39,389 bases of DNA. It comes from Planctomycetota bacterium. Its GTDB lineage: Bacteria > Planctomycetota > Phycisphaerae > Phycisphaerales > SM1A02. The stretch spans positions 1-39,389 of the forward strand of contig VGXR01000021.1 of the NCBI GenBank assembly GCA_016873255.1. The letters are read 5' to 3'. A model generated the notes under the pieces. That model was not told where the DNA came from. It searched no databases and saw only the letters and a list, made by a program, of their open reading frames with translations. Shown here one piece after another: positions 1-39,389 of the stretch (position 1 is its first letter; each line of letters opens with the position of its first letter). The position numbers and the translations under genes were made by a program.

Positions 1-2421
1 GCCGCCCCTGTCCCGGCCGCCCCCGCGGATCCGGCCGCCCCCGCGGATCCGGCCGCCCCCGCGGATCCGGCCGCCCCTGCGGATCCGGCCGCCCCCGCGG
101 CTCCGGCCGCCCCCGCGGCTCCGGCCGCCCCTGCGGCTCCGGCCGCCCCTGCGGCTCCGGCCGCCACGCCGGCTCCGGCCGCCACGCCGGCTCCGGCCGC
201 CGCGCCGGAGGGCGCCGCCAAGGACGCCAAGCCCGAGGATGCCAGGAAGGACGAGAAGAAGGAGGACAAGAAGGAGGACAAGAAGGACGAGGGGGCGCGC
301 TGGGCCGATGCCGTGAAGGTCGAGGTGAAGCCCTTCATCGCGCAGCTAGACGTCAGCGAGCGCGTGCCGAGCCCGTCGCCCGACGGCAAGAAGGTCGCTT
401 ACCGCCGCGACCACCGGGCCCTCGTCGTCCGCGACGTTGCCACCGGCGAGGAGAAGGAACTGCGCAACGGCTTCGACACCGACATCGACTGGCACTGGAG
501 CCCCGACGGCAGGTTCATCGCCTTCCGCCAGGACGACGACGACTTCAACAGCGACATCTGGATCGTGCCGTCGGACGGCAGCGTCGCGCCGGTGAATGTG
601 TCGCGCCACCCGGACCCCGATGCCAACCCCCGCTTCAGCGCCGACAACAAGGTGCTCGCGTTCGCGAGCGCCCGCGTCGACAACGAGGCGGACATCTACC
701 TGGTGTTCCTCGACAAGGAACTCGAGGGCATGCAGCGCTTCGAGCTCGACCAGTACTTCAAGGACGCCGGCGAGGCCGCCAAGAAGAAGGCCGGCGAGCG
801 CGCGAGGAAGCCAGAGGCCAAGAAGGACGACGCGAAGAAGGACGAGCCCAAGAAGGAAGAGACCAAGAAGGAAGAGACCAAGAACGACGAGCCCAAGAAG
901 GACGAGCCCAAGAAGGACGAGCCCAAGAAGGAAGACAAGCCGCAGAAGCTCGATCTCGACGATGCCTACCTCCGCCTGCGCCGCCTGACCTCGTTGCCGG
1001 GTGACGAGATGCAGCTCGAGCTCTCGCCGGCCGGTGACCGCGTCTACTTCATGGGCGGTTCAGGCGAGGCAGCCGGGCTCAGCAGCGTGGCTTGGTCGGG
1101 AGGCGAGTCGAAGAAGCTCGGCGCAGGCGGCAGCATCCAGCAGATGACGCCCATGGGCGACAAGCTCGTGGTCGTCGGCCGCGGTGCGGCCAACATCGTC
1201 AACCTCCCCGCCGGGGACTCCAAGCCCGTCGAGCTGAGCGACACGGTGGAGATCGACCTCGCCGCGCAGAGCGCGCAGAAGTTCGGCGAGATGGCGCGCG
1301 TGATGGGAACCATCTTCTACAACCCCACCATGAACGGCTGCGACTGGCCGAAGCTCTCCGCCAAGTGGGCGAAGCTCGCGGCCAACGCGCGCACCGACGA
1401 GGAGTTCGACTACGTCGCCAACCGATTCCTCGGCGAGCTGAACGCAAGCCACCTCGGCGTGCGCAGCCCGGGCGGCGATGCCGCGGGCATGCGCCTCGGC
1501 ACCGGTCGCCTCGGCGCACGCACCGTGCCCGCCGACGGCGGGTTCCGCGTCGAGGAGATCCTGCCGGACGGCCCGGCCACCAAGGGCCAGACGCCGCTCG
1601 CCGCAGGCGACGTCATCGTCGCGGTGAACGGCGAGGCCGTCACGCCCACGTCCACCATCGAGGGCCTGTTCCGCGGCACCGCAGGCCGCGAGACGGTTGT
1701 GCGCGTCATGCGCTCGCCGGCCGCCGGCCAGCCGCGCATGGAGCTCGACCTCATCCTCGTCCCGTCCGCGGGCGGCGAGATCCGCGAGCTGACGTACCAG
1801 GACACGCTCCGCGAGGCGCGCGAGACCGTCGACCGCCTCTCCGGCGGCCGGCTCGGCTACATCCACATCGCCGCCATGGACCAGGCCTCGCTCGACGTCT
1901 ACGAGCGCGACCTCTACGCCCAGGCGCATGGCAAGGACGGCCTCATCATCGACGTGCGCAACAACGGCGGCGGATCCACTGCCGACCGCCTGCTCTCGTC
2001 CATCATGGTCACGCCGCACGCGTACACCGTCCCGCGCGGCGCGGACCCGAGCCGAAAGTGGCACTACCCGGTGGACCGGCTCTTCATCCAGCGCTACTCG
2101 CTGCCCATCAACATGCTGTGCAACGAGAAGAGCTTCTCGAACGCCGAGATCATCTCGCATGCGTTCAAGACGCTGAAGCGCGGCACGCTGGTCGGCCAGC
2201 AGACCTACGGCGGCGTCATCTCGACGGGCGGCACGACGCTCATCGACGGCACCACCGTGCGCACCCCCTTCCGCGGCTGGTACCTGCCCGACGGCACCGA
2301 CATGGAGAAGAACGGCGCGATGCCCGACCTCGTCGTCCCGCAGACGCCCGAGGACGAGACCTCCGGCCGCGACGCCCAGCTGGAGGCTGCCGTGGCCGAC
2401 ATGCTCAAGCGCCTGAAGTAG
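1..2421 (+). CDS. Tricorn-like S41 family serine protease, 5' end outside window
   Basis: The frame is open from base 1 to the TAG at 2419-2421 (806 codons visible), so the N-terminus lies upstream. In order the protein shows a Pro/Ala repeat linker (residues 1-70), a Lys/Asp/Glu stretch, WD40/PD40-like propeller blades (SPDGKKVAYRR, SPDGRFIAFRQ), a second charged KKDEP-rich insert (about 265-312), more propeller-like sequence, a PDZ domain (about 490-575, with GDVIVAVNGE) and a C-terminal S41 peptidase domain. The probable nucleophile is Ser713 in NEKSFSNAEI, at the position of the tricorn SDGD serine; GLIIDVRNNGGGS and QTYGGVISTGG are family motifs. Proteins of this kind are usually periplasmic or secreted peptidases that degrade peptides. 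A GTG at 313 could be mistaken for the start, but coding repeats continue in frame upstream. The family call is firm; the substrate is unknown. Confidence 0.88.
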   Translation, partial: AAPVPAAPADPAAPADPAAPADPAAPADPAAPAAPAAPAAPAAPAAPAAPAAPAATPAPAATPAPAAAPEGAAKDAKPEDARKDEKKEDKKEDKKDEGARWADAVKVEVKPFIAQLDVSERVPSPSPDGKKVAYRRDHRALVVRDVATGEEKELRNGFDTDIDWHWSPDGRFIAFRQDDDDFNSDIWIVPSDGSVAPVNVSRHPDPDANPRFSADNKVLAFASARVDNEADIYLVFLDKELEGMQRFELDQYFKDAGEAAKKKAGERARKPEAKKDDAKKDEPKKEETKKEETKNDEPKKDEPKKDEPKKEDKPQKLDLDDAYLRLRRLTSLPGDEMQLELSPAGDRVYFMGGSGEAAGLSSVAWSGGESKKLGAGGSIQQMTPMGDKLVVVGRGAANIVNLPAGDSKPVELSDTVEIDLAAQSAQKFGEMARVMGTIFYNPTMNGCDWPKLSAKWAKLAANARTDEEFDYVANRFLGELNASHLGVRSPGGDAAGMRLGTGRLGARTVPADGGFRVEEILPDGPATKGQTPLAAGDVIVAVNGEAVTPTSTIEGLFRGTAGRETVVRVMRSPAAGQPRMELDLILVPSAGGEIRELTYQDTLREARETVDRLSGGRLGYIHIAAMDQASLDVYERDLYAQAHGKDGLIIDVRNNGGGSTADRLLSSIMVTPHAYTVPRGADPSRKWHYPVDRLFIQRYSLPINMLCNEKSFSNAEIISHAFKTLKRGTLVGQQTYGGVISTGGTTLIDGTTVRTPFRGWYLPDGTDMEKNGAMPDLVVPQTPEDETSGRDAQLEAAVADMLKRLK
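16..195 (+). repeat. 18-bp in-frame tandem repeat encoding a Pro/Ala linker
   Basis: Ten consecutive 18-bp units of the type GCCGCCCCCGCGGATCCG encode AAPADP, drifting to AAPAAP and AATPAP towards the 3' side. A 15-bp partial unit precedes them and a degenerate one follows. The gradient from near-identical 5' units to diverged 3' units suggests recent expansion at the 5' side. The product is an unstructured linker of the S41 protease; the copy number may vary between strains. Confidence 0.9.
841..930 (+). repeat. 15-bp in-frame tandem repeat encoding K/D/E-rich insert
   Basis: Six 15-bp units (GACGAGCCCAAGAAG or GAAGAGACCAAGAAG) encode DEPKK or EETKK. They sit between propeller-like blades of the S41 protease, inside a longer lysine/acid-rich stretch (about 781-945). 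The insert is probably a charged, disordered surface loop. Confidence 0.88.
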
Positions 2422-2449
2422 GAAATCCGCTCCTGGTTCGTTCGGCACC
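2421..2449 (+). repeat. Stop-codon-abutting repeat, copy A (3' of S41 protease)
   Basis: This 29-nt sequence begins GGAAATCCG, continues TCCTGGTT and ends GGCACC. Its first base is the last base of the TAG stop codon of the S41 gene. It matches copy B (minus strand, after sucB) at 27 of 29 positions and is related to copy C after purH. It has the same sense as its gene, as do the other two copies. Confidence 0.85.
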
Positions 2450-2682
2450 CCGAGCCGACAGCGAACGGTGGTGGCCTCATCAAGCGAGTTGTTGCACGCC
2501 CCGGCCGCGCGCGCCTCGCCGCAGATGCGCCCATCGCGTGCAACTTGTCCGAGCGACTGAGGCCACCGCCGTTCGCGGAGGCGTCCAGGGCGCCGCGCTG
2601 CGCATCACGCGCGCAGCCGAATCACCTTCCTGATTTCTCCAGAGAGATCAATTGGTGCCAAACGAACCAGGAACGGATTTCC
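2421..2682. repeat. Nested inverted-repeat island between two convergent genes
   Basis: The gap between the S41 stop (2421) and the sucB stop (2684) holds three nested pairs of complementary arms. The outer arms are 2421-2449 and 2654-2682 (27 of 29 matched). The middle arms are 2461-2479 and 2558-2576 (18 of 19). The inner arms are 2491-2499 and 2536-2544 (9 of 9). The right side has about 66 nt more than the left between outer and middle arms. Transcripts from either direction could fold into one long hairpin. No T-tract follows it. No coding sequence is seen here. Confidence 0.85.
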
Positions 2683-2683
2683 G

Positions 2684-2688
<5 letters not shown>
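2650..2688 (-). repeat. Stop-codon-containing repeat, copy B (3' end of sucB)
   Basis: Read on the minus strand, this 39-nt sequence starts ACTGACGG, whose TGA is the sucB stop codon, continues AAATCCG, TCCTGGTT, and ends TTTGGCACCAATT. It aligns with copy C over 40 columns with 35 identities and one gap. Two small dyads are visible, CGGA-AA-TCCG and TTGG-CA-CCAA. The copy also forms the right arm of the inverted-repeat island. Confidence 0.87.
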
Positions 2689-3940
<1,252 letters not shown>

Positions 3941-3958
3941 TGCCTTCTCCGTGGCGCG

Positions 3959-6778
3959 TCAGCGCGCCTTCTCGCCGCGGCTTCGGCCCGCGGACTTCTC
4001 GTCGGCCGGCGCCGCCGCAGCGCCGAGCGCCGCGGCCACCACCTTGGCCTGCTCCTTGCCGTGCTGCTTCAGGCTGCCCACCGCAGGGCTTGCCTGCGCC
4101 GGCCGTCCTGCGTACGCGGGAGCCTTGCCCGTCTCGCGCAGGAACTCCTGCAGCATGGACGACCACGCGCCCATGTTCCCCGGCTCTTCCTGCGCCCACG
4201 TCACCGACGCGCCCTTGTACCTGGCCAGCTGCGCCTTCACGTCCTCGGCCGGGAACGGCGTCAGCTGCTCGATGCGCACCAGCGCCACCGAGCCGTTGCC
4301 GGACTCGTTGCGTGCGGCATTGAGCTCGTGGAACAGCTTGCCGGTGCAGAACACCACGCGCCGGACCTTGGACGGGTCCGGCTTCGCGGGGTCGCCGATC
4401 ACCGCCTGGAAGTGCCCGTGCGCGAACTCCGGCAGCGGGCTCTGCGCGGCGGGCAGGCGCAGCATGCTCTTGGGGGTCATCACCACGAGCGGCTTGCGGA
4501 ACCCGCGCCGCTGCTGCCGGCGCAGCACGTGGAACACCTGCGCCGTGGTCGACGGGTAGACGACCTGGATGTTCTCCTCGGCAGCCAGCTGCAGGAAGCG
4601 CTCCATGCGTGCGCTCGAGTGCTCGGGGCCCTGGCCCTCGTAGCCGTGCGGCAGGAACAGCGTCAGCCCCGACGAGCGGAACCACTTGGCCTCGGCCGCG
4701 GCCATGAACTGGTCGAAGATCACCTGCGCGCCGTTGGCGAAGTCGCCGAACTGGCCCTCCCAGATGACGAGCGCCTTCGGGTCGACGAGCGAGTAGCCGT
4801 ACTCGAAGCCGACGCACGCGCACTCCGTCAGCGGCGAGTTGAAGATCTCGAACCGGCCTTTCGCGCCCTTGAGGTGGCGGAGCGGGCACCACTCCTCGCC
4901 GGTCTCCTGGTTGAAGAGCGCCGCGTGGCGGTGGCTGAAGGTGCCGCGCTTCACGTCCTGGCCCGTGATGCGCACCGTGTCGCCCTCCTCGACGAGCGTG
5001 GCATATGCCAGCAGCTCGGCGAGCGCCCAGTCGACGGGGCCGTCCGACTCGATCAGGCGTGCCTGCACGCCCTTGGCGGCCGTCTTGTGGGCCGCGAAGC
5101 CCTCGGGCACCGCGGCAAGCTGCGCCGCGAGCGCCTTGAGCGCGCGCGCCGCCACGCCGGTCTCGACCGGCTCGTCGCTCCACGTTCCCTTGAGGCCCTT
5201 CCACGCGCCCGCGAACGGGGCATGCCCGGGCTCGACCGGCTTCTCCTTGGCCCGCGCCTGCGCGGCGTCGAGCGCCGCGAACAGCGCCTTCGAGCGCGTC
5301 TCGAGCCCGTCGGCCGCGATCACGCCCTCCGACGCCAGCCGCTCGGCGTAGCGCGCCGCGACGGGCTTCGCCGCGCGCACGCGGCGGTAGAGGAGGGGCT
5401 GCGTGAAGTTCGGCTCGTCCGTCTCGTTGTGCCCGTTCTTGCGCCAGCACCACATGTCGACGAACGCGTCCTCGCCGAACTCGGTGCGCCACTCGGCCGC
5501 GATGCGGGCGACCGCGGCGCACGCCTCGGGATCGCCGCCGTTGACATGGAACACCGGGCTCTCGGCCACGCGGGCCACGTTGGTGCAGTACGGGCCCGCG
5601 TAGCTGTCGCGGCTGTCGGTCGTGAACCCCACCTGGTTGTTGATGACCACGTGGACCGTGCCGCCGACGTCATAGCCCTCGAGGCCGGCCATGTTCATCG
5701 TCTCGGCCACCACGCCCTGGCCGGGCAGCGCCGCATCGCCGTGGATCAGCACGGGGAGCACCGCCTTGCGGCCCTCGGCAAGCGTGCGCGCCACCCGCTC
5801 CTGCCGCGCACGCGCACGGCCGAGCGCCACGGGCGCCACGAACTCGAGGTGGCTCGGGTTGGCGCAGAGCGAGACCCGCACCGCCGCGCCCGAGGCGGTC
5901 GCATAGTCGCCCGTGAAGCCCTGGTGGTACTTCACGTCGCCGCCGCCGTTCGAGAAGTGCTGCGCCCACGATTCCTCGAACTCGGTGAAGATCATCTCGG
6001 CCGGCTTGGAGGCGACGTTGTGCAGCAAGTTCAGGCGGCCGCGGTGCGCCATGCCGAGCACGCACTCGCCCGCGCCGGTTGCAGCGGCCGTCCCGAGCAC
6101 CTCGTCGAGCACCACGAGGAGCGACTCGCCGCCCTCAAGGCCGAACCGCTTCTTGCCGATGAAGCGCGTCGCGAGGAAGTTCTCGAAGCCATCGGCCGCG
6201 ATCACCTTCGCGAGCATGCGCTCCTTCGCGGCGGCGTCGAACCGCGCCGACACGGCGGCCTCGACGCGCGCGGCGATCCACGCGCGTCGCCGCGGGCAGC
6301 CGATGTAGCCGAACTCCGCGCCGATCGGTCCGCAGTACGCGCGCTGCAGGAAGTCCACGATGTCGCCGAGCGTGGCACGCGGCCCGATGGGGAGCGTCCC
6401 GCAGTCGAACGCGCGCGTGAGGTCCGTGCCGGTCAGGCCGAACTCGCTGAGCGCGAGCTCCTTGGGCATCGGGCGGACCGTGCCGAGCGGGTCGAGCGAC
6501 GCGCCGAGGTGCCCGAGCCTGCGATACGCCTCGATGAGCGCGTCGACCTTCGACTGCCCTGCGTCCGCGGTGCCGCCCTCGGCGGCCGCGGCGGGCCGCT
6601 CGAGCCCCAGCTCGAACCCGAGGAAGAACTGGTTCCACGACTCGCTGACCGAGGCGGGGTCCTTCTTCCACGCGGCGTGCATCGCCTCGACGTACTCCGG
6701 CGACCATGCGTTCACCGCGCGGCCGGTGGAGGCGAGCGGTGCAATCCGGCGGTGGCCGTGGCCCGAGGTGTCGGACAT
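3959..6778 (-). CDS. sucA: 2-oxoglutarate dehydrogenase E1 component
   Basis: This is the thiamine-diphosphate E1 that decarboxylates 2-oxoglutarate and passes the succinyl unit to SucB in the TCA cycle. From the ATG at 6778 it has 939 residues, close to the usual 930 or so. Family motifs are HRGRLNLL, the ThDP/Mg site GDAALPGQGVVAETMNM with a following NNQVGFTTDSRDS, SPVFHVNGGDPEAC, CWRKNGHNETDEPNFTQPLL, and in the C-terminal half FGDFANGAQVIFDQF and PHGYEGQGPEHSSARMERFL. An in-frame start at 6838 would add 20 Arg/Ala-rich residues. I prefer 6778 because the E1 N-terminus WSPEYVEAM follows it closely and an AGGAG lies about 12 nt upstream. It follows priA by 83 nt and precedes sucB by 18 nt. 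Confidence 0.96.
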   Translation of the reverse strand: MSDTSGHGHRRIAPLASTGRAVNAWSPEYVEAMHAAWKKDPASVSESWNQFFLGFELGLERPAAAAEGGTADAGQSKVDALIEAYRRLGHLGASLDPLGTVRPMPKELALSEFGLTGTDLTRAFDCGTLPIGPRATLGDIVDFLQRAYCGPIGAEFGYIGCPRRRAWIAARVEAAVSARFDAAAKERMLAKVIAADGFENFLATRFIGKKRFGLEGGESLLVVLDEVLGTAAATGAGECVLGMAHRGRLNLLHNVASKPAEMIFTEFEESWAQHFSNGGGDVKYHQGFTGDYATASGAAVRVSLCANPSHLEFVAPVALGRARARQERVARTLAEGRKAVLPVLIHGDAALPGQGVVAETMNMAGLEGYDVGGTVHVVINNQVGFTTDSRDSYAGPYCTNVARVAESPVFHVNGGDPEACAAVARIAAEWRTEFGEDAFVDMWCWRKNGHNETDEPNFTQPLLYRRVRAAKPVAARYAERLASEGVIAADGLETRSKALFAALDAAQARAKEKPVEPGHAPFAGAWKGLKGTWSDEPVETGVAARALKALAAQLAAVPEGFAAHKTAAKGVQARLIESDGPVDWALAELLAYATLVEEGDTVRITGQDVKRGTFSHRHAALFNQETGEEWCPLRHLKGAKGRFEIFNSPLTECACVGFEYGYSLVDPKALVIWEGQFGDFANGAQVIFDQFMAAAEAKWFRSSGLTLFLPHGYEGQGPEHSSARMERFLQLAAEENIQVVYPSTTAQVFHVLRRQQRRGFRKPLVVMTPKSMLRLPAAQSPLPEFAHGHFQAVIGDPAKPDPSKVRRVVFCTGKLFHELNAARNESGNGSVALVRIEQLTPFPAEDVKAQLARYKGASVTWAQEEPGNMGAWSSMLQEFLRETGKAPAYAGRPAQASPAVGSLKQHGKEQAKVVAAALGAAAAPADEKSAGRSRGEKAR

Positions 6779-6861
6779 GGTGGGTGGCGCGCTCCTGGCT
6801 CTGGCTGGCGCGGCGCGCGCACGGGGCCGAAAGCCCACCGATTGTAGGGGTTTCCGGGCCG

Positions 6862-9204
6862 CTACATCAAGGCGACGGGGTCCACGTCCACGGCATAAGT
6901 CTCGCCCGGACGGAGGATTCCGGCATTTCGGGCGGATGTGAGGAATCTGCCCAGCGGCCCGGGCCCGGGCGCCACCACTTCCACCTGCATCCGCCAGCGA
7001 TCGGCGATGCGTGCGATGGGGCAGGGCATGGGCCCGGTGACCGTGACCCCGCCGCCGCCCGCCGCGCCGTTCGCCGCCGCGGAGAGGTCGCGCGCCAGCG
7101 CCTCGGACAGCTCGCGCGCGCGCTCCTCGCCCTCGTCGCGCACGACGACGCGCGCCATGCGCGTCGACGGCGGAAGCCCGAAGCGCGCCCGCATCGCCAG
7201 CTCCTCGCGCGCGAACGACTCGTAGTCATGCGCCGCGGCGAGGCGGATCGCCGGGGCCTCGGGCTGGAAGGTCTGCACGATGGCGCGCCCGGCATCGGCG
7301 CCGCGCCCGCAGCGGCCGCTCACCTGGCTCACCAGCTGGAACGTGCGCTCGGTCGCTCGGAAGTCCGGCAGGTTGAGCGCGGTGTCCGCGCTGACCACTC
7401 CCACGAGCCGTACGCCCGGGAAGTCGAGGCCCTTGGCGATCATCTGCGTGCCGACGAGGAGCCGCACCTCGCCGCGCCCGAACTTCCCGAGCGCGTCATG
7501 GAAGTCCGCCGCGTCCTGCATGCTGTCGGCGTCGATCCGCAGCATCGTGCTGCCGGGCACCAGCGACGGATGGAGGCGCGCAAGCTCCTCCTCGACCCGC
7601 TGCACGCCCAGCCCGAACACCGTCACCTGCCGCGCGCACTTCGGGCACTGCCTCGGGAGCCGCTGCTCTCCCTGGCAGTGGTGGCAGCGCACGTACTGGC
7701 CTGCGGCGCCACCGCCCGCGGGCAGCCTGTGGCAGATCATGCCCGCGTCGCAGCGGTCGCAGCGCATGATCCACCCGCAGCGCTGGTCGGCGCACGCGAT
7801 CCAGTTGGCGTAGCCGCGCCTGTTGAGGAGGATCAGCACCTGCCCGCCGCCGTCGAGCGTCTCCTGCACCGCACCCGAGAGCCGCGGCCCGAGCAGGTGC
7901 ACGCGCTGGTCGGGGAACCGCCTGCGCTCCTCCACGAAGTCCACCACCTCCACGTGCGGGAGGCGGAGCCCGGGCGCGCGCTCGCGCAGCACGTGCAGCG
8001 CGCTCGTCTTCCGCTCGGTCGCGTTGAACCAGCTCTCGAGGCTCGGCGTCGCGCTCCCGAGCACCACCGGGCACTGCGCAAGCTGCGCCCGGCGGATCGC
8101 CACGTCGCGCCCGTGGTAGCGCGGCATCTGGTCCTGCTTGTAGCTCTGGTCGTGCTCCTCGTCGACCACCACCAGCCCCAGCTGCCCGTCGGGGATCGGC
8201 GCGAACACCGCGCTGCGCGCGCCCATCACGAGCCGAACCTTCCCGTCGGCCACCAGGTTCCACTGCTGGTTGCGCTGCGCGGCCGTCAGCCCGCTGTGCA
8301 GGATGGCCACGCGTTCCCCGGGGAAGCGCGCGAGCAGGCGCCCGCCCGTCTGCGGCGTGAGCGCGATCTCGGGCACCAGGACGAGCGCCGTGCGGCCCGC
8401 AGCGAGCGTCTGCGCGATGAGGCGCATGTACACCTCGGTCTTGCCCGCGCCCGTGACGCCGAAGAGGAGGTGCTGCGCGAATCCGCCCCCCAGCGTCGCG
8501 CCGATCGCGTCCACCACCGTGCGCTGCGCCGCCGTCAGCTCGGGCGCCGGCCCGGCGCCGCCGCGCTCGGCGCGCCACTCGGCCTCGATCGACGTCCGCC
8601 GCTCCTCGCGCAGCACGCCGGCCTTCACGAGCCGCTTGATGGGCTCGTTGGTCCCGAGCTCCGCACGGGCGGCGAGGTCGCGCACGTCCATCGGGCGCTC
8701 GGCGCCGGCTGCGTCGCGAAGCGCCTCCGTCACCCGCCGCTGCTGCGCGGTCACGCGCCCGGCGGCGCCGAGCAGGTCCTCCCACCCGGGCGCCAGGTCG
8801 ATGAACGTGCGCGTCACGCTGCCCACGCCGCGCTTCACGGCGCCAGGCGTCATGGATGCCAGCGTCATCCCCACCGGGCACACGTAGTAGCCCGAGATCC
8901 ACTGCGCAAGCTCGACGAGCTGCGAGGGCATCGGCGGTGCGCCGCCGACGCGCGACTCCACGAACTTGAGCCTCGCCGCGGGCGGGGCGCCCGACGCGTC
9001 GGCCGGCAGCGTGCGCACCACCATTCCCTCCGTCAGTGCGTCGCCGCGCCCGAGCGGCACCCGCACGCGCTCGCCCGCGCGCAGGTCGGCGAGCGCCGCG
9101 GGCACGCCGTAGGTCAGCCCGTCGGGGTAACGGTCGACGGATCGCTCCACCGCCACCTGCGCGAGCAGGCATGCGGTTCGGTCGCTGGAAGCGAACAGCG
9201 TCAT
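6862..9204 (-). CDS. priA: Primosomal replication restart helicase PriA
   Basis: PriA recognises stalled or repaired forks and reloads the replicative helicase. From ATG 9204 the protein has 780 residues. It shows an N-terminal DNA-binding region, Walker A GVTGAGKT (about 245), the DEEH box in VVVDEEHDQSYKQ followed by YHGRDVAIRRA, and a zinc-binding segment with paired cysteines (CGWIMRCDRCDAGMICH, then CHHCQGEQRLPRQCPKC, about 470-528) inserted in the helicase core. C-terminal helicase motifs include VGTQMIAKGLDFPGV and QVSGRCGRG. A GTG at 9213 would add three residues and sits just beyond the carA stop; the ATG is the more conventional choice. It lies between carA and sucA in a tight same-strand cluster, an unusual but plausible operon. 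Confidence 0.95.
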   Translation of the reverse strand: MTLFASSDRTACLLAQVAVERSVDRYPDGLTYGVPAALADLRAGERVRVPLGRGDALTEGMVVRTLPADASGAPPAARLKFVESRVGGAPPMPSQLVELAQWISGYYVCPVGMTLASMTPGAVKRGVGSVTRTFIDLAPGWEDLLGAAGRVTAQQRRVTEALRDAAGAERPMDVRDLAARAELGTNEPIKRLVKAGVLREERRTSIEAEWRAERGGAGPAPELTAAQRTVVDAIGATLGGGFAQHLLFGVTGAGKTEVYMRLIAQTLAAGRTALVLVPEIALTPQTGGRLLARFPGERVAILHSGLTAAQRNQQWNLVADGKVRLVMGARSAVFAPIPDGQLGLVVVDEEHDQSYKQDQMPRYHGRDVAIRRAQLAQCPVVLGSATPSLESWFNATERKTSALHVLRERAPGLRLPHVEVVDFVEERRRFPDQRVHLLGPRLSGAVQETLDGGGQVLILLNRRGYANWIACADQRCGWIMRCDRCDAGMICHRLPAGGGAAGQYVRCHHCQGEQRLPRQCPKCARQVTVFGLGVQRVEEELARLHPSLVPGSTMLRIDADSMQDAADFHDALGKFGRGEVRLLVGTQMIAKGLDFPGVRLVGVVSADTALNLPDFRATERTFQLVSQVSGRCGRGADAGRAIVQTFQPEAPAIRLAAAHDYESFAREELAMRARFGLPPSTRMARVVVRDEGEERARELSEALARDLSAAANGAAGGGGVTVTGPMPCPIARIADRWRMQVEVVAPGPGPLGRFLTSARNAGILRPGETYAVDVDPVALM

Positions 9205-9214
9205 CGGCAGCACG

Positions 9215-10417
9215 TCACACGGCCGCGAGCGCGCGCTGCGCCGCGTCCATGTCCGCGGCGGTCACCGGCCGGCGCGACTCCATCATCGACACGAAGCAGT
9301 CGAAGAGGTACGCGCTGTCGTGCGGCCCGGGCGAGGCCTCGGGGTGGTACTGCACGCTGAAGATCGGCTTGGCCGTGTGCCGGAACCCGGCCAGCGTGCC
9401 GTCGTTGAGGTGCACGTGCGTCGGCTCGCCGCCCACGGCGCGCAGCGAGGCCTCGTCGACGCAGAAGCCGTGGTTCTGGCTGGTGATCTCCACGCGGCCG
9501 GTCATGAGGTTGCGCACCGGCTGGTTGGCGCCGCGGTGGCCGAACTTCAGCTTCCACGTCTTCGCGCCGAGCGCCAGCGCCAGCAGCTGGTGCCCGAGGC
9601 AGATGCCGAAGGTCGGCACCTCGCCCGCGATCTCGCGCAGCGTCGCGATGGTCCGCTCGACGGCCGCTGGGTCGCCCGGGCCGTTGGAGATGAAGAGCCC
9701 GTCCGGGCGGCGCGCGCGGATCTCCGCGGCGCTCAGGTCGTGCGGCACGACCTCGATGTCGCAGCCGCGCTCGGCGAGGTTTCGGTAGATGTTGCGCTTG
9801 GCGCCGCAGTCGAGCGCCACCACCCTGAATGTGCGACCCGCGCGCGGCTGCCCGCGCAGCGTCCACTCGCCGAGGCCCTCGCTCCAGGCGCTGCCGGCCG
9901 CAGGGCTCACGCAGCCGGCGAGGTTCTGCCCGGCCATCGAGGGCAGGTCCTTCGCCATCTGCACGAGATCGGCGTCCGCCTTCGCATCGCCGACGAACAG
10001 CACCCCGCGAAGCGCGCCCTTGATCCGCAGGATGCGCACGAGCGCGCGCGTGTCGATCCCGGTCAGCCCGATGACGTTCGATGCCGCGAGCCACTCCGAA
10101 AGGCCCTTCTCGGCGCGGTGGTTGCTCGGCTCAGGCACCGCTTCGCGCACGATGAAGCCCTTGACCGCGGCAGAGGCACTCTCCACGTCCTCCGCGGCCA
10201 CGCCGTAGTTGCCCATCTCCGGCGCGGTCATGGTGAGGATCTGCCCCGTGTAGGACGGGTCGGTGATCGCCTCCTGGTACCCGCACATGGCGGTGTTGAA
10301 GACGACCTCGCCGCCGGCCGTCGCGCCATCCGTACAGAGGCCAAACGCGGAGCCGCGGAACACCGTGCCGTCTTCGAGCGCAAGCCGGCACGTCCGGGAG
10401 GACTGGGAGGTCTTCAT
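9215..10417 (-). CDS. carA: Carbamoyl-phosphate synthase small subunit (glutaminase)
   Basis: CarA hydrolyses glutamine and channels ammonia to CarB to make carbamoyl phosphate for pyrimidine and arginine synthesis. The 400-residue protein has the N-terminal CarA domain (RLALEDGTVFRGSAFG, GYQEAITDPSYTGQI, GLTGIDTRALVRILR) and a class I glutamine amidotransferase domain. The latter carries the nucleophile Cys in PTFGICLGHQLLALALGA and the catalytic His/Glu pair in QYHPEASPGPHD. Length is slightly above the usual 380 or so. carB is not in the window. The start at 10417 faces the secretin gene across a 236-bp divergent region, so carA probably heads the carA-priA-sucA-sucB unit. The gap to priA is about 10 nt. 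Confidence 0.96.
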   Translation of the reverse strand: MKTSQSSRTCRLALEDGTVFRGSAFGLCTDGATAGGEVVFNTAMCGYQEAITDPSYTGQILTMTAPEMGNYGVAAEDVESASAAVKGFIVREAVPEPSNHRAEKGLSEWLAASNVIGLTGIDTRALVRILRIKGALRGVLFVGDAKADADLVQMAKDLPSMAGQNLAGCVSPAAGSAWSEGLGEWTLRGQPRAGRTFRVVALDCGAKRNIYRNLAERGCDIEVVPHDLSAAEIRARRPDGLFISNGPGDPAAVERTIATLREIAGEVPTFGICLGHQLLALALGAKTWKLKFGHRGANQPVRNLMTGRVEITSQNHGFCVDEASLRAVGGEPTHVHLNDGTLAGFRHTAKPIFSVQYHPEASPGPHDSAYLFDCFVSMMESRRPVTAADMDAAQRALAAV

Positions 10418-10524
10418 CGGGGGTCCGAGTCTACCCGCCTGCCGTCGGCGCCATCGCAGCAGACGGGTTTTCCACTCCCTGAACCCCTTCGTTGCACGCT
10501 TCCCGGGCCGTGGGTAGCCTCACG

Positions 10525-10640
10525 GCCCCGCGGGCGGTCCGGCCCATGCCGATTTTCCGCAGGCGGGGCGATCCTTCGGGCCTCCGGGCCCGAAGAAGTC
10601 GAGTGGCCAGGTTCCGCCGCGGAGCGGCGGTTGTGTTGTT
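10525..10640 (+). promoter_or_regulatory. Structured 5' leader with attenuator-like hairpins upstream of secretin gene
   Basis: Three hairpins lie in series just before the secretin start. The first pairs 10525-10531 with 10563-10569 (GCCCCGC/GCGGGGC, 7 bp). The second, 10574-10595, is a perfect 9-bp stem (CTTCGGGCC) closed by a TCCG tetraloop. The third, 10614-10630, is CCGCCGC-GGA-GCGGCGG, followed directly by the T-rich stretch TTGTGTTGTT at 10631-10640. The last has the shape of an intrinsic terminator and ends only 13 nt before the ATG, next to the ribosome binding site AGGAG. The structure is visible; the regulatory role is inferred. Confidence 0.5.
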
Positions 10641-10653
10641 GACAGGAGCAGAC

Positions 10654-13827
<3,174 letters not shown>

Positions 13828-13856
13828 GCCCGACGCACCCGTTCGCATGACCTCCC

Positions 13857-13890
13857 GCGCCGGGAGCCTTCGGGCTCCCGGCGCTTTGCT
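13857..13890 (+). terminator. Intrinsic terminator after secretin gene
   Basis: A perfect 12-bp stem (GCGCCGGGAGCC at 13857-13868, complement at 13873-13884) is closed by a TTCG tetraloop and followed by TTTGCTT. It lies 30 nt after the secretin stop and 45 nt before the STAS gene. It should insulate the anti-sigma pair from secretin transcription. Confidence 0.85.
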
Positions 13891-13934
13891 TGGTGCCGGC
13901 CGGGCGCCGCGCGCACAGGGGTACACTTTCGGCA

Positions 13935-14300
13935 ATGGCACAGCAGAGCTACGTCAAGGTGCACCACGACCCCGAGTGCACCCGTGTCGAGTTCACCGAG
14001 AAGCACGTCATCGACGAGGTGGTCATCCGGGCGATCGGCAACGAGCTGACGAAGCTCGTCGACGACAGTTCGCGGCCGCGCATCGTGGTGTCGTTCAAGG
14101 GCGTCGACCACCTGTCGTCGGCCGCGCTGGGCACGCTGCTCACGGTGATGAACCGGGTCAAGGCCAAGGACGGGCACCTGCGCCTGTGCGACATCAGCCC
14201 GCAGATCCTGCAGATCTTCGAGATCACCAAGCTGAACCGGGTGCTGCGCATCGAGAAGGACCTGGCCGCCGCCAAGGCGAGCCTCGCAACGCCGGGCTGA
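13935..14300 (+). CDS. STAS-domain anti-sigma factor antagonist (SpoIIAA/RsbV-like)
   Basis: This 121-residue single-domain protein has the STAS pattern: a beta strand RIVVSFKGVDHL, then SSAALGTLLTVMNRVKAKDGHLRLCDISPQ, then a helical C-terminus FEITKLNRVLRI. Antagonists of this family bind and neutralise an anti-sigma kinase and are switched off by phosphorylation of a serine at the start of the second helix, here Ser61 or Ser62. The Asp that usually precedes this serine pair (DSSG) is replaced by Leu. The ATG at 13935 is chosen because MAQQSYVKV starts the domain; the in-frame upstream extension overlaps the terminator region. The next gene, an HATPase kinase-like protein, begins 4 nt after its stop, so the two form a partner-switching pair. 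Confidence 0.85.
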   Translation: MAQQSYVKVHHDPECTRVEFTEKHVIDEVVIRAIGNELTKLVDDSSRPRIVVSFKGVDHLSSAALGTLLTVMNRVKAKDGHLRLCDISPQILQIFEITKLNRVLRIEKDLAAAKASLATPG

Positions 14301-14304
14301 ACGA

Positions 14305-14757
14305 GTGTCATCGCAGGCGCACGGTGCCCCTTCACCTGGCCACGGCCGCTTCCAGCGGACCTGGGTGCTCCATGAGGAGCGCGATTCGGTGGAGCGTCTC
14401 CAGTCGGAGGTCGCCGAGGCCCTCGGCAGCCACGGGTTCGGCGAGGCCGCGGCGTTCGCCATCCGGCTTGCGCTCGAGGAAGCCCTCGTCAACGGCTTCC
14501 GCCACGGCAACCGCGGAGACCCGTCCAAGCAGGTCACCGTCGAGTGCGCGATCGACGCCGGCGGGGTGTGCATCGAGGTGATCGACCAGGGCGAGGGGTT
14601 CGACCCCGGCTCCGTGCCCGACCCGACCGCCGAGGAGAACATCGAGATCCCCTCGGGCCGCGGCATCATGCTGATGCGTGCCTACATGACCTCCGTCGAG
14701 TACCTGCCCCCCGGCAACCGCCTCCGGATCGTCTACCGCCGGGACACGCAGGCCTGA
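14305..14757 (+). CDS. Anti-sigma factor serine kinase, HATPase_c (RsbW/SpoIIAB-like)
   Basis: The 150-residue protein starts with GTG at 14305. It carries the GHKL ATPase boxes: N box LALEEALVNGFRHGN (Glu58/59, Asn63), G1 box DQGEGFDP (Asp94, Gly96, Gly98), and G2 box GRGIMLMRAYM (118-127). In the family such proteins bind a sigma factor or another partner and phosphorylate the STAS antagonist. Coupling to the STAS gene at 13935 fits this. No sigma factor or PP2C phosphatase gene is adjacent, so target and reactivating enzyme must be elsewhere. The gene faces the SWIM gene convergently across 82 bp, with no convincing terminator seen. Confidence 0.87.
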   Translation: MSSQAHGAPSPGHGRFQRTWVLHEERDSVERLQSEVAEALGSHGFGEAAAFAIRLALEEALVNGFRHGNRGDPSKQVTVECAIDAGGVCIEVIDQGEGFDPGSVPDPTAEENIEIPSGRGIMLMRAYMTSVEYLPPGNRLRIVYRRDTQA

Positions 14758-14839
14758 GCCGGGCCGGCAGCCAGGCGACCGCCCACGCGCGTTCCTGGGC
14801 GCGCCCCCGCATCGCCGACATCCCCGCCTTCGCCGCCCG

Positions 14840-15706
14840 TCACTCCGCGTTTCGGGTGCGAACGCTGTCGTAGATGCTCGCAAGCAGGCCCACCATCGGG
14901 AACTTTCCGCCCATGGGGCTCGGGCCCATGCGGCGCAGCAGCGCATGCGGGACGTGGTCCGGCATCGGCGCGGCCTCCGCCTCGTCGAGCGCGCTTCCCG
15001 GGCGCCAGAAGTCCGCAGCGCACTGCTCCAGCGGCGGCAGCCCGGCGGTGTCCTCCTCGGCCGCGGTGGCGTGCGCCTGCGAGATGCCCGATGTCTGCAG
15101 CGTGCGCTGCTCCTGCAGGCGCTCGAGCAGCATCTCGCCCTCGAGTCCCCGGAACGCGAACAGCACCACGGGGTCCACCTCGATCCGCTCGGCCAGCAGG
15201 TAGGCCGCAGCCGCAACGTGCTTGCACGGCTGCTCCAGGCCGCAGTCGCACTGCGTCTGCACGCCGTCGCCCTCGGCGGGCAGGAGGTGTCGACCCGCCT
15301 CCGCGAAGCAGGATTCGATGGACTCGGGCACCTCGCCGGTGAGGAGCCGCGCCGCGTACACGGCCTCGGAGGCCATGCGCGAGATCACGCGGTCCCATTC
15401 CTCGCGGGTCAGCGGCCTCACCGTGATGCGCGCCTGGTACGGCTTCAGCCCGCGCCCCTGCACGGCGGCCTCCACCACGCCCGGCGACACCGCGTAGTTG
15501 GCCACCTGCCCGGCGAGGGCGTACTCCATGCCCAGCACCTTGGCATCCGGCCGGATGCCCTCCTCGACGGCGCGGACGAACGCGGCGGCGTGCCAGGGCA
15601 GTCCGTCCAGCCCCAGCTTGCGCCGGAACTTGATGCCGTGGCGCACGCGGCGCGGCTGCTCGAGCTTGCGCTGCGACGGCCGGATGCTGAAGCCCTCGTT
15701 GCTCAC
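14840..15706 (-). CDS. SWIM zinc-finger protein partnered with SNF2 ATPase
   Basis: The 288-residue protein starts at a GTG (15706) whose last two bases are the first two of the SNF2 stop codon (GTGA overlap), implying translational coupling. The SWIM motif CxCx(n)CxH is visible as QCDCGLEQPCKHVAAAAYLL (about 150-165), a zinc-binding fold for DNA or protein contact. The N-terminal half (GIKFRRKLG, VLGMEYALAGQVANY) resembles the usual SNF2-partner SWIM proteins. The C-terminal part (ADFWRPGSALDE) also fits that family. In-frame sequence upstream of 15706 is antisense-like Arg-rich translation within SNF2 and is not likely real. Biochemical function is unknown; a role as accessory subunit of the ATPase is inferred. 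Confidence 0.85.
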   Translation of the reverse strand: MSNEGFSIRPSQRKLEQPRRVRHGIKFRRKLGLDGLPWHAAAFVRAVEEGIRPDAKVLGMEYALAGQVANYAVSPGVVEAAVQGRGLKPYQARITVRPLTREEWDRVISRMASEAVYAARLLTGEVPESIESCFAEAGRHLLPAEGDGVQTQCDCGLEQPCKHVAAAAYLLAERIEVDPVVLFAFRGLEGEMLLERLQEQRTLQTSGISQAHATAAEEDTAGLPPLEQCAADFWRPGSALDEAEAAPMPDHVPHALLRRMGPSPMGGKFPMVGLLASIYDSVRTRNAE

Positions 15707-18700
15707 TTGAAGTCCTCCAGCGCGTTGCCGCGCAGCGACAGCAGGTCGCGCAGCTGGGACGTGTTCAGCTCGGTCAGCCACTGCTCGCCGCTGCCGATGA
15801 TCTGGCTCGCCAGCTCGGTCTTCTGCTCGATCATCTGGTCGATTCGCTCCTCGAGCGTCCCCACGGTGATCATCTTGTGGACGTTCACCGTGCGCAGCTG
15901 GCCGATGCGGAATGCGCGGTCGGTGGCCTGGTTCTCCACCGCGGGGTTCCACCATCGGTCGTAGTGGAAGACGTGGTTGGCGGCGGTGAGGTTGAGGCCC
16001 ACGCCGCCGGCCTTCAGGCTGAGGATGAAGATCGGCGCCGCCGGGTCCTCGCCCTGGAAGCGCTGCACCAGCTGCTCGCGCTTGGCCTGCGGGGTGCCGC
16101 CATGGAGGAACAGCGCCTCGATGTCCCGCTCCTGCCGGATCATCTGCACCAGCAGGTGTCCCATCTGCCGGTACTGCGTGAAGATCAGCGCACGGTCACC
16201 GGCGCTGGTGAGCTCCTCGAGCATCTCCATGAGCCGGATGCTCTTGCCGCTGCGGTCACTGAGCCGCGACGCGCGCTCCACGCCCTTGGCCAGGGTGATG
16301 GGGCGGTCCTTCTCGACGGAAGGATCCTCGCCGTCCTCGTCCGCGGCCGCGGCCGCGGACGCGGCCGCCGGCATGCCCTCGCGCAGGAAGTGCGCGGGGT
16401 GGTTGCAGATCTGCTTGAGCTTCACCAGCGCGCTGAGCACCAGGCCGCGCCGGCGGATGCCCTCGGCTTGGTCGACGCGCTTGAGCATGTCGTTGACCAC
16501 CTGCTCGTAGAGCGAGGCCTGCTCGGGGGTCAGCGGGATCTGCTGGCGCGTCTCGACGAGCGGCGGCAGGTCGCTGATGACGGTCGGGTCCGTCTTGAGC
16601 CGCCGCAGGATGAAGGGCCGCACCAGCTGCCGGAGGCGGTCTGCCTGCCGGCGGTCCTTGTGCCGCTCCACCGGCAGCGCGAAGCGCCGGCGGAAGTCGT
16701 TCTGCGTGCCCAGGTACCCGGGGCAGCAGAACTCCATGATCGACCACAGTTCCGTGAGCCGGTTCTCCACGGGCGTGCCCGTGAGCGCGATGCGGAACTT
16801 CGTGTTGAGCGACCGGATGGCGGCGGTCTGCTTGGTGGGCGGGTTCTTGATGTGCTGCGCCTCGTCGAGCACCACGCGCCGCCATTCCACCTGCTGCAGC
16901 AGGTCCTTGTCGCGGGTCACCAGCGCGTAGGTGGTCACCACCACGTCGGCGCGCTGCGCCAGGTGCAGGAAGCGGTCACCCTGCGGGCGCTCCAGGCCAT
17001 GGTGCACGTTCACCGTCAGTTCCGGCGCGAACCGGGTCAGCTCGCGGTGCCAGTTGCCGAGCACGCTCATCGGCGCCACCAGGAGCGTCGGCCCGATGCG
17101 ATCGCCCTCCACCGCCGCCTGGCGCTCCGACTGCAGGAGCGCGATGAGCTGGATGGTCTTGCCGAGGCCCATGTCGTCGGCGAGGCAGGCGCCCATGCCG
17201 TAGCGCTCGAGGAACGCCAGCCAGCTGACGCCCGCGCGCTGGTAGGGCCGCAGCGTCCCCTGGAATCGCCCGGGCTGCTCGAGCATGGCCATCTTCTCGA
17301 CCTGGTCGGCCGGGCCGAACACCTCGGCCACCCACCCCTTGGTGTCGAGCCCCAGCACGGGCAGCGCGCCGTCGGCGGCATCCACGTGCGCAAGGCGCAG
17401 CGCCTCGACCAGCGTGGCCTGCCCGCCCGCGTTCTGCTTCAGGAACTTCACGCCGCGCTCGAGGTCCTCGGGCCGGATCTCAACCCAGCGCCCGTTGATC
17501 CGCACCAGAGGCATGCCCTTCTTGGCGAGCGCCTGGAACGCCTCGAGCGTGAGCGGCGTGTCGCCGAGCGCGATCTGCCAGCTGTAGTTCACCAGGCTGT
17601 GCAGGCCGACGCCGCCGCCACCGCCCGACCCGCCGCCCTCCGCGGGCGCCTGGTCGCTCTCGATGAGGAGCCTGGCGCCGACGCGGTTTGCGGTCTGGCC
17701 CCACCAGTCCGGCGCAAGCACCTCGAAGCCGGCCTCCTGGAGCACCGGACGGAAGTCGCGGAGGAACTGGTAGGCCTCGTTGGTCTTCAGCTCCATGCCC
17801 GTGGGTGCGCCCTCGTCGAGCGCGTCCTCGATCTTCGGGTACAGCCTGCTGGCGCGCCCGAGTTCCTGCAGCAGGAGGTCGCAGAGCTGCTGCGTCTCCT
17901 GGGGGCTGCGGCCGCGGCCCGCGCGACCGCCCGCGGCGCGGTTCCAGAGCGCCTCGGCGTCCACCACGATCGGCGGCACGTCCGCCGACACCAGCGAGAA
18001 CGTCAGCCGCCACGGGTGGTCGTCCTCGTGGCCATCCGGCCCGCCCAGCAGTTCCGAGGGCGGTTCGAGGAGTTGCAGCAGGAGCCGCATCTGCCGGCCC
18101 TCGCCGACGTCCTCGAGGTTGGCGATCCACTGGCGCGCGGTGCGCACGATGCTCGACTCGACGGACGCGGGCTGCTTGACCTCGCATCCGCCGCCGAGGA
18201 GCCCCGCAAGCCACGCCACGTGCGGATCCTTGTCGGGGTCGCGCCCGTCGATGGCGTCGGCGTAGGTCTCGGCCTCCAGCACGTCGCGCATCGCGCGGTC
18301 GACGAGCGAGCCCATCGACTGCTCGAGGAGCGCCGCCGGGGAGCCCGCGCCCTCCGCGGCGCGCACCACCGCCGGCACGCTGCGCACGAGTGCCGAGAAG
18401 CGCGCATGGTTCGGGGCATCGTGGAGCCATGGCCGCCATGCGGCGTGCATGGCGCCCGAGCGCTCCTGCGCGACGGTGGGGATCACGCGCTGGTCGCGCA
18501 CGAGGTGCTGCGTGAAGGCGCCGACCGCGCCCCACCAGCGGGCATCGTGGCCCCATGCGAACTCCGGGGACGACGCCTCGGTGGGCAGGAGCCGCAGCAG
18601 CGCCAGCGCGGTGCGTGCGTCGAGCTTGACCGCGGGCACCTCGAGCGGCGCCAGCACCTCCTCCGGCTCGATGCCGAAGCCCGCGACCTCGTCGACCGAC

Positions 18701-18996
18701 GCGAGCCGGTCGCTCGGGGCAGGGAAGTGGCCGCGCGGCGTCTCGCAGAACGGCAGCAGGATGGGCACCGCGCCCTCGGAGACGGTGTCCTCGCCGCCCA
18801 CGCGCCCGTCGCCCGCCGCCGCCGCGCGCGCCCGCTCGAGCGCCGGCGCCAGCGCGCTGCGCAGCGCGTCGCGGTCCATCGCGTAGGGGTGCGTCCCGGC
18901 AGGGATCGGGTCCTCGCCCTGCGGCGCGAAGCGCGCGGAGTCCTCGCCCCAGACATGAAGCGATCCGTTGGTCCAGTTCAGGTGGAGTACGAACAT
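15703..18996 (-). CDS. SNF2/SWI2-family DNA-dependent ATPase (helicase-like)
   Basis: From ATG 18996 the protein has 1097 residues. The N-terminal half is the family's accessory region (starts MFVLHLNWTNGSLHVWGED, which looks like a native SNF2 N-terminus). A segment at about 450-460 is Gly-rich. The motor domain has ADDMGLGKTIQLIALL (Walker A, about 605), VVLDEAQHIKNPPTKQ (Walker B, about 707), ALTGTPVENRLTELWSIMEF, and the second RecA lobe with LFLHGGTPQAKREQLVQRF and SLKAGGVGLNLTAAN, then HYDRWWNPAVENQATDRAFR. These proteins translocate on DNA and remodel nucleoprotein rather than unwind it. An upstream ATG at 19026 would add ten residues. tRNA-Lys lies 51 nt upstream on the same strand; the SWIM gene overlaps its stop. 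Confidence 0.93.
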   Translation of the reverse strand: MFVLHLNWTNGSLHVWGEDSARFAPQGEDPIPAGTHPYAMDRDALRSALAPALERARAAAAGDGRVGGEDTVSEGAVPILLPFCETPRGHFPAPSDRLASVDEVAGFGIEPEEVLAPLEVPAVKLDARTALALLRLLPTEASSPEFAWGHDARWWGAVGAFTQHLVRDQRVIPTVAQERSGAMHAAWRPWLHDAPNHARFSALVRSVPAVVRAAEGAGSPAALLEQSMGSLVDRAMRDVLEAETYADAIDGRDPDKDPHVAWLAGLLGGGCEVKQPASVESSIVRTARQWIANLEDVGEGRQMRLLLQLLEPPSELLGGPDGHEDDHPWRLTFSLVSADVPPIVVDAEALWNRAAGGRAGRGRSPQETQQLCDLLLQELGRASRLYPKIEDALDEGAPTGMELKTNEAYQFLRDFRPVLQEAGFEVLAPDWWGQTANRVGARLLIESDQAPAEGGGSGGGGGVGLHSLVNYSWQIALGDTPLTLEAFQALAKKGMPLVRINGRWVEIRPEDLERGVKFLKQNAGGQATLVEALRLAHVDAADGALPVLGLDTKGWVAEVFGPADQVEKMAMLEQPGRFQGTLRPYQRAGVSWLAFLERYGMGACLADDMGLGKTIQLIALLQSERQAAVEGDRIGPTLLVAPMSVLGNWHRELTRFAPELTVNVHHGLERPQGDRFLHLAQRADVVVTTYALVTRDKDLLQQVEWRRVVLDEAQHIKNPPTKQTAAIRSLNTKFRIALTGTPVENRLTELWSIMEFCCPGYLGTQNDFRRRFALPVERHKDRRQADRLRQLVRPFILRRLKTDPTVISDLPPLVETRQQIPLTPEQASLYEQVVNDMLKRVDQAEGIRRRGLVLSALVKLKQICNHPAHFLREGMPAAASAAAAADEDGEDPSVEKDRPITLAKGVERASRLSDRSGKSIRLMEMLEELTSAGDRALIFTQYRQMGHLLVQMIRQERDIEALFLHGGTPQAKREQLVQRFQGEDPAAPIFILSLKAGGVGLNLTAANHVFHYDRWWNPAVENQATDRAFRIGQLRTVNVHKMITVGTLEERIDQMIEQKTELASQIIGSGEQWLTELNTSQLRDLLSLRGNALEDFK

Positions 18997-19047
18997 CCGT
19001 GTTCCGAGATTCACCGCGCTGTGCATGCGCGGGCGATGGCGATCGAG

Positions 19048-19120
19048 TGATTGCGCTGGGACTCGAACCCAGGACCTAGCGGTTAAAAGCCGCTTGCTCT
19101 ACCAACTGAGCTACGCAATC
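19048..19120 (-). tRNA. tRNA-Lys (anticodon UUU)
   Basis: The minus strand folds as a complete cloverleaf. Acceptor arms GATTGCG and CGCAATC are fully paired with discriminator A, the D arm is GCTC...GAGC, the anticodon stem AGCGG/CCGCT holds loop CTTTTAA with anticodon TTT, and the T arm is CTGGG-TTCGAGT-CCCAG. CCA is not encoded. It lies just upstream of the SNF2 gene on the same strand. Confidence 0.97.
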
Positions 19121-19450
19121 AGCGAGGTGCGGTCAGGGTCCCAAGATGGGGTGGCGAAAGACAGAGGAGCGATTGTAGGAAGTTCCGGACAAGGCATGAA
19201 GGGGGTGGTAATATGTCCAATAACCTTGCAATCCGCGTGGTCTAAGTCACTGTCAGCACGAAATTTGCGGACGGTCGCACTCTTTGGTCGGTTGCTGCGT
19301 AACGATTGGTGGACTCTCGGTTCCCGGAATCGCACCGTCTCCCCGGCAACGTCCGAATTCCCGCCGCTTACGGGTCGGTTCGGCTTCAGATCAGGGACGG
19401 GAGTCTCCGATAAGGAAACCGGGCATCTCGAACCACGGAGGCCAAGGGCC
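19121..19450. other. Intergenic region between tRNA-Lys and Xer recombinase
   Basis: These 330 bases are noticeably less GC-rich than the flanking genes and contain no convincing gene. They must hold the divergent promoters for the tRNA-Lys/SNF2 unit and for the recombinase. An imperfect dyad GGTAAT...ATAACC lies near 19207-19225. A clear ribosome binding site GGAGG lies at 19437-19441 for the recombinase. I cannot assign promoter boxes with confidence. Confidence 0.6.
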
Positions 19451-20443
19451 ATGAACGACACCGCGACGCTTGCACTCATCCAGCAGTTCCTCAACTACCT
19501 GACCGACGAGCGGCACTTCAGCCCGTACACGGGCCGCTGCTACGGGCTGGACCTTCGCCAGTTCGTCGAGTTCATCGAGTCGAAGTCGGGCATCAAGGTC
19601 GACCTCGACCGCGAGCGCAAGTCGCTCGATGCCCGCAGCATCGGCACCGACACCGTCACCGGCCGCATCCTCAAGTGCGACGTCGAGCTGATCCGCGAGT
19701 TCCTGGCCAAGCTGGGCGAGCAGAAGTACTCCGCCGCCACCATGGCCCGCAAGATCGCCACCCTGCGCAGCTTCCACAAGTGGATGGAGCGCAAGGGCCT
19801 CGCCGCGACCAACCCGATGGTGCTCATCCGCACGCCCAAGCAGGCGAAGCGGCTGCCCAAGGCGATCTCGGTCGAGCAGATCGAGCGCCTGCTCTCGGCG
19901 CCGGACGACACCGAGGTGCTCGGCGCCCGCGACCGCGCGATCCTCGAGACGCTGTACTCCACGGGCATCCGCGTGTCCGAGGTCGTGGCCATCAACCGCG
20001 GCGACCTGAACGACACCGGCGAGGAGATCATCATCCGCGGCAAGGGCCGGCGCGAGCGCCGCGTGCCGCTCGGGAGCCACGCGCTGAAGGCGCTGCGCCA
20101 CTACCTGGGAATGGTGGATGCCGACGCGCAGTCGCGCGGCAAGCGCCTCGGCCCGGATGACCCGCTGTTCGTCAACAAGAACGGCGGCCGCCTGTCCAGC
20201 CGCTCGGTGCGCCGCAAGGTGGCCAAGTACCTCGTCGAGGCCAACCTCGACCCGGACATCTCCCCGCACACCATCCGCCACAGCTTCGCCACGCACCTCC
20301 TCGACAACGGAGCCGATCTCCGCGCCGTCCAGGAGCTGCTCGGGCACCAGTCGCTCAGCTCCACGCAGGTCTACACCCACCTCACCAGCGGGCGCCTGCG
20401 CGACGGCTACGACAAGGCGCACCCGCGCGCCGAAGCCAGCTGA
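19451..20443 (+). CDS. xerC: XerC/XerD-type tyrosine recombinase
   Basis: The 330-residue protein has an N-terminal SAM-like core-binding domain (LIQQFLNYLTDERHFSPYT) and a catalytic domain with all expected residues: Arg174 (TGIRVSEVV), Lys198 (RGKGRRERR), His273 and Arg276 (HTIRHSFATHLLDNGADLR), His299 (ELLGHQSLSS) and nucleophile Tyr308 (QVYTHL). It ends YDKAHPRA, close to the XerC C-terminus. Xer proteins resolve chromosome dimers at dif during division. The ATG at 19451 follows GGAGG. The N-terminal domain carries about 30 extra residues (roughly 46-72, charged) compared with the usual 300-residue length. XerC versus XerD cannot be settled from one copy; a phage-type integrase is unlikely because the protein matches housekeeping Xer motifs and no mobile-element genes surround it. 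Confidence 0.85.
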   Translation: MNDTATLALIQQFLNYLTDERHFSPYTGRCYGLDLRQFVEFIESKSGIKVDLDRERKSLDARSIGTDTVTGRILKCDVELIREFLAKLGEQKYSAATMARKIATLRSFHKWMERKGLAATNPMVLIRTPKQAKRLPKAISVEQIERLLSAPDDTEVLGARDRAILETLYSTGIRVSEVVAINRGDLNDTGEEIIIRGKGRRERRVPLGSHALKALRHYLGMVDADAQSRGKRLGPDDPLFVNKNGGRLSSRSVRRKVAKYLVEANLDPDISPHTIRHSFATHLLDNGADLRAVQELLGHQSLSSTQVYTHLTSGRLRDGYDKAHPRAEAS

Positions 20444-20514
20444 CGGCGCGAGCACATCTCACCCAACCGCACGCAGCGCGGTGCCTTCCGAAGTGTGGGC
20501 GCCGCGTTCGTCGT

Positions 20515-21693
20515 TCATGCGCCGGGCCGCGGCCGCGCGCCGCGCCCGATGGTGCCGGGCCCGTGCTTGCGGCTGATGGCATCCGCCACGCGGTCGAGCG
20601 TGCGCTCGCGCTCGGCGTTCGCGTCGGGGAAGAGGCTCGCCTGCACCGGGGCCTCCGCGGCATCGATGCGGTCGAGGCGCACGCCGACGAGGCGCAGCGG
20701 CTCGAAGCCCTGCGCGGCCCATGCCCGGAACAGGTCCTTGGCCACGCGCAGCACTTCCAGCGTGCCATCGGTCGGCATCTCGAGCGTGCGGCTGCGGGTG
20801 ATGGTCTCGAAGGCGGCCGACCGGATCTTGACGGTCACGCATCGCGCCAGGCCGCCCGACTCGCGCAGGCGGCGGCATGCGCCCTCCGCCAGGCCATGCA
20901 GCGCGGCAACGGCCTCCTCGGGGTCGTGGACGTCCTCGGGAAACGTCGTCTCGTGGCCGACGCCCTTGCGTTCGTGCTCGGGCTCCACCGGCCGGTCGTC
21001 GCGGCCGAACGCGCGCTCGCGCATCGCCACGGCGTGGTCGCCGAGCACGCGCCGCACGGCGTCCTCGGGCATGCGCTGCAGGTCGCCGAAGGTCCTGATG
21101 CCCGCCGCCGTGAACTGCGGAAGCGTCCTGGGCCCGACCCCCCACATCCGCTCGATGCCGAGCGGCGAGAGCCACTCCGCGAGTCCGTCCGCGGGGCAGG
21201 CCGTCAGCCCGTCGGGCTTGCGCATGTCGCTTGCGAGCTTGGCCACGAACTTGTTCGGCCCCACGCCGACGCTGGCGGTGAGGCCGAGCTCCGCGTGCGT
21301 GGCGGCCCTGATTCCCCGCGCGATGTCCTCGCCGTTGCCGTGCAGCAGCCTGCTGCCGGTGGCGTCGATGAAGGCCTCGTCGACGCTCAGCGCCTCCACG
21401 AGCGGCGAGTACCGCCCGAGGATGGACATGAATCGGTCGCTGAGCTCGGCGTACCGCGCGAAGCGCGGCCGGGCCACGCACGCGTGCGGGCACAGCGCGA
21501 GTGCCCGTGACATCGGCATGGCGCTGCGGCAGCCGAAGGCCCGCGCCTCGTAGCTGGCCGCCGCCACCACGCCGCGCCCCGCCCGCCCGCCCACCAGGAC
21601 CGGCCGTCCGCGCAGCGAGGCGTCGTCGAGCTGCTCCACGGAGGCGAAGAAGGCGTCAAGGTCCGCGTGCAGGATGGTGCGGGAACCTTCCAT
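20515..21693 (-). CDS. dinB: DNA polymerase IV (Y-family translesion polymerase)
   Basis: The 392-residue protein is a Y-family polymerase that extends mismatched or damaged primers. Seen: ILHADLDAFFASVEQ with metal ligand Asp11, YSPLVEALSVDEAFID with Asp105 and Glu106, the helix-hairpin-helix region (MWGVGPRTLPQFTAAGIRTF), the little-finger segment (VTVKIRSAAFETITRSRTLE), and a near-C-terminal clamp-binding motif QASLF. All catalytic residues are present. The start at ATG 21693 is chosen because MEGSRTILHADLD is the natural N-terminus; the frame runs on upstream but is low-complexity and antisense to the next gene. It is convergent with xerC (71-bp gap) and divergent from the cytochrome gene across only 37 bp. 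No LexA-type box was identified. Confidence 0.94.
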   Translation of the reverse strand: MEGSRTILHADLDAFFASVEQLDDASLRGRPVLVGGRAGRGVVAAASYEARAFGCRSAMPMSRALALCPHACVARPRFARYAELSDRFMSILGRYSPLVEALSVDEAFIDATGSRLLHGNGEDIARGIRAATHAELGLTASVGVGPNKFVAKLASDMRKPDGLTACPADGLAEWLSPLGIERMWGVGPRTLPQFTAAGIRTFGDLQRMPEDAVRRVLGDHAVAMRERAFGRDDRPVEPEHERKGVGHETTFPEDVHDPEEAVAALHGLAEGACRRLRESGGLARCVTVKIRSAAFETITRSRTLEMPTDGTLEVLRVAKDLFRAWAAQGFEPLRLVGVRLDRIDAAEAPVQASLFPDANAERERTLDRVADAISRKHGPGTIGRGARPRPGA

Positions 21694-21730
21694 GCGCAAC
21701 AAAGTACCCCTCGGTCGGTAGGCTTCGGGC

Positions 21731-23233
21731 ATGCCGTTCCCGCCAATCCTTGCCGATGCGCTCGCGCCCTTCATGGAGGCATTCGGTCGGCTGCACCCGC
21801 TGGCGGTGCACCTGCCGATCGGCCTGGTGGCCGCGGCGTTCCTGGTGGAGGCCTTCCGCGCGGTGCAGCGCAGGCAGGACGCGTCTCCCTTCACGCCCGT
21901 CGCGCTGTGGATCGCCGCGCTCGGGGCGGCGGGCGCAAGCGCCACGGGCTGGGTCTTTTCGTCGGAAAACGGCTCGGGTGAAGATCTCTTCTGGCACCGC
22001 TGGCTCGGGGTGCTTGCGACGATGGCCCTCGCAGGGCTTGCATGGATGGCGTCGCGCGCGGCGGGACCGGACCGGGAGCGCGCGGTGAACGCCACGCCCG
22101 CCGTCCGGGGGGCGCTCGTCGCCGTCACGGTGCTGGTGGCGTGGGTCGGCCACCTCGGCGGCAACATGGTGTGGGGCACCAACCACGTGCTCGAGCCGAT
22201 CGTCGATGCCTTCGGCGGCACGGGCTCACCCGGCGACGGCGGCGGTGCAGCACCGGCAGCGAGCGCTTCGGGTGATGCCGCGGCGCCCGCGGCGGCCGAG
22301 GGCGACGCGCGCATGACCTTCTACACCTCCAAGGTGCTGCCGCTCCTGGAGTCGCGCTGCTACGAGTGCCACGGCAACGGCAAGCGCAAGGGCGGCCTGC
22401 AGATGGACGTCCGCGAGTCGCTCGTGAGCAAGAACGATGACGGCGTCTGGATCGCGCAGCCCGGCGACCCGGCGCACAGCCTGCTCATCGAGCGCTGCCT
22501 TCTTCCGGCCGAGGATGATGAGTCAATGCCCCCGGAGGGCGATCGCCTGAAGGCATCGGACCTCGAGGTGCTCCGCACCTGGATCGCCGACGGCGTGGTG
22601 ATGCCGGAAACGGCGTCGCCGGCCGCCGGGCGCACGGCGGAGCGCCGCGCGGGCGATGCCGGGCGCGAGGTCCGGCCCGGTACCGGCGCGTATGCCGCCG
22701 GGCTTGCGCCGCTCGGCACGCAGGAGGTGGCCGAGGCCGCCGCGCTGCGCGACAAGGGCATCAACGCCGTGCCGGTGGCGGCGGGCGCGTCGACCTTCGT
22801 CGTCAGCGTGCCGGGTGGCAAGGGCGTGGACGATGCGGCGCTCGCCGCGCTCGTGCCGCTGGCGCCTCGCATCGAGGAGCTCTCGCTCGCGCGGGCATCG
22901 GTCACGGACGCCGGCATGATGCAGCTGCCGCAGATGCCCGCGGTGCGATCGGTGCGCGTCGACAACACGCAGCTCACGGATGTCGGGATCACCGCGCTGC
23001 TGTCGCGCACGCTGGACGCCGAGACCGTCAACCTGGTGGGAAGCGGCGCGACCGACCGCATCTTCACCATGCTCGCCAAGCTGCCGCACCTGCGACGCGT
23101 GTACGTGTTCGAGACCAAGGTCACCGCCGCGGGCATCGACGCGTTCCGTGCCTCGCGCCCCGGCGTCGACATCGTGGTGGGGCAGGGCGTGCCGGGCACG
23201 TCAACCACCGAAGGCCCGCCGATCACCCCCTGA
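21731..23233 (+). CDS. DUF2231 membrane protein with planctomycete cytochrome c domain and LRR-like C-terminus
   Basis: The 500-residue protein begins with a DUF2231-type membrane domain having four predicted membrane segments (about 24-42, 57-75, 89-106, 124-140; motif LHPLAVHLPIG). After a Gly/Ala linker follows a planctomycete-type cytochrome domain with the heme motif CYECHGNGKRKGG, then PGDPAHSLLIERCL, MPPEGDRL and LRTWIADGVVMPE. The C-terminal third has leucine-rich-repeat-like units (IEELSLARASVTDAGMMQL, VRVDNTQLTDVGITALL, LRRVYVFETKVTAAGIDAF). The domain order is seen in planctomycete surface-associated proteins of unknown function; electron transfer at the membrane is inferred from the heme site. 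The next gene, a Tat-exported propeller protein, starts 50 nt downstream and may be co-transcribed. Confidence 0.85.
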   Translation: MPFPPILADALAPFMEAFGRLHPLAVHLPIGLVAAAFLVEAFRAVQRRQDASPFTPVALWIAALGAAGASATGWVFSSENGSGEDLFWHRWLGVLATMALAGLAWMASRAAGPDRERAVNATPAVRGALVAVTVLVAWVGHLGGNMVWGTNHVLEPIVDAFGGTGSPGDGGGAAPAASASGDAAAPAAAEGDARMTFYTSKVLPLLESRCYECHGNGKRKGGLQMDVRESLVSKNDDGVWIAQPGDPAHSLLIERCLLPAEDDESMPPEGDRLKASDLEVLRTWIADGVVMPETASPAAGRTAERRAGDAGREVRPGTGAYAAGLAPLGTQEVAEAAALRDKGINAVPVAAGASTFVVSVPGGKGVDDAALAALVPLAPRIEELSLARASVTDAGMMQLPQMPAVRSVRVDNTQLTDVGITALLSRTLDAETVNLVGSGATDRIFTMLAKLPHLRRVYVFETKVTAAGIDAFRASRPGVDIVVGQGVPGTSTTEGPPITP

Positions 23234-23283
23234 ACCGGCCGGCTGCCGCGCACGCCTGCGCCACGCGCGCCGCAAGGAGCACC

Positions 23284-24378
23284 ATGCACCAGTCACGTCG
23301 ATCGTTCCTCGCATCCGCCGCCGGCCTCGGAGCCGCGGGCCTTGCCGGTGCTGCGTTGGCTGGCCGTCGAGCGCCCTCGGGGCCGCTGCCGCAGGACGCA
23401 ACGAAGGCTCCGCCCTCCGCCGCGCCCGCCGCGCGACCCGTGGTGGGTTCGGGCTCGGCGCGATTCGAGGTGCTGCACGACTGGCTGGTCCCCCCTTCGG
23501 ACGGGGCCTTCGGCGACACCCATGGCGTGGCGCAGGATGCGGCCGGGAACATCTACGTGGCGCACACCGTGCACCCCTCCAGCAAGCGGCGCGATGCCGT
23601 GTACGTCTACTCAAAGGACGGAACGTTCCTGCGCAGCTTCGGCTCCGAGTTCGCCGGCGGCGCGCACGGGCTGGACCTGCGCGCCGAGCCAGGCGGTGAG
23701 TTCCTCTACCACTGCGACACCGGCCGCCGCAAGGTGGTGAAGACGCGGCTCGACGGCACCGTCGTCTGGGCCGCCGATTGCCCCATCGAGAGCGGTGCCT
23801 ACGAGAAGCCCGAGCAGTGGTGTCCCACCAACGTGGCCTTCGGGCCCGACGGCCTGCTCTTCGTCGGCGACGGCTACGGCGCCAGCTTCATCCACGCCTA
23901 CGACGCCGACGGCAAGTGGAAGCGCATCGTGGCGCGGCCCGGGAAGGACCCGGGCCAGGTGTCCTGCCCGCACGGCATGACCGTCGACCTGCGCGGCACC
24001 GCCTTTACCGGGGAACCGTCGCTGGCGGTGGCCGACCGCGGCAACCGACGGATCCAGTACCTGTCGCTCGACGGCAAGCACCTCGGCTTCGTGACCACGG
24101 GCATGCGCATGCCCTGCGACATGAAGGTCCGCGGCGACCGGATGCTGGTGCCGGACCTCGAGAGCGTCGTCACCATCCTCGACGGGGCGAATGCCCCGGT
24201 GGTGCAGCTGTGCGACGGGCATCCGAGTTCGCTGCGCGGAGCGCCTCGCGAGCAGTTCATCCCCGGGATGTTCGTGCATCCGCACGACGCCATCTGGCTG
24301 TCCAACGGCGACGTGCTGGTGGCGGAGTGGGTGCCGATCGGGCGGATCACGCTCCTGCGCGCACTGCCGGTGGCCTGA
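23284..24378 (+). CDS. Tat-exported NHL-repeat (six-bladed beta-propeller) protein
   Basis: The 364-residue protein has a textbook Tat signal: SRRSFLASAAG followed by an Ala/Gly-rich hydrophobic stretch (about 9-28), so a folded and perhaps cofactor-bearing protein is exported. The rest shows NHL-type repeat units such as GVAQDAAGNIYVAHTVH, NVAFGPDGLLFVGDGYG, HGMTVDLRGTAFTGEPSLAVADRGNRRIQYL and WLSNGDVLVAEW. An AAGGAG precedes ATG 23284 by the normal distance. NHL propellers act as binding scaffolds or, in the peptidyl-hydroxyglycine lyase group, as enzymes; I see nothing that decides. Position next to the membrane cytochrome/LRR gene suggests a shared envelope role (inference). Confidence 0.83.
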   Translation: MHQSRRSFLASAAGLGAAGLAGAALAGRRAPSGPLPQDATKAPPSAAPAARPVVGSGSARFEVLHDWLVPPSDGAFGDTHGVAQDAAGNIYVAHTVHPSSKRRDAVYVYSKDGTFLRSFGSEFAGGAHGLDLRAEPGGEFLYHCDTGRRKVVKTRLDGTVVWAADCPIESGAYEKPEQWCPTNVAFGPDGLLFVGDGYGASFIHAYDADGKWKRIVARPGKDPGQVSCPHGMTVDLRGTAFTGEPSLAVADRGNRRIQYLSLDGKHLGFVTTGMRMPCDMKVRGDRMLVPDLESVVTILDGANAPVVQLCDGHPSSLRGAPREQFIPGMFVHPHDAIWLSNGDVLVAEWVPIGRITLLRALPVA

Positions 24379-24591
24379 GCGCAGCCGAACGCAGCGACGC
24401 CGCGGGCGTGTGCGGCAGGCGGTTCTCGGCCCCGACGGCACCGGAACTCAGAGCGGTTTCCTTGTCGCCCGCGCCGCGGGATTCGACCCTCTGCGTGCAG
24501 GTGGCTCGCTCCGGGCCGCCTGCCGGAGTTTCGCGAGTCGCGGAACACGTGTGGGCCCCGCCGTAACGAGAAGGGCGGCGGGAAGGCAACG

Positions 24592-24627
24592 GGCCGGATG
24601 GCGGGCGCACTGGCGAGCCATCCGGCC
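24592..24627. terminator. Perfect 11-bp dyad between convergent genes, possible bidirectional terminator
   Basis: GGCCGGATGGC (24592-24602) and its exact complement (24617-24627) are separated by 14 nt in the 260-bp gap between the NHL gene and the convergent 794-residue protein gene. Neither side has a strong T-run, though CTCTTT lies 6 nt after it on the plus strand. A terminator role is inferred from position. The rest of this gap (24379-24591) shows nothing I can name. Confidence 0.5.
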
Positions 24628-24638
24628 ATTGCCACTCT

Positions 24639-27023
24639 TTACGGTGCCGCCGTTCCGGGCCCGCGTGCCCAGCGGAGGTATTCTTCCATGACGGCTGCCA
24701 CCGCGGCCTCGGCGATGCGCTGGGCGCTTGAGCGGGATCGGTCGGCCTCCACCGCGGGACCGAGCAGCCGGGCCACCGTCTCGCCGCGGCGGGCCTCCGT
24801 CGCCAGCGCCGCCTGGATCCGCACCGCAAGTGCGTCGCGCATGGTTCCGCGGCCCGGTGGTTCGCGCACCGACAGCGCATCGAGCGCAGGGTAGAAACGG
24901 TTGCCGAGGATGGCCTCCGTTGCCTTGAGCATGCGTCGCGCATCCTCCACGGCATCGGGCTGCGACGCATCGCGAAGGGCCGCCAGCGCGGCGGCCGAGA
25001 TCACGCCCCACCCTTGCCGCATCGAGTCGCGCAGGTCCGGGCCCACAACCGGGCGAGCCGCCGCCTCGCACGTGCGGTGCACCAGCACACGCGCACGATC
25101 GATCGGTGTCCCGTCATCCGCCGCCAGTGGCACGGCAAGGCCGTTGCGCAGGGCATTGCGCAGTTCCGCGCCGATCGCGCTGCAGGCGGCACCATCAAGT
25201 GCCGGCAGCTCGCCGCGCGCGCACGCCTCGCACAGTGCCACGCGCAGCGCGCGGTCGCTCGCCCCGTCCATGGCCGTCTGCCGCACCGCGTCGAGCACGC
25301 AACGCGCGAGCGGTTCGCACCCGGAACCCGCCGCAGCGAGGTCGCAAGGCGCCTCCTCCGCGCGGCTTCCCGATGCCTCGTCCGCGCATCCCGTGATGCC
25401 TGCGGCCTCGCCCAGGAGCGAAGCGAAGGGGCGGTCGAGCGCCTTGCACCAGCGCTCGACCGCAGCCGGCGCCTCGCCGGCGCGCAGGTCGCGCAGCCAG
25501 CGTGACGACAGCAGCATTCGCGCGGCATCGGCGTGTCCCGCCGCGTGCATGCGCCGAGCCAGCAGTTCCCGCTCCGCGCATCGCTGCACGTGCGGCGCCT
25601 CGGCCGCGAGGAGGTATGCCTCCGCCATGTCCGCGGCGAGCGCGAGGTTCGCGGGCGCCCCTGACTCAAGCGCCATGCCGATGGCCCGCGTCAGGTTCCC
25701 CGCCTCTGCGCCGGAGTGTGGATCCTCCGGCCACGGGTCCGACGGCGGCAGCACCTCGATGCGCCCCTGCGCCCAAGGCTCGCCGTCGACCGTCATCTCG
25801 AAGGTCATCGACGTTCCCGGCGCGTTCTCGGCCTGGAGCACGGCCTCGATGGGCGGAACGGCCATCATGGACGTCGGTCGGTGCGGCGTGCGCGAAACGT
25901 TTCCGTCGCCCGCATCCGTGACGATCTCCGCCGCCTGCGGAGCCTGGTGCACCACCGCCAGCGCGTGCTGCGACCATGACACCGATGCAAGCCTCGAACC
26001 GTCCCACGACCAGCGCTCCGTGCGCAGCGGCGAGCCGTCCGCTCGCTCCATGGTGCGGACCGATTCGGTGGCCGCGGACGGTGCCTCGTCTGCGGCAGTT
26101 GCCGCGGACCTGCAGTTGCGGTCACCCGAACGCTCCGCGCGCAGGCCGTCGAACACCGCATAGAGGTCCGACGGATTGATGAACGCTGCATCCGCCGCCC
26201 AGCGCTCCGCATGCCGGTTGCCTGCGCCGTCGTCGTAGCGCGCACCGTCGCGGTCCCAGTGCAGCGTGAAGCCCGCAGACGGAAGCGGGAAGCCGACGTG
26301 CTCCGGGTCGCTTGCGGGAATCACGCGCAGGCATCGGGCCGTCACCGCCGGCCCCGCGGGCGACATGCGACCCTCGATCTCCCAGTCCACGGCGGGCGGT
26401 GCCTCCGTGCCGGTCCATTGCAGCAGCGCCACGCGGGCGCGGAGACGCAGCGTTCCCGCACCGTCCATGCCGAGTGCCGCGGCCAGCGAGGCCCGCGCAC
26501 GCGCCGCGGCGCCCGCATGCGACCATCGCGCGTGCGGAGGCTCGCTGCGCCACTCCGCGCGGAGGAACCGGAGGAGGTCGGCATCGACCCCTCCCATGGT
26601 CATCTCCATCGCGTCGCGCACCAGGTGGAGCGGCACCAGGGCGGCATCCACGGTCAGCCGGCGACGCGCGAGCGATCGCAGGTCCTGCCCCGCTTCCGCG
26701 GCATCGAGCGTCTCGCGCAGGCGCGCCGCCTCGCGTTCCACCGCCGCGCGCACTCGGTCGGCCGCGTCCATGCGCCCGGCCGCAGCCTTCCCTTGCCCCG
26801 GCACCGGGGGCGGCGCTTCGGCCGACCCCGCTCCCGTGCCTTGGTCCTGCCAACCGCCTTGCAGCGCCACCGCCGCGGCGACCGCACCCGCAAGCAGCGC
26901 GCACCTGCGTGCGCCCCCCCGCGCCGCATGACGTGCACGCGCGGCGTCGCGGGCTCTCGTGCGGGGGCCGTCCGTGCCATGGAAGCCGAGGTTTCCGTGC
27001 ATCGCATGTTGCTGGTGTGGCAT
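24639..27023 (-). CDS. Unrecognised membrane-anchored protein, 794 residues
   Basis: I do not recognise a family. A single N-terminal hydrophobic segment (about 39-57, CALLAGAVAAAVALQGG) after an Arg/His-rich start suggests a signal peptide or membrane anchor with the bulk exported. The chain is Ala/Arg-rich with long probable helices (RVRAAVEREAARLRETLDAAEAG; the tail TVARLLGPAVEADRSRSSAQ). A central beta-rich part contains GFTLHWDRDGARYDD and RTERWSWDGSRLASVSW, a domain perhaps meant for folding outside the membrane. Scattered Cys (at least eight in the C-terminal half) could form disulfides. It starts two nt after the stop of the 311-residue gene, so the two are one transcription unit and may act together. 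The start could also be an internal Met (MHGNLGFHG), seven codons in. Confidence 0.75.
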   Translation of the reverse strand: MPHQQHAMHGNLGFHGTDGPRTRARDAARARHAARGGARRCALLAGAVAAAVALQGGWQDQGTGAGSAEAPPPVPGQGKAAAGRMDAADRVRAAVEREAARLRETLDAAEAGQDLRSLARRRLTVDAALVPLHLVRDAMEMTMGGVDADLLRFLRAEWRSEPPHARWSHAGAAARARASLAAALGMDGAGTLRLRARVALLQWTGTEAPPAVDWEIEGRMSPAGPAVTARCLRVIPASDPEHVGFPLPSAGFTLHWDRDGARYDDGAGNRHAERWAADAAFINPSDLYAVFDGLRAERSGDRNCRSAATAADEAPSAATESVRTMERADGSPLRTERWSWDGSRLASVSWSQHALAVVHQAPQAAEIVTDAGDGNVSRTPHRPTSMMAVPPIEAVLQAENAPGTSMTFEMTVDGEPWAQGRIEVLPPSDPWPEDPHSGAEAGNLTRAIGMALESGAPANLALAADMAEAYLLAAEAPHVQRCAERELLARRMHAAGHADAARMLLSSRWLRDLRAGEAPAAVERWCKALDRPFASLLGEAAGITGCADEASGSRAEEAPCDLAAAGSGCEPLARCVLDAVRQTAMDGASDRALRVALCEACARGELPALDGAACSAIGAELRNALRNGLAVPLAADDGTPIDRARVLVHRTCEAAARPVVGPDLRDSMRQGWGVISAAALAALRDASQPDAVEDARRMLKATEAILGNRFYPALDALSVREPPGRGTMRDALAVRIQAALATEARRGETVARLLGPAVEADRSRSSAQRIAEAAVAAVMEEYLRWARGPGTAAP

Positions 27024-27025
27024 GG

Positions 27026-27961
27026 TCAGATCACCCTCAGGGAGACGAAGCCGTAGGCGGTCACGCCCGCCGAGCCGTTGTCATCGACGGTCGCGCCGAT
27101 GCTCACCGCCACCGATCCGCTCGAGTGCAGGGTGATGGCACGGTTGGTGAACGCGCAGTACGTCCGGTCGGGCATGACCACGTAGGCGGCGGACCCGGTC
27201 ACCACGCCGGCACCCTCGAGCTTCCAGTCCACCAGCCGGGAGATGCGGCCATCGATGCCGAAGCCGTCGTCGTCGATCGATGTCCCGAGCTTGCCTTCCG
27301 CCGTCACCTTTTGCGACGACTGGAGGTAGGCGGCCGTACCGTTCACGGTCTTGCTCTGAAGCTGCGCCGAGGCTTTCCCCGGTCCCCGGCACGCGCCTGC
27401 CACCGAGACCGAGCCGCTGGCCGCGGTGCCCGGTGCGGCTGAGCAGGCAAGCGAAAGCTCGATCACCGCGCCGCCCATCGCGGCCACGTGCACGAGCCGC
27501 GGGCACGGCGCGCCCGTGCCCAACCACTCCTCGCGTTCCACGCTCGAGTGCGATGCGGAGGCCGACTTCGTCAGCGACCCCGCGTGCCACAGCGAGCTGA
27601 ACCCTGTGAGGTCGATGCAGGCCTCCGCGTGGCCGGCGTAGGCAGCCGCGGAGCCACTCCACCGCCACGTGGTGAGGTTGACGGTGTAGGCCTGCGGCCC
27701 CGTATTCCATGGCACCGACGGAAGCAAGGCGCTCGAGACCATGCGTCGCGACCACCATCCCTCGCCGCATGCGCAGCCGCAGGGAAGCGCCGCGCCGTCC
27801 TGGTCGCACCGCCGGTCCACCAGGGCCGGGCAGGGGTCCTCCAGCCGCTGGCCGCAGGGCTCCAGTACGCCCGGTCCGTTGTCCTGCGCCACGGACATGC
27901 ACCCGAGCGCGGCCGCCGACAGCGCGGCGGCCTTCCATCCCGATCCGATCGTGGGTTCCAT
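27026..27961 (-). CDS. Unrecognised exported protein with Cys-rich N-terminus, 311 residues
   Basis: No family is recognised. The N-terminus (KAAALSAAALGCMSVAQ) looks like a signal peptide; a Cys at 21 could be a lipobox but the preceding residues are not canonical, so cleavage after SVA is equally likely. A Cys-rich segment follows (CGQRLEDPCPALVDRRCDQ, then CGCACGEGWW, about 37-67), then a long Ser/Thr/Gly/Ala-rich, probably all-beta region (VIELSLACSAAPGTAASGS, KTVNGTAAYLQSSQKVTAEG) resembling secreted surface proteins. AAGGA lies 9 nt before ATG 27961. It leads a two-gene unit with the 794-residue protein. Its promoter must lie in the 144-bp gap before tRNA-Arg, which is divergent. Confidence 0.78.
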   Translation of the reverse strand: MEPTIGSGWKAAALSAAALGCMSVAQDNGPGVLEPCGQRLEDPCPALVDRRCDQDGAALPCGCACGEGWWSRRMVSSALLPSVPWNTGPQAYTVNLTTWRWSGSAAAYAGHAEACIDLTGFSSLWHAGSLTKSASASHSSVEREEWLGTGAPCPRLVHVAAMGGAVIELSLACSAAPGTAASGSVSVAGACRGPGKASAQLQSKTVNGTAAYLQSSQKVTAEGKLGTSIDDDGFGIDGRISRLVDWKLEGAGVVTGSAAYVVMPDRTYCAFTNRAITLHSSGSVAVSIGATVDDNGSAGVTAYGFVSLRVI

Positions 27962-28047
27962 CGTTCATCGTCCTTTCTGGCCGTCCTTGCGTGTTTCGGC
28001 CTCTCCCTCGCGGGATGGGACCAACATAAGGACGTCTGCGGAACCGC

Positions 28048-28063
28048 CGGCCGAATTCGGCCG
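28048..28063. promoter_or_regulatory. 16-bp perfect palindrome between divergent transcription units
   Basis: CGGCCGAATTCGGCCG is a perfect 16-bp palindrome 43 nt upstream of tRNA-Arg and 87 nt upstream of the exported protein gene at 27961. A related half GGCCGAA occurs immediately after it. A symmetric operator for a dimeric regulator is possible; in GC-rich DNA a chance palindrome cannot be excluded. Confidence 0.35.
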
Positions 28064-28105
28064 AAATTCAATCCGATTCCGCGCACCGCTAGACTTCGGC
28101 CGTCC

Positions 28106-28179
28106 GCCCCGGTAGCTCAACTGGATAGAGCAGCCGCCTTCTAAGCGGCAGGTTGAGGGTTCGAGTCCCGCCCGGGGTG
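28106..28179 (+). tRNA. tRNA-Arg (anticodon UCU)
   Basis: A cloverleaf is complete: acceptor GCCCCGG with CCGGGGT (one G-U at the end), discriminator G, D arm GCTC...GAGC, anticodon stem GCCGC/GCGGC around loop CTTCTAA with anticodon TCT, T loop TTCGAGT. The T stem GAGGG/CCCGC contains one A-G mismatch. CCA is not encoded. It lies 25 nt before the zinc-ribbon membrane protein gene on the same strand. Confidence 0.94.
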
Positions 28180-28204
28180 CTTCGGCCGCCACGAGGCCCG
28201 CACC

Positions 28205-30217
28205 ATGCGACTGATCGCGCGCACCGTCTACCGGGCATTCCCCGAACTCGACCCGTTCTCGGACGACGAGTGCCGGATCTTCGTGCGCAACGCGACCGCC
28301 AGCCCGTGGCGCCGCGCGATGCGCTTCCTGGTCAACGCGGCGGTGCTCGCCGGCATCCTCATGGCTGAGGTGCGCATCTCGGGGGCCGTGGCCCGTGAGG
28401 TGCCTTCGATCGCCCACATCGCCTGGACCATCGTTGCCATGCTGTGCACGCTCGGCCTGGGTGCACTCATCGTGCGCGACCTGCTCCTGCGCCTGGCCGT
28501 CCGGCGGATCCTCGGCCGAGGGGCCGCGTGCCCGCAGTGCGGGTACCCGCTCGCCGGCCTCCCCGTGGGTGCGGAGTTCCGCGTCACGTGCCCGGAGTGC
28601 GCACGGGTCACGGACGTGTCGGTGCATGCCTCGCACTGCGCCGCGGGCTCCGACGGACTGCTTCGCTTCCTGCCAGGCCCGGGCGCGCAGGTGGCCGCGG
28701 ACCCGTGGCTCACGCGCCGGCGCGTCCGCACCGCCGCCACGTGGTCGGCCGCCATCACCGCAGGGATGGTGCTGGTGTTGAGCATCCCGGCGGTGTGGTG
28801 GGAACTTCGCCTCCGCGGGATGGCCGCGGCCGCAGGCGCCGCGGCGGAATCGCTGCCGCCCGCATCGGAACTCCTCGCCGCCACCGAACCAGCCGGCGCC
28901 AACGTGCCCGGCGCGAATGCCATCGATGCGCTCACCGAGTTCGACGCGAAGTGCGCATCGCTCAAGGGGTCGGATCTTCTCAGGGAACTCGACAGCTCTC
29001 AGCAGTTCTGGTGGTTCCGTTCGAGCCGACTGCCGGAGCAGGGAAGCAGCCTGCCGCCCCTCGAGGTCCGCACCCGGATCGCCGCACAGTTCCTTCCCGG
29101 GGCGCGCGAAGCCGGGCTGGTTGAGGTGCTCGAGCGCCTCGGCGATGCGCCGGCGATCCGCATCGCGGACTATCCGGTGTCCGGCAACATGCTCGTGCCG
29201 CGGGTGATGGCGCGGATGGACGCGTTGCAGGAGGGGCAGCGCCGTGCGAGCAATCTGGCTGCGCTCTGGATGCTCGATGCCTGCGCGCGGATGCAGCCGG
29301 CCGAGGCGGCGCGGGCCTTTCGCGCGCTCGCCACGCTGTCCTCCGTGAGGGGCATGCTGCGCCCGTTCCTCTACGCGGGCCACGTGGTCGGTGCGGCGCA
29401 GCTCCTCGAGCACCTTGCGCAGGTGTGCAGGCTTCCCGGGGGCGACGAGGCGCTCCGCATCGCGCGGCAGGCCGTGGCGCACAACCTGGCGTGCCGCTTC
29501 ACGCCCGAGTCGATCGTGGCACTCGAGACGCGCTACTTCCAGGAGGAGCTCATCCGCGCCTTCGGCGACCCTGCGGTCCTGCGCTGGCGCGTGTTCCCAT
29601 GGGTGCGGACCCGCGCCTACCACAACGGCATCGGCCTCCGCTGGGGTCCCGGGTCGCCCGTGGTCGACGATCCCTCCGCGTTCGCCTTCGACTTCGAGCG
29701 CGAGTGGGCGGCCTCGCTCGATGCGCTTCCCGCGGACCTGCTCATCGAGGCCCGTTCGGCGCGCTGGGATGCGCCGGCGCCGTCCGCGTCCCTCTCGGGG
29801 ACGCTGCCGCCCGTTGCGGGGGCGTACGTGGCGTGGACGCGGCGCTGGGTCCCGGGACTGGAGTCCATGCGCCTTGCCGACTTCGCCGTCGCATGCGTGC
29901 TTGCCGTCGAGGAATTCCGGCGCGCGAACGATCGGCTGCCGGCCACGCTCGCCGAGCTCGTCCCGGCGCACCTGCCGGCGCTTCCCCCGAGATCGCTCGG
30001 CATCATCTACCGCACCGTGGAAGGCGCCGGCTGCCCGCTCGGGTACCAGCTCTACTCGATGGCGTTCGACGGCTCCGACGACGGGTGCTCGCCGGAACGC
30101 GACTTCCCGATCGTGGGGGCGCCCGTCGCGGCGTCCGACGGTGACGTTGCGTCGGACCCCGCATCCGATTCCGAGGGTGCATCGACCCCGCCTGGCTCCG
30201 TGACGCGGCCGAACTGA
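28205..30217 (+). CDS. Zinc-ribbon membrane protein of unknown function, 670 residues
   Basis: The protein has two N-terminal membrane segments (about 40-58 and 76-95), a cytoplasmic zinc ribbon CPQCGYPLAGLP...CPECARVT (about 112-136), a third membrane segment (about 180-198, SAAITAGMVLVLSIPAVWW), and a large soluble C-terminal part. The end has ACVLAVEEFRRANDRLPATL followed by ELVPAHLPALPP and YQLYSMAFDGSDDG, a pattern I associate with planctomycete envelope proteins. The ribbon type CPQCGYxLxGL is also common in planctomycetes. Function is unknown. It follows tRNA-Arg by 25 nt and may be read from the same promoter. Its last 166 bp overlap, antisense, the end of the MmcB-like gene; the tail there (GDVASDPASDSEGASTPP) is low-complexity. 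Confidence 0.8.
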   Translation: MRLIARTVYRAFPELDPFSDDECRIFVRNATASPWRRAMRFLVNAAVLAGILMAEVRISGAVAREVPSIAHIAWTIVAMLCTLGLGALIVRDLLLRLAVRRILGRGAACPQCGYPLAGLPVGAEFRVTCPECARVTDVSVHASHCAAGSDGLLRFLPGPGAQVAADPWLTRRRVRTAATWSAAITAGMVLVLSIPAVWWELRLRGMAAAAGAAAESLPPASELLAATEPAGANVPGANAIDALTEFDAKCASLKGSDLLRELDSSQQFWWFRSSRLPEQGSSLPPLEVRTRIAAQFLPGAREAGLVEVLERLGDAPAIRIADYPVSGNMLVPRVMARMDALQEGQRRASNLAALWMLDACARMQPAEAARAFRALATLSSVRGMLRPFLYAGHVVGAAQLLEHLAQVCRLPGGDEALRIARQAVAHNLACRFTPESIVALETRYFQEELIRAFGDPAVLRWRVFPWVRTRAYHNGIGLRWGPGSPVVDDPSAFAFDFEREWAASLDALPADLLIEARSARWDAPAPSASLSGTLPPVAGAYVAWTRRWVPGLESMRLADFAVACVLAVEEFRRANDRLPATLAELVPAHLPALPPRSLGIIYRTVEGAGCPLGYQLYSMAFDGSDDGCSPERDFPIVGAPVAASDGDVASDPASDSEGASTPPGSVTRPN

Positions 30218-30972
30218 GCCTTCGTGAGCGCCACCGCGATGTTGCGCAGGAGCCGCGCACGTCGGTGGTCGGGGCTTGCGTGCCTCGGTGCGGGCACCAC
30301 CACCCGCAGCGGCAGCGTCCCTATCCGGAGCGCATGCCCGATGCCGCGGCGCAGGAGCGCGGGATTGCACTCGGCCAGGCCCCAGCCCGCGGGCACCTCG
30401 CGCCGGCGCACCACGTCCGTCGCCGCCAGGATCCACAGCTCGTCGGCAAGCCGCCAGCGCGCGATCAGGTTGAACTTGGTCTGGCCGTGCAGTCGTTCCT
30501 CGACCTTCGCCAGCTGGCGCAGCACGCGCCGGTAGGGAAGCAGGCGGCTTCGCCCGAAGTCCCAGCTCGCCTCCTGCTCGAAGAGCGCATCGCCCGCTGA
30601 GCGCAGGTGCGGCTCGTGCACGGGGATCAGCTCGCGCTCGATCTCCGCCTTGCGCGCGAGCAGCCGGTCGCGCTCCGCGAGGAGGTCGTCGACGCGCAGG
30701 TCGTCGCGCAGGAAGTCCGCGCGCGAGGCCTTGCATTCGACGACGACGGTCTTGGGCGCGCGCACCGCGGCGCCGCTGCGCTCGGCCGCGAACACCGAGC
30801 CGTGCGCGGCGGAATCGATGCCGTCGCGCCAGTCGTGCTCGGACCAGCCGGCGGCGTCCACGCGGAAGCGTGCCACGGGGCAGGGCACCTCGTGCGCCAC
30901 GGCCCGGCAGCCCATCGAGAGGAGCCACGCGGACGCGAGCTCCTTGAGGCCAAGGTGCTCGCGCGTCTCCAT
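30052..30972 (-). CDS. MmcB-like PD-(D/E)XK nuclease-fold protein
   Basis: From ATG 30972 the protein has 306 residues. A restriction-endonuclease-like core is suggested by Asp39 in ARFRVDAAGW and Glu79/Lys81 in TVVVECKASRADFLRD, followed after a long insertion by ADELWILAATDVVR and EVPAGWGLAECNPALL. That order matches the MmcB DNA-repair family (VVEVKSSRADFxxD, then a strand pair and VPxGxGL). The insertion (about 92-190) is helical and charged (ERDRLLARKAEIERELI) and not typical. Nuclease activity is inferred from residues only. It begins 2 nt after the stop of the dehydrogenase-like gene, so they are co-transcribed. The C-terminal tail is Ser/Asp/Ala-rich and antisense to the zinc-ribbon gene. 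Confidence 0.72.
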   Translation of the reverse strand: METREHLGLKELASAWLLSMGCRAVAHEVPCPVARFRVDAAGWSEHDWRDGIDSAAHGSVFAAERSGAAVRAPKTVVVECKASRADFLRDDLRVDDLLAERDRLLARKAEIERELIPVHEPHLRSAGDALFEQEASWDFGRSRLLPYRRVLRQLAKVEERLHGQTKFNLIARWRLADELWILAATDVVRRREVPAGWGLAECNPALLRRGIGHALRIGTLPLRVVVPAPRHASPDHRRARLLRNIAVALTKAQFGRVTEPGGVDAPSESDAGSDATSPSDAATGAPTIGKSRSGEHPSSEPSNAIE

Positions 30973-30974
30973 GG

Positions 30975-32171
30975 TCAGCGTCCGCGCGAGGAAGGCGCGC
31001 GCCTGGGCTTCTTCCCCGCCTTGGCGTCCTCCTCCATCCACGCCTGGTAGCGCACGCCGCGCGCGCGCTGGTCGGCGATGACGGCATCGAGCACGCCGGC
31101 ATTGGCGGCGAGCGCCTCGGGCGCATGCACGCCGGGCTTCGACACCTTGCCCGCCGCGATCAGGCGCAGCACGCTGGTGGCGGGGAAGGCGGTGGTGCGG
31201 CTCATGCTCGGGAAGCCGGTCGCGGCGTCGAGCTCGTCGTGCAGCGTCCATGCGAGCCGCACGGCGCGGCCGTCGCGGGTGCCCCAGGCGCGAACGGTCA
31301 TCACCGTGATGTCCCCCTCGCCTTCCTCGTAGGTCCAGTGCGGGAAGAGGAGCTTCGCGGTCAGGTCGATCGGCCGCACGCGCGCCCCGGCCACCTGCAC
31401 GGGTTCGTGCGAGAAGAGCCCGAGGTGGCGGAGGGTGCGCATGAGCTCGGCGTGGCCGGGCCAGCGCATCGTCTTCTCGCGCATGTTCGGCACCTTCAGG
31501 GTGTCCGCGAGGCTCCGCAGCCCGTCGGTGTAGAAGGCCTCCAGCGTGCCGACGCCGGGCATGGTCACCAGCTCCGGCTCGCTCAGCGCCTCCTTCACCA
31601 CGATGCGGCCGCCCTCGACGATGCGCGAGGGCCGCACGTACTCCTCGATCACGTCATGGTGGCTGAACGGCGCCTTGTACTGCCACGGCCAGTGGCGCGT
31701 GCGCGGCAGCCCGCCCACCAGGATCTCGATGGTGTCGCAGCGGTCGAGCGTGCGTGCGGCCCAGCCGGCGAGCATGTTGCTCATGCCCGGCGCCACGCCG
31801 CAGTCGGCGACCACGGGCACGCCCGCCTTGCGCGCCAGCCGGTCGTGCTCGCGGAAGTCCTCGGGCATGAAGCTGATGTCCACGTACGGCACGCGGCAGC
31901 CGATCACGCCCTCCATCACCTCGAACCCGAAGCGGCTCGGCAGCGCGCCGAGGACGAGGTCGGCCTTGGTGCGGCGCACGAGCGCGGCGGCCTTGGTGCG
32001 CGAGCCGGCATCGGCGCGCAGCGTGCGGACGCGGCCGCCGGAGCGGCGCCCGGCGCGCTCGAGCGATGCGGCGCCCATGTCCGCGACGGTGACGTCGAAG
32101 CCCGGCGTGGCGGCAAGGTCCGCCGCGGCCACGCTACCCACCATGCCTGCACCGAGGACGAGGACGCGCAT
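30975..32171 (-). CDS. Saccharopine dehydrogenase-family (Lys9-like) oxidoreductase
   Basis: The 398-residue protein opens with a Rossmann nucleotide-binding motif, VLVLGAGMVGSVAAADLA (GxGxxG at 7-12), followed by VTVADMGAASLERA. A conserved middle region has YVDISFMPEDFREHDRLA, PVVADCGVAPGMSNMLAG and VGGLPRTRHWPWQYKAPFS, then the catalytic-domain signature EAFYTDGLRSLADTL. This is the saccharopine dehydrogenase C-terminal domain type, used in lysine and carboxyspermidine metabolism among others. The exact substrate cannot be told; no lysine genes are adjacent. The C-terminus is basic (KAGKKPRRAPSSRGR). It lies 62 nt after nuoC on the same strand and immediately before the MmcB-like gene. Confidence 0.85.
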   Translation of the reverse strand: MRVLVLGAGMVGSVAAADLAATPGFDVTVADMGAASLERAGRRSGGRVRTLRADAGSRTKAAALVRRTKADLVLGALPSRFGFEVMEGVIGCRVPYVDISFMPEDFREHDRLARKAGVPVVADCGVAPGMSNMLAGWAARTLDRCDTIEILVGGLPRTRHWPWQYKAPFSHHDVIEEYVRPSRIVEGGRIVVKEALSEPELVTMPGVGTLEAFYTDGLRSLADTLKVPNMREKTMRWPGHAELMRTLRHLGLFSHEPVQVAGARVRPIDLTAKLLFPHWTYEEGEGDITVMTVRAWGTRDGRAVRLAWTLHDELDAATGFPSMSRTTAFPATSVLRLIAAGKVSKPGVHAPEALAANAGVLDAVIADQRARGVRYQAWMEEDAKAGKKPRRAPSSRGR

Positions 32172-32233
32172 CGATCACTGCCTCCGGCCGGGCGCCGCCG
32201 GCGCCGCGGCATCGTGGGTTCGGGAATGCCTGC

Positions 32234-32779
32234 TCAGGCCGACTCGCGCGGCATCACGCGGTGCATCTCGCGCTCGCCCCGGCCGCGCAGCGGGTAGTCC
32301 TTGCGCAGCGGGTGGCCGGGGAAGTCCTTCCACATCAGGATCCGGCGCAGGTCGGGGTGACCGCGGAAGCGGATCCCGAACATGTCGAACACCTCGCGCT
32401 CGAGCCACTCGGCGGTCGGCCACACGTCGCTGACGGTGTCGACCACCAGTTCCGGGTCGGGCTCGGTGCCGGCGGTGTCGACCGAGGGATTCATCCACAC
32501 CTTCAGCGTCAGGCGCCGGTCCTTGGCGTGGCTGGCAAGGCAGTACACGACCCCGAAGCGGCCGGGCTGCGGCGCGGGGTAGTTCAGGTAGTCGACCGCC
32601 GTCACGTCCGCGAGGAACTCGTACGAGCACTGCGGGTCGTCGCGCAGCAGGCGGCAGACGTCCTTCAGGCGCTCGCGCGGCACGATCACGGTGGTCTGGC
32701 CGCGGAACTCCGCCGCCAGAAACTTCACGTCCGGGAAGGCGGCCTTGAGCACCGGCAGCGTCGGGTGGTCGAGCTTCAT
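32234..32779 (-). CDS. nuoC: NADH-quinone oxidoreductase subunit C
   Basis: NuoC is a cluster-free subunit of the peripheral arm of complex I, between NuoB and NuoD. The 181-residue protein has the signature EREVFDMFGIRFRGHPDLRR followed by ILMWKDFPGHPLRKDYPL (about 127-163), which is close to perfect, and an N-terminal domain (CSYEFLADVTAVDYL). The start is taken at ATG 32779; a TTG at 32800 in frame would lie inside the upstream repeat. No strong ribosome binding site is visible. The gene is separated from any other nuo gene in this window: purH lies 55 nt upstream and a saccharopine-dehydrogenase-like gene downstream. A stand-alone gene could still supply complex I if the other subunits are elsewhere. 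Confidence 0.93.
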   Translation of the reverse strand: MKLDHPTLPVLKAAFPDVKFLAAEFRGQTTVIVPRERLKDVCRLLRDDPQCSYEFLADVTAVDYLNYPAPQPGRFGVVYCLASHAKDRRLTLKVWMNPSVDTAGTEPDPELVVDTVSDVWPTAEWLEREVFDMFGIRFRGHPDLRRILMWKDFPGHPLRKDYPLRGRGEREMHRVMPRESA

Positions 32780-32799
32780 GGGAGGGAAAGTGTAGGCCA

Positions 32800-32839
32800 A
32801 ATTGGTGCCAAAGTAACCAGGAGCGGAATTCCCGTCAGT
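32800..32839 (-). repeat. Stop-codon-containing repeat, copy C (3' end of purH)
   Basis: Read on the minus strand it begins ACTGACGG, whose TGA is the purH stop, and ends TTTGGCACCAATT, exactly as copy B does for sucB. The inner part is GAATTCCG, TCCTGGTT and ACT. Over 40 columns it has 35 identities to copy B. It ends 21 nt before the nuoC ATG and is not part of an inverted repeat, so the element can exist singly. Confidence 0.85.
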
Positions 32840-34472
32840 GACGGAAGTGCCGCGATCCGGTCAGCAGGCAGGTGATGCCCCGGGCATTGCAGAGGTCGAA
32901 GGTTTCCGGGTCGCGCTTGCTGCCGCCCGGGTGCACGATGCAGCGCACGCCGGCGTCCGCGAGGAGCGTCGGCCCGTCCGCGAACGGGAAGAACGCGTCG
33001 CTTGCCGCCACCGCGGCCTGCCCCGAGGGCATGGCGGCCATCGCCGCGCGCGCCTTCTCCACCGCGTTGCGGCAGCTGGCCACGCGGTCCATCTGCCCCG
33101 CGCCCGCCCCGAACAGGCGGCCTCCCGCGCCGATGCACACCGCGTTCGACTTGAGGTGCTTGGCCACCGTGAAGAGGACGCCCGCATCGGCACGCATCGC
33201 GGCATCGGGCGCGGGGCCCGCCGCATGCGTGAACGTCGCGGCATCGATCGGCAGCGCGTCGCGGTCCTGCGCGAGCATGCCCCCCGGCACGCTGCGCCAC
33301 GAGAGCCCGCCCGCCGGTGCCCCCAGCTCGCCGACGGCCAGGAGCCGCGCGTTCTTCCACCGTGCCCGCAGCGCCTCGAGCGCCTTCGGGGCGTAGCCCG
33401 GCGCGATCACCACCTCGAGGAACCGCTCGCCCGCGGCCATCGCCTCGGCGGTGGCCGCGTCCACCTCGCGGCTGAACGCCACGATGCCGCCGAACGCCGC
33501 GAGCGGATCGCCGGCCCACGCGCGCTCGAAGCTCGCGAGCACGTCGTCGGCCAGCGCGGCGCCGCAGGGATTCGTGTGCTTGATCACCGCGCAGGCGCAT
33601 GCGCCCGCGCGCTGCGTTGCAAGGTCCTGCACCAGTTCCAGGGCCGCGCCCGCGTCCAGCAGGTTGTTGTACGAGAGCGGCTTGCCATGGAGGAGCCGCG
33701 CGCGCACCACGCTCGGGCCCGTCGCCGACGGATCGGCGTAGACCGCGCCGCGCTGGTGCGGGTTCTCGCCGTAGCGGAGCTCGTCGGCCAGCTCAAGGCG
33801 CAGCGAGACGTGCGGCGGGAAGTGCGCGCCCGCGTGCTCCGCGTGCTGTGCGTCGCCGCCTGCCCGGTGCCCGTCCATCCAGCGCGCGATGGCGCCGTCG
33901 TACGCGGCCGTGCGCGCGAACACGGCCTGCGCGAACTCGCGCCGCAGGTCCAGCGTGGTGGCGCCGGCGTTGGCTCGCATCGATTCCAGCACGCGCGGGT
34001 ACTGCGCCGGGTCGGTCACCACCGTGACGCTCTCGAAGTTCTTCGCCGCGCTGCGCAGCATCGACGGGCCGCCGATGTCGATGTTCTCGATCGCCTCGTG
34101 CTCGGCGATGCCGGGCTTCGCGACCGTGGCCTCGAAGGGGTACAGGTTGACGCAGACAAGGTCGATCGGGCGGATGCCGTGCGCCTCCATGGCCGCGAGG
34201 TGCTCGGCGTTCGACCGCACTCCGAGCAGTCCGCCGTGCACGCGCGGGTGCAGCGTCTTCACGCGCCCGTCCATCATCTCGGGGAAGCCGGTCACGTCCT
34301 CGATGGGGATCACGGGCACGCCCGCCGCGGCGAGCGCCGCCGCGGTGCCGCCCGTCGAGACGATCTCCGTGCCGAGGGCCGCGAGCCCGCGCGCGAACTC
34401 CGCCACGCCCGACTTGTCGCTCACCGAGACGAGCGCGCGCCTGATCCTCGGACCGGCGGCCACGGCGCTCAC
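32835..34472 (-). CDS. purH: Bifunctional AICAR formyltransferase / IMP cyclohydrolase
   Basis: PurH performs the last two steps of IMP synthesis. From a GTG at 34472 it has 545 residues, close to the usual 520-530. The N-terminal cyclohydrolase (MGS-like) domain shows RALVSVSDKSGVAEFARGL, EIVSTGGTAAAL and GRVKTLHPRVHGGLLG. The formyltransferase domain shows LRYGENPHQRGAVY, YNNLLDAGAALELV, CAVIKHTNPCGAALADDV and a Lys/His-containing HLKSNAVC segment, ending RGITCLLTGSRHFRH. The GTG overlaps the stop of the upstream propeller gene (GTGA), an arrangement for coupled translation. An alternative GTG at 34463 would shorten it by three residues. The stop codon belongs to dispersed repeat copy C. 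Confidence 0.95.
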   Translation of the reverse strand: MSAVAAGPRIRRALVSVSDKSGVAEFARGLAALGTEIVSTGGTAAALAAAGVPVIPIEDVTGFPEMMDGRVKTLHPRVHGGLLGVRSNAEHLAAMEAHGIRPIDLVCVNLYPFEATVAKPGIAEHEAIENIDIGGPSMLRSAAKNFESVTVVTDPAQYPRVLESMRANAGATTLDLRREFAQAVFARTAAYDGAIARWMDGHRAGGDAQHAEHAGAHFPPHVSLRLELADELRYGENPHQRGAVYADPSATGPSVVRARLLHGKPLSYNNLLDAGAALELVQDLATQRAGACACAVIKHTNPCGAALADDVLASFERAWAGDPLAAFGGIVAFSREVDAATAEAMAAGERFLEVVIAPGYAPKALEALRARWKNARLLAVGELGAPAGGLSWRSVPGGMLAQDRDALPIDAATFTHAAGPAPDAAMRADAGVLFTVAKHLKSNAVCIGAGGRLFGAGAGQMDRVASCRNAVEKARAAMAAMPSGQAAVAASDAFFPFADGPTLLADAGVRCIVHPGGSKRDPETFDLCNARGITCLLTGSRHFRH

Positions 34473-35788
34473 GGCGCGTTCTGCGAGACGGAGGCCGAGG
34501 CACCCACGGACTGCGACTTGCCCAGTGACTCGATGCGCTGGACGGCGCCTTCCTTGCTCATCACCACGAGGTCGCCGTCCATCGGCGACGTGAGGCGGAT
34601 CACCTCGGCCTTGGGCAGCCGCGCGGTGCGGACGATGCGGCCGGTGCCTGCGTCGACCGCCGACAGGGCGCGGTCCCCCGCGTCCCAGCAGAGGAGCTCG
34701 GTGCCCATGCGTCCGATGACGTCGCCGGCGGCCTTGCTCTTCCAGCGGACCTCGCCCTCGGGCTTCTCCCCGGGCAGCGGGTTGAACGCCACGAGGCCCT
34801 CGCCCGGGATCTGCAGGTAGACGCCGTCGCCGATGGCGGCCGGCGGGTGCAGGAGCGGGGACTGCGTGAAGTACTGCCACAGCACGCGGCCGCGGTCGAG
34901 GTCGAAGGCCCAGAGGCTCTGGTCGCGGCTGGCCACGTAGCACGCCTCGCTGCCGATGGCGATCGGCGCCTCGACGCCCGCGGACAGGCGGCGGGTCCAG
35001 AGCACGCCGGCGGTGGCGGCGTCCATGGCATGGACGGTGCCGTTGGTGGAGCCGACCATCGCCACCTGCCCCGACACGGTGACCGGCGCGATGACGCGGC
35101 CACCGAGGGTGGTGGCGCGCCAGTTGTAGCCCGTGCCGTACTGGAACCAGCTGGCAAGCCCGGTGCCCGTGCCGTAGATGAAGGCGGGGCCGAACACCGC
35201 GGGGGTGGCCGATGGCAGGTGCGCGAAGCGGCTCCGGCGGATGAGGTTGCCGGTACCTGCATCGAGCGTGATCGAGGCCATCTCCGTGAGCACGTAGACA
35301 TTGTCGAGGCGCCCGTTCGGCAGGTGCTCGATGGTGAGCATCCGCTCGATGCCCTGGTTGGTGGACGCGCGCCAGACGGTCTCGCCGTTGTCGCGGCGGA
35401 TGCGCACCACGCTGCCGGCGCTGTCCCCGAACCAGTAGCTGTCCGAACCCGGCACCACCACCTGCCCGCCGGCGCCCTTTGTGGCGAGCGGCTCGGTCTG
35501 CCAGACGATGCGCAGGCCGAAGTCATCGGCCACGCTCGGAGACATCACGTAGCGGGCGTCAAGCGCCGCGATGGCGGCCTTGCGGGCTTCCGGCGAATCA
35601 GCGGCTCGGCGCGCGGGAGCCGCCTGCGGCGCCTCGGTCTTGGGAGCGTCGGTGGCCCGGGGCGCGGTTGATTCGGGGGTCGCAGTGGTCGGCTGCTGCG
35701 CCACGGCCGTCGCGGCGGCGACGAGCGCGGCACCGATGGCAAGCGTGCGGACGGCGCGGCGGCCGATCGTGGTCGGGGTCGGGGTCAT
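34469..35788 (-). CDS. Secreted PQQ-type beta-propeller protein
   Basis: The 439-residue protein starts at ATG 35788 (AGGAG 11 nt upstream); a GTG at 35800 would add four residues. The N-terminus is a signal peptide (RTLAIGAALVAAATAVAQQ) followed by a Pro/Thr/Ala-rich spacer (about 30-65). The body has quinoprotein-like repeats: SYWFGDSAGSVVRIRRDNGE, ITLDAGTGNLIRRSRF, VHAMDAATAGVLWTRRL, LWAFDLDRGRVLWQYF and LSAVDAGTGRIVR. This is the PQQ/BamB propeller type; no PQQ-dehydrogenase catalytic residues were recognised, so a binding or scaffold role is more likely. It overlaps purH by 4 nt. Its promoter must lie in the long hairpin-rich gap upstream. Confidence 0.85.
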   Translation of the reverse strand: MTPTPTTIGRRAVRTLAIGAALVAAATAVAQQPTTATPESTAPRATDAPKTEAPQAAPARRAADSPEARKAAIAALDARYVMSPSVADDFGLRIVWQTEPLATKGAGGQVVVPGSDSYWFGDSAGSVVRIRRDNGETVWRASTNQGIERMLTIEHLPNGRLDNVYVLTEMASITLDAGTGNLIRRSRFAHLPSATPAVFGPAFIYGTGTGLASWFQYGTGYNWRATTLGGRVIAPVTVSGQVAMVGSTNGTVHAMDAATAGVLWTRRLSAGVEAPIAIGSEACYVASRDQSLWAFDLDRGRVLWQYFTQSPLLHPPAAIGDGVYLQIPGEGLVAFNPLPGEKPEGEVRWKSKAAGDVIGRMGTELLCWDAGDRALSAVDAGTGRIVRTARLPKAEVIRLTSPMDGDLVVMSKEGAVQRIESLGKSQSVGASASVSQNAP

Positions 35789-36334
35789 CGCAGTCTGCAC
35801 TCCTGGGTCGCCCGCGGGCCCCCGATCAGGCCGGGAAGGACCGCGGATCCGCGAGTATACGGATCGCCCGGCGGGCCCGTTCCGGAGGAAGCAGTCGGCA
35901 AAAAGAAGTTCGGCCGCGCCCTTTTCACGGTTCGCGGCCGACCTTCCTTTCCCTCATACCCTCGCAACACGACCCGGTGGCTGAATGGTGATCACCAGAG
36001 GTGATCAGAACACCAAGAGTTCCCTTTTCCCAGTGTCCCTTAGAAGGTCGAGTCGGACCCTTTCTTCCGACTCAAACCAAACCTTGGAACCACCAGGGTG
36101 GTTGCTGGCCCTTTTCACGGCTCCCTTCTTCCGATCAAAGGGTTAGGGTGAGTATGCCAGCGGATGGGCGGATTGCAAGTCAGTGCCACCCGATTTTTCG
36201 GTTGGTTGGCGATTGGCGGAACGCTGGTTCCGGTAAAGCCGCGCGTGCGGCCCGAGTTTGTCCATGACGATGCCGAGAACCGATGCGAGGGAGCTTCGGA
36301 ATGGCCGCCACGCACCCCTAGACTCGGATCGGTC
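35789..36334. other. 546-bp non-coding gap with hairpin cluster
   Basis: No credible gene lies here. Four inverted repeats occur in series: 35911-35940 (CGGCCGCG stem, 14-nt loop), 35989-36007 (TGATCACC stem, 3-nt loop), 36050-36073 (GAGTCGGA stem, 8-nt loop) and 36088-36103 (AACCACC stem, 2-nt loop). The 13-mer GCCCTTTTCACGG occurs twice, at 35918-35930 and 36108-36120, bracketing the other three hairpins. The region is less GC-rich than the genes and separates two divergent genes for exported proteins. It could hold a small structured RNA or a dense operator region; I see no match to a known RNA family. Confidence 0.6.
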
Positions 36335-37684
36335 ATGCCGACCGTCCGCCTCGCCATCCTGCTGCTGGCCTCCCTTGCCGCCCTCGCCCCCGCGGTGGAA
36401 GCGTCCGCTCAGTACTCGCGCGGGGGCGGGCGCCCCGGCCAGCAGGCCGTCGGCACCTGGTGGGACCGGACCGCGCCGCCGCTCGGACGCAAGCTCCCCA
36501 CCAGCCGCTACTACTCGATCCGGAGCGACCTGCCGGCGGCGGACACCAAGGCCTACGCCGACCACCTCGACATCATGTACGACGAGTTTGCGCGGCGGCT
36601 CGTCAGCACCACGGGCCTGCGCCGCCGATCGCCCGAGTACCCCAACGTCCTGATGTTCGCGAGGCAGCAGGACTATCTCGACACGCTCCGGACGCAGTTC
36701 GGCATCAACGGCACGGGCTCGGGCGGCATGTTCTTCGTGTCCCCGCGCGGCGCCGGCCTGGCATTCTGGGTGGAGGGCCTTCCGCGGCAGCGCGTGCACC
36801 ACGTGGTGCAGCACGAGGGCTTCCACCAGTTCGCCTACGCGTTCTTCGGCAACGAGCTGCCGCCCTGGCTCAACGAGGGCCTCGCGGAGTTCTTCGGCGA
36901 GTCGGTGGTCGAGGGCACGCGCGTGGTCGTCGGGCAGGCCAGCCCGCAGGCGGTGGATTCGGTGCGCGCGGCCGTCGAGCAGGGAAAGTACATCCCGTTC
37001 CGAGACCTGCTGCTCATGGACAGCGCGCGCTGGAACGGCAACGTGCAGAACATGAGCGGCACCGCGGCCATCCAGTACCCGCAGAGCTGGTCGATGGTGC
37101 ACTTCCTGGTGTATGCCGAGGACGGCCGGTACGAGCCCATGTTCCGGGACATGCTCAAGCGCCTCAACGGCGGCACCAAGCCGCTCGACGCCCTGAAGCA
37201 GAGCTACAGCCTCGACTCCGATGCCGAGGTGGCCGAGTTCGAGGCGCGATGGAGGAGATACGCCACCGACCTGCGCCCCGGCGCGTACGTGGCCGCGCGC
37301 GGCCGCCTGGAGTTCCTGGCCGAGGGGCTCCGCGAGGTGTGGCAGAAGGGCATGCGCCCGGCCAACCTCGAGGAGCTCAAGGCCGCCATGCGCGAGGTGA
37401 AGTTCCAGTACACGGCCGGGTCGCACGGGTACGTGATGAAGATGGACGCCAAGGACGACGCCAACTTCACGGTGCCCGACGACGCCGTCAACTCAGCGGC
37501 GGTGACGCTGGAGCTCGTCGCGCAGAAGCCGCCCAAGGGAAGCAAGCAGAAGAAGCTCGAGGCCGAGCACCCGACGCCGCCCATGCTGCGCACCCGGAAC
37601 CTGCGCCCCAACGACGTGGGCATCCAGTGGACGCGCAGCCCCTCCGACCCGTCGCAGTTCGGCTACGAGGTGGTGGTCAACTGA
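36335..37684 (+). CDS. Secreted DUF1570-like zinc metallopeptidase
   Basis: The 449-residue protein starts at ATG 36335, giving a clean signal peptide (PTVRLAILLLASLAALAPAVEASA); the frame stays open upstream in non-coding-like sequence. A peptidase MA-type active site is visible as QHEGFHQFAYAFFGNEL (His160, Glu161, His164) followed by PPWLNEGLAEFFGES with Glu181/Glu185, the likely third zinc ligand. This is the gluzincin HExxH pattern common in planctomycete DUF1570 proteins. The C-terminal third is charged and then beta-like (VGIQWTRSPSDPSQFGYEVV). Function beyond an exported peptidase cannot be told. It is divergent from the PQQ gene across the hairpin-rich gap and convergent with prpB, only 10 bp away. 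Confidence 0.85.
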   Translation: MPTVRLAILLLASLAALAPAVEASAQYSRGGGRPGQQAVGTWWDRTAPPLGRKLPTSRYYSIRSDLPAADTKAYADHLDIMYDEFARRLVSTTGLRRRSPEYPNVLMFARQQDYLDTLRTQFGINGTGSGGMFFVSPRGAGLAFWVEGLPRQRVHHVVQHEGFHQFAYAFFGNELPPWLNEGLAEFFGESVVEGTRVVVGQASPQAVDSVRAAVEQGKYIPFRDLLLMDSARWNGNVQNMSGTAAIQYPQSWSMVHFLVYAEDGRYEPMFRDMLKRLNGGTKPLDALKQSYSLDSDAEVAEFEARWRRYATDLRPGAYVAARGRLEFLAEGLREVWQKGMRPANLEELKAAMREVKFQYTAGSHGYVMKMDAKDDANFTVPDDAVNSAAVTLELVAQKPPKGSKQKKLEAEHPTPPMLRTRNLRPNDVGIQWTRSPSDPSQFGYEVVVN

Positions 37685-37694
37685 CGCACGCCGC

Positions 37695-38567
37695 TCAGCG
37701 GTCGTTCGGGAAGTTCCACTGCTCGCCGGGCAGGTAGCCGAGCAGGTCGTAGAGCTCCTTGCGCGTCTGCATGCGCGGGAGCGACTCGCGCACGCTGCCG
37801 TCGCGGCGCAGCGCCGCCAGCCCGCGCGCCACCTCGCCCATCGCCAGGCGCATCATGCTGAGCGGGTAGATCACCACGCGGTAGCCGAGCTCCTGGAAGC
37901 GCGCCGCGGGGATGTCCGGCGTCTTGCCGAACTCGGTCATGTTGGCCAGCAGCGGGCCGGGGGACGCCTTCGCGAAGTCGGCGAACTCCTGCTCGGTCTG
38001 CAGCCCCTCGGGGAAGATCATGTCCGCGCCCGACTCGCGGTAGAGGTTGGCGCGCCGCACCGCGTCGTCGAAGCCCGTGACGTGGCGTGCATCGGTGCGC
38101 GCGATGATCACGAAGTCCTGGCTCAGGCGGTACTGCGCCATGGCAGCCACCTTCTCGGCCATCGCGGCGGCGGGGACAAGGTCCTTTCCGTCGAGGTGGC
38201 CGCAGCGCTTGGGGAACACCTGGTCCTCGACGTGCAGTGCCGCGGCGCCGGCGCGCTCGTACTCGACGACGGTGCGGATGCAGCACTCGACCTCGCCGTA
38301 GCCGGTGTCCGCGTCGGCGATCACGGGCAGCTTCGACGCGTCGGCGATCTCGCGGATGGTGCGGCACATCTCGGTCAGGGTGATGAGCCCGATGTCGGGA
38401 TAGCCCGCGACGTTGGCGGTGGCGCCGCCGGAGATGTAGCAGGCCTCGAAGCCGGCCTGCGCCACGGCACGAGCGACGAGCGCGTTGAACGCACCCGGCA
38501 CCATCACGGTGCCGCGCTCCCACGCGTCGCGCAGGCGCCGGCCCGGGTGCGGGGTGATGGCAGTCAC
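37695..38567 (-). CDS. prpB: Methylisocitrate lyase-like protein (isocitrate lyase/PEP mutase superfamily)
   Basis: The 290-residue protein starts at GTG 38567, overlapping the stop of the upstream lipoprotein gene (GTGA). It has the superfamily catalytic motif FPKRCGHLDGK, with Lys120-Arg121-Cys122-Gly123-His124 matching the KRCGH of PrpB, and the metal/substrate segments CYISGGATANVAGYPDIG, VIADADTGYGE, HVEDQ and IIARTDARHV. PrpB cleaves 2-methylisocitrate to pyruvate and succinate in propionate catabolism. Other members (oxaloacetate decarboxylase, PEP mutase-like) share this layout, but KRCGH favours lyases. No prpC, prpD or acnB is adjacent, so the pathway is unproven. Confidence 0.82.
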   Translation of the reverse strand: MTAITPHPGRRLRDAWERGTVMVPGAFNALVARAVAQAGFEACYISGGATANVAGYPDIGLITLTEMCRTIREIADASKLPVIADADTGYGEVECCIRTVVEYERAGAAALHVEDQVFPKRCGHLDGKDLVPAAAMAEKVAAMAQYRLSQDFVIIARTDARHVTGFDDAVRRANLYRESGADMIFPEGLQTEQEFADFAKASPGPLLANMTEFGKTPDIPAARFQELGYRVVIYPLSMMRLAMGEVARGLAALRRDGSVRESLPRMQTRKELYDLLGYLPGEQWNFPNDR

Positions 38568-39364
38568 TTGGCGCCCTCGCTGCTGGGTGCGGCGGTGGCT
38601 GCCTCGTCGCCCGGCGCCGGCGGGGCGTCGGGCGGCGCGGGTGCGGCCGGAGCGGCCTGTTCCTTCACGAAGCGGTACGGCCCCTTCACCGCGCCCCACA
38701 CCTGCGCGCCGGCGGCATCGAAGCCGCGGTCCCAGCTGTTGAGCTCGGTGGCCGTGACGGTCACGTCGCTGGTGGCGTAGGCGGCGCCGCGCAGCTGGCT
38801 GCCGCAGTCGCTTCCCTTGGTGCCGCCCTTGAGCGTGCCCGGGCCTGCGTAGCCGAGCATCACGCTGCAGCCTGCGCGGGCAACGAGGAGCGCCGGGTCG
38901 AGTGCGTTCATGCGCGAAGGCTCGCGCCATGCGCCGGCCCATGCAAGGGGGTCGCCGGGCAGCTCGTACACCACGCTCTCGGCGCGGTTGCCCGGGAGCG
39001 CGAGCACCCGGTAGATGCGCTGGCGGTACGGCTTGTCCTGCGCGGTGGCCATCGCCTGCTCCACGTAGAGCCACGGGCCATCGGTCCGGTCCGGCCAGAT
39101 GGGCACGATGTGGAGGCGCACGTCGAAGTACGACGGGTCGGCGGCGGCCTGTGCGGCGCTCGAGTAGTGGCCTGCCAGCCAAAGCGCGGTATCGCGGACG
39201 GCGCTCTCGGGGGCGATTGCATCCATGGGGGACGGCGGGGCCGCTTCGCGGCCGCCGCCGACCACGGGCGGGCCGCCGCAGCCCGCAAGCAGGCCGAGGG
39301 CGCATCCAAGTGCCCCGATAACGGCGAATCGACGGGCGGACGATCGCGAAGCAGGCCGTGTCAT
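38564..39364 (-). CDS. CpcT/CpeT-family lipoprotein
   Basis: The 266-residue protein has a lipoprotein signal: hydrophobic segment VIGALGCALGLLAGCGG with lipobox LAGC and lipid-anchored Cys29. The body matches the CpcT/CpeT (DUF1001) family: ALWLAGHYSSAAQAAADP, YFDVRLHIVPIWPDRTDG, WLYVEQAMATAQDKPYRQR, GGTKGSDCGSQLRGAAYATS and LNSWDRGFDAAGAQVWG. In cyanobacteria these enzymes attach bilins to phycobiliprotein cysteines; non-photosynthetic members have no assigned role. Here the protein is secreted and lipidated, so a bilin-lyase role is doubtful. The C-terminal tail is Pro/Ala-rich. It is translationally coupled to the prpB-like gene. The start ATG at 39364 is the first in frame and precedes the signal peptide naturally. 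Confidence 0.87.
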   Translation of the reverse strand: MTRPASRSSARRFAVIGALGCALGLLAGCGGPPVVGGGREAAPPSPMDAIAPESAVRDTALWLAGHYSSAAQAAADPSYFDVRLHIVPIWPDRTDGPWLYVEQAMATAQDKPYRQRIYRVLALPGNRAESVVYELPGDPLAWAGAWREPSRMNALDPALLVARAGCSVMLGYAGPGTLKGGTKGSDCGSQLRGAAYATSDVTVTATELNSWDRGFDAAGAQVWGAVKGPYRFVKEQAAPAAPAPPDAPPAPGDEAATAAPSSEGAK

Positions 39365-39389
39365 GCGCTCCCGATCCTACTTGCCTGTT

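Follow-up and report, generated by a model that had tools for sequence, protein, structure and literature searches.

Csr small RNAs are described as widespread in Gammaproteobacteria, with ANGGA displayed in short hairpins, and the protein FliW is described as the other antagonist of CsrA (PMC7366521, PMC7652899). Control of CsrA by small RNAs and control by FliW are termed mutually exclusive in one review (PMC7366521). Another review, from 2020, reports that fliW is absent from Gammaproteobacteria and anti-correlated with BarA-UvrY, and states that joint action of FliW and a small RNA on CsrA in any species remains to be determined (PMC7652899). In the window analysed here, which is the whole stretch of 39,389 nucleotides of planctomycete DNA, a cluster of hairpins most likely encodes, judging from its sequence, a small regulatory RNA that had not been described before and that is shared by one planctomycete family, referred to below as the AAGGG sRNA. 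With a probability of roughly 0.43, we read it as a stand-alone gene whose product acts as a multivalent decoy, most likely for CsrA in the form of a short paralogue unlinked to FliW.

Like CsrB/CsrC and RsmX/Y/Z, the AAGGG sRNA is predicted to be a stand-alone small RNA with an intrinsic terminator, and its 245 nt fall within the 100-400 nt given for the class (PMC7366521). As in CsrB and RsmZ, a single short motif recurs in the loops of hairpins and in linkers, also immediately ahead of the terminator, and as in the hosts of Csr/Rsm RNAs, the genome that carries it encodes CsrA. Unlike in CsrB and RsmZ, the repeated motif is AAGGG/AGGGA instead of AGGA, plain GGA is not enriched, and the terminator loop carries the motif without GGA; unlike the Csr/Rsm RNAs, it occurs in Planctomycetota, and FliW is also present in many of its hosts. 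In E. coli CsrB, GGA occurs 22 times against 14.4 expected and AGGA 14 times against 4.9, while the corresponding values for CsrC are 14 against 9.0 and 10 against 3.2; the unpaired probability of GGA is 0.80 in CsrB and 0.61 in CsrC, compared with 0.36 in the AAGGG sRNA. None of the Csr/Rsm families of Rfam matched the AAGGG sRNA. Membership of the Csr/Rsm family fails on the motif and is not claimed, because the motif is AAGGG/AGGGA, AGGA is depleted and the terminator loop is without GGA.

The AAGGG sRNA also resembles 6S RNA in being structured and of similar size. The architecture of 6S RNA is one long stem with a bubble, unlike the several loops found here, and identity with 6S RNA was rejected, as the locus gave no RF00013 match and the sole candidate lies elsewhere, on contig C13. 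This candidate (G000:C13:49634-49816, L032) fell short of the Rfam cut-off, with 38.1 against 46.4 bits, and suggests a divergent 6S RNA in the group of G000. The FopS/RbpB-type small RNAs of Bacteroides share with the AAGGG sRNA a terminator and the presence of RRM proteins in the host; FopS is described as a multicopy family whose members have a terminator and, at the 5' end, a single-stranded seed (PMC11697453), unlike the AAGGG sRNA, which has many loops and was found as a single copy in each genome.

Limits, signals and fold of the predicted gene

The element lies in a gap of 546 bp between genes (35789-36334, crude gene caller), as noted in a preliminary description of this DNA, and the lower GC content noted there also holds (gap 61.3%, RNA 55.1%, window 71.5%). 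The gap had further been called the only one of its size, whereas the same caller finds two longer ones, of 858 bp (containing a tRNA) and 757 bp. The hairpin cluster itself was recovered, while the limits first given for it, 35911-36120, clip both ends of the element. Its stems include an 18-nt pair with 89% complementarity (35901-35918/35933-35950), two stems of 8 bp (35989-35996/36000-36007 and 36050-36057/36066-36073) and an AACCACC/GGTGGTT element at about 36088-36105. The duplicated 13-mer that had been said to bracket the cluster, GCCCTTTTCACGG, is the loop GAAAAGGG read from the opposite strand; the window has exactly two copies of it, at positions 35918 and 36108, and a third, weaker one (CCCTTTTCCCAGT) lies at 36022.

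The hairpins belong to the minus strand. The segment 35890-36160 folds with z = -4.80 on this strand (0/200 shuffles as good) and with z = -3.33 on the plus strand (1/200 shuffles as good), and G-U pairs are present on the minus strand in the genus alignment. An RNA from the plus strand was rejected in view of its weaker fold and of the G-U pairs, promoter and terminator that indicate the minus strand. A stand-alone, leftward gene with its own sigma-70-like promoter and its own intrinsic terminator is supported by conservation, and its predicted elements are as follows.

36173..36178, minus strand: -35 element TTGCAA (TTGC(A/G) in 12/12 genus sequences)
36151..36156, minus strand: -10 element CATACT (CATA(C/G)T in 12/12 genus sequences)
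35900..36144, minus strand: predicted small RNA gene of about 245 nt (conserved block; model R1 matches 35900-36144)
36109..36142, minus strand: P1 hairpin, CCCUUU..CGG / CCG..AAAGGG, loop AAGAAGGGAG, the least certain helix
36109..36116, minus strand: copy of GAAAAGGG in the 3' arm of P1
36088..36105, minus strand: P2 5' arm GCAACCACCCUGGUGGUU, closing the multibranch (partner 35964-35982 in the minimum-energy fold; covariation)
36049..36074, minus strand: P3 hairpin, loop AGAAAGGG (5/9 pairs with two-sided changes in the genus)
36008..36038, minus strand: P4 hairpin, whose loop AAAAGGGAAC does not vary in the genus alignment
36022..36029, minus strand: copy of GAAAAGGG in the P4 loop
35989..36007, minus strand: P5 hairpin, variable and without the motif
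35964..35982, minus strand: P2 3' arm AGCCACCGGGUCGUGUUGC
35946..35963, minus strand: purine linker GAGGGUAUGAGGGAAAGG, 5' of the terminator
35900..35950, minus strand: intrinsic terminator with stem GGUCGGCCGCG, loop AACCGUGAAAAGGG, then CUUCUUUUU (two-sided pair changes; U-tract)
35919..35926, minus strand: copy of GAAAAGGG in the terminator loop

The 5' end of the RNA is placed near 36144 from the position of the promoter, and its 3' end at the U-tract of the terminator. The spacer between the -35 and -10 elements is constant at 16 nt in 12/12 genus sequences, with a variable sequence of its own, and in the genus alignment the terminator stem is followed by TTCTTTTT.

Covariation supports a predicted fold in which a 5' hairpin is followed by a multibranch that bears three hairpins, then by a purine linker and finally by the hairpin of the terminator; P1 has the least support. 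Twelve single-sequence folds concur in a long-range P2 that closes a multibranch with P3, P4 and P5, together with the terminator hairpin. P1 differs among these folds, its 5' strand pairing with the 3' linker in some of them, and in G007 a different pairing stem keeps AAGGGA in its loop. As for P3, AAGGG is found in loops on other stems elsewhere in the family.

The preliminary description had proposed comparative folding, and relatives keep the stems while their bases change in a compensatory way. Standard pairs make up 91.9% of the pair cells in the genus alignment, and 12 pairs carry changes on both sides, two values that none of 500 shuffles reached, while the number of further pair types was reached by 7/500; sliding the partners lowers pairing to 34-45%. 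Since one P2 helix is off by one column in half of these sequences and P1 is misaligned in three, both are under-counted in this alignment. Across the R1 matches, 55 of 56 pairs have two-sided changes in an alignment (A5; 62 rows from 59 loci, with 3 weak opposite-strand matches kept in the count) that was fitted to R1, so that its pair counts lean towards R1. The terminator was also compared in an unfitted alignment (A6), in which 9 of 12 pairs have two-sided changes (reached by 1/500 shuffles) among 32 family sequences, taken from 52 available 3' ends; the 20 omitted ends include eight of the nine whose terminator loop is without AAGGG. The further pair types of the terminator, reached by 210/500 shuffles, give the fold no support.

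A conserved, undescribed family of structured small RNAs is very likely on these comparisons. Rfam 15 gave no match in the window at the gathering score, just two weak matches, both to other families, in 35700-36400 at E <= 5, and no match in 13 relatives at E <= 1. Moreover, the titles and abstract openings of the literature searched hold no description of the AAGGG sRNA or of a Csr-type small RNA in Planctomycetota. A tRNA or tmRNA was rejected as the identity of the AAGGG sRNA, as was a small protein gene, since no reading frame is common to the 12 genus sequences.

Distribution among relatives

In a DNA similarity search of 61 genomes, 12 of the 14 same-genus genomes, the window's own included, gave a match to the element at E <= 4e-44; the two same-genus genomes without a DNA match are 69% and 64% complete, and the other 47 genomes gave matches at chance level only in this search (best E 0.02). 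The covariance model R1, with 247 positions and 56 pairs, matches 58 of 400 genomes of the order, which represent 12 of 163 genera and all belong to one family (f1). There is one match per genome, plus a partial second match in G012, and 15 of the 58 matches span less than 190 nt and leave part of the RNA unaligned. A class-wide search with a model of the terminator (R2) matched 14 of 397 genomes, 13 of them in the same family; the one outside (G485, E 0.004) appears to be an unrelated terminator. A divergent family member that R1 missed is apparently present in G026, with GGGA-rich loops, a terminator loop without AAGGG and a weak R2 match, and the R1 counts of the AAGGG sRNA are therefore under-counts.

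A collection scan with the most conserved stretch returned 14 named contigs, of which 10 are labelled Planctomycetota (Planctomycetaceae, Phycisphaera, Phycisphaerales), labels that point to Phycisphaerales as the order. The other four labels are Blautia (L043), Ruminiclostridium (L045), Proteiniphilum (L046) and Chitinophaga (L039), and the contig labelled Chitinophaga, which equals the same-genus contig G009:C89 in length, is probably a mislabelled bin.

The loop motif and its candidate partners

The motif counts given here rest on differing sets of 22, 15, 23 or 52 RNAs. Compared with dinucleotide shuffles of 22 family RNAs, AAGGG (98 observed, 21 expected) and AGGGA (93 observed, 16 expected) are frequent, GGA occurs 222 times against 187 expected, and AGGA is depleted (29 against 46). 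The looser A.GGA is found 108 times against 46 expected in the same 22 RNAs, and 5 times against 1.9 in the RNA of the window, which has 8 GGA against 8.9 expected and 1 AGGA against 1.9; GGA enrichment reaches p < 0.05 in 2 of 15 family RNAs. Among 52 family RNAs, AAGGG occurs one to eight times each and AGGGA one to nine times, with six AAGGG in the RNA of the window; the motif is poorest in genera g47 and g60, and L100 has one AAGGG and one AGGGA. The longer GAAAAGGG has 22 copies genome-wide, three of them in the AAGGG sRNA, a total that is not unusual (15 for the reversed control pattern).

The motif is also predicted to be exposed, the mean unpaired probability in family RNAs being 0.60 for AAGGG and 0.54 for GGGA/AGGA, compared with 0.21 for GGC/GGT. 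In minimum-energy folds of 23 RNAs, the window's own included, 42 of 121 hairpin loops (each counted with two 3' bases) contain AAGGG (1.9% of loops in shuffles) and 45 of 121 contain GGA (21% in shuffles). In the 42 loops, AAGGG is followed by A 25 times, by C 14 times and by U three times. The terminator loop holds AAGGG in 43 of 52 family RNAs and is without it in nine. The stems that bear AAGGG loops vary in sequence among genera, and therefore the loop, not the stem, is what is kept.

These loops may be bait for an RNA-binding protein. When abundant, the AAGGG sRNA would bind several copies of such a protein and draw it off mRNAs with similar sites, which would thereby be released; the protein would most likely be CsrA, in particular the short paralogue unlinked to FliW. 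We infer that a multivalent decoy would be the best mechanism, because like motifs on exchangeable stems are the anatomy of an RNA that gathers several copies of one ligand, and titration of CsrA would be the leading candidate for its action. In support of CsrA as the ligand, AGGGA fits the ANGGA form given for Csr small RNAs (PMC7366521). Against CsrA stand the terminator loop, which has AAGGG without GGA, and the 17 of 42 AAGGG loops followed by C or U.

Of 41 genomes, 40 have CsrA, and the protein is nearly universal in the order, which makes its co-occurrence with the AAGGG sRNA weak evidence. G000 has two csrA genes, one directly after fliW with a product of 92 aa and one with a product of 75 aa, and a lower-scoring kind of CsrA measures 73-78 aa in seven genomes. 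All 34 RNA-positive genomes tested, which are the more complete of the 47 RNA-positive ones outside the genus, have the lower-scoring paralogue, and 21 also have the other CsrA. FliW was found in 23 of 37 genomes. Of the 34, 13 have solely the lower-scoring CsrA, give no FliW hit and keep the RNA; they comprise 12 genomes of genus g46 and G014 (g2). Because these 13 genomes, with the lower-scoring CsrA alone, keep the RNA without a FliW hit, the ligand, if a CsrA, is probably the short paralogue without a link to FliW. A fuller version, in which the RNA would be a sponge of the short CsrA beside a FliW-linked CsrA in one cell, with an AAGGG(A) loop code of its own and with control by small RNA and by FliW coexisting, is tentative and rather doubtful.

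A separate observation concerns the 3' end of csrA in G000 (C18:17539-17548; L107 1340-1349), where AAGGGAAAGGGAAC stands directly before a terminator-like hairpin. The pattern GGGAAA(N)GGGA has eight sites in the genome, one of them at this csrA end, and the reversed control has nine. At the csrA end, G002 and G007 carry a similar motif and that of G005 and G013 is degenerate; the other loci with a long csrA that were inspected showed none after the gene. Two of the eight sites lie in the ribosome-binding site or leader of secreted-protein-like genes (L131 at about 1500, AAGGGAAAAGGGACATG; L130 at about 1500) and are possible targets of the same RNA-binding protein.

Alternatively, the AAGGG sRNA might be a multivalent decoy or scaffold whose ligand is not CsrA but another protein, such as an RRM-domain RNA-binding protein that recognises AAGGG in hairpin loops; this we consider unlikely. 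The depletion of AGGA in family RNAs and the 17 of 42 loops in which AAGGG is not followed by A, a poor fit to a GGA-binding protein, speak for it, and RRM_1 proteins occur in 19 of 20 RNA-positive genomes (33 of 34 overall, for example G000:C7:19487 and C7:20569). However, they are equally common where the AAGGG sRNA was not found (14/14 genomes, 10 negative by R1, including G026 with its later weak R2 match, and four negative by the DNA search alone). The sequence reported as enriched for RbpB, an RRM protein of Bacteroides, is a 41-nt motif of a small RNA family (PMC11697453), which provides no link to AAGGG.

Regulation by base pairing, in which purine loops such as AAAAGGGAAC would pair with CCCUU/GUUCCC around start codons, is likewise improbable. 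Several similar loops are exposed, the P4 loop is invariant in the genus, and TTCCC is over-represented before start codons (34 against 20 expected), but the longer complements are not (CCCTTT 2 against 2.6, TCCCTT 2 against 2.8, GTTCCC 8 against 6.5). A motif-guided, and hence biased, search found a secreted-protein-like 5' leader near G000:C6:49400 complementary to part of the P4 hairpin. Hfq (PF17209), on the other hand, was found in 0 of 41 genomes, compared with 5 of 14 control genomes, and an Hfq-binding RNA was rejected on that ground.

The same leader region near G000:C6:49400 (L124 1480-1600) has a GGGA run antisense to the secreted-protein-like gene, and L124 was rejected as a second motif-rich RNA because its motifs are antisense to this leader. 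As for the motif itself, AAGGGA is enriched upstream of starts (8 against 2.8 expected), as is AAGGAG, the ordinary ribosome-binding form (12 against 2.8), while AAGGG (18 against 17.5) and AAAGGG (1 against 2.9) are not; this upstream test, with 345 starts from crude gene calls and mononucleotide shuffles, does not separate CsrA sites from ordinary ribosome-binding sites.

Gene neighbourhood and meaning for the family

In the window, a BamB/PQQ-like gene (PF13360) and purH are located downstream of the AAGGG sRNA, which is divergent from a DUF1570 gene, and several genera retain one or both of these neighbours. A cis-acting leader or attenuator, for example a riboswitch, of the PQQ/BamB-like gene and purH would suit the window and several genera, where the RNA is upstream on the same strand and the terminator lies about 110 nt before the PQQ/BamB-like gene. 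Nevertheless, this is very unlikely: in L060, L063 and L102 the next gene found downstream is a convergent SpoIID gene, which could not be read from this RNA, and Rfam gave no match for a leader or riboswitch. A same-strand downstream gene is thus present in the window and others but is not conserved, and since gene context varies, the AAGGG sRNA, as far as its sequence context tells, is not a leader of one gene. In L102, a PspA-like gene lies upstream (Pfam match below its cut-off). The preliminary description had stressed the exported-protein genes on either side; these neighbours look incidental, because some relatives have the AAGGG sRNA between other genes.

That description had offered two options, a structured non-coding RNA or a multi-operator region. 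The former is favoured, for the minus strand, by compensatory stem changes in relatives and by the predicted promoter and terminator that frame the stems. It is extremely improbable that the region acts purely as DNA, as multiple operators or repeats that yield no RNA, although the gap separates divergent genes and contains short direct repeats: the motif lies in hairpin loops, the stem pairs change on both sides and still pair, G-U pairs fall on the minus strand, and promoter and terminator are conserved.

With the AAGGG sRNA, a group in which few small RNAs have been annotated gains a well-supported family of structured RNAs that Rfam 15 does not contain; one survey gives eight distinct small RNAs for the whole PVC group (PMC9029176). 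If CsrA is titrated by it, the AAGGG sRNA would extend RNA decoys of a global RNA-binding protein beyond Gammaproteobacteria, to bacteria in which no Hfq was found. In that case, the co-action of FliW and a small RNA in one species, the question left by the 2020 review (PMC7652899), would become directly testable.
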